64,000 bases of DNA from an uncultured Acidimicrobiaceae bacterium (GTDB taxonomy: Bacteria > Actinomycetota > Acidimicrobiia > Acidimicrobiales > UBA10347): NCBI GenBank assembly GCA_905182135.1, contig CAJJAG010000002.1, positions 124,001-188,000 on the forward strand, in the 5' to 3' direction. Shown one piece after another: positions 1 through 64,000 of the stretch. Position 1 is the stretch's first letter. Each line of letters starts with the position of its first letter. The notes beneath the pieces were generated by a model. That model saw only the letters and a list, made by a program, of their open reading frames with translations. It did not search any database and was not told the origin of the DNA. Both the position numbers and the translations under genes were made by a program.

Positions 1-1
1 G

Positions 2-27
2 TTCCGACGCTGCAGGCAGTGTCGGAA
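2..27. other. Stem-loop near the window edge
   Basis: Bases 2-13 (TTCCGACGCTGC) pair with bases 16-27, with one G-U pair. There is no T-run on either strand, so it is not a convincing intrinsic terminator. It may be the 3' hairpin of a gene lying outside the window. Nothing else is recognisable between here and the tldD start. Confidence 0.3.
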
Positions 28-166
28 TCGTTGACGATTCGTTGCTCGCGGGCCTGTGCCCCCGGTTCGATGTGCACCTGGGTACGATACGGCATACCTA
101 GCCGCTCAACGACCACCTTGGCCGCGCCGCTGCGTTCGCTGTTGTTCACAACAGCCGAGGAGGATC

Positions 167-1558
167 GTGATCGATCAGGCATTGCTGGAAAAAACTCTCA
201 CTACCGCCACCAGGCGAGGTGGCGAGTTTGCCGAAATTTTCGTCGAGGATCGCCAGTCTTCTGGCGCGTTGCTCGACGATGACCGCATCGAGGAGCTGAC
301 CTCCGGCCGGAGCCGCGGTGCAGGTATCCGAGTTTTAGTGGGTGATTCGACTGGCTTCGCGCACACTGCAGATCTGACCGAATCGGGCCTGTTGGCCGCG
401 GCCAAAGCCGCTGCAGACGCGGCGCGTGACGGCACTGGCGGGGTCACGACGGTCGACCTATCGACGCAGACCGTCGCGTCACCAAGCCCGATCTCGGTCT
501 ACCCAGACACCGTAGCGAAGCAACGCAAGGTCGAATTGCTGAACTTGGCGAACGACGCTGCGCGCGGCATCGGCGGTGCCATCTCTCAGGTATCGGTCGG
601 TTATGGCGACGTACGCCGTCGCATCCAGATCGCAAACAGCGACGGGTTGCTTACCGGTGACGACCAGGTCAAGACCCGCTTCTCCGTCTCGTGTGTCGCT
701 AACGGCGACGCCGGCATGCAAACCGGTCGCGAATCGATCGGCCACACCATGGGCTTCGAACTGTTCGACCAATACGACGTCACCGAACTTGCCCGAAAGG
801 CAGCCCAACGTGCAGTCACCAAGCTACTGGCGCGGCCTGCGCCATCTGGCGCCGTCACCACGGTGATCGGTAAAGGCGGTGGTGGCGTTCTGTTCCACGA
901 AGCATGCGGTCATGGCCTCGAAGCTGACCATGTCGCCAAACAATCCACTGTGTTTGCTGGGCGTGTCGGTGAACTGGTTGCCAGCCCGATGGTTACCTTG
1001 ATCGACGACGGCACAATGGCCCACGAATGGGGCGCCTTCGCAGTCGACGACGAAGGCCGACCTGCCCAGCGAAATGTTCTGATCGAAGATGGCGTGCTCA
1101 TCGACTTCATGTGGGACGAGCTACGAGCTCGCGCCGAAGGTCGCTCCAGCAGCGGCAACGGTCGCCGTCAGAGCTATATGCACCTGCCGATGGTCCGTAT
1201 GACCAACACCTACATCGCCAATGGCGACACCGACCCAGGCGACATCATCGCCGACACCGACTCGGGTATTTTCGTAGCCCAGCTTGGCGGCGGTCAGGTC
1301 AATACCGTGAACGGCGATTTTGTCTTCGGGATGACCGAGGCGTATCTGATCGAGAACGGTGAGATCACCGAGCCCATTCGTGAAGGGAACCTGATCGGTA
1401 ATGGCCCCGAGGTCCTGACCAGCATTGATGCGCTTGGTAACGACTTCGAAATGGGCAGCCCAGGCACCTGTGGCAAAGATGGTCAGGGTGTTCCCGTCGG
1501 CGACGGCACCCCAACGCTGCGAGTACGAGCGTTGACTGTCGGCGGCACGGCAGCGTAG
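167..1558 (+). CDS. tldD: TldD metalloprotease subunit
   Basis: Catalytic subunit of the TldD/TldE protease, a cytosolic zinc-dependent enzyme that degrades or processes small peptides. The sequence shows the HExxxH zinc motif (H244, E245, H249, in FHEACGHGLEAD) and a C-terminal GTCGKDGQ segment typical of TldD. The frame is open upstream to an ATG at 56, but I chose the GTG at 167: a GAGGAGG ribosome-binding site lies just before it, and it gives 463 aa, close to the family's usual 460-480. Its partner tldE follows 11 bp downstream, so the two are probably one transcript. Confidence 0.93.
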   Translation: MIDQALLEKTLTTATRRGGEFAEIFVEDRQSSGALLDDDRIEELTSGRSRGAGIRVLVGDSTGFAHTADLTESGLLAAAKAAADAARDGTGGVTTVDLSTQTVASPSPISVYPDTVAKQRKVELLNLANDAARGIGGAISQVSVGYGDVRRRIQIANSDGLLTGDDQVKTRFSVSCVANGDAGMQTGRESIGHTMGFELFDQYDVTELARKAAQRAVTKLLARPAPSGAVTTVIGKGGGGVLFHEACGHGLEADHVAKQSTVFAGRVGELVASPMVTLIDDGTMAHEWGAFAVDDEGRPAQRNVLIEDGVLIDFMWDELRARAEGRSSSGNGRRQSYMHLPMVRMTNTYIANGDTDPGDIIADTDSGIFVAQLGGGQVNTVNGDFVFGMTEAYLIENGEITEPIREGNLIGNGPEVLTSIDALGNDFEMGSPGTCGKDGQGVPVGDGTPTLRVRALTVGGTAA

Positions 1559-1569
1559 GCCAGACCAGC

Positions 1570-2913
1570 ATGCTTGATGATCTCCTCGCCCTCGGCGACC
1601 GCGTCGTTGCCAGCGCCAAACCTGGTGAACAAATCGAAGCTATTGTTGTTAACGAGATCGAGACCGAAGTACGGGTATTTGACGGCGGTGTCGAATCGTT
1701 CACCTCTGCTACCTCCCAAGGCATCGGCATCCGAGTTATCAACGATCAGCGCCAGGGTTTCGCCTGGGCTGGATCGCTTGACCCTGATGTCATCGACGCC
1801 ACGCTCGGCGAAGCCCGAGACAACGCCACGTTCGGTTCTATCGACCCCAATCTCGATTTGGCCGAACCCGATGGCGTCGAAATGGCCGAACTTGTCCTGT
1901 ATGACGAGTCGGTAAATAATTTCGCCACTGATGCCAAAATCGCGTTGGCCCTCGAACTCGAAGCCATGACCAAGGACCGCGACCCTCGGGTCATGCTGGT
2001 CGAGTCCGTCGACTTCGCCGACAGCGTCGGCCATGCAGCCGTGGTCACCACCAAGGGCATTCGCATCGGCGGACAAGACAGCGGTTGCTATATCACCGCC
2101 GCTGTCATTGCTGGCGGCGGTGAAGACACCCAAGTTGGTTTTGGCTACTCCGTTGACAGGGATCCCAACAAGCTTGACCTCGAGTACGCGTCTCAGACGG
2201 CGGTTGAACGTTCGACCCGCCTACTCGGTGCGATCAAGCCCCAGACAGAACGCCTGACAGTTGTACTCGATCCCATGGTCACGGCTCAGTTCCTGGGAAT
2301 CATTGGATCAACCTTGTCTGGCGAAGCCATGCTGAAAGGCCGATCACTTTTCGCTGACCGTCTGGGTGACAACGTCGCTGCAGCCACCATCACGCTTGTC
2401 GACGATCCAACCAATCCCCTGGCCTTTACAGCCTCTGAGGCCGACGGTGAAGGCCTGGCTACGCGTCGCAATGTGCTGATCGATCAGGGGCGACTCGACA
2501 AGTTCGTCCACAACAGTTACACCGGCCGCCGGCTTAATACGGCCTCGACTGGAAACGCTGTTCGAGGCTTCTCCTCTACACCGGGCGTTGGGACCATTGC
2601 TCTGTCGCTCATACCTGGCGAGCGGTCTCAAGCCGACCTGATCGCTGACATCGACAACGGCGTGCTTATCCAGGGCGTGTCAGGGCTGCACTCCGGAGTC
2701 AACACGATCAGCGGCGATTTCTCGACTGGCGCCGACGGCCTGCGCATTCGCAACGGCGAGCTAGCAGAGCCGCTGCGCGAGTTCACGATCGGATCCACGC
2801 TGCAACGTATGTTGCTCGATGTCATCGAGGTTGGCGGCGACATCGAGTGGCTACCCAGCAGCGCTGCTGGCTTGTCGCTAGTGGTCGGCGACATCACCCT
2901 CAGCGGCGCCTGA
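1570..2913 (+). CDS. tldE: TldE/PmbA protease subunit
   Basis: Partner of TldD; in the known heterodimer TldE is catalytically inactive and completes the substrate channel. The 447-aa protein has the PmbA fold signature, including an N-terminal EVRVFDGGVESF and a C-terminal GVNTISGDFSTGADGLRIRNGE that mirrors the end of TldD, and it lacks the HExxxH motif. The start is the ATG 11 bp after the tldD stop. uppP begins 19 bp downstream, so the three genes may be co-transcribed. Confidence 0.92.
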   Translation: MLDDLLALGDRVVASAKPGEQIEAIVVNEIETEVRVFDGGVESFTSATSQGIGIRVINDQRQGFAWAGSLDPDVIDATLGEARDNATFGSIDPNLDLAEPDGVEMAELVLYDESVNNFATDAKIALALELEAMTKDRDPRVMLVESVDFADSVGHAAVVTTKGIRIGGQDSGCYITAAVIAGGGEDTQVGFGYSVDRDPNKLDLEYASQTAVERSTRLLGAIKPQTERLTVVLDPMVTAQFLGIIGSTLSGEAMLKGRSLFADRLGDNVAAATITLVDDPTNPLAFTASEADGEGLATRRNVLIDQGRLDKFVHNSYTGRRLNTASTGNAVRGFSSTPGVGTIALSLIPGERSQADLIADIDNGVLIQGVSGLHSGVNTISGDFSTGADGLRIRNGELAEPLREFTIGSTLQRMLLDVIEVGGDIEWLPSSAAGLSLVVGDITLSGA

Positions 2914-2932
2914 GTCGCCCACACTCCTCAGC

Positions 2933-3766
2933 GTGTCAATCTTTCGGGCGGTCATCCTTGGCATTGTCCAGGGGTTGACCGAATTTCTCCCTATTTCCTC
3001 TAGTGGCCATCTCCAGCTTGTGCCATGGCTTTTCGACTGGAAAGACTTCGAAGGCAACCAGGACCTGGCTAACGCGTTTGACATAGCGCTGCACATAGGC
3101 ACCCTCGTTGGAGCAGTCGCGTACTTCTGGAGCGACATATTGCGCTACCTCAGAGCAGGTGTTGGCTCACTGAGCCCAGCCAATAGAACAAACGGCTTGT
3201 CAACAGACGCGCGAGTTGGCTGGTTACTCATCGTGGCCACGATTCCAGCTGGCATCACCGGCGTGTTCCTCGAAGAAGTGCTGAAGAGCGATGACAAGAT
3301 CTGGCTTACGGCCACGGTCCTTGCCGTGTTCGGCGTGGTGTTGGCTCTCGCTGACCGGCTTCGCGGCGAACGAAAGGTCGACTCCTTCCAACTAAAAGAT
3401 GCACTGGCAATTGGTATTGGGCAGGCCTTGGCCTTGCAGCCGGGCGTCTCTCGCTCGGGCATCACGATTACGGTCGCCCGCATCCTAAAGTTCGACCGCG
3501 TCAACGCTGCTCGGCTCTCCTTCTTGATGAGCCTGCCGATCATCGCTGGTGCTGGACTATTCAAATATGTCGACATCGGTGGGCTAAACGGGATCCCGTC
3601 AGATATGAAAGCAGCCTTCGCCGCCGGCATGATTGCATCGGCCATCACCGGCTTTCTCGCCGTCTGGGGCCTTCTCAAGATTCTGGCTAAGGCAACTTTC
3701 AACGGCTTCGCTCTCTACCGGGTAATGGCAGCCATCGGTATCTTCATCGTTCTCTTCGTGCGTTAG
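2933..3766 (+). CDS. uppP: Undecaprenyl-diphosphatase UppP (BacA)
   Basis: Membrane phosphatase that recycles undecaprenyl pyrophosphate to the monophosphate carrier for peptidoglycan and other cell-wall polymers; the family also gives bacitracin resistance. The 277-aa protein has both catalytic blocks: Q13-x3-E17 followed by PISSSGH (H26), and PGVSRSG with R174. Hydrophobic helices make up most of the rest. The start is a GTG without a clear ribosome-binding site, 19 bp after tldE. It ends convergently with the SAF-domain gene. Confidence 0.95.
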   Translation: MSIFRAVILGIVQGLTEFLPISSSGHLQLVPWLFDWKDFEGNQDLANAFDIALHIGTLVGAVAYFWSDILRYLRAGVGSLSPANRTNGLSTDARVGWLLIVATIPAGITGVFLEEVLKSDDKIWLTATVLAVFGVVLALADRLRGERKVDSFQLKDALAIGIGQALALQPGVSRSGITITVARILKFDRVNAARLSFLMSLPIIAGAGLFKYVDIGGLNGIPSDMKAAFAAGMIASAITGFLAVWGLLKILAKATFNGFALYRVMAAIGIFIVLFVR

Positions 3767-3812
3767 CAAAACACCACCCCATTGAGACGGGTACCACGCA
3801 CACCTCTCAAGC

Positions 3813-4436
3813 TCAGCCAAGTAGGGCGATCGTCACCGGGCGAAGAGAAGCAGCGGTCGCGGTCGCGACCTGATCGTGTGGCACGGCGACAGTGATGTCT
3901 TGATCCGAAAAGGCGAGCACGACAACATGCTCGACGATTAGCTGACTGGACAGATTGGCGCTGTCGACGATCCATAGATCGACCAAATCCCCATTCTTTA
4001 GCAGCGGCACTTGGACAGCAACTGGCATCGTTAATGCGACCGTCCCAGCGCCAGAGCGACCCCCGCCTGGCATCGTGATGCGCGTCTTGAGAACGACCTC
4101 GCCTGGGTAGAGCGCCACCTTGGCCAAGCTGTCTGGTCCAACAAGAACAACAGCATTAGGTGGGACCATGGCTTGGGGCCACAGTGCGGTCCCCGCCGCT
4201 GCTGCCACCCGTTCACCGACCTCGACGGGTCGTAGTACTAAGGCGACCTCCACTCGGGTGCCCCATTGCTCCTGCTCATCGCGAAGCGCAGCCGATTTCG
4301 ACAACATCGTGGCCGCGAGCGTCACGCCCAACGCCGACACGCCGGCCGCCTGAACGAACCGGTGACGGATGACGCGACGGACTAATGAAGGTGCCCAGAT
4401 GATCCGACATGAGTGAACTCGTTGACGAACGCGCAT
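3813..4436 (-). CDS. SAF-domain protein (CpaB/RcpC-like)
   Basis: A 207-aa protein with one N-terminal membrane segment (about residues 30-48) followed by a SAF-like domain: RPVEVGERVA, then a PPNAVVLV-LYPGEVVLKTRI pattern. In CpaB/RcpC proteins this domain assists Flp/Tad pilus assembly. No pilus genes are nearby, so the role here is unknown. The start is supported by GGGAGG six bases upstream. The protein ends shortly after a conserved-looking ITVAVPHDQVATATAA stretch. Confidence 0.7.
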   Translation of the reverse strand: MRVRQRVHSCRIIWAPSLVRRVIRHRFVQAAGVSALGVTLAATMLSKSAALRDEQEQWGTRVEVALVLRPVEVGERVAAAAGTALWPQAMVPPNAVVLVGPDSLAKVALYPGEVVLKTRITMPGGGRSGAGTVALTMPVAVQVPLLKNGDLVDLWIVDSANLSSQLIVEHVVVLAFSDQDITVAVPHDQVATATAASLRPVTIALLG

Positions 4437-4532
4437 GTCCGCCTCCCTTTAATCAACCAGATTGAGGGAAGCGACGTATTTAAAAAGATGGGTGTTGCAG
4501 CAGAGCCTTAGCTGGCCCTTCCGCTTGCCGTC

Positions 4533-4901
4533 CTAGTCAGAAGAAGACGAGGACGACTTCGACTTAGACGTAGACGATTCTGACTTCGACTTCGACGTAG
4601 ACGATTCTGACGAAGAACTCGAGCTTGATGAATCAGAACTCGACGTTGAAGACGCGGACCCCGGACTCTCTTTCGAAGCCGAAGATCCTCGACTGTCGTT
4701 CTTGTAAAAACCTGCTCCTTTAAAGGTGATCCCGGGTGCGCTAAACACCTTGAGCACCTTTCCACGACCGCTCTTGGCGCAGCCTTCGGGGCCGCGTCCA
4801 GACTTCTTAGTCGGGCACTTTTCGAGGGTGTCTTCAGAGAATGCTTGTTGGAGCTCGAAACCGAGTCCACAAGTCTCGCAGAGATAATCGTACGTTGGCA
4901 T
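4533..4901 (-). CDS. FmdB-family zinc ribbon protein with Ser-rich tail
   Basis: A 122-aa putative regulatory protein of the FmdB/CxxC zinc-ribbon family. The N-terminus MPTYDY with CETC (C8, C11) and later C29 and C41 would bind one zinc. Residues about 70-122 are almost entirely Ser, Lys, Asp and Glu and contain a direct repeat of ESSTSKSKS. Such tails occur in actinobacterial FmdB proteins; their function is not known. It is transcribed divergently from plsY, with starts 24 bp apart. Confidence 0.8.
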   Translation of the reverse strand: MPTYDYLCETCGLGFELQQAFSEDTLEKCPTKKSGRGPEGCAKSGRGKVLKVFSAPGITFKGAGFYKNDSRGSSASKESPGSASSTSSSDSSSSSSSSESSTSKSKSESSTSKSKSSSSSSD

Positions 4902-4925
4902 AGATCGGGTGTAAGACTAGCGGCA

Positions 4926-5495
4926 GTGAATTTCGTTTGGTTCTTGGTTGTTGGTGCATTTTTCTTGGGCACGTTCCCGTCAGCGCTCCTGATAGGACGC
5001 ATCGTCGGCCACAATCCAATGCGAGAAGGCTCAGGAAACCCAGGTGCCACCAACATGTTTCGCATCGCTGGCCTACGCGCTGGCGGGGCCACGCTCGTCA
5101 TCGACGTGCTCAAGTCAGTGGTTGCCACGCTGCTCGGACACTGGGCAGGTGACACGACCCTGGCGGCTGCCTGCGGTGCAGCAGCCGTTATTGGACACAT
5201 TTTCCCCCTCGTTCGATCAAGTCGTGGCGGCAAAGGCGTTGCCTGTTTTGGCGGCATGACGATTGGCGCGTGGCCAATTCTGGCGCCGATCGCTCTGCTG
5301 GTCTGGATCGGAAGCGCAAAACTGTCAGGTCACTCGTTCATTGGGGCCATGGCTGGAACCCCAACGGTCGCCATCGGCACGATGGTTATGGGGCGACCCA
5401 TCGCCGAGGTCCTGATCGCCTGGGTAATGACTGTGCTGATCGTTGCTCGTCACCACACCAACATTCGCGATTATCTCACCAGCCGTTCCGCCTAG
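4926..5495 (+). CDS. plsY: Glycerol-3-phosphate acyltransferase PlsY
   Basis: Integral membrane enzyme that transfers an acyl group from acyl-phosphate to glycerol-3-phosphate, the first step of phospholipid synthesis. All three PlsY motifs are present: SGNPGATN (residues 36-43), RGGKGVA (about 98-104) and HHTNIRDYL near the C-terminus. The frame is open to an ATG at 4845, but that would overlap the divergent FmdB gene. The GTG at 4926 places the first membrane helix right at the N-terminus and gives 189 aa, normal for the family. Confidence 0.9.
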   Translation: MNFVWFLVVGAFFLGTFPSALLIGRIVGHNPMREGSGNPGATNMFRIAGLRAGGATLVIDVLKSVVATLLGHWAGDTTLAAACGAAAVIGHIFPLVRSSRGGKGVACFGGMTIGAWPILAPIALLVWIGSAKLSGHSFIGAMAGTPTVAIGTMVMGRPIAEVLIAWVMTVLIVARHHTNIRDYLTSRSA

Positions 5496-5540
5496 CCCGC
5501 CTTCACCGGGCGTTGCACCACTCCGCACTAGTCTGAGCGC

Positions 5541-6425
5541 ATGTCATTCGTACGCAAGGCCGTGATTCCTGCGGCCGGTCTCGGAACCCGTTTCTTGCCA
5601 GCGACCAAAGCCGTGCCCAAAGAGATGCTTCCGATCGTCGACAAACCCGCGATCCAATACGTAGTCGAAGAGGCCATCGGCGCTGGTATCGAAGACATCT
5701 TGATCATCACCGCACCGTCGAAGAAGTCGCTCGAAGATCATTTCGACACCAACTACGAACTCGAAGGACTACTCGAGGCTCGCGGCAAGCACGACATGCT
5801 GGAGATAGTCCAGAATATTTCGTCGATGATCAAACTGCATTTCACCCGACAAGGGCATCCGCTGGGTTTGGGACATGCCATTGGTATGGCTCGGAACTTT
5901 GTCGGCGACGAACCATTCGCGGTCTTGTTGCCCGACGACATTCTGGTCGACGATGGCGCCCTTCTTCGCCGCATGATCGAGGTGCAAGCAGACACTGGCT
6001 CAGCGGTGATTGCCGCCGGCTATTACCCGCTCGAAGAAGTCATCTCCTATGGCGTCATCGATCCCATCAGCATCGACGGCGACCGTATCGATGTGAAACA
6101 CATCGTCGAGAAGCCACCAATTGCGGAAGCGGCTTCGAACTACGGGCTTGCTCCGGGCCGGTACGTCCTCCCACCAACAATCTTCGACAAAATCGACGCG
6201 ACTCCACCGGGTGCGGGCGGCGAGATCCAAATTACCGATGCCATTGCAGCAATGATCGACCAGTGCGGTGTAATCGCTTGTGTGAACTCGGGAAAACGAT
6301 ACGACGCCGGCCAGAAACTTGATTTCCTGCGTGCCAATATCGAGATTGCGCTAACCCACCCCGAGCTCGGCGAAGGCTTCCGGGCCTTACTGACCACCAT
6401 TGTTAAAGAACAGGGCATTGCATGA
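5541..6425 (+). CDS. galU: UTP-glucose-1-phosphate uridylyltransferase
   Basis: Makes UDP-glucose from UTP and glucose-1-phosphate for polysaccharide and glycolipid synthesis. The 294-aa protein carries the nucleotidyltransferase signature AAGLGTRFLPATKAVPKEML (residues 11-30) and the family's later VEKP and GGEIQITDAI blocks. Its stop overlaps the moeA start by 4 bp (ATGA), indicating translational coupling; galU-moeA adjacency is common in Actinomycetota. Confidence 0.95.
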   Translation: MSFVRKAVIPAAGLGTRFLPATKAVPKEMLPIVDKPAIQYVVEEAIGAGIEDILIITAPSKKSLEDHFDTNYELEGLLEARGKHDMLEIVQNISSMIKLHFTRQGHPLGLGHAIGMARNFVGDEPFAVLLPDDILVDDGALLRRMIEVQADTGSAVIAAGYYPLEEVISYGVIDPISIDGDRIDVKHIVEKPPIAEAASNYGLAPGRYVLPPTIFDKIDATPPGAGGEIQITDAIAAMIDQCGVIACVNSGKRYDAGQKLDFLRANIEIALTHPELGEGFRALLTTIVKEQGIA

Positions 6426-7633
6426 TTCCGTTAAGCGAAGCCCAGGCGTACGTCCTGCAGGGATGTACCCCGCTCGGCGCTGCCCCCACCGACTCGTCGC
6501 AGGCTCTCGGCCTGGTCACGGCCGAGCCAATCATGTGCAACGAATTCGTGCCGCCGTTCAACAACACCGCTGTCGATGGCTACGCCGTGATGGCTGCCGA
6601 CACGAAAGCTGCTCCGGTTGACCTGCAGGTTATTGGTGCAATCGCAGCTGGTGAAGCGCCTTCGACACCTCTCACCCCCGGCACCGCAATTCGCATCATG
6701 ACCGGCGCTCCCCTGCCGGATGGCGCTGATGCCATCGTGATGGTCGAAGACACCACAACCAGCAATGACACGATGACGGTCACCATCCACCGCTGCGTCG
6801 AATCTGGCTCAGCTGTGCGTCGTGCTGGTGAGGACATGCAGCCTGGGCAACTGGTCTTCGACAGTGGCACCTTGCTACAACCCGGACATCTTGGCGTGCT
6901 GGCCACACTCGGCATCGCAACCATCGCCACCCATCGCCGGCCCCTGGTTGGGGTGATCTCAACCGGTGACGAACTTGTCGATGGGCCCCAACAACTCGCA
7001 CCGGGTCAAATTCGCGATTCAAATCGTCGCGCTCTGCTCGCCATGGTCGGACAGACGGGTTGCACACCCGTCGACTTAGGTCTCATTCGCGACGATGAGG
7101 CGGCAGTAGAGGCGGCCTTGCGAGTCGGTGCCGAACATTGTGATGCCATCATCACCAGCGGTGGCGTCAGCATGGGCGACTTCGATTATGTCAAACTCGT
7201 ACTCAGCCGTATCGCCGACATGCGCTGGATGCAGATCGCTATCAAACCAGCAAAACCCATGGCATTTGGCACGTTGGGCGACACACCAATCTTCGGACTC
7301 CCGGGTAACCCAGTGTCATCCATGGTGTCCTACGAGCTCTTAGCTCGGCCTGGGCTTCGCAAGATGATGGGCCTTGCTGGCGATGCACTTCATCGCCCTC
7401 GCATCTCAGCGCTCGCCGAGGGGCCGCTGCCCCGCCGGCCTGATGGCAAGACCCACTTCGCCCGGATCAACATGCGGTGGGTTGACGGCACGGCGAGGAT
7501 TCGCTCGGCAGGAGGACAAGGTTCGCATCAGTTGTCTGCCATGGCTGGCGCCGACGCATTGGCCATACTTCCCGACGGCGAAGGCCTGGCTGAAGGTGAT
7601 ACCGCCAGCATCATCGTGTTGCACAGCGACTGA
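6422..7633 (+). CDS. moeA: Molybdopterin molybdenumtransferase MoeA
   Basis: Inserts molybdate into adenylated molybdopterin to form the molybdenum cofactor. The 403-aa protein shows the N-terminal MoeA pattern PFNNTAVDGYAV, the MoCF-binding motifs GVISTGDELV (about 177-186) and TSGGVSMGDFDYVK (about 242), and LPGNPVSSMVSY (about 291). It overlaps galU by 4 bp. No other molybdenum-cofactor gene lies in the window. Confidence 0.95.
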   Translation: MIPLSEAQAYVLQGCTPLGAAPTDSSQALGLVTAEPIMCNEFVPPFNNTAVDGYAVMAADTKAAPVDLQVIGAIAAGEAPSTPLTPGTAIRIMTGAPLPDGADAIVMVEDTTTSNDTMTVTIHRCVESGSAVRRAGEDMQPGQLVFDSGTLLQPGHLGVLATLGIATIATHRRPLVGVISTGDELVDGPQQLAPGQIRDSNRRALLAMVGQTGCTPVDLGLIRDDEAAVEAALRVGAEHCDAIITSGGVSMGDFDYVKLVLSRIADMRWMQIAIKPAKPMAFGTLGDTPIFGLPGNPVSSMVSYELLARPGLRKMMGLAGDALHRPRISALAEGPLPRRPDGKTHFARINMRWVDGTARIRSAGGQGSHQLSAMAGADALAILPDGEGLAEGDTASIIVLHSD

Positions 7634-7787
7634 CAATTCGTATGGGCCGCCGCCGCTGATCAGTGACACAACGCCTCGACATATTCTACTTTTGTCAAAC
7701 TTCTTGAACTTCCTATTAGTCATATAGACCACAACTACGGCTCGAAAGCGTTCAAATGACGTCTGAAGCAGCTACAACTAGTTCCCG

Positions 7788-8615
7788 ATGAAGACCGCCT
7801 ACACACCTGACAACACTCGTTCGTCAATCGCGATCCTGCTCTCGCTGGCCCTCGTCGTCACCGCTGTCGCCGCACTCATCGGCCTCAGCGACAAGCCCGA
7901 CGTGTCAACGATCGTGATCAGCCCCGCCGGCGAAGCACCAATCATCGCGACAAATAATTTTGAGTTCAGGTCTAGCGACGATGCATCCGGCACTGCCATC
8001 TCCGATGATGCAATGCTCGACGAACTGGGGCAACCGTTCGACGACCAAGTCGCACAGAGCAAGGCTGACCCGCAGGCACGCAGCGACGCCCAAACAGTTC
8101 CCGAGGGCGAGATCATCGCCGTGCCTGCGCTGGCACCAACCCCAACTGCCGAGGTTGCCGCCGCTGTCGAGCCAACGCTGGCCCCTGAGGAATCAGGCGA
8201 CACAGAAGAAGCAAAAGCAGGGTTCACGGCTGCTTCGCCATCATTGCCGACAACGTCAGGGACCGTACAGGGAACCTTCTTCACCAAGGGCGACGAGAAC
8301 GACGGTGCTGTTGTTTCACAGAACCTGATCACACTGAGCTTCGCCGAAGATGGCAGCGGCGCTTTCCAGGGCGTGCTCGACATTACCTATGCCGATGACA
8401 CCCATATCTTGCTGAACATGTCGGGACCGCTCCTGTGGGCCGCTAGCAACCCTCAGGTCAAAGCCACACTTGAGGGCGCCTTCACACTCGATGCAGTAAT
8501 CGACACCGACGATGTCACCGCCAGCGATGCCGAGCTCAGCATTAGCAGCCTCGAGGCTGGTTCCGGCTCGCTGTGCACTACCAAGTGCTTCGGTTTCACG
8601 TTCCCACCTCAATAA
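7788..8615 (+). CDS. Membrane-anchored hypothetical protein
   Basis: A 275-aa protein I do not recognise. It has one N-terminal membrane segment (about residues 14-33), an acidic Ala/Pro/Glu-rich linker (about 40-155), then a compact beta-type domain that repeats short hydrophobic strands and ends with a CTTKCFGF cysteine pair that could form a disulfide. The topology suggests an extracytoplasmic domain on a stalk. It is flanked by non-coding DNA on both sides and is not obviously in an operon. Confidence 0.75.
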   Translation: MKTAYTPDNTRSSIAILLSLALVVTAVAALIGLSDKPDVSTIVISPAGEAPIIATNNFEFRSSDDASGTAISDDAMLDELGQPFDDQVAQSKADPQARSDAQTVPEGEIIAVPALAPTPTAEVAAAVEPTLAPEESGDTEEAKAGFTAASPSLPTTSGTVQGTFFTKGDENDGAVVSQNLITLSFAEDGSGAFQGVLDITYADDTHILLNMSGPLLWAASNPQVKATLEGAFTLDAVIDTDDVTASDAELSISSLEAGSGSLCTTKCFGFTFPPQ

Positions 8616-8687
8616 CCGCCATGACACTCGCCAGTTCTCGAGTCACACCTTGACGTTCGGTTTCATGCCTTGCTCTAGCTTCGACAC

Positions 8688-8984
8688 CTAGTTGGTAGTC
8701 GGGACCTGCATACGAGCTCTCATGTCAACTACTGGCTGAATGATTGCGCTACCGGCTGGAATGATTGGTCGCATACCTTCTAACAAGTCTTCGTAGCTAT
8801 CGGTTTCGACAATGAGAAAAAAGTCATGGGCCGGCGGGTCAGTCCAAGCTCCTACAACGGTAATACCAGCAGTCTCTAGCGCTGGAAGAAGTGACCCAAA
8901 TGTTGCTTGTCTTCGCTCTTCATCTCCTCCCGGGCATGTTGTTGGATCATGATGATGTTTGATGTGTAAAAGCACAGTGTCCAC
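8688..8984 (-). CDS. Small alpha/beta-barrel-like hypothetical protein (DUF3303-like)
   Basis: A 98-aa protein with MDTVLLHIKHHHDPTTCPGGDEER at the N-terminus, a central GITVVGAWTDPPAHDFFLIVETD strand-turn-strand and a C-terminal IIQPVVDM strand. This resembles small dimeric ferredoxin-like proteins such as DUF3303, whose members sense or modify small molecules or have no known role. The family assignment is by pattern only. It is isolated, with no partner gene. Confidence 0.6.
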   Translation of the reverse strand: MDTVLLHIKHHHDPTTCPGGDEERRQATFGSLLPALETAGITVVGAWTDPPAHDFFLIVETDSYEDLLEGMRPIIPAGSAIIQPVVDMRARMQVPTTN

Positions 8985-9918
8985 CTTTGTGAGTTGATGG
9001 CCAACTTTAGTCTGTGGGGAAGTCGTGGTGCTGCTGGGAGTGGTGTCTTCCCCATCTCAAAGTGACACTGCCTTGCTAGACCCATGACATAGGGGCCTAC
9101 TGATAGGGCGCTACTTTTGAGTACCAGTATCCACATACTCAGTCACCTGTAGGGCTCCCAGCAATGGGGCATTGACTTCATAGCCAAACACGGCAACCAA
9201 GGCCCTTGGCCGTAAACCCTTGTGCAGCTTGGGTTTCGTTTGCGATTTTAGAGAGCACACGAACGGCCGGTTTTGTAGTGAGGGCGCCGCTGTGAAGAAA
9301 CGCCGCTGTGACGAAACGCCGCTGTGACGAAGCAGATCGACACGATGATCGCATTGAGCCTGGTGCCGGCCAGTTGCTGCATCGATTCCCTCGATACGTT
9401 TGAGCTGCCGCATCAGCAGATTCACAAACCCAACCATTAACCGAACGGCTTAGTTTCGAGGACGCAGCACCTGACTTGGCATCGATGGTTCTGTCGACCC
9501 TTTCGGCCAAGACTTTCCTGCATATCGCGCCGGAAACAAGGTGCTGGTCGGCCCAACAAAGTTCCCTGGAGACCGTTGGCCTCCGGGCCACCAGCCGCTG
9601 CCAGGTTCCCAAACAACGCCAACTCAGCCACTACATAACTCGGGTGCGCTGCACCAATGGTGCGACGACGAGTACCGCCTGTCAAAACTCGGTCAGTTGT
9701 CCAGGCCTTTCCAAGGTCAGGCCGGCCATATACGCATCGAGGGCCTCTCCGCTGCAGGTATTGCCACGGCTCGAATGCAACTTTCGGTCACGAATAGCTA
9801 GCAGGTCGAGGCATCATTTGCTCTCAAAACCAGCATTTTCACGCTCCCTGTTATCCGTGATTGCCAAGAACTTGCGACGCTCCCCCAGGCTGTCCCAGGG
9901 CAGTGCAATACTCAACTG
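8985..9918. other. 934-bp gap without a convincing gene
   Basis: Several short overlapping reading frames run here on both strands, but none has recognisable motifs, a ribosome-binding site or conserved-looking composition. The only structure I can point to is the 16-bp tandem repeat at 9285-9332. The stretch may be the relic of a decayed gene. The distal part presumably holds the parC promoter. Confidence 0.5.
9285..9332. repeat. Three tandem copies of a 16-bp repeat
   Basis: The unit CGCCGCTGTGACGAAA occurs three times head to tail with one substitution in the first copy (GAAG) and one at the end of the third. It lies in non-coding DNA 590 bp upstream of parC. Confidence 0.85.
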
Positions 9919-12354
9919 ATGCCCCAGGACGAGCTGCCGATGCAAGCTAACTTTGCGAGAGAAGTCATCGACGTTTCTGTCGCTGACGAGATGTCGGAAT
10001 CGTTCCTCGCGTACTCGCTTTCGGTTATTACCAGTCGAGCAATCCCTGATGTCCGCGACGGCCTCAAGCCTGTCCAACGCCGCATCCTCTACTCCATGCT
10101 CAATATGGGCATTCGCCCCGAGGGCCCACACCGAAAATGCGCTCGTGTCGTTGGTGACACCATCGGTAAATACCACCCGCACGGCGACGGCGCTATCTAC
10201 GACGCCCTCGTGCGCATGGGCCAAGACTTCTCTCGCAATGTCACGCTGATCGATCCACAAGGAAACTTCGGCAGCCTGGATCAACCCCCCGCAGCGTACA
10301 GGTACACCGAGTGTCGACTCACTCCAGCAGCCATGTCAATGCTCGGCGAGCTCGACGAAGAGACGATCGAGTTCACTCCTACCTACGACGGCGACTCGAC
10401 CGAGCCCCAGTGTCTTCCTGGCCTACTTCCCAATCTGTTGGTGAACGGCACCAGCGGCATCGCTGTTGGCATGGCGACCTCGATGGCACCGCACAACCTT
10501 GCTGAAATCGCTAACGCGATCGAGCTCGTACTGACACAACGACGGCCGAAGCCAACCGTGCTCGAGCTCATGGCGCATGTACCGGGCCCCGACTTCCCGT
10601 CTGGCGGCATTCTCGTCGACAACGGCCTGGCTGAAATGTACGCAACCGGTCGCGGCTCAGTCACGCTGCGGGCACGCGCTCATGTCGAACAGCTCACGCC
10701 CAAGCGCCAGGGCATCATCATTACCGAATTGCCCTACCTCATCGGCCCCGAGAAGATTGTCGAGAAAGTCAACGCCCTGCTGCGTGACGACAAGGTCAAG
10801 GGTGTCGATCGCATCACCAACTTCAGCGACCGCCATTCAGGCCTGCGACTACAGATCGACTGCGAGATCGGTGTAAACCCTCAAGCGGTGCTGGCCCAGC
10901 TATATCGCATGACGCCGCTCGAAGACACGTTCACGGTCAATAACGTTGCTCTGGTCGACGGTGTGCCAACCACGCTGGCTCTTTATGACTTATGCCAGCA
11001 TTACATCACTCACCGCCTCGATATCATCCGGCGCCGCACCGAATACCGCCTGCACAAAGCTCAAGACCGGCTACACATCGTGCAGGGCCTCCTCATCGCC
11101 CTCGACAACATCGATCGGGTCATAGCGATCATCCGTGGCTCCGAAACTGTCCCTGAGGCACGTACATCGCTGGTTGAACAGCTCGACCTCAGTGAGATCC
11201 AGGCCACGCATATCCTCGACATGCAGTTCCGTCGGCTGGTCGGGCTAGAGAAGCAGAAACTGATCGACGAGCGCGACACACTTGTCACGACCATCAACGG
11301 GTACGAGAAGTTGCTTGCCAGCGAGACCAGGCAGCGCACGCTGGTACTTGCCGAGCTACGCGAATTCGTCGACCACCACGGCCGTGAACGCCGCTCCGAA
11401 ATTATTGCCGAGGCCGACGTCCAGACCTTCTCCCCTGCCGATCTTGCACCAGCAGCCTCGGCTGAAGTCGTCGACGAAGAGTGCCTGGTCACGTTGTCAT
11501 CGTCGGGCCAGATCGGCCGAGAACCCGTCGAAGGTGGGAAACGCTCCACACCGAACCGGCATGATCTCGTCGTTGCCAGCGTCGAGACCACTACAGCAGC
11601 ACTCGTGTGGGCCGTCACCTCCGAGGGACGTGCGCTCTCTGCGCTGACACACGATGCAGGCGAGACGACCAGCCGCACCAGAGGCGTCGCCGCCAGCCAG
11701 TTCTTTGGCACCAACCGGAACGAAGAGGTGCTGACGGTCTGCTCTGGCCCATTTGGAGGCCACCTGGTGTTGGTAACCGAAAGCGGGGTGGCCAAGCGAC
11801 TCACAGCCGAAGAGCTCGAGGGCACCCGCTCTGGCAGCACCGTCATGCGCGTCAAAGAAGGCGACCGGCTTGTCGCAGCCTTCGTCTGCGCTGATGATCT
11901 TGACATCGTGATGGTGGCCGATAATGCCAGCGTGCTGCGCACCGCCGTCGAGGGCATCAGCGTGCAAGGACGCGGCGCAGGTGGTGTCGCTGGAATGAAG
12001 GTCAAGAATGGGTCCAAGCTCATCGCCGCCGGACCAATCAATACCGAGATCTGGGACGGCGCCGTGGTCTCAGTCACCAACAATGCCGAAGCTAAGGCGA
12101 CGCCATACGACGAATTACCAGCCAAGGGTCGCGGCGGCAGCGGAGTGCGTCTGACTAAATTACGCGCCGGCGAGCGTCTTCCAACCGCGTTTGTGGGCTC
12201 GACCGAAGACCTCTGGGTGCTGATGTCGACCGACGATGACGCCACCAAACTCGACCCGACACCTGTGCCGTTCAACATAGAACCAACGAAACGAGATCTC
12301 GTCAGTTCTGGCACCGACCGCCAAATTCTGAACATCGCACCTGTTCGCTGGTAG
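9919..12354 (+). CDS. parC: DNA topoisomerase IV (type IIA) subunit A
   Basis: Cleaves and rejoins DNA to decatenate chromosomes and relax supercoils, together with ParE. In the 811-aa protein the quinolone-region motif GKYHPHGDGAIYDALVRMGQ lies at 83-102 and the catalytic Tyr is Y129 (AAYRYTE). Residues about 510-811 form the beta-pinwheel. I see no canonical QRRGGKG GyrA box, and the gene precedes its B subunit, unlike gyrB-gyrA; both favour topoisomerase IV. The position equivalent to E. coli GyrA Ser83 is Gly (G91). An ATG at 9940 is an alternative start. parE follows 57 bp downstream. Confidence 0.88.
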   Translation: MPQDELPMQANFAREVIDVSVADEMSESFLAYSLSVITSRAIPDVRDGLKPVQRRILYSMLNMGIRPEGPHRKCARVVGDTIGKYHPHGDGAIYDALVRMGQDFSRNVTLIDPQGNFGSLDQPPAAYRYTECRLTPAAMSMLGELDEETIEFTPTYDGDSTEPQCLPGLLPNLLVNGTSGIAVGMATSMAPHNLAEIANAIELVLTQRRPKPTVLELMAHVPGPDFPSGGILVDNGLAEMYATGRGSVTLRARAHVEQLTPKRQGIIITELPYLIGPEKIVEKVNALLRDDKVKGVDRITNFSDRHSGLRLQIDCEIGVNPQAVLAQLYRMTPLEDTFTVNNVALVDGVPTTLALYDLCQHYITHRLDIIRRRTEYRLHKAQDRLHIVQGLLIALDNIDRVIAIIRGSETVPEARTSLVEQLDLSEIQATHILDMQFRRLVGLEKQKLIDERDTLVTTINGYEKLLASETRQRTLVLAELREFVDHHGRERRSEIIAEADVQTFSPADLAPAASAEVVDEECLVTLSSSGQIGREPVEGGKRSTPNRHDLVVASVETTTAALVWAVTSEGRALSALTHDAGETTSRTRGVAASQFFGTNRNEEVLTVCSGPFGGHLVLVTESGVAKRLTAEELEGTRSGSTVMRVKEGDRLVAAFVCADDLDIVMVADNASVLRTAVEGISVQGRGAGGVAGMKVKNGSKLIAAGPINTEIWDGAVVSVTNNAEAKATPYDELPAKGRGGSGVRLTKLRAGERLPTAFVGSTEDLWVLMSTDDDATKLDPTPVPFNIEPTKRDLVSSGTDRQILNIAPVRW

Positions 12355-12411
12355 CTGGCCGCCAAGCCCAGCTCCAGTCAGCCCGCCGCCCTCCCGAAAG
12401 CACCAACCACC

Positions 12412-14448
12412 ATGGCTCAGAACACCGAATACGACGCAGCAGCAATTCAGACACTCGAAGGCCTCGAGGCTGTTCGCAAACGGCCAGGCATGTACATCGG
12501 CGGCACCGGAAGCCAAGGACTCGTTCATCTGGTCTGGGAACTTATTGACAACGGCGTCGACGAAGCCTCTGCAGGATTTGCCAACAAAATTGAGGTTGTC
12601 TTCCATCGCGACAGGTCCATCGAGGTCATCGACAATGGACGCGGCATCCCAATTGGCAAACACCCGAAGCACAAGGTCTCGGCCCTTGAGGTTGTACTGA
12701 CCGAACTCCATGCCGGAGGCAAGTTTGGCGGCGGCGCCTATGGGGCGTCGGGCGGCTTGCATGGCGTTGGAGCATCGGTAGTTAATGCACTCAGTGCCAA
12801 AATGGCGGCTGAGGTCGACCGCGATGGCTACACCTGGAAGCTCGAATTCCAGGACCAGAAGGCCGGGCACTTCAACGATGGGCGCTTCAAGCGCAGCCAT
12901 GAACTTAAGAAAATCAAGAAGATCTCCAAGACCAAGACCGGTAGCCGTATCCGCTTCTGGCCCGACTGGGACATTTTCGATCCCGACGCAACGATCGACT
13001 ACGAGATCGTCCGCGACCGAGTCGCTCGCGCCACCTTCCTGGTGCCTGGGCTCAAGATCAAGCTGGTCGACAAGCGCACCGGTTCCAAACAAGAAGACGA
13101 GTTTCTGTCTCGGGGCGGGCTCAAGGATCTCGTCGAGTGCGAAAGCAAGGGTGACCCAGTCACCAAGATCATTACCTTCAGCGGCATCGAGAAATTCGAA
13201 GAGAAAGTACCGGTCGACGGCAAGATGACCACAGTCGAGCGTGAATGCACGGTCGATATAGCGATGCGCTGGGTCGATGGCTACGACACATCAGTCTCAT
13301 CATTCGTAAACACGGTGCCCACTCCCGATGGTGGCACCCACCTGAATGGCTTCGAACGAGCGCTAACTCGAGCCATCAACGACAAGCTTCTGCCTGGCAC
13401 CAAGAAGCTAGCCAAACTGGCAAAACAAGATAAGGACCGAGTCGTCAAGGACGACGTACACGAAGGCTTGGTTGCAGCCATCAAGGTCACGTTCCCTGAA
13501 CCACAGTTCCGTGGCCAGACCAAACGCGAACTCGGTACGCCCGCCCTACAGAGCATCGTCTACGACGTCGTCAAGACCCAACTGACTTCCTGGTTCGAGG
13601 GCGAGGGCCCCAAGTCACATGTCAACGCGCTACGCGACAAGATGGCTACCGCAATCCTCAATCGCATGGCATCTCGTCAAGTCCTCGAGAACAAGCGCAA
13701 GGCTGCCAGTCTGGGATCATCAGGTATGCCTGCCAAGCTGGCCGATTGTCGCAAGCACGGCATCGACAGCGAACTATTAGTTGTTGAGGGTGACTCTGCT
13801 GCCGGTCCGGCAATGGCTGGCAGAGACAGTGCGACCATGGCTATTTTGCCGCTGCGAGGCAAGGTCGTGAACGCGGCCAAAGCCACCGTCAAGCAAGTTC
13901 TCGATAACAGCGAAGCCCAGGCACTGTTCACTTCTGTCGGCGCCGGTAGCGGCGATGCCTTCGATCTTGACGCTGCCCGTTATGGCCGCATCGTCATTCT
14001 GTGTGATGCCGATGTTGATGGCAGTCATATTCGTTGTTTGTTGCTGACGCTCATGCACAAATACATGCGACCAATGCTCGAAGCTGGTCGTATCTACGCT
14101 GCGCAGCCGCCGCTGTTCACCACCAAGGTCAACGGCGAGAACTACCGAGCCTTCTCCGACGAGGAGAAAGAGTCGATCACCGCCGAGCTCACCAAGGGAA
14201 ACCGAAAGGCCGAGAACATTCGCTGGCAGCGCTTCAAAGGCCTTGGCGAGATGAACGTCGACGAACTTGCATCAGCAGCGCTAGATCCCGAAACTCGAAT
14301 CCTCAAGCGCTTAACCATGCACGATGGTGAACAAGCCAAAGAGGCTGCCAAGATGTTCGACGTGCTGATGGGCTCCAACGTCGAGATCCGTCGCGACTAC
14401 ATAATCAAGGAAACGGCGCTGTTTGACCGAGAAGCGCTCGACGTCTGA
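12412..14448 (+). CDS. parE: DNA topoisomerase IV (type IIA) subunit B
   Basis: ATPase subunit of the ParC/ParE enzyme. The 678-aa protein has the GHKL ATP-binding site (ELIDNGVDEA, DNGRGIP, GLHGVGASVVNALS), the TOPRIM acid EGDSAAG (E459) with DADVD (D532, D534, D536), and RWQRFKGLGEMN before the C-terminus. It lies 57 bp after parC in the same direction, so the two subunits should be made from one transcript. Confidence 0.9.
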   Translation: MAQNTEYDAAAIQTLEGLEAVRKRPGMYIGGTGSQGLVHLVWELIDNGVDEASAGFANKIEVVFHRDRSIEVIDNGRGIPIGKHPKHKVSALEVVLTELHAGGKFGGGAYGASGGLHGVGASVVNALSAKMAAEVDRDGYTWKLEFQDQKAGHFNDGRFKRSHELKKIKKISKTKTGSRIRFWPDWDIFDPDATIDYEIVRDRVARATFLVPGLKIKLVDKRTGSKQEDEFLSRGGLKDLVECESKGDPVTKIITFSGIEKFEEKVPVDGKMTTVERECTVDIAMRWVDGYDTSVSSFVNTVPTPDGGTHLNGFERALTRAINDKLLPGTKKLAKLAKQDKDRVVKDDVHEGLVAAIKVTFPEPQFRGQTKRELGTPALQSIVYDVVKTQLTSWFEGEGPKSHVNALRDKMATAILNRMASRQVLENKRKAASLGSSGMPAKLADCRKHGIDSELLVVEGDSAAGPAMAGRDSATMAILPLRGKVVNAAKATVKQVLDNSEAQALFTSVGAGSGDAFDLDAARYGRIVILCDADVDGSHIRCLLLTLMHKYMRPMLEAGRIYAAQPPLFTTKVNGENYRAFSDEEKESITAELTKGNRKAENIRWQRFKGLGEMNVDELASAALDPETRILKRLTMHDGEQAKEAAKMFDVLMGSNVEIRRDYIIKETALFDREALDV

Positions 14449-14473
14449 ACCAAAGCCCGAACCTACAGATCTG

Positions 14474-14503
14474 CTAGTAACCCATTGGTTAAAGAGTTAC
14501 TAG
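14474..14503. other. Inverted repeat after parE
   Basis: CTAGTAAC at 14474-14481 pairs perfectly with GTTACTAG at 14496-14503, leaving a 14-nt loop. It lies between the convergent parE and SnoaL-like genes and could be a weak shared terminator, but there is no T-run. Confidence 0.3.
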
Positions 14504-14877
14504 ATGGCTGGAGTGTCTTGGCTAAAGGTGTTCACCCATTCAGAGCCGCGTCGACACCACAGTGAACTGACGTACCAAACTATCGCCGCTGAGTCGCTCG
14601 GCCGAACGAAGTCGGCTCGATACGACAACATGGCAGCATCGCCGGTGACCCGGTTCAAACGGCTCTCGCTAAGTACATACGATGTCACGGTGGGTCCATC
14701 GTCGAGCAGCGCAGCATGGTCCTCTCGCCCGGCGAAGCCCGACGGATAGACGCCAAGAAAATCAGGGCTCAGGCAGGCAGCATCGGCCCTCGCATCGCCA
14801 TCGACCAGCGCTTGCCATACCCGGGTCTCGAGATCAACAAAGAACCCGACATCAAGCGCCTGGTCCTTGTCCGGCAT
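14500..14877 (-). CDS. SnoaL-like/DUF4440 small protein
   Basis: About 125 aa with the NTF2/SnoaL-like pattern: an N-terminal helix ending ETRVWQALVDGD, a middle FLGVYPSGFAGRE strand, and C-terminal strands AAMLSYRADFV and IVWYVSSLWCRRGSEWVNTFSQDTP. Family members are small isomerases, cyclases or proteins of unknown use; there is no way to pick one here. I chose the ATG at 14877, just after the stop of the upstream gene; an ATG at 14898 would overlap that gene. Confidence 0.65.
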   Translation of the reverse strand: MPDKDQALDVGFFVDLETRVWQALVDGDARADAACLSPDFLGVYPSGFAGREDHAALLDDGPTVTSYVLSESRLNRVTGDAAMLSYRADFVRPSDSAAIVWYVSSLWCRRGSEWVNTFSQDTPAI

Positions 14878-14879
14878 CG

Positions 14880-15314
14880 CTAGACGCCGAATTTCCATGT
14901 CATGAGTACAAGCATTAAGGCCAGCGATAGGTGCAACATGCCGCCCAGCATCCGCTTGCGGTCATCGCCAATGTTGAACAGGTGAAGCCAGGTCGGTGGA
15001 TAGACCGCAGCGGTAAGTGCCAGCACGAGAATCCAGATCGCACCACCGATGCTGAGCCAACTCTGCTGGAAGTCATACACATCGTTACTCAAGCCCACCA
15101 TGGCGCCGCCAGCAATACCTGTGACAAGGAACATCGGAAACATGATCTTCGACGCTGTCTCATTCACCACATCAGCGAGTGCTTGGCCAGAAGCCCGGCG
15201 GGCTTGGACCGCCATCATCGGGGCGATAAATGCCATACCAACCCCGAGAACCACACTGAAAATGTGGACAAGGTACAAAATGTTGTAGGGCGTATCCCAA
15301 ATCGCTGCGATCAT
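14880..15314 (-). CDS. Four-helix membrane protein (DUF2269-like)
   Basis: A 144-aa protein with four predicted membrane helices (about residues 10-32, 58-78, 86-108, 122-140). The layout resembles the DUF2269 integral membrane family, with a conserved-looking His in the first helix (LYLVHIFSVVLG). Its function is unknown. Its stop lies 2 bp before the preferred start of the SnoaL-like gene, so the two are probably co-transcribed. Confidence 0.65.
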   Translation of the reverse strand: MIAAIWDTPYNILYLVHIFSVVLGVGMAFIAPMMAVQARRASGQALADVVNETASKIMFPMFLVTGIAGGAMVGLSNDVYDFQQSWLSIGGAIWILVLALTAAVYPPTWLHLFNIGDDRKRMLGGMLHLSLALMLVLMTWKFGV

Positions 15315-15344
15315 GAAAGCTAACAGTACACCTGATTGGCCATC

Positions 15345-15389
15345 GCTCTGTCACACCACGCTCTGTCACACCACGCTCTGTCACACCAC
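15345..15389. repeat. Three perfect 15-bp tandem repeats
   Basis: GCTCTGTCACACCAC occurs three times in a row without a mismatch, ending 18 bp before the ATG of the RecB-like nuclease gene. Because 15 is divisible by three, the repeat stays open in the nuclease frame, where it would read ALSHH, but the ATG at 15408 lies downstream of it. Confidence 0.9.
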
Positions 15390-15407
15390 GGTGGTAGAAC
15401 TAGAGCT

Positions 15408-16310
15408 ATGGAATCCGCACCCGAGCCCCATGTGCGTGGCTTGAACGCAGCGGATGGCAATATTGGCATGGGGATCGACTACCGACCTCGTCATCTATCG
15501 CCCAGCAGCGCCAGCCTGTACCAGCAGTGCCCCCGCAAGTGGCGTCACCGTTACGTCGATCGTTTACCTGACCCGCCGGGTGAACCGGCACTGGTCGGCA
15601 CATTTGCTCATCTAATCCTCGAGCACCTGTTACAACTGCCCGAGGGGCAACGTTCCCAAGAAGCAGCCAAGACTCTTGCTCGCGAGTACTGGCCCGAGAT
15701 CGAGCAAGAAAAGGACTATCAGGCGCTCGATCTCAGCGATGCTCAGGCAAAGGCGTTTCGGTGGAAGGCCTGGAAAGCTGTCGCCGGCCTTTGGCTACTT
15801 GAGAACCCCGACGAAACGCAGGTTCATGCCACCGAGCACGAGGTCCAGGTCGACATTTCAGGTGTGCCGTTTCGTGGCATAATCGATCGGGTCGATGTAG
15901 TCGACGAGCAGCTCGTCATTACCGACTACAAGTCAGGTAAGGCTCCATCGGACCGGTTCAAGGCTGGTCCCCTAAAACAAGTGCTTCTCTACGCGGCAGC
16001 GGTCGAGGCCAGCTTCGGTCAACGCCCACTCAGCGCTCAACTGCACTATCTCGGCCAGCGCACTCTTGGCGTGCGAGTCACACCGTCAAACCTCGGTGAT
16101 GTCGTTCAGGAACTTGCAACCACATGGTCTTCGCTCATCAGCGCTTGTGAAAACAACCAGTTCGACACATCAACTGGGCCGCTCTGCGCATGGTGTCCAT
16201 TCTTGGCCGAATGCCCCGATGGCAAGAAAGAAGTCATCGCCCGTAACGAGGCTGGCTCCGTCCGTGCCGATGCGCCAGGCTTGGCCATCATCTGCGCCGA
16301 TGCTAACTAG
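15408..16310 (+). CDS. RecB-family PD-(D/E)XK nuclease with Fe-S cysteines
   Basis: A 300-aa DNA exonuclease-like protein. The nuclease core is visible as GTFAHLILEHLL (His), GIIDRVD (Asp) and VITDYKSGK (the DxK pair). One cysteine near the N-terminus (YQQCPRKW) and three near the C-terminus (CAWCPFLAEC) match the 4Fe-4S clasp of AddB/Cas4-type nucleases. No cas genes are nearby, so a housekeeping repair role is more likely than CRISPR adaptation. The frame is open to 15336 across the tandem repeats; an ATG at 15465 is another possible start. Confidence 0.8.
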   Translation: MESAPEPHVRGLNAADGNIGMGIDYRPRHLSPSSASLYQQCPRKWRHRYVDRLPDPPGEPALVGTFAHLILEHLLQLPEGQRSQEAAKTLAREYWPEIEQEKDYQALDLSDAQAKAFRWKAWKAVAGLWLLENPDETQVHATEHEVQVDISGVPFRGIIDRVDVVDEQLVITDYKSGKAPSDRFKAGPLKQVLLYAAAVEASFGQRPLSAQLHYLGQRTLGVRVTPSNLGDVVQELATTWSSLISACENNQFDTSTGPLCAWCPFLAECPDGKKEVIARNEAGSVRADAPGLAIICADAN

Positions 16311-16400
16311 CTCAAATCTGGGAATTTGGCGCATCAGCTGACTTGTCCAGCAAATGGGCGTTCTCACCGTCACCTCTGGAGGCCTCCGGCCGCGTTCTAT

Positions 16401-16697
16401 TCAGCTGCGCCAGCGAATCTCAACGTGTTTGCGTAGCCACCGGGCAATCGCCAATGTCACGATTCCACCTAAAACGGTGCCCACCTTGGCCAGCCTGATC
16501 AGCTGATCGTCAGGTGGCGCCGGGACAGGAGTGACTGTTGGGCGATTAAACCCGTCGTCGCCCGCCCCTGGCAGCTTGTCGAATTTCGCACCGGCGTTCA
16601 CCCTGGCACCGTAGCCCGCACAGACACGCCCTTCCAGGGCTCCGTGAATTTGAACCACTACCGACATCGGCCGTTGGTCACATTTTGCAGGACACAT
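16401..16697 (-). CDS. Possible small membrane protein
   Basis: A 98-aa frame with one hydrophobic stretch (VGTVLGGIVTLAIARWL) close to a basic C-terminus (RKHVEIRWRS), preceded by a Pro-rich segment. There is no recognised family. It could be a tail-anchored protein or a chance frame. An internal ATG at 16667 is an alternative start. It is divergent from the CAP-domain gene and overlaps its longest start by 2 bp. Confidence 0.35.
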   Translation of the reverse strand: MCPAKCDQRPMSVVVQIHGALEGRVCAGYGARVNAGAKFDKLPGAGDDGFNRPTVTPVPAPPDDQLIRLAKVGTVLGGIVTLAIARWLRKHVEIRWRS

Positions 16698-17523
16698 GCC
16701 ATTTATGTCGCGAAAGCATTACAGTTTTGCGACGGAATCCTCGAGTGGTTCTTTTTCACCCATGACTTCCTCCACCTGCGCCAACCCTGCCATGTCGCGA
16801 GCGCTAAAGGTTGCGGCCGCTATTGCGGCAACCATGGTCATGGTGTTCCTCGCGAACTCAGCCCGACCGGGAACCGACCAGTCAGTCTCCTCAATAGCCG
16901 CGCAATCGGTGCTGCGTCTGCCCAGCGGAATCGAGCCCGCTCCGCCGGCCAGTTCCGTACCGACAACAGCGCCGCTACCCACCGCTGCGCCAACTGCGAT
17001 GCCGGAACCTACGCCCAAACCTGCACCCACCTTCGTAGTAGCCGTCGCAGCTGGGGCTTCATCGGGAACCGAGCCCACTCCGGCGGGCATCTCCGCAACC
17101 GTCGCGCCAGAGCCCACCGCTGTGCCGACGCAGACCCCGGCAGAACTCGAGGCGTACGTGCTGGGCGAGATCAACAAGGTCCGAGCCAACGCCGGTCTCG
17201 GTCCCCTCGCGGTTGACCCCACCATTTCGGCGATCTCGCGAGACTGGTCACAACAGATGGCTGCGGGTGGCTTCTTTGAACACCGTCCAAGCACCCAACT
17301 CGATGTGATGTTGCCCGCTGGTTGGCTCCAATGGGGAGAGAACATCGCTAGCGCTCCCGACATCTTTTGGTCACAGTCAACCCTTGAATCCAGCCCCGGG
17401 CACTACGCCAACATGGTTGGACCATTCACTCATCTGGGTATCGGTGTCTTTACGAACGGCGCCCAAGTCTGGGTGACACAGAACTTCACCCGTTACGCAG
17501 AACCGTCAGTTCCACGCAGCTAG
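16696..17523 (+). CDS. CAP-domain (SCP/PR1-like) secreted protein
   Basis: A probably exported protein of up to 275 aa. A membrane or signal segment follows MSRALKVAAAIAATMVMVF, then a Pro/Thr/Ala-rich linker of about 90 residues, then the CAP domain: INKVRANAGLGPLAVDP, the His in FFEHRP, WGENIAS, SPGHYANMVGPFTHLGIGVF and WVTQNF. Bacterial CAP proteins are widespread but mostly of unknown activity. The start is uncertain; ATGs at 16762 and 16792 are alternatives, the latter placing the signal at the N-terminus. Confidence 0.8.
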   Translation: MPFMSRKHYSFATESSSGSFSPMTSSTCANPAMSRALKVAAAIAATMVMVFLANSARPGTDQSVSSIAAQSVLRLPSGIEPAPPASSVPTTAPLPTAAPTAMPEPTPKPAPTFVVAVAAGASSGTEPTPAGISATVAPEPTAVPTQTPAELEAYVLGEINKVRANAGLGPLAVDPTISAISRDWSQQMAAGGFFEHRPSTQLDVMLPAGWLQWGENIASAPDIFWSQSTLESSPGHYANMVGPFTHLGIGVFTNGAQVWVTQNFTRYAEPSVPRS

Positions 17524-18723
17524 GAGACCATGCCATAGCGACTGATAGCCAGCTTCGCTCAGTTGACGATCCTCGGTGACTGCCCCCCGATCTTGCAACA
17601 GGTCGAGCGCTACGTCGAACGCCCATTCGGCATAGTCGCGATCCGCCTTGGCAATGCTCGACGACACTTCTGGGCACCGATTGACGTGATCGACAAGGGT
17701 CTCGCCCGTTGCAACCGCGCCCGATCCTGCACGAAGCAAGCCGATGCCAGCACCAAGCCAATCAGCCCACTCCAGCCAGAGCAGTGCGTCTCGCTCGCGA
17801 GGCAACACATCGGGTACATCTCCGTGAATGACGGACACCCATGCGGGGACGAGCGCAGTCACTGCACCGTCGCTTGTCATCCCATCAGCCAGTCCTAAAG
17901 CTGCCTGTAATGTCGACAATGCTGCTCGATTGGCATCGGCATACTCATCATTGTTCAAGCCTCGACGAATATCGACCAGAGCTTCGGTGCTGCGCACTGC
18001 TGCTAGGGACAAACCAGTTGCGGCCGCGATCCTGCGTCGAACGAACTGTTGGTTCGCGTCGAACCCCGGACCGAACATTGTCGCACTCGACTCCACCCCT
18101 GGCCATGCAGCAGCCACCGTGGACAGCGCCTCGCCCACGTCGAACTCGGCAACGACGACTCTGTAATCAGCTACCGCCGCCTCGTCGAGAAGCAGCTTCG
18201 GGGGTCCGGCCAGTTGGAGGTCCACGAGCGTGCCCTGGCCATCGAGCTCAACCAAGATCGAATGCCCCAGAGCTTCTGGCTCGTCCTCTTCGGCTCCATC
18301 GCTGTTCGCTCCGTCGTTGCCCTTGGCGTCGCCAACCGGCCCTGGCGAGAGATGCTCGAAGCCGAGCACGATAGAACGACCGAATGGGGCCGTGACCGAC
18401 CAAGCGCCGTTAAGGACCGACGTACCGATACTTGTGGCCCACGCAGGAAGTAGATCTGGTTGATTCTGTTGATGAGCGTGTTCGCTAGCTACAGGATCAA
18501 GCCCATCGGTGAGTTCGGCGACCGCAGCAACCAGCAATGCTCCCCGCTCAGTCGCTTCACCTACGCAGAGGTCGACAAAGGCCATTGGTGTGGCCTGGTC
18601 ATCAAAGACGGTGAACAGCCCACTAACCCAAGCCTCGATCTGGGGACCATCTAATTCAGTAACGATCGAAGCTCGCTCATACAACTCGTGGAGTAGCGCT
18701 ACGGTTTCAGGGGTCGTTTGCAC
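17506..18723 (-). CDS. Conserved-looking hypothetical protein, 405 aa
   Basis: I do not recognise this protein. It has no signal peptide or membrane helix and is acidic, with a low-complexity Asp/Glu/Gly segment near residues 133-152 (DAKGNDGANSDGAEEDEPEA). The rest is a regular alternation of helix-like segments with good coding composition. It overlaps the end of the CAP-domain gene by 18 bp (convergent) and is divergent from mutM, with starts 60 bp apart. Confidence 0.65.
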   Translation of the reverse strand: MQTTPETVALLHELYERASIVTELDGPQIEAWVSGLFTVFDDQATPMAFVDLCVGEATERGALLVAAVAELTDGLDPVASEHAHQQNQPDLLPAWATSIGTSVLNGAWSVTAPFGRSIVLGFEHLSPGPVGDAKGNDGANSDGAEEDEPEALGHSILVELDGQGTLVDLQLAGPPKLLLDEAAVADYRVVVAEFDVGEALSTVAAAWPGVESSATMFGPGFDANQQFVRRRIAAATGLSLAAVRSTEALVDIRRGLNNDEYADANRAALSTLQAALGLADGMTSDGAVTALVPAWVSVIHGDVPDVLPRERDALLWLEWADWLGAGIGLLRAGSGAVATGETLVDHVNRCPEVSSSIAKADRDYAEWAFDVALDLLQDRGAVTEDRQLSEAGYQSLWHGLLAAWN

Positions 18724-18783
18724 AACTTGGGTCTAGCGTCAGATACGTGAGCATGCACCCTTGTTCCAGCGGAAGCCGCCGAT

Positions 18784-19584
18784 ATGCCTGAGTTGCCCGA
18801 GGTCGAGACGATACGGGCCCAGCTAGACCCGGTGATCTCGGGACGAAGTATTGTGAGGGCGACAAGCCACCCGTCGGGCAAGTTCTCGCCCGCCATCGAA
18901 GCCAATGGCGCATTGATCGAGCAGGTCCGTCGCCGAGGGAAGTACCTGCTAATCGATCTGGACGATGACCGTGAGCTCATCATCCATCTAGGGATGACAG
19001 GTGTACTCTCGGTGCCCAATAATGCTGACGACGGCGCTTACGTACGAGCACAGTGGGAACTCGACGATGGCCGTTGGCTTGTCTTCAACGACGTCCGTCG
19101 GTTTGGTCGCATCCGGGTTGTGACAGCTGGTGACTATTCGACGATTGCGACATTGCGCAACCTCGGTCCAGAGCCGTCGGACCCAGCTTTCACAGCGGCG
19201 CATCTTCATCAGGCGTTGAATAAGAGTTCGCGTCGTCTCAAAACTCAGCTTCTGAGCCAACGCCCTGTTGCTGGACTCGGCAATATTTACGCCGACGAAG
19301 CGCTCTGGTTAGCAAAGGTGCGGCCAACCGCACGTTCGATTACCAAACCAGCCGCCGCTCGGTTGCGCGATGCCTGTGTCAAGGTAATCGCCAGCGCTAT
19401 CGACAACGGCGGCACCACGCTGCGGGACTACCGCGATGCGGAGGGCGGATCAGGAAGCAACCAGTTCTACTTGCGGTGTTATGGGCGATCAGGTGAACCG
19501 TGTGAGCGGTGTGCCACTCCGTTGCGTGCCATGGTCGTCGATGCTCGCACCACCACATGGTGCGCTGTCTGCCAAAAAAGTTAA
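18784..19584 (+). CDS. mutM: Formamidopyrimidine-DNA glycosylase MutM (Fpg)
   Basis: Base-excision repair enzyme that removes 8-oxoguanine and other oxidised purines and nicks the abasic site. The 266-aa protein starts MPELPEVETIR, giving the catalytic Pro2 and Glu3 after Met removal, with the beta-clamp Lys at K53, and ends with a CX2C-X16-CX2C zinc finger (C240, C243, C260, C263). The start is fixed by the need for Pro2. Only 2-3 residues follow the last zinc Cys. Confidence 0.95.
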   Translation: MPELPEVETIRAQLDPVISGRSIVRATSHPSGKFSPAIEANGALIEQVRRRGKYLLIDLDDDRELIIHLGMTGVLSVPNNADDGAYVRAQWELDDGRWLVFNDVRRFGRIRVVTAGDYSTIATLRNLGPEPSDPAFTAAHLHQALNKSSRRLKTQLLSQRPVAGLGNIYADEALWLAKVRPTARSITKPAAARLRDACVKVIASAIDNGGTTLRDYRDAEGGSGSNQFYLRCYGRSGEPCERCATPLRAMVVDARTTTWCAVCQKS

Positions 19585-19692
19585 GTTCGACACCGTTGCA
19601 GAGCAAGGCAATGACCGGACAGGTGGCGAGAGTCGCAATCGGATGTCATACTTTATCCAGCACATGCGGGCGGAGTAGGTCCAACGTGAACA

Positions 19693-19735
19693 ACGATGGG
19701 GTGTGGGCTTTGGCCCGCACCCCATCGTCGTTTTC
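19693..19735 (+). terminator. Intrinsic terminator after mutM
   Basis: A 16-bp stem (19693-19708 with 19713-19728, one G-U pair) around a TTTG loop is followed by CGTTTTCG. It lies 109 bp downstream of mutM and upstream of the TolB-like lipoprotein gene. The same CGTCGTTTTCG tail follows the groEL terminator on the other strand. Confidence 0.8.
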
Positions 19736-19809
19736 GAACATACACAACCCCTAGACCCGTTTGGAACTGGCCACGCAACAGCGGCGACGACAGCGGATAG
19801 GTTTTCCAC

Positions 19810-21249
19810 GTGTTGCGGCGTGCTCTAGCTCTCCTTGTCTTGATCGGCCTGCTATCAACAGCGTGCACCAGCCGCTCAGAGATCTCGGCTTCAACCGATA
19901 ACAACCGCACAGGTCCGCAAGGATCGCTCCTTCCTCCCACCGACTCCGAATCCGATTTTGGTCCCGACGAACAGGAAGCGCCGGCCGACGAACATCTCGA
20001 CGACGGCCGCCTCGTTGTGCAGAGCGCTGACTTCCAGCTCAGCACCATGTTGCCTAACGGCGCCGAGGTCACCAGGCTCACTGAGCCTGGCACGCTCAAC
20101 ACGCAACCCTCGTGGGCGCCAGACGGCTCTCGGGTCGCGTGGGTTGCGGTCGACGAAGCAACCGGCGAAACCAGCATCGCTGCCGACCGTTTTGATGGAA
20201 GCGACTTCCGTGAAATCGGCGTGGACAAGGCCTCCTTTTATCTGTACTGGGACCCATCCGCATCGCGTATAGCGCACCTGTCTTCTTCCACTGGCGGCAT
20301 AGACCTTGGCATCGCTGAACTACTTGGCGAAGATGGGCCGACCAACCGACGCGTTGACCGCGGCCAGCCCTACTTCCTGGCGTGGGGTCCCAACGGCGAT
20401 GAACTCCTCGTCCACGCTTCGGGTTTTCGACTCGACCGCATCGACCTTGGCAACGCCACCATCATCGTCGACGATTTCCCCGCCAATTTTGGGGCTCCTA
20501 CCTGGCTTCCCGACGATTCGTTGATGTACGCAGACATTCAAGATGACCAGCAGTTTCTGGTCACGACAGGCGACGCCGGTGAAGGGCGCCGGCCTCTGAT
20601 CGCCTATGACGGAACCTTGCGATTCAGCGTTAGCAACCAGGGCAACCGCATCGTGATGCAGGCAGGGCCCGCCGGTGACCAAGACGCGGTTGTGACAGCA
20701 TCGGCCGGCCTCACCCCAGCCGAAGATGACGCTGTGTTGATTGCGAAGCAGACTCAAACCACACCAGCACCTGAACTCCAATTTGACGACTCACTCGATG
20801 CCATCGACCCGATCGAGAGTGGCATCCCTTATCTAATGGGCACGTTCGGGGGCGAACCCTTCCCTCTTTCGAATAATCCGGCGGTAGCGTTTTTTCCCAG
20901 CCCCGACGGCCAAGCCGTTGCCTGGCTTGAAGAGTCCATTATCCTGCCGAACGCAATGACCTTGCAGTTCGACGCAAATGGTCAACGCACAATCCTGCCG
21001 CCATTCATCCTGAGTCAGCAGCTACGACAGAACTATCTCCCGTTCTTCGATCAGTATTCCCAAAGCCACGACTTCTGGTCCCCCAGCAGCAATCTGTTCG
21101 TGTTCGCAGGGCGTCCCGCCGGCAGCAGCGAACCCGATGGCATCTGGGTGTTTGATCGAATGACGGGTGAGCAACGCCGTATTTCTGATGGCGTCGTTGC
21201 CTCGTTCACCCGCACCCCTCAAGCCAGCGGTGCGCGCTCGGCGCTTTAG
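19810..21249 (+). CDS. TolB/WD40-like beta-propeller lipoprotein
   Basis: A 479-aa lipoprotein. The signal peptide ends in the lipobox LSTAC (C19), followed by an acidic Ser/Glu/Asp linker and then propeller-type repeats, e.g. TQPSWAPDGSRVAWVAV, YFLAWGPNGDELLVHA and AVAFFPSPDGQAVAWL. The xWxPDGxxxAW signature is that of TolB/PD40 repeats, which bind peptides or proteins outside the membrane. The start is a GTG directly before LRRALALLVLIG. Function is unknown beyond this. Confidence 0.75.
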   Translation: MLRRALALLVLIGLLSTACTSRSEISASTDNNRTGPQGSLLPPTDSESDFGPDEQEAPADEHLDDGRLVVQSADFQLSTMLPNGAEVTRLTEPGTLNTQPSWAPDGSRVAWVAVDEATGETSIAADRFDGSDFREIGVDKASFYLYWDPSASRIAHLSSSTGGIDLGIAELLGEDGPTNRRVDRGQPYFLAWGPNGDELLVHASGFRLDRIDLGNATIIVDDFPANFGAPTWLPDDSLMYADIQDDQQFLVTTGDAGEGRRPLIAYDGTLRFSVSNQGNRIVMQAGPAGDQDAVVTASAGLTPAEDDAVLIAKQTQTTPAPELQFDDSLDAIDPIESGIPYLMGTFGGEPFPLSNNPAVAFFPSPDGQAVAWLEESIILPNAMTLQFDANGQRTILPPFILSQQLRQNYLPFFDQYSQSHDFWSPSSNLFVFAGRPAGSSEPDGIWVFDRMTGEQRRISDGVVASFTRTPQASGARSAL

Positions 21250-21339
21250 TAAACCGGTGCCTACGTCCGCACCCCAACCCAACCCCGACTGTTATCGAGA
21301 AGCGGTCCGCCAGACCTGACCCCTGAAGTTCCAGGACTG

Positions 21340-22023
21340 CTAGGTGGTCTCGACGTTTGTCCCTGCGGGCAAGCCATGTAGATGGCTGGCGTCGTTGTAG
21401 CGGCCTAGGCGCCACTGCCGTGGCGGTCCGTGGGATGTCGTAATGAACTCCGACACCGAGGTGTTGGTCGTCCATAGTTGGAAGGCTGCCTCGCTATGGA
21501 GATTCAGAAGCCGCCGGAACACCACATCGATCACGCCACCATGACAGACAACCATGATCGTCTTGCCAGCCCGCGTTCGAACGAGTTCGTCGAATGCTTG
21601 CCCAACTCGTAGGAAGAACGTTGCTCGGCTCTCCCCACCGGGTGACAGATCCTTGTACGGCTCGGCCATCTGATCGATCATGCCGTACTGGTCGATGTAC
21701 TCGACGAAGAGCATGCCGTCGGCTTGTCCTGGCCTGAACTCTTCGAAGTCCCGCTCGATTTGGAGCTCCAACTCGAGCGCTTCGTTCACAATCAGTGCCG
21801 TCTCCTGAGCCCGTGGCATCGTGCTTGCCCAGATCTCATCGACCGCGGGAAGTTCACCCGCTGCCACACGGTCACGCAGTCGTTGCGCCTGTTGACGACC
21901 AAGGTCAGACAAACCGCTACAAGTCAGGGGTCCGCCTATTTGCCGGTTCACGGTGACGTTCGACTCGCCATGTCGGACTACAAGCAGTCGGGTCGGAGCC
22001 TGTTCGGCGGCTGAATCGCTCAC
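21340..22023 (-). CDS. Histidine phosphatase family protein
   Basis: A 227-aa protein of the phosphoglycerate-mutase-like superfamily. The catalytic RHGE (R17, H18) and second His (VVCHGGVIDV) are present, together with the acid-base Glu region FEEFRPGQADG. The substrate cannot be told from sequence. The GTG start at 22023 overlaps the PhzF-family stop by 4 bp (GTGA), so the longer frame to 22071 is unlikely and the two genes are translationally coupled. Confidence 0.85.
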   Translation of the reverse strand: MSDSAAEQAPTRLLVVRHGESNVTVNRQIGGPLTCSGLSDLGRQQAQRLRDRVAAGELPAVDEIWASTMPRAQETALIVNEALELELQIERDFEEFRPGQADGMLFVEYIDQYGMIDQMAEPYKDLSPGGESRATFFLRVGQAFDELVRTRAGKTIMVVCHGGVIDVVFRRLLNLHSEAAFQLWTTNTSVSEFITTSHGPPRQWRLGRYNDASHLHGLPAGTNVETT

Positions 22024-22859
22024 AGTGCCACCATGCCGTTCACGCCGGTCACTGCATCCCCGCCGATCCACACGCCGCCATCGTTCGCCTGCGAAACGTA
22101 CACCCGCCCCTTACGCCCCATAGACACACCTTGTGAGGCAATGTAGGGCGCCTTAAGCGTTCCGTCACCCAACAGCCATTGCGCAAGCGAGCCGTTCAGG
22201 CTTCCGGTAACTGGATCTTCTCGGGTGCCACCAGCATTGAAAAACGCTCGCACTTCAAGAGCCGGCACGCCCGGCTCGGCCACGCCGGTCAAGGCAGCCA
22301 CGCCCGCCTTGCAATCGATGCGGTCCCAAGTCGGCGTTAGGGCTCGTAGGACATCGACGTCGCTCACCAACACGCCGATCCAGCCCGGGCCGTTATCGGC
22401 CCACGACGTATCCACAACCTGGTCCTGCGACAGACCTAGATCTGCGAGCACGCTGTCGATCAAAGTCGTGTCGACGATGCCGCTGCGGTTACAAGGCGGC
22501 GTTTCGAACGTCAGACGATCGTCAACCTTGCGGAGCGTCACGAGCCCAGCACCACACTGCTGCACGATCACGTCGTCAGCCGCTGGTTGTCCACCCGCCT
22601 CGAGCCACGCATGGCATGTTCCGATTGTTGGATGGCCGGCAAAAGGCAGCTCCTGGTTCGGCGTGAAGATCCGGACGTGATAGTCCGCACCAGGATCTGT
22701 CGGGGGCAATACGAATGTCGTCTCCGACAGGTTCGTCCACGACGCGAATTGCGCCATCTCATCGTCGCTCAGTCCGTCACTATCAAGGACAACCGCGACC
22801 GGGTTACCGAACCCGAGGGAGCTCGTAAAAACATCGACCTGCTTAAAGGCTCGCTTCAC
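22020..22859 (-). CDS. PhzF-family isomerase-like protein
   Basis: A 279-aa protein of the PhzF/YddE family, a diaminopimelate-epimerase-like fold. It has the N-terminal VDVFTSSLGFGNPVAVV, the catalytic Glu at E46 (LSETTFV), LPFAGHPTIGT and a variant EDPVTGSLNGSL near the C-terminus. PhzF itself isomerises a phenazine intermediate, but no phenazine genes are present, so the substrate is unknown. It is coupled to the histidine phosphatase downstream. Confidence 0.85.
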   Translation of the reverse strand: MKRAFKQVDVFTSSLGFGNPVAVVLDSDGLSDDEMAQFASWTNLSETTFVLPPTDPGADYHVRIFTPNQELPFAGHPTIGTCHAWLEAGGQPAADDVIVQQCGAGLVTLRKVDDRLTFETPPCNRSGIVDTTLIDSVLADLGLSQDQVVDTSWADNGPGWIGVLVSDVDVLRALTPTWDRIDCKAGVAALTGVAEPGVPALEVRAFFNAGGTREDPVTGSLNGSLAQWLLGDGTLKAPYIASQGVSMGRKGRVYVSQANDGGVWIGGDAVTGVNGMVAL

Positions 22860-22955
22860 TTCTTTACGTCCATCGTTGGTAGTTCGGTTAGCTCGCAGCG
22901 TGTTCTTCTTGGAGCCGCCTGCGCAGCAGTCCCAGAACGTAGGTTGCTCGGATAG

Positions 22956-23891
22956 TCAGTCGTTGTAGATATCAGCGGCACACACGCCGTCGTCTGTCAA
23001 CGTTGTGATTTCAACGCCAGACTTGGTGACGATCATGGTGTGCTCAAACTGAGCGGTACGGCGCCCATCGGACGTCACCGCGGTCCAATCATCGTCCCAG
23101 ATGATGCAGTCGATCGCTCCGAGGGTGAGCATCGGTTCAATCGTGAAGCTCATACCGACCTCCATCTTGCGGGTGAGTCGAGGGTGGTAGTAGTGCGGGA
23201 TCTGCAGGTTCGAGTGGAACTCCGTGCCCACGCCATGGCCGATGAAGTCTTCGACTACGAAGAGACCAAACTTGTTGGCATGGGTGTCGATCGCTTTGCC
23301 AATCGCGTTAAGAGGCGCTCCCGGCCGGACCGTATCGATGGCGTTGTACATCGACGTGCGCGTCTCGCGCACCAACATGGTCGAAACGTCGTCAACGTCG
23401 CCGACTAGGAACGTGCAACTGGTATCGCCGTGCACCCCGTCGAGGAAGATGGTGACATCGATGTTGATGATGTCACCGTTGCGAAGCTGGCGGCTGTCGG
23501 GGATCCCGTGGCAGATGACCTCGTTCACCGAGGTACACACAGATTTGGGAAAGCCCCGGTAATTCAGCGGACTTGGGTAGCCGTTGCGGGCCAAGATCTC
23601 GTCGTGCACCCGGGCATCAATGGCATCGGTCGTAACACCCGGAACAACCATCGAACCAGCAATGATCAGAACTTCGGCGGCAGCTGAACCAGCACGATGC
23701 ATAGCAGCGACCTCGTCAGCGGAACGAACAACATTAGAAACCGACGGGCCGGGCTCACCGGTAAGTGCGTAAGGCGGTCGGGCAATAGTTGCCGGCACGC
23801 TGCGCTTCGGGCCTACAAGACCCTGCATCACTGGTGGACTCGAGGGTGGGGCCAAGAGTGCGGTGCCGCCTTTGCGCTTCCTTTTAGCCAT
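22956..23891 (-). CDS. map: Methionine aminopeptidase, type I
   Basis: Removes the initiator methionine from new proteins. The 311-aa protein has the metal ligands in order: NIDVTIFLDGVHGDTSC (two Asp), GHGVGTEFH (His) and FTIEPML (Glu), plus ICHGIP for substrate binding. About 40 extra N-terminal residues rich in Lys, Arg and Pro resemble the extension of actinobacterial MetAP1c. I chose the ATG at 23891 (MAKRKRKGG); the frame is open to 23969 but that part has no typical features. Confidence 0.92.
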   Translation of the reverse strand: MAKRKRKGGTALLAPPSSPPVMQGLVGPKRSVPATIARPPYALTGEPGPSVSNVVRSADEVAAMHRAGSAAAEVLIIAGSMVVPGVTTDAIDARVHDEILARNGYPSPLNYRGFPKSVCTSVNEVICHGIPDSRQLRNGDIINIDVTIFLDGVHGDTSCTFLVGDVDDVSTMLVRETRTSMYNAIDTVRPGAPLNAIGKAIDTHANKFGLFVVEDFIGHGVGTEFHSNLQIPHYYHPRLTRKMEVGMSFTIEPMLTLGAIDCIIWDDDWTAVTSDGRRTAQFEHTMIVTKSGVEITTLTDDGVCAADIYND

Positions 23892-24007
23892 GCTGGCAGT
23901 GTAATGGGACGTCCCACAGTTGATGAGGTCGCTCCAACAGCCGCGTAGGAGACCGATGACCAGGCCCACTAGGTCTCCTGCAGGCTGGAGCCACTAGGTT
24001 TTCATTC

Positions 24008-24991
24008 ATGACTTTCCGCGGAATTCTGCTAACCAAAGACGACGACGGGGTCCACGCCGCGATCACCGATATCGATGAATCACAATTACCTGACCACGAT
24101 GTGCTGATCGATGTGTCACATTCGACCGTCAACTACAAGGACGGTATGGCCGTCATGGGTCGACCGGGCGTTGTGCGCGGGTATCCAATGGTGCCTGGCG
24201 TCGACGTCGTGGGAACCGTTGCCGAAAGCGACAACCCAGATTGGGAGCCCGGCACGCTAGTGACAATCAACGGTTTCGATGTCGGCGAGGCTCACTGGGG
24301 CGGCTTCGCTGAAAAGGCTCGAATGAAGTCCGAGTGGCTCACCAAGATCCCCGAAGGCATGGCTGCGTCACAAGCAGCCGCAGTCGGCACAGCTGGCTAC
24401 ACCGCCATGTTGTGCGTCATCGCACTAGAGAAACAAGGCCTGAAGCCTTCCGACGGTCCCGTGATCGTGACCGGTGCTGCTGGCGGTGTCGGCAGCGTTG
24501 CAGTTGCTGTGCTGGCCAAGCTCGGCTTCGAAGTTATTGCATCAACAGGGCGCGCTGACGCCGAAGGCGACTATCTGCGCCGTCTTGGCGCCACGAGTGT
24601 CATCGACCGGTCTGAGCTCAGTGAACCCGGTAAGCCGTTCCAAAAGCCCGCATATGCCGGGGCCATTGATCCCGTTGGAAGCAGCACTTTGGCGAATGTG
24701 CTCGCTCGCATGCAAGACAACGGCATCGTCACAGCCTGTGGTTTGGCTCAAGGCTCCGACCTCAGCACCACGGTGCTGCCGTTCATCCTGCGAGGCGTAA
24801 CCCTTGTTGGCATCAATTGTGTCCATCGTTCACAGCAAGATCGGAACGAGGCGTGGGCCCGGCTAGTCCAAGATCTCGATGCCAGCCTGCTTGACGAAAT
24901 CACGTCGACCGTCAGTCTTGATGGTGTGCCGCAGGTCGCTCAGGACATTCTCGACGGCCAAGTTCGGGGACGCGTCGTCGTCGAGCTCTAA
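24008..24991 (+). CDS. acuI: AcuI/YhdH-type MDR oxidoreductase
   Basis: A 327-aa medium-chain reductase without the catalytic zinc site. It has NYKDGMAVMG near the N-terminus, the Rossmann motif VTGAAGGVGSVAV, and GINCVHRSQQDRNEAWARL, typical of the YhdH/AcuI subgroup. AcuI reduces acryloyl-CoA to propionyl-CoA with NADPH, the step that detoxifies acrylate from DMSP or 3-hydroxypropionate. Exact substrate is inferred from subfamily only. It is divergent from map. Confidence 0.8.
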   Translation: MTFRGILLTKDDDGVHAAITDIDESQLPDHDVLIDVSHSTVNYKDGMAVMGRPGVVRGYPMVPGVDVVGTVAESDNPDWEPGTLVTINGFDVGEAHWGGFAEKARMKSEWLTKIPEGMAASQAAAVGTAGYTAMLCVIALEKQGLKPSDGPVIVTGAAGGVGSVAVAVLAKLGFEVIASTGRADAEGDYLRRLGATSVIDRSELSEPGKPFQKPAYAGAIDPVGSSTLANVLARMQDNGIVTACGLAQGSDLSTTVLPFILRGVTLVGINCVHRSQQDRNEAWARLVQDLDASLLDEITSTVSLDGVPQVAQDILDGQVRGRVVVEL

Positions 24992-25012
24992 CCCAACAGT
25001 TCTGTCTCACTC

Positions 25013-25145
25013 GAGGTTTATTTAAAAACCGCGCTTGTGTGAACTGATTCACAGACGGAGCGGGGTGATTGGGCGCACGCGAGGCTCAAAGTGGCGAACC
25101 CTCCTCCCAGCAACGTGGGCTGGGAGAAATAGCTAGAGCAGAACC
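25013..25145 (+). ncRNA. Possible structured RNA between convergent genes
   Basis: This stretch has several short pairings: GGTTT/AAACC, TGTGAA/TTCACA, and CTCCCAGC/GCTGGGAG around an AACGTGG loop, and it runs into a strong terminator hairpin. It could be a small RNA or just the 3' untranslated region of the acuI gene. I could not match it to a known family such as 6C, SRP or 6S RNA. Confidence 0.3.
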
Positions 25146-25188
25146 AGATTCGGATGGAGCGCCCAGCGCCCCATCCGAATCTAGTTTT
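25146..25188 (+). terminator. Strong intrinsic terminator
   Basis: AGATTCGGATGG (25146-25157) pairs perfectly with 25171-25182; inside it GCGC pairs with GCGC around a CCA loop, and AGTTTTGC follows. It ends transcripts reading rightwards from the acuI region and faces the convergent PQQ-propeller gene. Confidence 0.8.
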
Positions 25189-25270
25189 GCGACCTAATCA
25201 AGAACAGTGGGCTGCCCGTCTTGGCCTAACGGAGCCGCCCAGCCTGTGGCGAGGGTATAAGTGGTCTGGG

Positions 25271-26809
25271 CTAGTTAATGGCCCAAAATTCGCCGCGGCG
25301 GTGCCCAACGAAGATCTGTCCGTCCCAGACAGCAGGCGTGGATTCGATACACCATGGCAGCGCAATCGTCCACAACTTCCGCGGTACCCGGCTTGTGTCG
25401 GCTACATCCCACGCATGGATGACACCAGAGCAGTCCGCTTGAATCAGCACGTCGTCGACCACCACAGGAGACGACCACACCGGCCCTGGTAGCTTCACCT
25501 GCCAACGGGTCTCTCCCGTCGCCCGATCAATGGCATATAGGTTGCCCTCGTTCGTCGGCACATACAGCACGTCCTTGTGAAGCGCCGGCGTTGCCCAGAT
25601 GCCATCGGGCACCCGCACGTGCAGGTCCCGGCTCCATACGACAGGATCGTCAGGCCGGTTCGGGTCAAGTTTGATGAGTTGACCAAGTTCAACGGCTCGG
25701 GAGAAGGCCCGCTCAAGCTCCACCCCAACGTATGCGAACCCTTCGTCGTCAATCACGATCGAGGCGTCGACATCATCGCCAGTCCAGAAGCGGAATACCC
25801 GAGTCGGATCGATGCCCTCTTTCAACCCGCTAATGTCCCACGCCTGAATCAGACCGCCGCTATTACCGAACCACAGCGTGTCACCCACAATCGTGATGGC
25901 TGTTTCAATCGACACGTTCGCGTCGCCCAGATTTCGCAACAGTTCATCGTCCCATCCCGGCGTATGAAAGATCAGCTCAGGGTCCACGGTCACCAGTCCC
26001 GCATCGTCATAGCCGCGATTGAGTTTGACGATGTGCAGGTTGGAGTTCTCACCACCAACGAACAGGTAATCATCCTGCACCACGCCGGAGCCGTCCCAAT
26101 CGTCGTTCCACAAGGTGGGTTGCACAGCGGTTGCACTGAGTTTCCAAAGCTCTCGTGGCGATGCACCGTCGAACGCAACGATCCTGTAGAAACTGTCGCG
26201 AGATCCGAAGTACACAAGTGGAAACTGGTCCGGGTCGATGGTGACCGACCCCTTGATCAGATCGCCTACACCAAAGTCCCCAATGATGCGTTCGCCGGTT
26301 TCTGCATCTAGAAAATGCACCGCCGGCGCATAAGAGCCAAACACGACCCAACGACGACCGCTGTAGTCAAATACCGTCGGCTGGCCGGTCCAGCCGGTCC
26401 CACACCATTCGGTTGTTTCAGTGCCAACCCTGCTGAACGAACACAGATCTTTACCCCGTCCGAAACGCCATTGCTCTTGGGGCGACTGCGGAACTGGTCC
26501 TTTGCCATAAAAGGTTCGTGTCGGATTACCGCGAAACGTCAGTAGGCCGTTCGTGGTGCCGACGTTTTGGCCCACCGTTGCGGGGTCGACCCAACCAGAA
26601 AACGTCGGCGTCGGCGTCGGGGCCGGTGTGGGTGCCACCGTCGGCGCTAGCAATGGTGTCGTGGTGGGCAACGAGGTCGGCGCTGCCTGCGCTGGCGCTT
26701 CAGCGGCCACGTCCAACAGCCCCTCGCTACCGGTGCATGCCGCTACAACTATTGTGACCAGGAGAACGAGCACGAGTGATCGGCGATGTAACACTGAGCT
26801 GCAGCGCAT
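25271..26809 (-). CDS. PQQ-type beta-propeller lipoprotein (BamB-like repeats)
   Basis: A 512-aa lipoprotein with a signal peptide and lipobox VVAAC (C25), a Pro/Thr linker, then PQQ-like propeller blades such as FLDAETGERIIGD, GNLYAIDRATGETRWQVKL and VIHAWDVADTSRVPRKLWTIAL. The fold is that of BamB and quinoprotein dehydrogenases, but no catalytic residues are evident, so it is more likely a binding or scaffold protein. It starts 6 bp after the stop of the upstream 126-aa frame, suggesting one operon. Confidence 0.8.
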   Translation of the reverse strand: MRCSSVLHRRSLVLVLLVTIVVAACTGSEGLLDVAAEAPAQAAPTSLPTTTPLLAPTVAPTPAPTPTPTFSGWVDPATVGQNVGTTNGLLTFRGNPTRTFYGKGPVPQSPQEQWRFGRGKDLCSFSRVGTETTEWCGTGWTGQPTVFDYSGRRWVVFGSYAPAVHFLDAETGERIIGDFGVGDLIKGSVTIDPDQFPLVYFGSRDSFYRIVAFDGASPRELWKLSATAVQPTLWNDDWDGSGVVQDDYLFVGGENSNLHIVKLNRGYDDAGLVTVDPELIFHTPGWDDELLRNLGDANVSIETAITIVGDTLWFGNSGGLIQAWDISGLKEGIDPTRVFRFWTGDDVDASIVIDDEGFAYVGVELERAFSRAVELGQLIKLDPNRPDDPVVWSRDLHVRVPDGIWATPALHKDVLYVPTNEGNLYAIDRATGETRWQVKLPGPVWSSPVVVDDVLIQADCSGVIHAWDVADTSRVPRKLWTIALPWCIESTPAVWDGQIFVGHRRGEFWAIN

Positions 26810-26815
26810 CGACAG

Positions 26816-27196
26816 CTACGGACGCGGTGTCGCAAGTGCTGCATCGACAAGCGACCATTCGGCGAAGCCGGTGCTGGTGTTGACCCCATCGCTGGCGAAC
26901 AAGGTCGTGGGCACACTGCCAAAAGGAAGCGCGAACTCGCGCCAACCATCAAAGCAGTTGGTGGTTGGATCTAGAGCTGCCGTCGCTCCTAACACATCCT
27001 GGTTTACTGGTGCCACGCTGTTCCAGCTGTCGATACCAAGGCCAAACGCTGGGAGTGACTGCGAGGCTGGGCAGAAGTCCAATGACACGGCAACCAACCG
27101 AGTGCACTCGATCGACGATGCGGTGCCAGTGAGTTCGGCCCAGCCGTCGACCACGACGGTCGAATCTGTTAGGCGGCCGCTTCGGAAGGTCACCAT
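26816..27196 (-). CDS. Hypothetical protein, possibly a gene fragment
   Basis: A 126-aa frame of good composition but no known family and no signal peptide. The open frame extends upstream of the ATG to a TGA near 27236, reading NEDESFGIGQ before the Met, so this may be the tail of a once longer protein. It overlaps the stop of the preceding frame by 7 bp and ends 6 bp before the PQQ-propeller gene. Three Cys are present, compatible with an exported domain. Confidence 0.4.
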   Translation of the reverse strand: MVTFRSGRLTDSTVVVDGWAELTGTASSIECTRLVAVSLDFCPASQSLPAFGLGIDSWNSVAPVNQDVLGATAALDPTTNCFDGWREFALPFGSVPTTLFASDGVNTSTGFAEWSLVDAALATPRP

Positions 27197-28079
27197 CTGG
27201 CCAATACCGAACGACTCATCTTCATTACGGCCCGGTCGGCCTCAGGTCGGGCGTTTTTTACTGCCACGACGCCCAACTCCCATTGGTAGACATGACGTTT
27301 GGTATCGGCGCCGGCGGTCGCTCGGCTTGCAGGTAAATAACGAGCAACCTGCGGAGCCTGGCCAGCGCTCCACATCAGCGGTAGATAACCGCGCTGACAT
27401 TCCGCCGGTGATGGGAACCCAAAGCCGGGCCGCACCGCCGGATCCCGGACCAGAACCCCACCGCCTAAGACGGGATCAGTTGGTAACGCCTCGGTTGATG
27501 ACTCGCAAACGGAGAACTCACCTTTGCCAAAGCCTTTGGAGTCGATGCCAGCAGCACACATACCTAGATCGAGCACCACCAGTTTCGAAGCGGGGTTACC
27601 TACAACCTGAATATCACCAAAGAATGGAAAGACAGCATGTGCCTCGTCAGACAGCTCGGTGAATGGTTCCGGCCATTCTGGAATGCCACAGATCACTATG
27701 AGATTGCCCTGACCATCACTATGAGATTGCACTGAATATCCTCGACCTGTTGCCCTGCCTGCAGGTCGACAACGCTGGTGACAACCTGCTCAGTCAGCGT
27801 GCGCTCGGGCACCGCTGCAACTGCCGACTCGTTGACGGTTCCTGCCAGCTCGTCGGCGGCTTCTGCCGTCTCGGCAGGTTCGTCAAGATCGGCTTGCGTG
27901 TCTAAAACGTCCGACGTCACCAAAGCTGGATCTGTGGGTTCACTCGGCGAGCACGCCGCTCTGCGCAGAACAAGCACCATGATTCCAAGAAAATAGTGGA
28001 ATGTCTGCCTTCTCTTGGTGGCCACGGCCCGGATAATTCCTTTTGCTTTCGCTCTGAGATCGACACAGCTGCGAGCCAT
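27190..28079 (-). pseudogene. Lipoprotein gene split by a 23-bp duplication
   Basis: Two frames overlap here: 27696-28079 (127 aa, with hydrophobic segment and lipobox-like RRAACS) and 27190-27732 (180 aa). They join at a diverged 23-bp tandem duplication (27692-27714 and 27715-27737, 20 of 23 bases alike). Removing one copy gives one continuous frame of about 288 codons reading DIQCNLIVICGIPEWPEP across the junction. The product would be an acidic exported lipoprotein of unknown function. It may be a pseudogene, or the copy could be an assembly or strain-specific variant. Confidence 0.65.
27692..27737. repeat. 23-bp imperfect tandem duplication
   Basis: Both copies begin with the identical 16 bases ATCACTATGAGATTGC and then read CCTGACC or ACTGAAT. 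The insertion length of 23 is not a multiple of three, so it shifts the lipoprotein frame. Confidence 0.85.
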
Positions 28080-28192
28080 GACCCTACTGCAACCGGGTAC
28101 TCAATTCGCGGCGTTCTCGACCTCACCGACAGTGGCCGAAGTTGGGCCGAAATGCCCCTATCCATCCAGGAAATAATCTCTAGAATTGCGTC

Positions 28193-29020
28193 GTGGCAAG
28201 TGACTACGGTGAACACCTCGATCCAGCCTCGTTGCAACTGCTGGCCGAAACAACCGGATTTGCATCTATTGATAACGCAAACCAAGCATGTTCGAGCCGT
28301 CTGCATGACATTAAGGTCGCACTCAGCTCACCCGAAGCGGCAGGCCTCCTCGACCTACACAACCGCCAGAACCCAGCGCGGCATCGGTTATTGCAGCTCG
28401 CAGTTGCAGTCCATCAGACTGCCGAGGACATTTGCCAGGCCGGTTGGATCGCAACCGACGAGTCCGTTATCGACCTCAATCTGGTGAGCTTCAGCGGCCA
28501 GTCGCAGCACCAGCAATTCGTTGTCGGGCTCCTAGCGTCATATCTGAACTCGCCAGCTCCTGTCGAGTTTATGAATAGCACTTGTACTCCACCAGCATGT
28601 ACTGCCGCTCGTCTCTACTCACTGATCGACCTGTGCCTCACGGCCAGCGACACCGAACGCGCCGGCGCCTTGCGGTTGCTGGGCGACGAAGCACTGTTCA
28701 CCGCAAGCATGTTCCCATCGATTGCGCACAAAAGCCCCGTCGACTCGGCCATGCTCGAGACGCTGCAATCAGTATTGCCTCGAGCTGTTGTCAAGCTCAT
28801 GAGCGAGCTCGAGCCAGAGCTTCTGAACTTGCTCGATGTCTATCTCATGTTCGGACCAGTGTGGTACCGCATGGCAGCTCAGAACCTGTTGTTCGGCAAC
28901 TCACGCGAATCACTCAACAACATCGCCACGGACTTCATCACCGCTCGGCGATTCATCGTCCAGGTATCCCAGGGACCGCTAATGAACATCAAACACGACC
29001 TGTACCCCAAAATCGTCTAA
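28193..29020 (+). CDS. Hypothetical helical protein, 275 aa
   Basis: I do not recognise this protein. It is soluble-looking and strongly helical, with YSLIDLCLTASDTERAGALRLLGDEALF and LLNLLDVYLMFGPVWYRMAAQNLLF as its most regular blocks. It starts with a GTG without a ribosome-binding site. It is isolated between the split lipoprotein and the kinase-like gene. Confidence 0.55.
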   Translation: MASDYGEHLDPASLQLLAETTGFASIDNANQACSSRLHDIKVALSSPEAAGLLDLHNRQNPARHRLLQLAVAVHQTAEDICQAGWIATDESVIDLNLVSFSGQSQHQQFVVGLLASYLNSPAPVEFMNSTCTPPACTAARLYSLIDLCLTASDTERAGALRLLGDEALFTASMFPSIAHKSPVDSAMLETLQSVLPRAVVKLMSELEPELLNLLDVYLMFGPVWYRMAAQNLLFGNSRESLNNIATDFITARRFIVQVSQGPLMNIKHDLYPKIV

Positions 29021-29194
29021 CCGCAGCGTGTCAACAGCTGCCCTGGTTGCACTTAGAAAAACCCGGACGGCAAACGATTCAGCTCGGACAGCATGAGCGC
29101 AGCGATCCGCTCTAACCAAAACCACATGCAGGCAAACTCCAAAACAGCCATTGCAGGGCTTGCGAAGCAACGACGGACTACCCACAATGGGGTC

Positions 29195-29998
29195 ATGAGC
29201 ACGGCACACGAAGAAGTTGTTTTGAAGGGCGGACGGGCAAACACCGGCAGCGTCGTTCGCATCGGTGATCAAGTCGCACGACCGGCGTACCCTCAGACTC
29301 CAAGCGTTGCTGACTTCCTGCGCCATCTCGTGGCCGCTGGCGCTGACTTTGTACCAGAACCACTGGGCTTCGATGACGAGGGCCGCCACCGTCTTCGTTT
29401 CATCCCCGGTAATGCACCAGTGCCGCCCTATCACGACTGGGCATTTGACGAGTCCCTTCTGGTTCAGGTCGCCCATCATCAGCGTCACCTTCATTTATTA
29501 GCCAAGAGCTATGAGCCGCCCGCCGACGCATCATGGGCAATTTCGGCCGGCAACTATTTCCCTGACGCGGCGATTACTGCTGGCGAACTAATCGTCTGCC
29601 ACAACGACATAGGCATGACCAATGTCATTGTCGACGATGATCATCAGTTCGTCGGGTTCATCGACTTCGACTATTGCCGACCAGTTGATCGGCTCTTTGA
29701 CATCGCCGTCGCCGTTCGACACTGGGCCCCATTTGGTGATCTGGATCTCGCCCTCGATGTCGACCTTGACCGCATCCGGCGCTTCCGACTCTTCTGCGAC
29801 GCACATGAACTTGACTCCGCCGACCGGCGCCGAGTCGTACTGCTGGCCACATCATTTCTGAAACATGCCCGCGAGAACATCAAGGCGTTGGCTGCGGCTG
29901 GTGGTATCGGCTTCCAAGCACTGCTAGACAACGGTTACGAGGCGACGAATCGGGCAACGGTCCGTTGGCTTGATGAGAACGCAGAAACCCTCACCTAG
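29195..29998 (+). CDS. APH-family phosphotransferase-like protein
   Basis: A 267-aa protein kinase-like fold of the aminoglycoside/choline kinase superfamily. It has the catalytic loop VCHNDIGMTNVIVDD (HNDxxxxN) and the metal-binding IDFDYCRPVDRLFDIA. The N-terminal lobe starts with VVLKGGRANTGSVVRIGDQVARP. Members phosphorylate small hydroxyl substrates; a resistance role cannot be assumed. I chose the ATG at 29195, which directly precedes the first conserved strand; the frame is open to 29093. Confidence 0.75.
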   Translation: MSTAHEEVVLKGGRANTGSVVRIGDQVARPAYPQTPSVADFLRHLVAAGADFVPEPLGFDDEGRHRLRFIPGNAPVPPYHDWAFDESLLVQVAHHQRHLHLLAKSYEPPADASWAISAGNYFPDAAITAGELIVCHNDIGMTNVIVDDDHQFVGFIDFDYCRPVDRLFDIAVAVRHWAPFGDLDLALDVDLDRIRRFRLFCDAHELDSADRRRVVLLATSFLKHARENIKALAAAGGIGFQALLDNGYEATNRATVRWLDENAETLT

Positions 29999-30147
29999 GG
30001 GGCTGACTGTGCACTACATGGCGCACCATTCAACGGTTATCGGTCGCTGCTCGGCCGCCGACCCGCAAACAGTGACCTCACTCGGCGGTCTCCTCGCGCC
30101 GAGTCAGAATTGCCTAACACGGGACTAAGAACTGGCAAGCTTGTTAA

Positions 30148-30828
30148 GTGGAGATCTACAAGCAACAGTTCATCGAATTCATGGTCCGCTCCGAGGTACT
30201 GACTTTTGGCGACTTTGTGACCAAGAGTGGACGGTCGACGCCCTACTTCGTGAACACCGGAAAATACCGAACCGGCATGCAAATGGAACGACTCGGCGAG
30301 TTCTACGCGGACTCCATCGAGGCATTCGTAAACGAATCGGGCCAGGGAATCGACGTATTGTTCGGCCCCGCCTACAAGGGCATTCCGCTAGTCGTCACTG
30401 CCAGCATCGCACTCGCCCGCCGAGGCCGCGATGTAGCGTTCACCTTCAATCGCAAAGAGGCCAAGGAACATGGCGAGGGTGGCGTACTCGTTGGACACAC
30501 ACCTATCGATGGCGACAAAGTGTTGTGGGTCGAAGATGTCACCAGCGCCGGCACATCGATCCGAGAGACGGTGCCAGTAATGCAAGCCGCAGCCGACATC
30601 GAGCTCACTGGTCTTGTGATCTCGGTCGATCGCGCCGAACGCGGAACCGGCCAACTCAGCGGACTCGCCCAAGTCGGCGAAGACTTCGGCATGTCGACCT
30701 TTTCGATTGTCACTGTCCACGAGGTCATCGAACACCTGGCAGGCCGAGTGATCGAGGGCACGGTCGCACTCGACGAGCAGCGCGTCGATGCAATGCATGG
30801 CTACCTGTCCCAATGGGGCACTTCATGA
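30148..30828 (+). CDS. pyrE: Orotate phosphoribosyltransferase
   Basis: Adds the ribose phosphate of PRPP to orotate, the fifth step of UMP synthesis. The 226-aa protein shows FGDFVTKSGRSTPYFVNTGKY (orotate and PRPP binding), FGPAYKGIPL, FNRKEAKEHGEGG (flexible loop) and the PRPP motif VLWVEDVTSAGTS. The start is a GTG. Its stop overlaps an ATG (ATGA) that would have begun an ACT-domain gene, now decayed. pyrC lies nearby on the opposite strand. Confidence 0.93.
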   Translation: MEIYKQQFIEFMVRSEVLTFGDFVTKSGRSTPYFVNTGKYRTGMQMERLGEFYADSIEAFVNESGQGIDVLFGPAYKGIPLVVTASIALARRGRDVAFTFNRKEAKEHGEGGVLVGHTPIDGDKVLWVEDVTSAGTSIRETVPVMQAAADIELTGLVISVDRAERGTGQLSGLAQVGEDFGMSTFSIVTVHEVIEHLAGRVIEGTVALDEQRVDAMHGYLSQWGTS

Positions 30829-31135
30829 CAACCAGCGAGACCGATCGCGCCAAAATGGCGGCGACGGCATCTATTCAGTGCTCGTCGAAGATGAAAGAAG
30901 CACCGTTGTCGAGGCCGAGTGGCGTGGATGGCCGACCGGCTTTCGAGCAACATGGCTCACCATCATGGTGCATATCTCCATCGACGCAGCGGTTCTGACC
31001 GCAGTCATCTCGCGTGTCTGGACCAAGCGCAATATTGCATGCAATGTGCTGGCCGGTTATCACCACGATCATCTACTGGTGCCACTCGATCTCACCGAGC
31101 AGCTCATCGCAGCGCTCGACTTTCTGCGGGATTGA
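30825..31135 (+). pseudogene. Remnant of an ACT-domain protein (COG3602-like)
   Basis: The second half, in one frame from about 30860, reads YSVLVEDERSTVVEAEW, then LTIMVHISIDAAVLTAVISRV and IACNVLAGYHHDHLLVP, matching the C-terminal ACT domain of COG3602/DUF2241-type proteins. The ATG at 30825, overlapping the pyrE stop, begins MTTSETDRAKM like such proteins but in another frame, and about 25-30 residues expected between the two parts are missing. A deletion plus frameshift explains this best. A short functional protein from another start cannot be excluded. Confidence 0.6.
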
Positions 31136-31324
31136 CTCAGAACCAGCGACTACCCGCTGGCATTGACGAGGAGCCGAGGTGACACGGCGCATTATCAACT
31201 GTGCCTTTGACGAACTGCCCCGAAACCGGCTCGAGTTCGAAGTATTCGCGTCCAATCCGCGGCCATCGCTGTCTAGGAGCCCGTGGGCTTTCGAACCGTG
31301 GGCAACCATCGCTGTTGATCAGTC

Positions 31325-32380
31325 TCAGACGGCGGTCACCGACCATCGCCCTGCCTCCGCGACACCGAAGAGTCGCACCTGGTCTCCTGCCGCCGTTGTG
31401 ATTAGCTCGACAACATCGTCCACCGGGCTTTGGTTCCGTACCAAACGAAGCTCATCGTCACTGGGTTCATGCCCATACCGCACGGCACCGTTCAGCGAAA
31501 CAAATGCCGCCAGCTGATCGAGCGCATCGCAGTCGTAGAAGACTTCGGCCGTGACCTGGAGTCCGTACGGGGCATTGAAGATGCCGGCTTTGGCGACCCG
31601 AGCTTCTTTCTGCGACAACGGGTGAGGCGCAGAATCTGTACCAAGGAAGAACTTAGGGTTACCCGAGGTAGCTGCTGCGACAAGGGCTCGTCGGTTTTTG
31701 GCGGAGTTGATAACCGGCTTGCAGTACAACTCAGGTCGAAGTCCATTCGCCAAAATGTCGGAACGATCGCACGACAGATGATGGGGCGTAATCGACCCAT
31801 AGGCCTGGTCGAACTCGTTCACGAGATCGATGCCCGCTGCGGTCGAAATATGTTCAACGGTGACGCTGAGCTCAGGCATATACGCCAGCAACGGCCCAAC
31901 CTGTTGCTCGAGAAACGCGGCCTCACGATCGAAGATGTCAAGCGTTGGGTCGGTGGACTCAGCGTGTACCAATAGCGGAATGCCGAACTCGACCATTGTG
32001 GCCAGCGTCGCTTCGAAGTCGAGCAGATTGGTCCCGCCGGCATCGGAATTGGTGGTTGCGCCAGCCGGATAGAACTTGACCCCACCGATCACACCGTCCT
32101 TCCAGCCAGCAACTAAATCATCGACATCAATCGTGGGCGTGAGGTACAACGTCATCTGCGGCACGAACGTGTCAGCGCCTACCGATGCCGCATCAAGAAT
32201 ACGAACTCGATAGGCCTGTGCCTCTGCGGTCGATGTGACCGGCGGAGTGAGGTTCGGCATAACGAGCGCATGCCGGAACCAACGAGCCGTGTGGTCAACA
32301 ACAGCGTCGAGCATCTCATCGTCTCGCAGGTGCACATGCCAATCATCTGGCCGAGGAATGACAATTTCTACCGAAGTCAC
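31325..32380 (-). CDS. pyrC: Dihydroorotase, class II (PyrC)
   Basis: Closes carbamoyl-aspartate to dihydroorotate in UMP synthesis. The 351-aa protein resembles E. coli PyrC: metal ligands in WHVHLRD (H15, H17), the carbamylated Lys at K102 (GGVKFYPAGATTNS), LLVHAES, ITPHHL and the catalytic Asp in GTDSAPH. The frame is open to 32518, but the GTG at 32380 starts directly before the first conserved strand and gives the normal length. It ends convergently with the pyrE region. Confidence 0.92.
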   Translation of the reverse strand: MTSVEIVIPRPDDWHVHLRDDEMLDAVVDHTARWFRHALVMPNLTPPVTSTAEAQAYRVRILDAASVGADTFVPQMTLYLTPTIDVDDLVAGWKDGVIGGVKFYPAGATTNSDAGGTNLLDFEATLATMVEFGIPLLVHAESTDPTLDIFDREAAFLEQQVGPLLAYMPELSVTVEHISTAAGIDLVNEFDQAYGSITPHHLSCDRSDILANGLRPELYCKPVINSAKNRRALVAAATSGNPKFFLGTDSAPHPLSQKEARVAKAGIFNAPYGLQVTAEVFYDCDALDQLAAFVSLNGAVRYGHEPSDDELRLVRNQSPVDDVVELITTAAGDQVRLFGVAEAGRWSVTAV

Positions 32381-32562
32381 GTGGCCGAGCGTACCGGCCG
32401 GAGCGCCGAGGTCTGGCCCAAAGATTTCCGCCAACGCTACTGAGACCATTGAGGCGATAGCTCCGATAGCCATTTCGAGTAGTCCGGATTCGCAGCGTTC
32501 ATCTTGTCCACGGCGCACTATTCCACGATCACCGCAAGTGCTTTGGCGTCCCGCAAAGAGGG

Positions 32563-33993
32563 CTACCCCAGGGCCACGATGTCGCGCCAGAGAGCTTCAA
32601 CATGAGTCCGATCAGTAGTGACCGACCCGATCGCTACCCGCAATGTGTATCGGCCGTTCAGAACCGTATGGGTCACATAGTGCGTTCCGGCGGCGTTGAT
32701 CGCTTCCACAATTTCCTGGGTGCGGTCATCGCCTTCGACATGGGCGAAACACACCAGGCTGAACGGCGTAGGCGAGAGCCGCTCGAACGAGGAATGCTCA
32801 TCAACCCAGCCGGATAGTTCCTGGGCAATCGCAACGTGGTCGCGGACAAAGGCCCGCAGCCCTTCGGCTCCATACCACCGGATAACCATCCACAGCTTGA
32901 GTGCCCGGAACCGGCGCCCAAGCGGAACCATCCAATCGCGATAGTCGATGACTTGACCCGATTCAGTGGCTGCGTTCTTCAAGTACTCAGGAACGATCGC
33001 CATCGCGCTCGTCAGGGAATGCTGATCGGCGACCCAATAGGCGGCCGCATCGAAATTGGTCAGCAGCCATTTGTGCGGGTTGAACGAGTAACTATCGACT
33101 GCCTCTAGCCCACTGTTCACCCGGGGTCGTAGTTCGGGAGCTACGGCGGCACTTCCGGCGAAGGCCGCATCGACGTGTATCCATGCACCGTGCTCGGTCG
33201 CAATGGTTGCGATCTCAGCGATTGGATCAATAGCGGTCGACGATGTGGTTCCAACCGTGCCAACAACGAAAAAGGGAACGTAACCGTCCGCCACGTCTTG
33301 GGTCATGGCTTCGGCCAACAGATCGGAGCGCATTGCGAACTCTGCGTCCACGTCGATGCTCCGCAACTGCTCGTCGGCAAAGCCGGCAACCCGCATGCCC
33401 TTGAGCACCGAAGAGTGCGCCTGGTTCGACGTGTACGCCCGCAGTTCTGGTGCTGAGCGATGTCCAACGGCTCGATAGCGAGCTGCAACCATCGAGGTCA
33501 GTACCGCCGACGAAGCGCTGTCGAGCATGACTCCCCCGCCATTGCTTGACGAGTGAAAGCCACCAGGCAACCCACACAGGTCAACGAGCCAATCCATCAT
33601 CACGGTCTCGACCTCAGTGGCGGCGGGGCTCGTAGCCCACAACATTCCCTGCACACCAAAACCCGCGCTCACAAGCTCACCCAGGACCGATGGCAGCGAC
33701 GCGTTCGCCGAGAAGTACGCAAAGAAGTTCGGCGACTGCCAGTGTGTCAGCCCCGGTGCGATCATGGATCGCAAATCTTCCACAAGACCGGAAAGGTCCT
33801 CGCCATGTTCTGGCGGCGTCGCGTTCAACTGCCCGGCGATCTCGCCCGGCTCGACCTGAGACAGCACTGGATAGTCGGCAATGTTGTCGCGATAGTCAGC
33901 AATGAAATCGATCAGCTCATGCCCGAGGGTACGAAACTGATCAGTTGTCATGTGATAATCACCGGCTGGAGGTATGGATGGCTCGTCAGTCAC
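32563..33993 (-). CDS. Group II PLP decarboxylase (aromatic-amino-acid type)
   Basis: A 476-aa enzyme related to DOPA, tryptophan and tyrosine decarboxylases. The PLP Lys is K308 in SYSFNPHKWLLTNFD, the cofactor Asp is in HVDAAFAGSA, and HWQSPNFFAYFSANAS near residue 85 is typical of the aromatic group. It would make an aromatic amine; the substrate cannot be fixed from sequence. The start is the first ATG (MTDEPSIPP); an internal ATG occurs at residue 15. Confidence 0.87.
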   Translation of the reverse strand: MTDEPSIPPAGDYHMTTDQFRTLGHELIDFIADYRDNIADYPVLSQVEPGEIAGQLNATPPEHGEDLSGLVEDLRSMIAPGLTHWQSPNFFAYFSANASLPSVLGELVSAGFGVQGMLWATSPAATEVETVMMDWLVDLCGLPGGFHSSSNGGGVMLDSASSAVLTSMVAARYRAVGHRSAPELRAYTSNQAHSSVLKGMRVAGFADEQLRSIDVDAEFAMRSDLLAEAMTQDVADGYVPFFVVGTVGTTSSTAIDPIAEIATIATEHGAWIHVDAAFAGSAAVAPELRPRVNSGLEAVDSYSFNPHKWLLTNFDAAAYWVADQHSLTSAMAIVPEYLKNAATESGQVIDYRDWMVPLGRRFRALKLWMVIRWYGAEGLRAFVRDHVAIAQELSGWVDEHSSFERLSPTPFSLVCFAHVEGDDRTQEIVEAINAAGTHYVTHTVLNGRYTLRVAIGSVTTDRTHVEALWRDIVALG

Positions 33994-34085
33994 GACCCGA
34001 GCTTAGTGATCCTCCTTCAGAGCGATGCGCCGCCGCTGAGGCACAGCGTCTATCTCGGGTGACGACAAGTCCAGGTAGCTGGCGA

Positions 34086-35738
34086 CTACCGCTGGTGGCC
34101 ACGCAAATCAGGTAACTGGTAACCCTCGGCCTCAAGGTTGGCGCGCACGGCTTTTTTGTCCATCTTCCCGGTGCCGGTGTGTGGGATCGAATCGACAAAC
34201 AACACCTCGTCGGGCAACTGCCATTTTGCGTAGTTCGACTCGCAATGGCTGATGATGTCGTTTGCTTCCACATCGGCTCCTTCGGCCAGTACCACCAGAG
34301 CGATCGGCCGCTCGTCCCATTTCGGGTGGGGTGCGGCGACCACACAGGCCTGGGCCACGCCCGGAACGCCCACGATGTGGTTCTCGAGATCCACTGAGCT
34401 AATCCATTCACCACCGCTCTTGATCAGATCCTTAGACCGATCAGCGATTATCAGATAAGCCTCGGGATCGATCTTCGCGACGTCACCCGTAATCAGCCAG
34501 CCATCGTGAAACTTCTCGGGCTGATCGTTGTTGTAGTACTCGCGGGCAATCCATGGTCCGCGGATCAGCATCTCACCGGCGGCCTCGCCATCCCATGGTA
34601 ATTCGTTGAAGTCATCGTCGACGATCTTCATTTCAAGACCCGGCATGAGCTGACCAGCCTTGGCCTGGTTCTCAACGAGTGTCTGCGGGTCGGCGCCAAG
34701 TTGGTTGCGCTTCATGACGCGCCGCGATGTAGTGGCCAGCGGCGACGTCTCGGTCATGCCCCAGCCTTGGACCATCTCTACATGGTGCTCGTCCCAGTAC
34801 CACGAGATCAGCGACAACGGCGGCGCCGATCCGCCGCATGTCAGGCGTTCGAGCTTGGACAAATCGTAGACGCCTGGCTGGGCTTCCATAATCGACTTAA
34901 CGCCTTGCCAGATGGTCGGCACTCCCGCCGAAATTGTGACGCCCTCGTCAGACATGAGCTGGATCATTCGTTCAGGACTCATAAAGCGGTGCGGCATGAC
35001 CTGCTTCATCCCAAGCATCGTCGCCGCCCAAGGAAGACCCCACCCCTGAGCGTGGAACATGGGCACCACGCCGCACAACGTGTCGGTCGCGCTCAAGCCC
35101 ATGGTGTCGGTCAGGGACTGCACCAAGGTGTGCAGATACTGGGACCGGTGTTCATATTCGACGCCCTTTGGATCCCCTGTGGTACCGCTTGTGTAACAAA
35201 GGCCCAATGCGCTGCTATCGGGAATCTCTGGCCAGTCGTAGTGCTCGGGCTGGCCAGCGATGAAGTCCTCGTAGTCGATGGCGTTGGCCAGGGTGGTCGT
35301 CCAACCTTCGAACCCCGGTTCGGCCGCGACCACGATCTGGCGAACCTTGGGAATCGCCTCAGCGACGGTCTCAAGTGCTGGCAGCAAGTCGGCATCGACA
35401 ATGATGATTTCGGCGCCAGCGTGACTGATGATGTACTCGAGATCCTTAGGACCAAGTCGAATATTGATGGTGTGCAACACGCAGCCCATGCCTGCCGAAG
35501 CCCAGTACGCCTCGAGATGGCGACTCCCGTTCCACATGAACGTGCCGACCCGATCGCCGATCCCAATTTTGGCTGCCGCCAGGGCGTGCGCCAACTGGTG
35601 TGATCGAGCTCGTGTCTCGCGGTACGTCTGGCGACGTACGCCGTCTGCAGTAGCGGTAACGACCTCTTCGTCTGGTGCGACGATGGCACTGCGCTCAATG
35701 AGCTTGTGCATGAGAAGTGGCGACTGTTGCATACCCAT
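34086..35738 (-). CDS. Fatty-acyl-CoA ligase (AMP-binding family)
   Basis: A 550-aa adenylate-forming enzyme that activates a fatty or related acid with ATP and CoA. The P-loop YTSGTTGDPKGVEYEHRS, the adenine motif GWGMTETSP, the hinge GDVAKIDPEAYLIIADRSKD and the C-terminal lysine motif TGTGKMDKKAVR are all present. The overall type is that of medium/long-chain acyl-CoA synthetases. The ATG at 35738 follows a strong GGGGGAGA ribosome-binding site; the frame is open to 35852. It is divergent from cbs, with starts 133 bp apart. Confidence 0.88.
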   Translation of the reverse strand: MGMQQSPLLMHKLIERSAIVAPDEEVVTATADGVRRQTYRETRARSHQLAHALAAAKIGIGDRVGTFMWNGSRHLEAYWASAGMGCVLHTINIRLGPKDLEYIISHAGAEIIIVDADLLPALETVAEAIPKVRQIVVAAEPGFEGWTTTLANAIDYEDFIAGQPEHYDWPEIPDSSALGLCYTSGTTGDPKGVEYEHRSQYLHTLVQSLTDTMGLSATDTLCGVVPMFHAQGWGLPWAATMLGMKQVMPHRFMSPERMIQLMSDEGVTISAGVPTIWQGVKSIMEAQPGVYDLSKLERLTCGGSAPPLSLISWYWDEHHVEMVQGWGMTETSPLATTSRRVMKRNQLGADPQTLVENQAKAGQLMPGLEMKIVDDDFNELPWDGEAAGEMLIRGPWIAREYYNNDQPEKFHDGWLITGDVAKIDPEAYLIIADRSKDLIKSGGEWISSVDLENHIVGVPGVAQACVVAAPHPKWDERPIALVVLAEGADVEANDIISHCESNYAKWQLPDEVLFVDSIPHTGTGKMDKKAVRANLEAEGYQLPDLRGHQR

Positions 35739-35871
35739 GGAAATCTCCCCCAGAACTGGTCGAGACGATACCGGCATGGGACCGTTGCATCTGCAGTTGG
35801 CTTGAGAGATGTACGAAGTGCGTGTCTCAAGACATACCAAACCGTTGATCACAAAGAGCTAGCCTGAGCTG

Positions 35872-37236
35872 GTGGAGATTGCAGATTCAGCGATAGACCT
35901 CATCGGAAACACGCCGATGGTCCGACTTAATGCTGTGACCGAGGGAGCAAAGTGTCCAATCGTCGCCAAGCTCGAGTTCACGAACCCAGGCGGCAGCGCC
36001 AAAGACCGGCCGGCATTGTGGATGATCAACAACGCGGAAGCCAAAGGACTATTGAAGCCCGGCGGCACCATCGTCGAGCCAACATCAGGAAACACCGGTG
36101 TCGGCCTGGCCATCGTGGCCAGCCAGCGTGGCTACAAGTGTGTCTTTGTCATGACCGACAAGGTGGCGCCTGAAAAGGTTGACTTGCTGCGGGCCTACGG
36201 CGCCGAAGTAGTGGTGTGCCCTGTCGCCGTGCCGCCCGAGGACCCAGAGTCGTACTACTCGGTTGCTGAGCGGCTCGTAAACGAAATCCCCGGTGCCTAC
36301 CGGCCAAACCAGTACGACAACCCGTCGAACCCCGAGGCGCATTACGCGACCACCGGCCCCGAGATCTGGCGCCAAACTGATGGAAAGATCACGCACTTCG
36401 TTGCCGGTGCAGGCACAGGTGGAACGCTCAGCGGTGTGGCTCGATATCTCAAGGAACAGAATCCAAATATTCAGATCATCGCTGCGGACCCCGAGGGGTC
36501 GGTCTATAGCGGGGGATCCGGCCGCCCGTACCTGGTGGAAGGTGTCGGTGAAGATTTCTGGCCATCGACCTATGACCAGACTGTCGTCGATCGTGTGGTC
36601 GCCATTAGCGACGCTGACTCGTTCGCTATGGCACGCCGAGTGTCCGAAGAAGAAGGCCTGCTGATCGGTGGCTCGTGTGGAACCGCCGTCGCTGCTGCAC
36701 GCGTCGTAGCCGCCGAGGCACAACCCGACGACCTTGTCGTGGTACTCGTGCCAGATTCAGGCCGTGGCTATCTGTCCAAGATCTTCAATAATGACTGGAT
36801 GGCAGGCTTTGGTTTCCTCGAAGAAGCGGGCCCAACAGTGCGCGATGTCATCGCCTCGAACTCTAATGAGGTTCCCCCGTTGCTCTATGTGCAGCCCGGA
36901 GATAGTGCCCGCACAGCCTTCGCACTCATGCAAACCCATGGCGTCTCGCAGCTGCCGGTCGCCAAGGGCGCCATGCCTCTGTCGGCTGCCGAAGTCCAGG
37001 GTTCGGTAACCGAGCTGCGACTCATGCAGCTTGCCTATGACGACCAATCGACACTCGACATGTCTGTCGAAAAGATCATGGGACCCAAGCTGCCGACGCT
37101 GGGAGCCGGTCAGGCTGTGTCGCTAGCCGTCGAAATGCTCGATGGTGGTGGCGCCAGCCTTGTTCTCGATGGCGGTCGCCCGATCGCGGTCATCACACAG
37201 TCCGATATTCTCCACTTTCTTGCGCAGGGATCATGA
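35872..37236 (+). CDS. cbs: Cystathionine beta-synthase
   Basis: Condenses serine and homocysteine to cystathionine, the first step of reverse transsulfuration. The 454-aa protein has the PLP domain with K44 (NPGGSAKDRP), SGNTG (about 72-76), GAGTGGTLSG and GGSCGTAVAA, followed by a C-terminal CBS-domain pair (about 325-450) that in other enzymes senses AdoMet or nucleotides. There is no N-terminal heme region. It starts with GTG and overlaps the next gene by 4 bp (ATGA). Confidence 0.92.
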   Translation: MEIADSAIDLIGNTPMVRLNAVTEGAKCPIVAKLEFTNPGGSAKDRPALWMINNAEAKGLLKPGGTIVEPTSGNTGVGLAIVASQRGYKCVFVMTDKVAPEKVDLLRAYGAEVVVCPVAVPPEDPESYYSVAERLVNEIPGAYRPNQYDNPSNPEAHYATTGPEIWRQTDGKITHFVAGAGTGGTLSGVARYLKEQNPNIQIIAADPEGSVYSGGSGRPYLVEGVGEDFWPSTYDQTVVDRVVAISDADSFAMARRVSEEEGLLIGGSCGTAVAAARVVAAEAQPDDLVVVLVPDSGRGYLSKIFNNDWMAGFGFLEEAGPTVRDVIASNSNEVPPLLYVQPGDSARTAFALMQTHGVSQLPVAKGAMPLSAAEVQGSVTELRLMQLAYDDQSTLDMSVEKIMGPKLPTLGAGQAVSLAVEMLDGGGASLVLDGGRPIAVITQSDILHFLAQGS

Positions 37237-38363
37237 CAGGTTTCAACACCAAAGCAATTCACGCGGGACAAGAGCCCGACGAACAGACCGGTGCCGTCAC
37301 GGTTCCGCTGCATCTGGCAACAACGTACGCTCAGCAGGGCGTCAACGTGCACAAAGGTTTCGAGTACAGCCGGACCGGTAACCCGACCCGGCTAGCACTC
37401 CAAACGTCGATCGCTGCGCTCGAAGGAGCGAAACACGGCTTCGCATTCGGTAGCGGCATGGCCGCCGAAGATGCCATCATGCGCATGCTCCAGCCTGGCG
37501 ACAATGTCCTGCTTGGCAACGACGCCTACGGTGGAACCTTCCGTCTACTCGACAAGATCTATGGAAATATCGGTGTGAGCTGGACAGCGGTGGACCTGAC
37601 TAAGCCTGAACTCGTCGCATCGATGTGGGCCGACAACACCAAGATGGTGTGGCTCGAGACGCCGACCAACCCCAACCTGACTTGCTTCGACATCGAAGCA
37701 ATCGCCGCTGCGGCTCATGAGCAGGGTGGCATCTGCGTTGTCGACAACACGTTCGCGACGCCGTACCTGCAACAACCGCTGTCACTTGGTGCTGACATCG
37801 TCATTCACTCTGCTACCAAATACCTCGGCGGCCACAGCGACGTCGTTGGCGGCCTGGCTGTCACCAACAATGACGAGATCGCAGAACATCTCGCCTTCAT
37901 TCAAAACGGTGTCGGCGCCATCATCAGCCCGTTCGACTGTTACTTCTTGCTGCGCGGGATCAAGACGCTGGGTGTCCGTATGGACCGCCACTGCCAAAAC
38001 GCTCAGGCCATCGTCGAGATGCTCTCGACTAACTCGGCGATCAGCGAAATTCTGTATCCAGGACTGCCAGGACATCTGGGTCATGACACCGCTACCAAAC
38101 AGATGCGTGACTATGGCGGCATGGTGTCGTTTATCCCTGCTGGCGGTGTCGAAGCAGCTCACAAGATCGTTACCTCGACCAAGCTGTTCACGCTGGCCGA
38201 ATCGTTGGGAGCGGTCGAATCTCTGATCGAGGTGCCCGCCGGTATGACCCACGGGTCGACTGCTGGTTCGCCACTTGAAGTGAACCCTTCCCTGGTCCGC
38301 CTATCGGTTGGCATCGAAAATATCGAAGACCTCCTCGAGGATCTCACCCAAGCCCTTTCTTGA
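37233..38363 (+). CDS. metB: Cystathionine gamma-lyase/synthase (MetB family)
   Basis: A PLP enzyme of the Cys/Met metabolism family. It has YSRTGNPTR, SGMAAEDA, ETPTNPNL, VDNTFATPYLQ, the PLP Lys K196 (IHSATKYLGGHSD) and RLSVGIENIEDL. Coupled to cbs by a 4-bp overlap, it most likely acts as gamma-lyase, giving cysteine from methionine-derived homocysteine; gamma-synthase activity in the forward direction is not excluded by sequence. Confidence 0.9.
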   Translation: MTGFNTKAIHAGQEPDEQTGAVTVPLHLATTYAQQGVNVHKGFEYSRTGNPTRLALQTSIAALEGAKHGFAFGSGMAAEDAIMRMLQPGDNVLLGNDAYGGTFRLLDKIYGNIGVSWTAVDLTKPELVASMWADNTKMVWLETPTNPNLTCFDIEAIAAAAHEQGGICVVDNTFATPYLQQPLSLGADIVIHSATKYLGGHSDVVGGLAVTNNDEIAEHLAFIQNGVGAIISPFDCYFLLRGIKTLGVRMDRHCQNAQAIVEMLSTNSAISEILYPGLPGHLGHDTATKQMRDYGGMVSFIPAGGVEAAHKIVTSTKLFTLAESLGAVESLIEVPAGMTHGSTAGSPLEVNPSLVRLSVGIENIEDLLEDLTQALS

Positions 38364-38396
38364 GCAGTAACGATCAACCTCTTGTGGCGGTTTAAC

Positions 38397-39541
38397 GTGG
38401 GACTGCGCTCGACGCGTTAGCAGTACCTGAGTTCCGTCGTCTCTTTATCGGCACAGCACTATCCAACGCTGACAGGTGGACACAGACTGCAGCCCTTGGT
38501 GTTCTGGGATGGGAACTGACCGGCTCTAGCGCCTTCTTGGGCGCAATTATTTTCGCCCAGCTTCTTCCTCTCGGTGTTTTTAGCCTGTTGGCCGGTTCGC
38601 AAGCCGACACAGTTGACCGACGCAGGCTTCTGCTCATCTACCAAAGCTGGCAGATGGTATGGGCGTTCGTGCTTGCGGTCTTGCTGATCGACGGCGATAT
38701 CGATCCTGCTGTTTTGCTATCCATCGTCTTCGTTATTGGACTAGGCCAAGGTCTGTACGAGCCTGCACCGACCTCTGTGATCCCTGCCATCGCAGGTGAA
38801 CCCAACCTGTCGGCCGCTATTGCATTGAACTCAATGCAGACAAACGGCACCCGTATCGTGGCCCAGCGATTGGCGGGTTTCTGGTAACCAAGTGGGGTTA
38901 TGCCGAGGTCTTTACGATCAAAGCCGCCAACTAGCTATTCGTGCTAATCGCTATCTATCGGGCCACCATCCCTCCGGGCACATGCACGACCCGTTCCTGG
39001 TGAGAACGTCTACCCGGTGGATTCACCGTCGCCTTCAAGGCTCCCCAAGTCAGTCGCCCCTTGCTGCTCATGGGTTTATTCACCTTCTTCTGCCTGCTGT
39101 TCATCGGCCAGCTTCCGGTCATCGCCGATGTCCACCTGGGTGTGGATCCCAAGAGCACGACCTACGGCTGGATATACGCCGTGTTTGATCTCGGCGGACT
39201 CACCGGTGCCTTTCTGATCGGGACAGCGTTTCTGCGGCCGCCTTCGCCTCGAATCGCCCCCGTCAATCTGGCAGCATTCTCGGCATCGCTTGCGTGGCTC
39301 ACGCTCGTACGCAGCGTTGGCTGGGCCTTTGTCGCGATCTATCTGGTTGGCTTGTTCTATTTCTCGCTACCAACAGCGCTCGCGACCGCATGGCAAGAAC
39401 ATGTTGACTCATCGATCCTTGGTTGCGGCGTTGTGGGTGCTGGCATTTGGCGGAACGATTCCGTTTGCAAACATCATCGTGCGGTTTCTGAAAACCCGCC
39501 GGCCTGCTGGTTCCGCCGAGTGGTTTAGCGTAAATACCTGA
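38397..39541 (+). pseudogene. Decayed MFS transporter gene
   Basis: Fragments of one 12-helix MFS protein lie in order but in different frames. A GTG start region frameshifts before VPEFRRLFIGTALSNADRW; the frame stops at TAA after RLAGFW (38887); TKWGYAEVFTIKAAN ends in TAG; LLLMGLFTFFCLLFIGQLPV reopens near 39061; and a last shift after TAWQEHVDSS moves to ALWVLAFGGTIPFANII. At least four lesions are visible, so the gene is dead. The parent resembles EntS-type (MFS_3) exporters. Confidence 0.85.
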
Positions 39542-39586
39542 CTGGCGCGGCTCGGTAAAGAACATGGCGGAAGGCCAGCCGCGCCT

Positions 39587-39808
39587 ACTACCCCAAACCC
39601 CAAAAGCCCCCGGGACCTCGGACCCATCGAACTCAAACAGGATGAGCAAAGCGAATCCGTACCACCCCAAACCCCAAAAGCCCCCGGGACCTCGGACCCA
39701 TCGAACTCAAACAGGATGAGCAAAGCGAATCCGTACTACCCCAAACCCCAAAAGCCCCCGGGACCTCGGACCCATCGAACTCAAACAGGATGAGCAAAGC
39801 GAATCCGT
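39587..39808. repeat. Three 74-bp tandem repeats
   Basis: Three copies, beginning at 39587, 39661 and 39735, are identical apart from one base (ACTACCCC versus ACCACCCC); a 7-base start of a fourth copy follows and merges with the stop codon of the Nudix gene. Each unit holds CCCCAAACCCCAAAAGCCCC and CGGGACCTCGGACCC. The array lies between the dead MFS gene and the convergent Nudix gene. No spacer-repeat pattern is present, so it is not CRISPR. Confidence 0.92.
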
Positions 39809-39809
39809 A

Positions 39810-40490
39810 CTACCCGGGATCGGTCGCCATGGTGAGCAGCTGACGGAGCATGTTGCCGGTGGCACCCCAAACGGTGTCACCGTAGAGCTCGAAGAACGTG
39901 ACCGGCATAGCCTGCCCGTCGCGCACCCAAATCTCTTCGCGCCATACCTCGTCGAGAAGCAACTCTCGCAGGGTGACGGGCAGAATCACTTCGACCTCGC
40001 CAGGGTTAGGTACCAAATTCTGGGGCGGACCGTCGAGCATGCCTACGTAGGGGTGGACCAAGGACCCGCTGCCCCCGGTGACAAACCAGTCGAGCGCACC
40101 GACCACGGTGACAGAGGAGCGGTCGAGGCTGACTTCTTCTTCAGCCTCGCGCAGTGCCGTATCGATATGGTCAACGTCGGTGTCATCATGGCGGCCGCCG
40201 GGAAATGAGACCTCGTGAGTATGAGCCCGCAGCATTGGGCTGCGTCGAGTCAATAAGACCGTCGGTTCGCCATGATCGACAAACAACGGAACCAAAACTG
40301 CCGAAGTCTTGCCGGTACCTGGCAATCCACGATCAGCAAATGCCGGTTCGTACCGTGCAAGCCGTTCGCTGAGTACGCCGAGATCGACGTGCCGATCGCT
40401 CTCGGGCAAGTGGTTCCAAGGCGGAGGTCCACCTAGTCGCACATCCGCTGGGCGAGGGATCTGTTGAGGACCGCCGCGCCCATTCGGCAC
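39810..40490 (-). CDS. Nudix hydrolase, probable CoA pyrophosphatase
   Basis: A 226-aa Nudix protein. LLTRRSPMLRAHTHEVSFPGG followed by TALREAEEEVSL is the NuCoA plus Nudix-box arrangement of enzymes that split CoA or acyl-CoA into phosphopantetheine and ADP. I chose the GTG at 40490, just after the stop of the upstream gene; the frame is open to 40553, where it would overlap that gene. Its stop codon lies at the edge of the 74-bp repeat array. Confidence 0.8.
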   Translation of the reverse strand: MPNGRGGPQQIPRPADVRLGGPPPWNHLPESDRHVDLGVLSERLARYEPAFADRGLPGTGKTSAVLVPLFVDHGEPTVLLTRRSPMLRAHTHEVSFPGGRHDDTDVDHIDTALREAEEEVSLDRSSVTVVGALDWFVTGGSGSLVHPYVGMLDGPPQNLVPNPGEVEVILPVTLRELLLDEVWREEIWVRDGQAMPVTFFELYGDTVWGATGNMLRQLLTMATDPG

Positions 40491-40509
40491 GGTGATCAAC
40501 GGACTCGGA

Positions 40510-40800
40510 TCATTCGCTGGTGTCGAGTGCCTCGACGATGTCGGCAAAACCATTTTCGGTAAGGCCGGCCAGCGCTACTTCGGGCGTCATCTTGCCCTTC
40601 TCCCAAGTCATCCAAATATCGAAGACTGGCATCAAAACTTCGTTATCGGCTGCAAGCGTTTCCAAGACCTTATCGATCCCGCCAATTTTAAGATCGGCCA
40701 TGGAGCGACCTGGCAGCGCATCCTCGCCGCCTTCGGTCCAGACCCGCCAGGCTTCTGTAATCTTATTCAGATCGGGTGCAGGGCGCTCAAAGGTCGTCAC
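40510..40800 (-). CDS. Small hypothetical protein
   Basis: A 96-aa soluble, acidic, helical protein starting MTTFERPAPDLNKITEAWRV and ending IVEALDTSE. I know no family. The regular composition and placement 19 bp before the Nudix start suggest a real gene in the same operon. Confidence 0.55.
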   Translation of the reverse strand: MTTFERPAPDLNKITEAWRVWTEGGEDALPGRSMADLKIGGIDKVLETLAADNEVLMPVFDIWMTWEKGKMTPEVALAGLTENGFADIVEALDTSE

Positions 40801-40867
40801 AGGTCAAGGTTATCCACCGATCTTTGCGCATCAGCCTTTGCCTAGTCTTAAAGATCCAGCTATTAGC

Positions 40868-41476
40868 ATGGGTGCCGTGGCAGGTAGAAGGACGGTAAAG
40901 GTTGCAGCACTCGTAGCCGGAATAATTCTTCTGCTGGCTACCTGCAGCACCGGTGATGTGCAACTTGGCACCACGGATGAGCCAGCAACCCCTCCAATCC
41001 AAACACCAGCAGTTACGCCTCAAGTACCAGAGCCCACGGCTTCGCCTGTACCCACGGCTACACCTTTATCCACGGCCGTCCCGCCAACACCTGAGGCAAC
41101 CGCTACGCCTCTACCCACGGCCGTCCCGCCAACACCTGTACCCACGGCCACACCTATACCCCCGACGCCAGAACCGACACCTGAGGCAACCGCTACACCT
41201 GTACCCACAACCACACCTATACCCCCGGCGCCAGAACCCGGGATCGACGGTGCAACCATCTTCGCTGGCTCATGTGCATCCTGTCATGGCGCGGACGGAA
41301 CAGGCATCAATAATTGGCCAGATATCAGTTCGATCGGACAGTTCTTCACCGACGATGCGTCACCACTGATCGGTCTAGTAACCAACGGCAGTAAAAACAT
41401 GCCGTCGTTCGCTGCCTCGCTGACCGCCGACGAGATAGCTGCCGTCGTACAATACGTTGTGGCTACATTCCAGTAA
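40868..41476 (+). CDS. Lipid-anchored cytochrome c-type protein
   Basis: A 202-aa lipoprotein with lipobox LLATC (C26), a long linker of Pro/Thr repeats (about 40-120; units like TATPLPTAVPPTP) and a C-terminal class I cytochrome c domain. The heme motif is CASCH (C136, C139, H140) and the axial Met is M178 in NGSKNMPSF. It would carry electrons on the outer face of the membrane. The frame is open to 40520, but the ATG at 40868 opens the signal peptide. The redox gene that follows starts 26 bp after its stop. Confidence 0.85.
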   Translation: MGAVAGRRTVKVAALVAGIILLLATCSTGDVQLGTTDEPATPPIQTPAVTPQVPEPTASPVPTATPLSTAVPPTPEATATPLPTAVPPTPVPTATPIPPTPEPTPEATATPVPTTTPIPPAPEPGIDGATIFAGSCASCHGADGTGINNWPDISSIGQFFTDDASPLIGLVTNGSKNMPSFAASLTADEIAAVVQYVVATFQ

Positions 41477-41502
41477 CCAGGAACCGGACAAAGACCATCG
41501 TC

Positions 41503-41880
41503 ATGAATTGGGGCACCCTCTTCATTATCGCTCTGAGTCTTGGCCTTGTGTTCCACATGAATCGATCGAACAAGACGACGGCAGTTGTGACAACAGAACA
41601 TCCAGCCCCTATTCCTGTAGATGCCATCGAAGCCATCGAATACTTCTGGCGGCCTGGTTGACCATTCTGCGCCAGGCTCAGTTCGGGCCTTGCATCAGCT
41701 GGTATACCGGTGAACGAACGCAACATCTGGGAGAACCCCGAAGATGCCGACATCGTTCGCTCGATCGCCGACGGTAACGAGACCGTTCCAACCGTCATTG
41801 TTGGCCCTATCGGCATGGTGAACCCCAGTGTCAAACAAGTACAAGACGCGCTGCACCAGCACGCTCCTCACCTGCTTTAA
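41503..41880 (+). CDS. Membrane-anchored glutaredoxin-like selenoprotein (TGA = Sec)
   Basis: A 126-codon gene interrupted only by an in-frame TGA at 41659-41661 (codon 53). The product has an N-terminal membrane helix (about residues 4-18), a short linker and a glutaredoxin domain: YFWRPG-U-PFCARL, then NIWENPEDADIV, NGNETVPTVIV-type DGNETVPTVIVG and MVNPS. In homologous actinobacterial glutaredoxins the TGA position is the first Cys of CPxC. With selenocysteine the active site is UPFC. A SECIS-like hairpin follows. The alternative is a simple nonsense mutation of that Cys, but the frame is otherwise intact to the TAA. Confidence 0.75.
41671..41693 (+). promoter_or_regulatory. Putative bacterial SECIS element
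   Basis: AGGCTC (41674-41679) pairs with GGGCCT (41685-41690), with one G-U pair, around the loop AGTTC; G71-C93 and C72-G92 extend the stem past one mismatch. The loop starts 19 nt after the TGA and has G as its second base, which fits the published bacterial SECIS model (loop 16-37 nt from UGA, G in the first two loop bases). Confidence 0.65.
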
Positions 41881-42225
41881 CGGTCTGTTGCCCATCCCCC
41901 GCGATTAGACATCGAGGATTGCGCTGCTGGGCACTCACAAATACCAACTCCAAACCTGTGGGTGCTCTAACCCGCATAACCCGTCTGACGCATCACAGAT
42001 TTCGAGTAGAAGCTAGAGAGCAGCGTGCTCAGGCGCTCCGACAAGCCATACTTTTCGGACAGGCATAAGCGCTCCAAATCAAGCGACCACAAGATCTGTG
42101 GGAGTGGCCGTTGACTCGCATTCTGGACAAGCTCGCTTTGTCGATGGCTTCCTGCTCACCAAGTTTTCTGTGCTGCAGAACGGGCACAACCTGCCCGACC
42201 TAGACCTGCGCAGACCGAAAACGAC
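41881..42225. other. Gap between the selenoprotein gene and groEL
   Basis: No convincing gene. On the minus strand a 62-codon frame contains two CPxC pairs (CPFC and CPEC), like a zinc ribbon, but its only start lies across the groEL terminator, so it is probably fortuitous or a relic. Confidence 0.5.
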
Positions 42226-42253
42226 GGATGCCGGGCCCGAAGGCCCGGCATCC
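42219..42253 (-). terminator. Terminator of the groESL transcript
   Basis: A perfect 12-bp stem (42226-42237 with 42242-42253, loop CGAA) is followed on the minus strand by GTCGTTTTCGG. It lies about 95 bp after the groEL stop. A smaller hairpin (GACCGCT/AGCGGTC, 42328-42345) sits right at the groEL stop. Confidence 0.8.
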
Positions 42254-42346
42254 GGGGTAGTCCACATCGTTTCGCTCGGTAGTGCGAGCTAACGAGTCAA
42301 CGGTCCCAGCAAGCCAGGACTGTTAGTGACCGCTTTGCAGCGGTCG

Positions 42347-43990
<1,644 letters not shown>

Positions 43991-44281
43991 CTACTTGACG
44001 GTCGCGAGTACATCGCGAGCCGACAGGATCAACAGGTCTTCGCCATCGGAGCTAATTTCGGTGCCGCCGTACTTTGAGTACACAACGGTGTCACCAGCGG
44101 CGACGTCCATAGGGATTATTTCGCCGGTGGTGTCGCTGCGCTTGCCAGGACCCACTGCAAGGACTTCGCCCTGTTGTGGCTTTTCCTTGGCGCTATCTGG
44201 GATTACCAGACCACTTGCGGTCGTTGCTTCGCCCTCGCTTGGGCGAACAACGATGCGGTCCTCTAAAGGCTGAAGGTTCAT
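43991..44281 (-). CDS. groES: Co-chaperonin GroES (Hsp10)
   Basis: Caps GroEL during folding. The 96-aa protein starts [16 protein letters not shown], has the mobile-loop region [21 protein letters not shown] and ends with the SARDVLA motif. An AGGAGA ribosome-binding site lies 6 bases before the ATG. Confidence 0.97.
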
Positions 44282-44327
44282 CGAGGCTCTCCTAAAAATT
44301 AAGCTCGAGATGTGTCTTTATGGATGA

Positions 44328-44350
44328 TTAGCGCTCTCTAAAAGCTCTAA
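44328..44350. promoter_or_regulatory. Degenerate second CIRCE-like inverted repeat
   Basis: TTAGCGCT (44328-44335) and AGCTCTAA (44343-44350) form an inverted repeat with one mismatch, resembling CIRCE half-sites with a 7-nt spacer rather than 9. It lies between the main CIRCE and the groES start and may be a weak HrcA site. Confidence 0.35.
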
Positions 44351-44369
44351 CCGGGTGACCTGACGAGAG

Positions 44370-44396
44370 TTAGCACTCTCGGCAGGCGACTGCTAA
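44370..44396. promoter_or_regulatory. CIRCE operator (HrcA site)
   Basis: TTAGCACTC (44370-44378), a 9-nt spacer and GACTGCTAA (44388-44396) match the CIRCE consensus TTAGCACTC-N9-GAGTGCTAA in 17 of 18 positions. HrcA binding here would repress groES-groEL until heat shock. Confidence 0.92.
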
Positions 44397-44423
44397 CTCT
44401 AGTGGGGGGCACGCCGTAGTCAA
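44396..44423 (-). promoter_or_regulatory. Probable groES promoter
   Basis: On the minus strand, TTGACT (44418-44423) is followed after 16 nt by TAGAGT (44396-44401), a fair -35/-10 pair. The -10 box abuts the CIRCE operator, so HrcA would block it directly. Confidence 0.6.
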
Positions 44424-44461
44424 CCTCCGAAACAGAGGTTTTTGGGCCGACCACGAACGAT

Positions 44462-45478
44462 CTAGGCGATCCAGTTCAGCTTCAGGTTCGGTTTAGCTCC
44501 CAAGTCGAGCCCGGATGGGCCATCAGCGTTCAGTCGCCACCACGCCGCGGTCGCGATCATCGCAGCATTGTCGGTACACATCGAGCGACTCGGAACATAA
44601 GCGCGGACACCGCTCTGCAGGGCGTAATCCTTCGTGCGTTCACGCAACTCGCTGTTTGCCGCAACGCCACCTGCAAGACAAATTGCGGTGGCACCGACTT
44701 CCTCGGCTGCCCGCTTCGCCTTGGCCAACAGCACGTCGACGACTGCAGCTTGGAAAGACGCCGAGACATCTTCGGCTGAAACATTAGGATTTTTCCGGAC
44801 ATGATTGATGACGGCAGTCTTGAGGCCGCTGAACGAGAAGTCGTAACCATCGTTGATCATCGGGCGGGGGAACTTGATAGCCGTCGGGTCGCCTTGGGTG
44901 GCAAGTTGATCGATAACTGGCCCGCCTGGATACCCCAGGTCCAGATAACGAGCGACCTTGTCGAAGGCCTCGCCTGCGGCATCGTCGACGGTCTGTCCAA
45001 TCAGGCGGTACATCCCGTGACCCTGCATCTCAATCAGCATGGTGTGGCCCCCAGAAACAAGCAGCACCACAAGTGGGAACTCCAGGTCAGGCTCCTCCAG
45101 CAACCCTGCGTAGAGGTGTCCTTCGAGATGGTTAACGCCAATGAACGGAATACCCCATGTGAGCGCCAATGCCTTGGCTGCGCTCACGCCAACGAGTAGC
45201 GAACCAACAAGACCCGGTCCGTAGGTCGCTGCAACGGCCGTCAGTTCCTTGCCCGTCCGACCAGCTTCGACCAGCGACTGTGCAACCACGGGAGTGATTA
45301 GTTCGGTGTGTGCTCGGCTGGCGATCTCAGGCACGACGCCCCCGAAGCGTGCATGCAGGTCAATCTGGCTGCTCACGACCGACGACAAGATCGTCTTGCC
45401 ATCGACAACGACCGAAGCTGCGGTCTCGTCGCACGAGGTCTCGATGCCAAGAATCGTCTGTCCTAGTGTCTCGGTCAT
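44462..45478 (-). CDS. tsaD: tRNA t6A synthesis protein TsaD
   Basis: Kae1/TsaD subunit that transfers threonylcarbamoyl to A37 of ANN-decoding tRNAs. The 338-aa protein has ILGIETSCDETAASVV, the metal motif HLEGH, VSGGHTMLI and SELRERTKDYA. Its start overlaps the rimI stop by 4 bp. Confidence 0.95.
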   Translation of the reverse strand: MTETLGQTILGIETSCDETAASVVVDGKTILSSVVSSQIDLHARFGGVVPEIASRAHTELITPVVAQSLVEAGRTGKELTAVAATYGPGLVGSLLVGVSAAKALALTWGIPFIGVNHLEGHLYAGLLEEPDLEFPLVVLLVSGGHTMLIEMQGHGMYRLIGQTVDDAAGEAFDKVARYLDLGYPGGPVIDQLATQGDPTAIKFPRPMINDGYDFSFSGLKTAVINHVRKNPNVSAEDVSASFQAAVVDVLLAKAKRAAEEVGATAICLAGGVAANSELRERTKDYALQSGVRAYVPSRSMCTDNAAMIATAAWWRLNADGPSGLDLGAKPNLKLNWIA

Positions 45479-46053
45479 GCTGCGGCTCCTGTGTCTCGGT
45501 CGGATTCGGTGTGGTCGTGGGCAACCTGTAGCTCTGCCAGCCGTTCACGCCACGTATCGGAAGACACATCAGCGATAGCCATGACAACAGCGTCGGTGCT
45601 CCCCTGTCCATCGCTGCGGTCATAGAAATTGCGCTCGACCCCCACAGGTACGAAACCGAAACGGCTGTACATCCGTTGAGCGCGCCTGTTGGCCGGTCGG
45701 ACTTCGAGTTGGAGGTTTGCGACATGGGGTTGATCCAGAACCTTGTCGATCAACCTCAACATCATGGCCGTGGCATGGCCCTGCCCGTGCTGTTGCGCAG
45801 CGACAGCAACGTTGGTGACCCGACACGACGAAGCATCGATCCACGCCGATGCATGGCCGACGACACCAACGTCGGTCTGGGCGACCAGATGAACCCGGTC
45901 ATTTTGTTCGACCTCGTCGAGGAATACGCGGTATGACCATGCCTGGCCGTGTGCTTCGACATCAATCATTTGGAGCCTTGCAATGTCGGCCTCTTGCAGT
46001 AGACGCAGCGTGCGCCCATTCATGGAAGCACGCATCCCTGGGTCAAAGCTCAT
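45475..46053 (-). CDS. rimI: Ribosomal-protein-alanine N-acetyltransferase RimI-like
   Basis: GNAT acetyltransferase, probably for the N-terminus of ribosomal protein S18 or other substrates. The 192-aa protein shows the acetyl-CoA loop QQHGQGHATAM (Q/RxxGxG/A) and LQLEVRPANRRAQRMYSRFGF. It overlaps tsaD and tsaB by 4 bp on either side, and has about 35 extra residues at the C-terminus after the usual end. Confidence 0.88.
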   Translation of the reverse strand: MSFDPGMRASMNGRTLRLLQEADIARLQMIDVEAHGQAWSYRVFLDEVEQNDRVHLVAQTDVGVVGHASAWIDASSCRVTNVAVAAQQHGQGHATAMMLRLIDKVLDQPHVANLQLEVRPANRRAQRMYSRFGFVPVGVERNFYDRSDGQGSTDAVVMAIADVSSDTWRERLAELQVAHDHTESDRDTGAAA

Positions 46054-46748
46054 TGGGCAGGCCTGGTCTGCCAGTTGATCTCGGCGTCGGGGCGTCGCAG
46101 GTAGAGCGGCTTAATTTCAGTCGGCTGCACGAACTCTTCGCGTAGTGCCCGAGCGTGTGCCAAAGCGACTAATGACGACGCCGACGGATACGCCAGACTC
46201 TCGTCCGCGATCTCAACCTTGGTCAGGCCTTCGAGCATGTCGCGATAACGGAGGGCGCCATCTCCCACGACCAAACACTCGGTGCTGGCGGCTTGAAGCT
46301 CGCCATAGAGATCGTCGGGAGTGACCACTTGAGGTTCACTCACTCGCTGCACGCCACCTGGCACTTGTCGATAGAAAGCGGTGAACAGTTCGCCTCGGCG
46401 TGCATCGATAGTGGCAGCGATCAGCCGGCGGGTGTGACGCACTGGGAAGGCAAGCAGGTCCAAACTGCTGACACCAATCATCGGCACGCTGAGCCCAAAG
46501 GCGATGGCCATCGCAGTCGATATGCCGACGCGAAGACCAGTAAAAAGGCCAGGGCCGACGTCGACAGCTACCACGCTAATTTCACTGATATCAATACACG
46601 CTTGTGACAACGTGAACTCGATCTGGGGTGCCAGCGACTCGGCATGGCGGCGCCCGCTTGCCGAATGGGCAGACGCGAGCACACCTTCGTGCCCGCCAAT
46701 AGCGCAGCCGACCTGGGCCGTAGCGCTCTCTATTCCGAGTATGAGCAT
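46050..46748 (-). CDS. tsaB: tRNA t6A synthesis protein TsaB
   Basis: Scaffold subunit of the t6A complex, paralogous to TsaD. The 232-aa protein begins MLILGIESATAQVGCAIG and contains SVVAVDVGPGLFTGLRVGISTAMAIAF. It overlaps tsaE by 1 bp and rimI by 4 bp, consistent with one tightly packed operon. Confidence 0.93.
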   Translation of the reverse strand: MLILGIESATAQVGCAIGGHEGVLASAHSASGRRHAESLAPQIEFTLSQACIDISEISVVAVDVGPGLFTGLRVGISTAMAIAFGLSVPMIGVSSLDLLAFPVRHTRRLIAATIDARRGELFTAFYRQVPGGVQRVSEPQVVTPDDLYGELQAASTECLVVGDGALRYRDMLEGLTKVEIADESLAYPSASSLVALAHARALREEFVQPTEIKPLYLRRPDAEINWQTRPAQ

Positions 46749-47263
46749 CAGGCATCCTGTCGGTCGGTGATCAGGCGATCTGCCAGTGCGTCACGAAGTA
46801 CTGGAACTCGAGCCGTCCAGTCAGGCCCTACCGCTAGCAGCGAAATTTCTCGATCGTCATCACCATCACCGAACCCGAATGACAACAATGCGTATCCCGC
46901 CGGAAGCGCAGGGGCGATGGTGTCTCCCCATTCGATGACGACGGCGCCTTCGCTCTCGAACAGCTCAGGCAACGCCAGGTCGATGACTTCTTCGATCTGG
47001 TCGATCCGGTACACATCTAGATGGTGCAGCGTCAGTCGTCCACCTTCGTATTGCTGGTGCAGCGTGAATGTCGGACTCGTGATGTGTTCGACGATGCCCA
47101 GTTCAGCGCCAAGCGCTTTGGTAAACGTTGTCTTACCTGCGCCTAGGTCACCACCAAGAACGAGCACGTCGTTCGGTTTCAAGACGCGAGCGATGGCCTG
47201 CGCTATGGCGGCAGTGTCGTCAGGTCCAGATGAGAGGGCAGCGATATCGGCAAGGCGGTCCAC
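46748..47263 (-). CDS. tsaE: tRNA t6A synthesis ATPase TsaE
   Basis: P-loop ATPase needed to recycle the TsaBD complex. The 171-aa protein has Walker A GGDLGAGKTT (37-46), followed by ITSPTFTLHQQYEG and LYHLD-type LHHLDVYRIDQIEE. It is the first of four overlapping genes ending with tsaD. Confidence 0.93.
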   Translation of the reverse strand: MDRLADIAALSSGPDDTAAIAQAIARVLKPNDVLVLGGDLGAGKTTFTKALGAELGIVEHITSPTFTLHQQYEGGRLTLHHLDVYRIDQIEEVIDLALPELFESEGAVVIEWGDTIAPALPAGYALLSFGFGDGDDDREISLLAVGPDWTARVPVLRDALADRLITDRQDA

Positions 47264-47328
47264 CCTCGGAATTTACCGCCGCTGACGCCCCGCCCTGCAT
47301 ACAACTCGCCACAAAATGCATGCAGGTC

Positions 47329-48438
47329 TCAGTGCTCTGCGGTCAAGATCAGCCGATCCAGTGCTTCGTCGTGCGCTTGTGCCGATGCTGTTTCATCGAA
47401 GCGCTGCATCGATACCCGCAGACCCTCGACCCTGTCTCGAGCTGCATCGACATCTTCAAGCGCGGCGCACAGTGCGCTTCTCAATTCTCCATTCGGGTAG
47501 AGCGCTGCCTCGTGCCACTGGGGCTCAATGAGCTCGGGAAAGCTGAGCCGGGCCGGCAGAACGGGCACCGCACCAGCGGCGAGGGCCTCGACTATGGCGA
47601 TGCCAAAAAACTCGTGATCGGCAGCGCTCACGACCACATCGCAGCTGAGCAGCAGCTGCTGGTACTCATCGTCTGGCAGGTAGCCGTGATGATCGATCCG
47701 GTCGCCCAGTTGTTCGTGGATCCATGCGAACTCCCGGTTGTCTGGGCGTTGATTCTGGCCCGCCAACGCGACGGTAAACAGCACACCTTGCTCAGCTAGC
47801 TGAGCAAGTGCCGAGAACACAGCTTGCGGGTTCTTGTCGTGATCCCAGCGTTGGTTCCACAACACACGCGGCACCAAGCGCTCGGTCCGCTCGCCGGCGA
47901 TCAGGGTGGCGGCTTCGACTCCAGGCCAAAGCACCGACGCTCGCTCGAAAACCGTGTCGATCAGATGGCTGTGTGTCGGCACTGGTTGCGACCCGAGCAA
48001 ACCAGGCAAGGCGTTGCGCAAGGCATCTCGGTGAAACGACGAGTTGAACCACACCGCATCGGACGCAACAAGGGATTGCCAATTAACCAATGCGGCCGAC
48101 GTATCGGAGCGCTGGTTCGGCGCAAGCGGATACAGCAGTTGACTCTCGTGCACATAAACAGCTAGGGGCGTGTTTCCAAGTGAGCGGCGAGCATGTCCAG
48201 CAAATGCGGCAACGTCGACCAGTCCGCTGACCACCACGGCATCAGGCCGGCCCTGCTGCTTGACCGCAGCATTGAAGTCAGCGGCCAGAGTGACAGCGCC
48301 GCCACGCAAGCGCCACCGCCAGAACTCATCAGGATGCGTTACCAACGAGATGTCGTGGCGACTGTGACGGATCCAGGCATCAGCCCACGCTCGATGCGAC
48401 CCGCCATAGAACGACTCGACCAAAACCACCCGAGCCAT
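47329..48438 (-). CDS. DUF3524-type glycosyltransferase (QTMAN-like)
   Basis: A 369-aa GT-B glycosyltransferase. Its N-terminus LVESFYGGSHRAWADAW (6-22) is the signature of the DUF3524 family, which includes the animal tRNA-queuosine alpha-mannosyltransferase (GTDC1/QTMAN). The C-terminal half has DVVVSAADHEFFGIAIVEALAAGAVPVLP, the usual nucleotide-sugar region. Whether the bacterial protein glycosylates tRNA-Q is not known from sequence. It sits between alr and tsaE with a 65-bp gap. Confidence 0.75.
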   Translation of the reverse strand: MARVVLVESFYGGSHRAWADAWIRHSRHDISLVTHPDEFWRWRLRGGAVTLAADFNAAVKQQGRPDAVVVSGLVDVAAFAGHARRSLGNTPLAVYVHESQLLYPLAPNQRSDTSAALVNWQSLVASDAVWFNSSFHRDALRNALPGLLGSQPVPTHSHLIDTVFERASVLWPGVEAATLIAGERTERLVPRVLWNQRWDHDKNPQAVFSALAQLAEQGVLFTVALAGQNQRPDNREFAWIHEQLGDRIDHHGYLPDDEYQQLLLSCDVVVSAADHEFFGIAIVEALAAGAVPVLPARLSFPELIEPQWHEAALYPNGELRSALCAALEDVDAARDRVEGLRVSMQRFDETASAQAHDEALDRLILTAEH

Positions 48439-48453
48439 ACGTGCCTGTCGCCC

Positions 48454-49596
48454 TTAGATGTAACGACGACGGACGCGTCGCCCGATGTCGCACACAATTT
48501 CGTAAGGAATGGTGTCTAGCCGCACCGCAATATCGTGCACACTGATCGACTCGGCGCCTTGTTTGCCAATGATCACCACAGGGTCGCCCTCGATGTTGCT
48601 AGCGCCCTGGCCGAGATCGATCATGGCTTGGTCCATGGTGACCACACCGATGATGGGGCACAGCTTGCCACCTACGATGACCTGGCCACCTCTGCGATAG
48701 GAATCGCGGCGTAGCCCGTCGGCGTAGCCCATTGGGATTGTCCCGACGACGGTCCCGGTGTCAAAGACGTGCTCGAACCCATACGAGATTGCTTCACCAG
48801 CAAAGACTCGCTTGACCATTGACAACTGCGTCGTCAGCGTCATGGCTGGCTCCAGACCAAGTTCGCTGCCAATACCAGCGGCTGGTTCAAGTCCATAGGC
48901 ACCAATACCGACACGCACCATGTCAAATAGCGCGTCATGGCCTGCCAAAAGGCCAGCCGAGTTGGCAGCGTGAATAATCACCGAGTCGTCGATTTCGTCT
49001 CGCAGCACCTCGAGCAACGAACGGAATCGATCAAGCTGGATTGCCGTCTCGGGTCGGTCCGGCTCGTCGGCCACGGCAAGATGCGTCCACACGCCTCCCA
49101 GTCGGATGTCTGGCTTAGCGGCAATTGCCCGCACAGCCTCAAGGACATAACCTCCATCGGCTGACGCTCGTTCGCCTGCGGGACGAAGCCCAACTCGGTT
49201 CATGCCCGTGTCCAGGTTCAGATGAACATCGACAGGCTTAGTGCATTGCCGAGAGTCTGCTGCAGACACCAACGCCGCTAGCCCGGTAGAGGAGTACAGC
49301 GTTGCTGTCAGGTCAGACTCGACAACCTCGAACATCTCAGCCGGGCGGGGCTCGGACAGCAAAAGTATCGGAGCCGTGACGCCGGATTCTCGAAGCTCGA
49401 TGCCCTCCTCGACCAACGCAACCGCGATCCATGTCGCACCGGCATCGAGGGCCGCTCGCGCCGTGGCCACGCTGCCATGGCCATACCCATCGGCCTTCGT
49501 AACAGCACAAACCTGGGCCGGCGCAGCACGGGCCACGAGCCGTTCGACATTACGGCCGATGGCGCCAAGGTCGACAGTTGCTTCGGTTGGGCGCAT
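48454..49596 (-). CDS. alr: Alanine racemase
   Basis: Makes D-alanine for peptidoglycan. The 380-aa PLP enzyme has K34 in AVTKADGYGHG, the AGLALHSANSAG-like IIHAANSAGLLAG, GIGAYGL, and SYGFEHVFDTG for the second catalytic Tyr. Position beside tsaE/tsaB/tsaD is typical of Actinomycetota. Confidence 0.95.
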   Translation of the reverse strand: MRPTEATVDLGAIGRNVERLVARAAPAQVCAVTKADGYGHGSVATARAALDAGATWIAVALVEEGIELRESGVTAPILLLSEPRPAEMFEVVESDLTATLYSSTGLAALVSAADSRQCTKPVDVHLNLDTGMNRVGLRPAGERASADGGYVLEAVRAIAAKPDIRLGGVWTHLAVADEPDRPETAIQLDRFRSLLEVLRDEIDDSVIIHAANSAGLLAGHDALFDMVRVGIGAYGLEPAAGIGSELGLEPAMTLTTQLSMVKRVFAGEAISYGFEHVFDTGTVVGTIPMGYADGLRRDSYRRGGQVIVGGKLCPIIGVVTMDQAMIDLGQGASNIEGDPVVIIGKQGAESISVHDIAVRLDTIPYEIVCDIGRRVRRRYI

Positions 49597-49939
49597 AACA
49601 ATGCTCCGGGATGGATCAGGCAGCGAAACGAAGCGTCAAAGCGCACGTGTTGCTCAACAAGACGCTAGCAGCGTGTCGAAAAACACATACCGCACGACAC
49701 GACACCGCCATTGTTCAGTCGCCTGCCAGTGTCCTGTCCACTACTTATAGTGTCGAGGCAACGGCCCTCTGCGTCCCAGCTGCGGTCCCGAAATGTAATG
49801 TCAACGCGAGGAGCAGCGATTCCCGCGGCCGTGTGGGCAGTCCTCCTGAAGCTTTACGAAGAACACAGGTTTAGTCGCAGATACGTCGATTTCGAGCGTC
49901 TATGACGTCCTGATGATCGAGACCGTGATGGACGCACGC
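49597..49939. other. 343-bp intergenic stretch
   Basis: No gene, tRNA or clear hairpin is seen. It holds the alr promoter region (minus strand) and the 3' end of the GlmS-like transcript. Confidence 0.5.
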
Positions 49940-52900
49940 TTAGACGTCGTTCGTTCGCCAGTGGTCGGCTATGAGAACCGCAGGTCGCACCAGCAGTTCG
50001 TCGAGCGGGATCACTGTCAATGGTGTCTCATCAAACGAGGCCTCGGTCTCCAATACCGCATCGCGAATCTGGTCGTAACGGCCGTGATATGCCTGCAGAA
50101 CAGCCCTTACCAGATTCGGTGTTAGCGAATCGGCGAGCTTGATATAGAGCAGCGTAATGCCAACCGTTTCGGTGTCTTTTACCTCGGGCACAAAAACGAT
50201 CAACCGTTGGTCTCGGCGCCCCCTTGTGATTAGCACCCGGCATTCCGTTGCGACTCGATGTTTTGTACCGCGCAGCACCGGATCGATGTCAACACGCGAG
50301 GCGATACCCACCGATATTCCGCCTCGATCAATGATGGAAATGGTCGCACCGTCACCGACCACATCGCCTTGTATCGAATAGCGAGTGAAGCCGAGCACTT
50401 CGACTACTGCAGCGTCGATGCCTGCGAGGGTGCGCAATGTGCTGTAGGTAAGAGCGTCACGAGATGCGCCGGCCTCGATTGTCCTGGCCACCAGTGGCAC
50501 GTGCAAAAGGCTTTCATCGGTGCGGCTGATGCCGACCGTCACCGTCTTGGCCTGATGCTTGATGGCGTCGATAGGACGTGTCAGCTCGTCGATGGCCTTG
50601 GCTACTACCCTCGCCAGGTCATCAATCACGACCGCTGGGGTTCCGACCTTGCCGAAGTCAAGCCCGTAGGACCCAAGCTCGGCTACACCAGACGCATACC
50701 GCAAAAGAAGCGCCATATCGACAGCGGTCGAACTAGAAAGATGACCGTTATAGCGGTGTTTGCGCAGGCCGTCGCCAAATATCGAACGAGCCTGCGTAAT
50801 CGCCGGCTGAATGCGAGCGAGCATGTCAGACCCGTAGCTATCGGGCTGCGATGCAACCTCAGCGTCGATGGCCGCACGAAGCTTGCGCAGCGGCATAGCG
50901 AGCGAGTCGATGGCCAAGGCGGCCTCGTAGCCGAATAGGTGACCAACAAGTGCCGAGAGCACGAAGCCAAGTTCAGGTTCAACTACCGGAACACTGATCA
51001 CATCGGTTGTACCGAAGCGATTCTCGTCGGCAGCAGCAATCACGACCGGCGTGGCTTTGTGTGCCCGAAAAATCGCAACTTCCTTGACGGCATCGTCGGC
51101 AGTGCTGCCCTGCAGACCTGCCGCACAAACCAGGATCAGCGGCTCAGACGAAAGATCGATGTGCTTCTTGTCTTCGATGCTGTCGCATGCGATTGCCTTG
51201 TAACAAAGCTCGCTGAGCTTGACGCGAACTTCTTCGGCAGCAATGCGGTTGCTACCACTGCCAACAATTGCCCAGTACTGCTTACTGGGGGCAAGTCGAG
51301 CTGCGACTTCGCCGATGTGTTCGCGTGACGCAATGACAGACTCCATGGCCTGGGGAAGGTCCGCTAAGCCAGCCAGGACTCGTTGTGTCATAGCGTGGGC
51401 GCCGCTTGGTCGACCAATTTGATCAGCAATTGCGGTCGCGAGAAGGAAGCCCGCTGCGATCTGGCTATAGAAGGCCTTGGTCGATGCAACACTCATTTCG
51501 ACGTCTCGGCCATCACTTGTATAAAGCACCCCATCTGCCTTGTCGGTCAGATCGCTTCCACGTCGATTGACGATGCCGATCACCGAGGCACCGCGCTCGC
51601 GGGCAAGGTCGACGGTCCGATTGGTGTCGGTCGTGGTCCCTGACTGGCTTACGGCAACGATGAGCACGTCGCTCATGTCAGATTCCAAACCAAAGCCAGA
51701 CAGTTCGGTAGCCAGGTCATAGCTGACTTGCAGGCGCTTGCCATCGACTTGGGCTGCTAATGCCTCGGCAAACGAGCGAGCCGCAATAGCAGCGGTTCCT
51801 TGACCAATACCCAAAACACGTGTGATGGCGCCGCCGGCGAGCGACTGGCGAACAGCCGCTGGCAACGTCCCGTCGCTGACTTGGACCTGATAGTTGCCGT
51901 CAGTTTCGGTGAGCTTGCCGCTCAACGTGTTGCGGAACGAATTCGGCGCTTCGGAGATCTCTTTGAGAAGAAAGTGTGGATACCCGGCCCGGTCGATATC
52001 GCTAGTAGTGATCTCAGCCGTCACAACGTCGTGCTCAAGCATTGGCAGCGGTGTGCCGTCGTAACTCTGACGAGACAACCCGCGTAACGTGCCAGCTTCG
52101 TTCCGATCCAAAGTCAGGATCTGACCACGAGCAGATGCCGGGTTCGTCGGGTCAACCGGAGTTTCACCATCGAGCCGCACATAGTTCGACGTCAACTCAA
52201 CCACGCCATAGGGCTCGCTAGCCACGACATAGGTGTCTTCGGCCAGGCCCACATAGAGGGCCTGCCCGCTGCCACGCTGAGCTAGCCGCAACATATCTGG
52301 TTCATGCGCTCCAGCCAAGGCAATAGCGACCGAGCCGTCAAACGAAGCGACGCAGGAGCGGAAGGCCTCGGTGGTGTCTTGTCCACCGCGGACTCGATCA
52401 GCTACCAGCGATGGGATGACCTTGGCATCAGTCGTGATCGTCGTGGGGTAGTTCAAGCCAGCTTCAGCGGCCAGATCGGCGTAGTTGTCAACGTCACCGT
52501 TCAGCGCCGCCACGAAATACGGGTCGTTCCCGTGTCCGTCGACGTCACTGTTTACCGGATGGGCATTTGCTTGGCTGATGATGCCAACGCTGGCCCACCG
52601 GGTGTGGCCCACGACCATGACCTGTGTGCCTTCGTTGCCGAGGAGTTGGGACAAAAGTTCGTCAGCAGCGATCGCCCTGCGCAGTGCATCTGTGTTGTCG
52701 CCCAGGTCACCGATCTCGGCCGATTCCTTATAAACGAAACTGACGACATCGCCGACGCGACGAACGGCATTGTTCACGAACGAGGGGTCACCGCTGCGCT
52801 CTGAGATTGCGCGAGCCAAAGCGGGTTCATCAAGGTTCTCGCCATGTCCGCTTACGAACAGGTGTAATCCGAGCGAATCTCGCCCACGAACTTCGAGCCG

Positions 52901-53365
52901 ATCCAGTGCCGACAAGGCGTCGTGTACCGAACACAACGCCGCTATCTGGCTACGAGATCCGACGGAACCACCGAGTGTCTTGATTCCGTCGGGAACGCTG
53001 AGACGATCGCGCAACACGGCCCACAAAGTGTCCTTGACCGAGCGGCGAGCGGCGTTGAGGCCCTCAGCGATCACGATGCCGCGTTCGAAGGCTTTGTCGG
53101 CCGCCGAGGCCAACGCATCTACTAGCGGTTCCAATTGGGCAGTTACTTCAAATACAAGTCCTGGCAATTGCAAAAGTGCAATAGCGCCAGGGACACCCAG
53201 CAACAGAGCATTTAATTCTTGTAGCGACCGCCCGCACTCGTTCAAGGCTTCGACGCTGTCAGCATCGAAAGCCTTAGTCGCGCCGTTCGCCAGCGTCAAC
53301 ACTTGAGCTGCTGTCGGTACAGCACGAGTCGATGGTCGACGGATAATGGCAACAATTCCGCACAT
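49940..53365 (-). CDS. Enlarged GlmS-like amidotransferase/SIS protein
   Basis: A 1,141-aa protein, about twice the usual 610 aa of glucosamine-6-phosphate synthase. It begins with the catalytic Cys (MCGIVAI), then about 140 inserted residues rich in Ala/Leu helices (about 10-150), then the glutaminase core LEVRGRDSLGLHLF (158-170), GHTRWASVG (253-261), LNGDVDNY and TDAKVI. SIS1 has HFLLKEISEAP, SQSGTTTD and SVASTKAF; SIS2 has IVGSGSNRIAAEE but lacks the ELKHGP and final LAKSVTVE motifs. Residues about 830-1141 are an extra domain. The neighbouring glmM suggests a UDP-GlcNAc role, but substrate may differ. Confidence 0.8.
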   Translation of the reverse strand: MCGIVAIIRRPSTRAVPTAAQVLTLANGATKAFDADSVEALNECGRSLQELNALLLGVPGAIALLQLPGLVFEVTAQLEPLVDALASAADKAFERGIVIAEGLNAARRSVKDTLWAVLRDRLSVPDGIKTLGGSVGSRSQIAALCSVHDALSALDRLEVRGRDSLGLHLFVSGHGENLDEPALARAISERSGDPSFVNNAVRRVGDVVSFVYKESAEIGDLGDNTDALRRAIAADELLSQLLGNEGTQVMVVGHTRWASVGIISQANAHPVNSDVDGHGNDPYFVAALNGDVDNYADLAAEAGLNYPTTITTDAKVIPSLVADRVRGGQDTTEAFRSCVASFDGSVAIALAGAHEPDMLRLAQRGSGQALYVGLAEDTYVVASEPYGVVELTSNYVRLDGETPVDPTNPASARGQILTLDRNEAGTLRGLSRQSYDGTPLPMLEHDVVTAEITTSDIDRAGYPHFLLKEISEAPNSFRNTLSGKLTETDGNYQVQVSDGTLPAAVRQSLAGGAITRVLGIGQGTAAIAARSFAEALAAQVDGKRLQVSYDLATELSGFGLESDMSDVLIVAVSQSGTTTDTNRTVDLARERGASVIGIVNRRGSDLTDKADGVLYTSDGRDVEMSVASTKAFYSQIAAGFLLATAIADQIGRPSGAHAMTQRVLAGLADLPQAMESVIASREHIGEVAARLAPSKQYWAIVGSGSNRIAAEEVRVKLSELCYKAIACDSIEDKKHIDLSSEPLILVCAAGLQGSTADDAVKEVAIFRAHKATPVVIAAADENRFGTTDVISVPVVEPELGFVLSALVGHLFGYEAALAIDSLAMPLRKLRAAIDAEVASQPDSYGSDMLARIQPAITQARSIFGDGLRKHRYNGHLSSSTAVDMALLLRYASGVAELGSYGLDFGKVGTPAVVIDDLARVVAKAIDELTRPIDAIKHQAKTVTVGISRTDESLLHVPLVARTIEAGASRDALTYSTLRTLAGIDAAVVEVLGFTRYSIQGDVVGDGATISIIDRGGISVGIASRVDIDPVLRGTKHRVATECRVLITRGRRDQRLIVFVPEVKDTETVGITLLYIKLADSLTPNLVRAVLQAYHGRYDQIRDAVLETEASFDETPLTVIPLDELLVRPAVLIADHWRTNDV

Positions 53366-53564
53366 ACGTCACGAATCCTAGGATGTCGACGAGCGAGGAA
53401 GTGTGCAGCTGCTCGTCATATCGCTAAAGGCTCTGCGGAACCCGCCCCCGAGGATGTCCTTGCTGCAGCGGGCCGAGGTAACAGCGCCAACCCCTGCGTG
53501 TCTCTCACGACACACCGTTTGGGTGTCACCATCTGTTCTGGCGCAGACGATGAGCAATGCCGCA

Positions 53565-54899
53565 CTAGGCGAGTTCTTGGACCGCAGCGCACAGCTCATC
53601 ACAGGCGCTCTGGGCAAGTGCTTTCTCGGAGGCCTCGACCATGACACGGACAACAGGCTCGGTACCTGACGCCCGGACCAGCACACGCCCCTGGTCGCCG
53701 AGTCGGTTCTGGACCGTCTCGATCTCGACGGACAGCCTTTGAGCGATATCTGGCATCTTCGCGGTCACACCGACATTCTGCAACACCTGTGGAAATACGA
53801 CCATGGCCGCCCTCGCCAGATCGTGGAGCGAGCGGTCTGAGCGCTTCATCAGAGCCAGTAATTGCATCCCACTAAGAAAACCATCACCGGTACCACCGTG
53901 ATCGGTGAAAATTAGATGGCCCGATTGTTCACCACCAAGGTTGGCGCCCAACCGATCAAGCGCCATCAAGACGTTGCGGTCACCGACCGGCGTAACTTCT
54001 ACCGCGATCTCAGCGGCATCCATGGCCCGCAGCAAGCCGAGGTTCGACATGACCGTGACCACCAGTTGGGATCCGGCCAGCATGCCTCGTCGATCCATAT
54101 CGAGAGCAAGCATGGCCATGATCTGGTCGCCGTCGACAATTCTTCCGTGGTGGTCCACAGCAAGTAGTCGGTCGGCATCGCCATCAAGGGCTAGGCCAAC
54201 GTCGGCGCCAGTGGCCACCACGGCTTGTGCCAGGCTCTGCGGGTGCGTCGACCCACACGCTTCATTGATATTACGACCATCGGGTCGGTTGTAAAGAGCC
54301 GTGACTTGGACACCCGAGTCGGCCAAAGCGGGCGGAACTACATGGCTGGCTGATCCATTGGCGCAGTCGACGACAACATGGAGCCCAGCAAGATCGACGT
54401 CGACTGAGCCGCGCACAACGCGGACCCAATCCCCGATCTCGTCCTGAATCGACGTAAGGCCAGGAAGGATGTCGTCGTCCTGTGATTCGAACGTCGCCGC
54501 GGTGGCGTCCAGTTCTGCCAGGCGAGCCTCGATCGCAGCCTGATCAGCATCGCTAAGCTTTGATCCCTGCGGGCTAAATAGTTTGATGCCATTGTCGTAC
54601 CAGGGATTGTGCGATGCCGAAACCACGGCGCCGACTGCACTGTGCTGTCCAGCGACGAACGCAATCGCTGGTGTCGGCGCGACACCAAGGTCGAGGGAGT
54701 TAACGCCGCCCGTAGCCAAGCCTGCCGCTAACGCAGCGGTCAGAGCCGGTCCGGACTCGCGGGTATCTCGGCCGACAACCGCTTCTGTGCCACCAAAAAC
54801 GTCGGCGGCAGCGCGTCCTATAAGGAACGCGTCTGCCAACGACAATTCTTCGAAGACGCGACCGCGAACTCCGTCGGTGCCGAACTTGATTGTGGCCAC
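53565..54899 (-). CDS. glmM: Phosphoglucosamine mutase GlmM
   Basis: Converts glucosamine-6-phosphate to glucosamine-1-phosphate for UDP-GlcNAc. The 444-aa protein starts MATIKFGTDGVRGRV and has the phosphoserine S96 (VVSASHNPWYDNG), metal-binding LDGDADR and the C-terminal phosphate site RASGTEPVVRVMVEA. It follows rpsI with an 18-bp gap, as in many Actinomycetota. Confidence 0.95.
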   Translation of the reverse strand: MATIKFGTDGVRGRVFEELSLADAFLIGRAAADVFGGTEAVVGRDTRESGPALTAALAAGLATGGVNSLDLGVAPTPAIAFVAGQHSAVGAVVSASHNPWYDNGIKLFSPQGSKLSDADQAAIEARLAELDATAATFESQDDDILPGLTSIQDEIGDWVRVVRGSVDVDLAGLHVVVDCANGSASHVVPPALADSGVQVTALYNRPDGRNINEACGSTHPQSLAQAVVATGADVGLALDGDADRLLAVDHHGRIVDGDQIMAMLALDMDRRGMLAGSQLVVTVMSNLGLLRAMDAAEIAVEVTPVGDRNVLMALDRLGANLGGEQSGHLIFTDHGGTGDGFLSGMQLLALMKRSDRSLHDLARAAMVVFPQVLQNVGVTAKMPDIAQRLSVEIETVQNRLGDQGRVLVRASGTEPVVRVMVEASEKALAQSACDELCAAVQELA

Positions 54900-54917
54900 A
54901 GAGGCGTGGTCGAGCGA

Positions 54918-55307
54918 CTAGCGCTTCGAGTACTGCGGTGCCTTACGTGCCTTCTTGAGACCGGCCTTCTTGCTTTCCTTCTTACGAGGATCGCGGCGCA
55001 GGTGGCCAGCCTTCTTCAGGACATCGCGACGTTCGGGGTCGAGTTCGACCAAACCACGAGCGATCCCTAGGCGCAATGCGCCAGCCTGGCCGGCAACGCC
55101 GCCACCGTGGATCGACGCGTGCACATCGTACATGCCCGTCGCTTCGGCAACTGCGAACGGAGCCATAGCGCCATTACGCACAGCTGCCAGCGGGAAGTAC
55201 TCAGCGTCGGTCTTGCCGTTGATGACAACGACGCCATCACCAGGGAACAGACGAACACGGGCGACCGCACGCTTACGGCGACCTGTTGCTTGAACGAGAA
55301 ATGACAT
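54918..55307 (-). CDS. rpsI: Ribosomal protein S9
   Basis: Small-subunit protein whose C-terminal tail contacts P-site tRNA. The 129-aa protein has ATGRRKRAVARVRL near the N-terminus and ends in KARKAPQYSKR. I chose the ATG at 55307, 8 bases after GAGGAG; the frame extends to 55346 but would overlap rplM. Confidence 0.96.
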   Translation of the reverse strand: MSFLVQATGRRKRAVARVRLFPGDGVVVINGKTDAEYFPLAAVRNGAMAPFAVAEATGMYDVHASIHGGGVAGQAGALRLGIARGLVELDPERRDVLKKAGHLRRDPRKKESKKAGLKKARKAPQYSKR

Positions 55308-55317
55308 AGCTAGCTCC

Positions 55318-55782
55318 TCAGACCTTGTCTTCGGCCCGCGCAGCACGGGCGTTAGCGAGCACTAGCTCGTTGGGCTTCTGTGCGGTGTGCGGGTGCTCAG
55401 CACCCGCGTAGACCTTGAGCTTGGTTGCCATCTGGGCACCCAAACGATTGTGTGGCAGCATGCCAGTGATCGACTTGCGCACCGTGTCGGCAGGCTTCTC
55501 TTTCAGAAGATCGCCGTACGAACGAGTCGTAAGACCACCCGGGTAACCCGAGTGGCGGTAGACCATTTTGTCGGTCAGTTTGTTACCGGTCAAGACGATC
55601 TTGTCAGCGTTGATCACAATGACATGGTCGCCCGTGTCAGCGTGTGGCGCGAAGATCGGCTTGTGTTTGCCGCGCAGAATGCGGGCAACCTCGGTAGCCA
55701 TACGACCAAGGACCAGGCCTTCGGCATCGACCACGAACCATTCACGTTCGATATCGCTTGGTTTAGGGGTGAAAGTCTTCAC
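55318..55782 (-). CDS. rplM: Ribosomal protein L13
   Basis: Early-assembly large-subunit protein. From the GTG at 55782, preceded by GGAGA, the product is 154 aa with [37 protein letters not shown] and [12 protein letters not shown]. The frame is open far upstream to 55992 but that part is not L13. rpsI starts 10 bp downstream. Confidence 0.95.
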
Positions 55783-55967
55783 GGTGTCTCCGTACGCAGC
55801 ACTTAGAACGATAAAAGCCCGAAGCTGAGGGGGCCAGTCCCAAAGGTTACGAGCGAGAAGCCCGGATTCCGACCCAGAAGTGCCAAACGTCTCTTGTGGA
55901 TTATCTATCCGTGCAAGAATCTTTAGATTCTGGGAACCATTCATCCCGGTCAGAACGTCAGAGGCAC

Positions 55968-58900
55968 ATGAAGTCTTTACCGAATCTCTCAAGGATTCTT
56001 GCCGGACTCATCGTTCTAGCGCTGTTGGCTACGGCATGTAATAGCGACCCAAGCGATACAAGTAGTGCGAATCCAGACCCCGATTCAGATCAAAACAACA
56101 CTCAGGATGAGGGCAACGACCGGAGCGGTAGTACTCGTGGTGGTGGCAGCGAGTTAGCGGCCCAACAGATGTGGCCGCGCATCGACGATTCCGGCGATAC
56201 CCAAGTCATCATCACGTTGGACAACGCCTCGGGTAATCAAGCCGAGACCATCGAACGCGAGGCCCCGCTTGAAGGTGATCCTCTCACTACCGGCGGTGTT
56301 GCCCAGCTCCTGAATGAGTTTCCTGACCTAGAAGAGGGAAGGACCGAACAAGTCGACTTCAACCGGCCGCCCAACACTCGCCCTCGCCCCCGGCCGGGTT
56401 CGACTGTAGAGGCGCTATTTCCACCTCCTGTCGATGCGCAAGCCCCTGAAACTCCAAACGGGCCCCTTGAGGTACTGCGCTTCCAACCTGAAGGTCCGGT
56501 CGATCTTGCGCCTTTTATCTCAGTGACCTTCAACCAGCCCATGGTGAGCTTGTCCACCGTGTCGCAGATCGAGGACGCCGAAACACCGATCACGATCACG
56601 CCAGAAATGCCAGGCCGATGGATCTGGCTTGGGACCAAAACCGTGCGATTCGAGTATGGCCCTGGCGCAATCGACCGCATCCCCGCCGCAACCCGCTATG
56701 TCGTTCGAGTGCCCGCCGGAACCGTGGCTGCCAACGGTGCCGAGCTCGCAGACGACATCGAGTTCGAATTCTCGACGCCGACACCACATGCCGAGTCGGT
56801 CACGCCGATGCATGAGTCCCTCTCGACAGAACCGGTCTTCTTCATCCAGTTTGACCAACGCGTCAATTCTGAGGCCGTCCTCGGCGTCATCGACCTCTAT
56901 GCAAACGGCAACGATGTATCGATACGACTCGCCACTGGTGACGAGGTCAGCGGAGACAACCAGATCGCAAGCTTGGCCGAAAACGCTCTGGTCGATCGTT
57001 GGGTTGCGGTGCGACCGGTCGAGCCATTGCCCACCAACGCGGTAATCCGGTTGGATATCGGCCCCAAGGTGCCGTCAGCCGAGGGCCCAGAAACCTCCTC
57101 TGACATCAGCTCACATTCGGGCCGTACCTATGGCCCCTTCCGTGTCACCGATGCTTACTGCGACTATGGCGACCAATGCGAGCCGGGTAGCTCGTTCCAG
57201 ATCCAAATGTCCAACCCCATCGACGTCGACATCTTCAGACCCGACATGATCACCGTCAAACCAGCCATTCCTGGCATGCAGATTCGCGTCAATTGGAACC
57301 AGATCACGGTGCAAGGGCTCACTGCAGGCCGCACTGACTATCAGGTGACGGTCGGGGCCGACCTCACCGATATCTACGCACAAGAACTAGCCGAGCCCAT
57401 GATCGAAGAGTTCCAGGTCGGCGATGCACAGCCCGCACTCTTTCGCCCAGGTCGCTCCTTGGTGACCTTAGATCCAATCGTCGACAACCAGCAGTTGGGC
57501 GTGACCTCGATCAACAACGAAGAGCTCGACATCACCGTTTACCAGGTCGATCCAGTTAGGGACTGGCAGACGTTCAACGAGAACCACTGGGCGATAGCTC
57601 GCGGCGAGCACACCGCTAACTGGGCGATACTCGATGAACGCCGGGTAACCGCCACCGGAGAAGACAACACGTTCACCGAGACTGCAATTGATCTGTCGTC
57701 CCAACTTGCAATCAGCTCACACCTCGTGGTGGTTGTCGGCCCGTCACGCCGCAATCCGGACGATTGGCGCAACGAACCATTCGCTGTTTGGGTGCAAAAC
57801 ACCAAGCTCGGGTTAGACGCCATCACCGACAACCAACAAGCCGTCGCCTGGGTAACAGACCTGACTACCGGCGAGAGTGTGCCCGGCGCGACCGTCGAAA
57901 TTATTGGTGGTTCATCAGCCACGACCGATGCCGATGGAATCGCCAAACTCCAACTGGCCGACCGGGCCAGCGGCATGCTCGCCAAAGCCGGTGGCGACGT
58001 CGCACTTATCGGAGAGTTCTGGGCGCAACCCTGGGATCGCACCGATCAACTCCGTTGGTACATCATTGACGATCGCGGCCTGTATAAGCCAGGTGAAACC
58101 GCCAGCCTGAAGGGCTGGGTACGCCAGGCTGACTTCGACGTCCCGGCCGATCTTTCACTTCCTTCAGCAGGCGGCACCGTCACATGGCTTGCTAACGATG
58201 AGTTCGGCAACGAAATCGGTTCAGGCAAGGTCGACCTAAGCCCTCAGGGTGGTTTTGACTTGGAGGTAGAGCTACCCGATGACATCACTCTTGGCAGTGC
58301 CACGGTGCAGTTCAGTACAAACGCCTTCCGCGGCGCAGACAACGCCAGCACTTGGCATGTGCTACGTGTCCAAGAGTTCCGACGTCCAGACTTTGAGGTC
58401 ACTGCCGAAGTAGCTGGCTCGGGCCCGTATCTTGCCGGTACAACGTTTGCCATCAACGCCCAGGCTGACTACTTCGCTGGCGGCGCAATCGCTTCGTCAC
58501 CAGTTGGCTGGAACGTAAGCGGCAATGTGACGAGCTACTCACCACCGAACTGGCCGGAATATAGCTTCGGGATCTGGGTCCCATGGTGGCTCTCATTCAA
58601 CGAATTCGCATTCACGGACGAGCCTTTCGATGGCGGTGGGGGCTTTGGCGGTGGCACTAACGAGTTCTTCAGCGGCACCACTGATGCAGGCGGCGAACAT
58701 GGCTTGGACATCACTATCGACACCGAAGGAAAGCCGCGACCTGTACGCGTCACCGCCTCTGCCACAGTCACTGATGTGACCCGTCAGTCGATCACTGGAT
58801 CTGCGTCGGCATTGGTTCACCCAGCTGACCTCTATGTCGGCATAAAGGGAGCGCGCACGTTCGTGCAAGCAGGCGAACGCCTAGATCTCGACTTGATCGT

Positions 58901-61900
58901 GACCGACATCGACGGCATCGTCGTCTCCGGCCAAACGGTCACGGTCGAATCAGTTCGCCTCGAATGGCAGTTCCAAAGCGGCTCATGGACCGAGGCTGAG
59001 ATTCCCGACGAAGTGTGTGAAGTCACCAGCGCCGACGACGCAACGGTGTGTTCATTCCGCCCTTCTGAGGGCGGGCGTTACCGTATGTCAGCTACCGTTA
59101 CTGACTCGTCGGGCCGCACCAACCTGAGCGAACTCACCCGCTGGGTGGCCGGCGGCGAACGTCGCACCAGTCGACGCGTCGATCTCGAAGAGTTGACCCT
59201 GATCCCTAATGGCCAGGACTACCAACCGGGTGACACGGCAGAGATCCTTGTGCAGTCGCCATTTGTCGATGCCCACGGCTTGCTCGTCGTCTCCCGAGGC
59301 ACCATTGACCGCATCGAGACAATCGAATTCGACGACGCGGGCACAGCAATCGTACAGCTGCCCATTACCTCAGACGACATCCCGGGCCTTGGGCTGCAGT
59401 TCGAAGTTGTGGGCACCGCAGAGCGTTCCTCGAACGACCAGATAAATCCGTCACTTCCGGCTCGTCCTGCCTACGCCTCTGGGCGACTCACGCTGAACGT
59501 TCCCGCCGATGAACGTGAACTCACCATCGACGTCGCGCCGCGCCTGGCCAAGCTCGTACCCGGCGCCGCAACCAAGCTTGATATTGTCGTCACAGACGCG
59601 GACGGCGAACCCGTGGCCGATGCGGAACTCGCCGTAATAATCGTCGACGAAGCTGTTCTTTCGTTGACCAACTACCAGCTGCACAATCCGCTCGATGCCT
59701 TCTATGCCCGCAACAGCGGACCGGGCCAGGTATTCCGAGGCCGAGCGACTCTGTTGTTGTCGGACCCTGCCACGATCTTCGACGGCAGCAACACCAACGG
59801 CGGCGCTCAGGACGAAATGCTGGCGGGTGGATTCGCTCGCGCTGAGGACGGCGCTGTCGAATTTTCTATGCTTGCCGCTCCGGAGACAGCGCTTGCCGCT
59901 CCGGAGGCAGCCATCGAACTGCGTACCAACTTTAATGCGCTGGCTGTGTTCGAGCCCGAGGTCACAACCAACAGCTATGGGCGCGCCGTTATTGACGTGC
60001 CCCTTGCCGACAATTTGACTCGGTATCGCGTGATGGTTGTCGCTACCGCCGGCCCAACCCATGCAGGAACGGGCGAGTCGAACATCACTGCTCAACTACC
60101 CGTAACAGTCCGACCTACTCCCCCACGGTTCGCCAACTTCGGTGACGTCTTTGAGTTTCCCGTCATCGTGCAGAACACCACGGACGAACCGCTCGATATC
60201 GACGTTGCGTTGCGCTCCACCAACCTGAGCATCAATGGCCGGGCCGGCACCACCGTCACCGTGCCAGCCAACGATCGGGTCGAAGTCCGCTTCCACGTTT
60301 CAGCGGTCGAAGCTGGTCTCGCCCAGTATCTGGTCGTTGCATCGGCTGGCCTACTTACCGATGCAGTCGAAGGCGAGTTTCCGGTCTATACGCCGGCTAC
60401 CGCTGAGGCGTTCGCTACTTATGGCTTCATCGACAGCGGCAGTATTGCGCAACCGTTTACCGAGCCACAGGATGTGTTCCCGCAGTTCGGTGGGCTCGAG
60501 ATCTCCACATCGTCCACAGCAATTGCTTCGCTCACCGATGCACTGTTGTACCTCAGCGACTACCGGTACGAAAATAGCGACGCATTCGCTTCTCGAATCA
60601 TCGCCATCGTGTCGCTCGACGACATCTTGACGGCGTTCGATGCTGAAGGCTTGCCGTCACCCGACGAGTTGCGTTCGGTGATCAACAATGACATCAACCG
60701 CTTGTCGAGCATGCAAAACAACGACGGCGGTTTCCCCTACTGGCGTCGAGGTCGCGAGTCGATTCCCTACAACACTGTGCAAGCAACCCATGCGCTCGTG
60801 CTGGCTAAGCAAGAGGGAAACGCCGTTGACGAGCAGGTACTGGAAGACGCCAAATTCTATCTAGCCAACATCGAGGACTTCTATCCAGACTGGTACCACG
60901 AGTCAACCAGGCGATCGATCTCGGCCTACGCATTGCACGTGCGCTTCTTAGCTGGAGATCGCGACATCTACAAGGCGACGAGCCTCTACAAGCGAGCGGG
61001 CGGCGATATCGAACTTGACGTCGCTGCATGGCTCTGGCCGGTCGTAGCTAACACTGAACTCGACAATGCCATCGAACTGCTGTTGAACAACCGGGTCACC
61101 GAAACACCAGATGCAGCCACGTTCGCTACGAGTTACGGCGAACAGGCCTACGTGTTTTTGCACTCAGACCGCCGCACCGATGCAATCGTGCTCGACGCGT
61201 TGATCGCTCAGCGGCCTGACAGCGACCTAGTAACCAAGACGCTCACTGGCTTGTTGGCGGCCAGAGACCATTACGGCCATTGGCGCAATGCGCAGGAAAA
61301 CAGCTTCGTGTTACTTGCCGGTTCTGCGTACTTCCATAGGTTCGAGAGCGTCGACCCTAACTTCATCGCTCGGGCCTGGCTCGGCGAGACGTACACCCTC
61401 GAACACGCCTACGAGGGCCGAGTGACCGACCGCAACCTAACAGTGGTACCCATGGCCCAACTCATCGACGTCGGCGACACCAACATCGTGCTGTCACGCG
61501 ACGGTATCGACGGCCGGCTCTACTACCGACTCGGCCTGCGATACGCACCCATTGACTTCGACCTTGACGCACGAGACCAAGGCTTCGTCGTCCAACGCAC
61601 GTACGAGGCGATCGACGACGACACCGATGTTGTACGCAATAACGACGGTACCTGGGCTGTTCGAGCTGGAGCTCGAGTGCGGGTGCGCCTAACGATGGTC
61701 GTCGATAGCCGCCGCACTCATGTTGCCCTGATCGATCCGATCCCTGCTGGATTCGAAATAGTGAATTCAGCATTAGCGACCAGCGAACCAGCCCCCCAGG
61801 CCGATCCCAGCGAGACCGCTTCGAATCGTTTCTGGTGGTCCCGATGGTTCGAGCATCAGAACCTGCGCGATGATCGGGCCGAAGCATTCTCAACATGGTT

Positions 61901-62048
61901 GGGCGCCGGCTCCTACGAGTACACCTACATTGCTCGAGCAACTACGCCTGGCACGTTCGTGACTCCTCCAGCGAGAGCCCAACAGATCTACGAACCAGAA
62001 GTTTTCGGCCGCTCCGCTTCTACGACGGTCACCGTCACAGACTCTTAG
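55968..62048 (+). CDS. Giant alpha-2-macroglobulin-family lipoprotein without thioester
   Basis: A 2,026-aa lipoprotein (lipobox LLATAC, C24) with an acidic Asp/Ser-rich linker. Bacterial A2M features follow in order: [11 protein letters not shown] (MG-type start), a large beta-rich region, [20 protein letters not shown], the bait-side [35 protein letters not shown] and an alpha/alpha thioester-domain region. There the usual YPYGCxEQ is replaced by YRYENSD (residues 1532-1538), so no thioester can form. It would act as a periplasmic protease trap or scaffold. The start is fixed by the signal peptide; it is divergent from rplM. Confidence 0.85.
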
Positions 62049-62291
62049 GGCCACCCCTGCGAGTCGTAGCGTCTATTCAATGGCCACCTGTGCCCTTTGT
62101 CATGTTCCCAAGCCGCAGTCCCGGACCAGCAGTAGCGGTTCTTGCAGCCTGGCAAGGATCGCAGATCGCTCACAGAACTATCCACAAGGTCAACCGAGTA
62201 GAACACTTCATATTTGTGGACCTAGGGCGCGGCTACCGCGCCATTGGGTCCACTGATTCTGAAGTGGCCTTTAATCTGCTTGACTAACGAG

Positions 62292-63410
62292 ATGAAGATC
62301 ACACCGTTCGCCGTCGAACAATGGATGAACGAATACGAGAATCATTGCGAATACAACCTCGCTGAAACCTGCGTCGAGTCCCTTACCGTTGAAGAGCTCC
62401 TCAACCTGGCTGACCTCGGCCGGAACGCACTCGACGACATCTTGTCGATGAAGTTGACCTACGGACCTATCGAAGGCTCAGAGCGGCTACGCACCGCCAT
62501 CGCAGCGTTATACGACAATGTCGCCGTCGAAAATGTGCTCGTAACCCATGGAGCCATCGGAGCGAACAAGCTCGTCCACGAGACCCTGGTTGAGGCGGGC
62601 GACATTGTCATCTCGGTACAACCGACCTACCAGCAGCACTATTCAATCCCGGCCAGCTACGGCGCTGACGTCAGAATTCTTAGCCTGCGAGCCGACAACG
62701 GCTATCTGCCCGACATCGGCGAGCTACGAGAAATGGCAACACCCGACACAGCCTTGATTGCAATCAACAACCCGAATAATCCGACCGGTTCGTTGATGAA
62801 CACCGCCATGCTCGCCGAGATCGCACAAATCGCAGCAGCTAATGGGGCCTACGTCCTATGTGACGAGGTCTACCGCGGGACTGACCAAGCAGGCAGCGGC
62901 ACCTCCACCTCGATTGTCGACCTCTCAGACCATGGGATCAGCACCGGAAGCATGTCCAAGGCCTTCTCGCTCGCCGGGTTACGCCTGGGTTGGATCGCTG
63001 CTCGCGTCGAGGTGATCAAGGCAGCCGAGCTCCACCGCGACTACAGCACCATCAGCGTGGGCATGATCAATGACTTCCTCGCAGCAATTGCACTCGAGCA
63101 CGCCGACACCATCCTCGGGCGCAGCCGTTCCATCACTCGGACCAACCTGGCCATCTTGAGCGACTGGGTCGACGCTGAATCGCGCATTAGCTGGATCAAG
63201 CCGCAGTCTGGCACAACCGCATTGCTTCGCTTCGACGCTGACTTGTCGTCACGCGATTTTTGCACTGCACTGCTACGCCAAACGGGTGTGCTATTCATGC
63301 CTGGCAGTGCACTCGAATCTGAGGGCTCGGTGCGTATTGGCTATGCCAACAACGAACAGATCCTGCGCGATGGCCTCGCTCAGGTCTCCATCTTTCTCGC
63401 ACATCTGTAA
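62292..63410 (+). CDS. PLP aminotransferase (class I/II, VioD-like subgroup)
   Basis: A 372-aa fold-type I aminotransferase. The PLP Lys is K223 (TGSMSKAFSLAGLRLGW), and PNNPTGS, CDEVYRG and VRIGYANN are present. The N-terminal MKITPFAVEQWMNEYE and YNLAETCVESLTVEEL are typical of a subgroup that includes capreomycidine-synthase-like enzymes; a normal amino acid substrate is equally possible. I chose the ATG at 62292; the frame is open to 62244. About 240 bp of non-coding DNA separate it from the A2M gene. Confidence 0.8.
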   Translation: MKITPFAVEQWMNEYENHCEYNLAETCVESLTVEELLNLADLGRNALDDILSMKLTYGPIEGSERLRTAIAALYDNVAVENVLVTHGAIGANKLVHETLVEAGDIVISVQPTYQQHYSIPASYGADVRILSLRADNGYLPDIGELREMATPDTALIAINNPNNPTGSLMNTAMLAEIAQIAAANGAYVLCDEVYRGTDQAGSGTSTSIVDLSDHGISTGSMSKAFSLAGLRLGWIAARVEVIKAAELHRDYSTISVGMINDFLAAIALEHADTILGRSRSITRTNLAILSDWVDAESRISWIKPQSGTTALLRFDADLSSRDFCTALLRQTGVLFMPGSALESEGSVRIGYANNEQILRDGLAQVSIFLAHL

Positions 63411-63443
63411 ACCGCTAGCGCCACTAGCCGCACCGCTAGCGGG

Positions 63444-64000
63444 TCAATACGTCACCTGGAGAAGGAAAAGCCCATGGGGCGGGGCTACCCGTTGGACTGC
63501 CTTGCGATCCTTAGCTTCAAGAATGCTCGGAACGTCGCTAACCGCCAATACTCCGAGGCCAACATCCACGCACATCCCGGTGATCGAACGCACCATCTGT
63601 TGACAAAACGACGAGGCAGCAATCACTAGCTGGATCTCATCGTCGGGCTGACGAGTCCACCCGACCGATCGCAGCGTACGAGTACGCGGCTTCTCGACTC
63701 GCTGGTCGCCAAACACTTCAAACTGGCGGCGACAGAACGAACTAAAATCGTGGGTTCCCAACAAAAGTTGCCCTGCGGCCTGCATCTGATCAACGTCCAG
63801 GGGTAACGACACCCGCCATGTGTAGTCCTTCCGAAAGGGATCGGGTAGCCGCCTATTCAAAATCCGGTACCGGTACGACCGCCCCTTGCACGAGAAACGA
63901 GCGTCAAAGTCGTCAGCCACCAGCTGTACATCGCTGACCACTATGTGCGGCCTGCACAGCGAGTTCAGCGATGTCCGCAAGGCCTCCAGAACGACCGGCT
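63444..64000 (-). CDS. truA: tRNA pseudouridine synthase TruA (5' end beyond the window)
   Basis: Forms pseudouridine at tRNA positions 38-40. Only the C-terminal part, about 185 codons, is in the window; the frame remains open to the right edge, reading PVVLEALRTSLNSLCRPHIVV. FSCKGRSYRYRI, GTHDFSSFC and FCQQMVRSITGMCVDVG are typical. The catalytic Asp region lies outside. In Actinomycetota truA normally lies directly next to rplM; here 7.7 kb with the A2M and aminotransferase genes separates them. Confidence 0.92.
   Translation of the reverse strand, partial: PVVLEALRTSLNSLCRPHIVVSDVQLVADDFDARFSCKGRSYRYRILNRRLPDPFRKDYTWRVSLPLDVDQMQAAGQLLLGTHDFSSFCRRQFEVFGDQRVEKPRTRTLRSVGWTRQPDDEIQLVIAASSFCQQMVRSITGMCVDVGLGVLAVSDVPSILEAKDRKAVQRVAPPHGLFLLQVTY

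Follow-up and report, generated by a model that had tools for sequence, protein, structure and literature searches.

A probable selenocysteine-containing, membrane-anchored glutaredoxin of the mycoredoxin type in an uncultured Acidimicrobiales bacterium

Glutaredoxins that carry selenocysteine (Sec) are an established selenoprotein family (PMC13188914, PMC9312934 and PMC1794560), and examples of PF00462 proteins with a UxxC motif come from Clostridium oremlandii and Geobacter sulfurreducens (PMC13188914 and PMC1794560). A 2006 survey places glutaredoxin selenoproteins in Geobacter, Alkaliphilus and Moorella. Uxx-star (NF041212 and relatives) is a small glutaredoxin fold whose active site begins with Sec, as is predicted for the protein described in the present paper.

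The window analysed here, i.e. the whole stretch of 64000 nucleotides, lies on contig C2 of a metagenome bin (eight contigs, 2.36 Mb, 60% complete and 1% contaminated). The relatives of the bin that carry names are uncultured Acidimicrobiales, among them L073 from Acidimicrobiaceae UBA10347. A sequence-only reading had proposed a membrane-anchored glutaredoxin selenoprotein in this window, in a frame from 41503 to 41880 broken by one TGA, and these coordinates proved to be exact: the frame runs from an ATG at 41503 to a TAA at 41878–41880, and the TGA at 41659–41661 is the only in-frame stop between them. Reading through this codon gives a product of 125 amino acids (MNWGTLFIIALSLGLVF...YFWRPG-U-PFCARL...HAPHLL). 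Ordinary gene finders would truncate or drop such a gene, because one ‘stop’ codon is read as selenocysteine. The features of the gene and its predicted product are as follows.

41503–41880, plus strand: Sec-glutaredoxin gene, 125 amino acids, with UGA predicted to be decoded as Sec53 in a GUPFC active site.
41506–41556, plus strand: N-terminal membrane segment (NWGTLFIIALSLGLVFH), predicted from hydropathy and followed by R and K residues.
41635–41853, plus strand: glutaredoxin/mycoredoxin domain, residues 45–117, assigned with TIGR02200, PF00462 and Mrx1 (2lqo).
41659–41661, plus strand: TGA as the putative selenocysteine codon, where homologues have the first Cys of the active site; it recurs in genomes G001, G003, G005, G133 and G234.
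Peptides of the product: YFWRPGUPFCAR, spanning residue 53, and NIWENPEDADIVR, after residue 53.

The domain assignment was examined with profile and structural comparisons. PF00462 (Glutaredoxin) matched at 45.5 bits (8.8e-12) against a gathering cut-off of 22.9, which places the protein in this family. The best NCBIfam model was TIGR02200 (actinobacterial mycoredoxin), which covered residues 45–118 with an E-value of 2.6e-18 and scored 66.2 bits, below its curated cut-off of 89.5, and by these scores the protein is mycoredoxin-like and stands outside the TIGR02200 equivalog. It also falls outside NF041212 (Uxx-star), with 37.1 bits against a cut-off of 66. The best PDB match was Mycobacterium tuberculosis Mrx1 (2lqo), with a sequence E-value of 5e-6, and the AF2 model (mean pLDDT of 79) displays a Grx/Trx fold that Foldseek aligned to Mrx1 with an rmsd of 1.6 over 77 columns.

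We collected 97 distinct homologues and found an exchange of TGA and Cys at the codon in question, with TGA in six and Cys in 91, in keeping with the earlier claim that the TGA occupies the place of the first Cys of the glutaredoxin site. The six TGA-containing genes have intact frames and come from six genomes of three families; neither frameshifts nor random stops were seen in the relatives that carry the TGA. Within the genus the same codon is TGA in G001 (GUPFC) and in G003 and G005 (both GUPWC), and the anchored protein of G002 has Cys instead (GCVAC). Beyond the genus, G133, from a different family (UBA9382), retains Sec in a GUPFA motif, with Ala in place of the second active-site Cys, and G234, from a distant family, has GUIYC. 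The G133 gene (L033, 1301–1645) apparently encodes two membrane segments at its N-terminus. Such recurrence bears on the possibility that the TGA is an assembly or sequencing error, i.e. a single misread base in a Cys codon (TGC or TGT) of a metagenome bin; as the same TGA is present in five other independently assembled genomes, we regard this as extremely improbable.

Some further stops lay within homologue matches. Those that we resolved, in G002 (TAG), G214 (TGA), G074 (TAG), G342 (TAG) and G637 (TGA), were all outside the active site, where Cys was present, and were rejected as candidates; the matches in G141 and G226 also contained stops. Unannotated plasmid matches from Streptantibioticus and Nonomuraea were also rejected as missed Sec genes, since both have Cys at this position (PLSDB lists few genes on these plasmids), and a search of viral contigs for relatives returned none.

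The region after the TGA was then compared between pairs of Sec genes. Between our gene and its closest homologue, from G001, dN/dS was 0.071/1.42 (approx. 0.05), with 7, 4 and 34 changes at the first, second and third codon positions, and between G003 and G005 it was 0.124/1.78 (approx. 0.07), with 11, 5 and 40 changes. As judged from these substitutions, the sequence after the TGA is under strong purifying selection. This is the principal evidence against the view that the gene is decaying and the TGA a nonsense mutation, for which the context offers two arguments, namely a broken MFS gene nearby (38537–39525) and a second paralogue in the same genome, soluble and of the Cys type (C4:395232), which is also found in five of the five same-genus genomes. 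A dN/dS value of approx. 0.05 after the TGA excludes a decaying gene, and the presence of TGA at the identical codon in all six genomes, which span three families and show no further lesion in the gene, together with the Sec machinery described below, leaves this explanation with next to no probability.

The dead MFS gene mentioned by the sequence-only reading is real, although it has no bearing on the Sec-glutaredoxin gene. It lies in pieces in different frames, and an open homologue of 425 amino acids occupies the same place in G005 (L162); just after it is a tandem array (39586–39815) of approx. three copies of a 74 bp unit that are 98% identical. The gene immediately upstream of the Sec-glutaredoxin gene is listed here.

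40868–41476, plus strand: upstream neighbour, a proline-rich repeat with a class-I/cbb3-type cytochrome c domain (PF13442, 1.6e-12); the start codon is approximate.

The repeat in the linker of this protein (41045–41208) is rich in proline and threonine and has periods of 45 and 90 bp. A cytochrome c gene is also found upstream of the Sec-glutaredoxin gene in G003 and G005, which describes the neighbourhood only and implies no functional link. In G005 the order is cystathionine β-synthase, cystathionine γ-synthase, MFS, NUDIX hydrolase, a small ORF, cytochrome c, Sec-glutaredoxin and groEL; G003 keeps the part from MFS to glutaredoxin, and G001 keeps the NUDIX gene, the small ORF, the glutaredoxin gene and groEL. 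Judged by gene order, the Sec-glutaredoxin locus is conserved in the genus.

In a tree of the homologues, which rests on few columns and has many weak forks, five of the Sec forms cluster (94/82), and their neighbours are Cys forms that belong to other families. The G234 protein stands apart on a long branch, and therefore the Sec/Cys label would have changed at least twice.

The same genome encodes a Sec decoding machinery. On contig C6, selA (315 bits) is directly followed by selB (278 bits), and a tRNA-Sec reached 69.7 bits (gathering score, 47) and was called tRNA-SeC(tca) by ARAGORN; these are three of the four genes that the earlier proposal had named for a check. In addition, the formate dehydrogenase α (FdhA) gene on contig C3 is interrupted solely by a TGA in the catalytic site (NRT-U-HAP), and on this evidence FdhA is a second predicted Sec client of the genome. 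We did not find selD in this bin, and its absence is weak evidence against Sec usage because the bin is approx. 60% complete; it is present in four of the five same-genus genomes (G001, G002, G004 and G005). Two types of selD occur within the order: the genes of G001, G343 and G375 have no internal TGA and score approx. 266 bits, against approx. 360–380 bits for the TGA-containing selD of most relatives.

These findings also bear on whether UGA is reassigned or leaky, with another tRNA inserting Trp or Cys, for example, and no involvement of selenium. Such decoding would also explain the selection through the TGA. However, homologous genes in G001 and G005 end in TGA as an ordinary stop, the TGAs that are read through are at redox active sites (in the glutaredoxin, FdhA and the SelD of relatives), and SelA, SelB and tRNA-Sec are present, so that we hold reassignment to be very unlikely.

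Decoding of UGA as Sec would call upon the following element downstream of the codon.

41674–41690, plus strand: candidate SECIS apical hairpin, a 6 bp stem (AGGCUC at 41674–41679 and GGGCCU at 41685–41690) with the loop AGUUC at 41680–41684.

A stem-loop with this loop had been noted 12 nt after the TGA, with its loop at the distance expected for a bacterial SECIS, and both statements hold: the stem begins 12 nt, and the 5 nt loop exactly 18 nt, after the TGA, and +18 is also the position of the GGUCU loop of E. coli K-12 fdhF and of the 5 nt GGUCU loop, on a 6 bp stem, in the FdhA gene of the same genome. An RGUY loop at +18 on a stem of at least 5 bp was present in all four same-genus Sec-glutaredoxin genes and in none of the 91 Cys homologues. 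By chance, this geometry arose in 0.8–2.6% of synonymous recodings per same-genus gene and in <1% for our gene, percentages that serve as a guide rather than a blind test because the RGUY motif was defined after the glutaredoxin and FdhA loops had been seen; firmer sequence evidence for a putative SECIS comes from the contrast with the Cys homologues and the agreement with fdhF. The stability of the hairpin is ordinary, with 58% of synonymous recodings of our gene folding equally well, and in five of the six Sec genes it was no better than that of recodings, and free energy was thus not used as evidence. The exception is G234, whose hairpin differs and is much stronger, with its loop at +21 (1% of recodings were as stable). 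In G133 the loop is GGUCG at +18 and the stem has a C–A mismatch. Most stem pairs are invariant among four to five sequences, and an Rfam scan of the window gave no match.

The membrane anchor that had been proposed is consistent with both the hydrophobic N-terminal segment found by hydropathy and the helix at residues 3–24 of the AF2 model. By the same simple hydropathy test, an N-terminal membrane segment is present in all six Sec forms and in only one of the 91 Cys homologues, that of G002 (Fisher P=7e-9). We take this contrast as a strong hint and not as a census, given that hydropathy is a crude criterion, that the Sec forms are interrelated and that the homologues were gathered by domain similarity. 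According to the positive-inside rule, the positive residues after the helix make a cytoplasmic glutaredoxin domain the most likely topology. On balance, and with some reserve, we favour the view that Acidimicrobiales possess a distinct subfamily of mycoredoxins that depend on selenium and are tethered to the membrane, in which Sec and the anchor go together and in some members of which (GUPFA) Sec would be the sole redox residue of the motif.

The Sec machinery, the conserved UGA, selection through it, the SECIS geometry, the fold and the hydrophobic anchor can all be read from sequence, and the selenoprotein interpretation is supported by selA, selB, tRNA-Sec and FdhA of the genome itself, by the TGA/Cys exchange and by purifying selection after the TGA. 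The best explanation as a whole, which we consider very probable, is a Sec-encoding UGA, decoded with SelB and the hairpin, in the gene of a tethered glutaredoxin of the mycoredoxin type. The ribosome would read UGA 41659–41661 as selenocysteine, with SelB and its Sec-tRNA-Sec being brought in by the hairpin that lies 18 nt downstream, and the product would be a small mycoredoxin-type glutaredoxin held by one N-terminal helix, most likely with the catalytic domain facing the cytoplasm. We infer that Sec53 acts as the nucleophile of the GUPFC site and that it may attack mixed disulfides (mycothiol being the probable partner) or other oxidized groups of membrane or membrane-near proteins, which would amount to disulfide reduction at the inner membrane face. 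The Cys three residues after Sec53 is probably helpful rather than essential, because one relative has GUPFA. Sec53 would then be reset by a low-molecular-mass thiol, probably mycothiol. MshC-like matches of approx. 410 bits in G002–G005, below the curated cut-off of 485, suggest that mycothiol is present in the genus; the only MshC-type match in our own bin reached 279 bits and falls in the CysS-like size class.

Searches of the open-licence literature for selenocysteine together with mycoredoxin or Acidimicrobi, mainly by titles, abstracts and term counts, gave no paper describing such a protein, and a limited search of that literature yielded no account of a Sec-glutaredoxin that is membrane-anchored and of the mycoredoxin type. 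The gene is real, was probably overlooked by annotation and does not represent a new principle. It would add to the selenoproteome an actinobacterial, membrane-anchored member of the mycoredoxin type from uncultivated Acidimicrobiales, and the link between Sec and the anchor, together with a GUPFA motif that lacks the second Cys, would offer a natural test of what Sec contributes to glutaredoxin chemistry. In comparison with the described systems, the protein resembles known Sec-glutaredoxins in having Sec in place of the first Cys of the UxxC active site, and differs from them in being actinobacterial, of the mycoredoxin type and equipped with an N-terminal membrane anchor, and in the motifs GUP[FW]C, GUPFA and GUIYC. 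Five of the six members of our group retain the second Cys, which sets them apart from Uxx-star, and the mycoredoxin model fits far better. Finally, whereas Mrx1 has Cys in its active site (WCGYC) and consists of the domain alone (92 amino acids), the protein described here would combine Sec with a membrane anchor.
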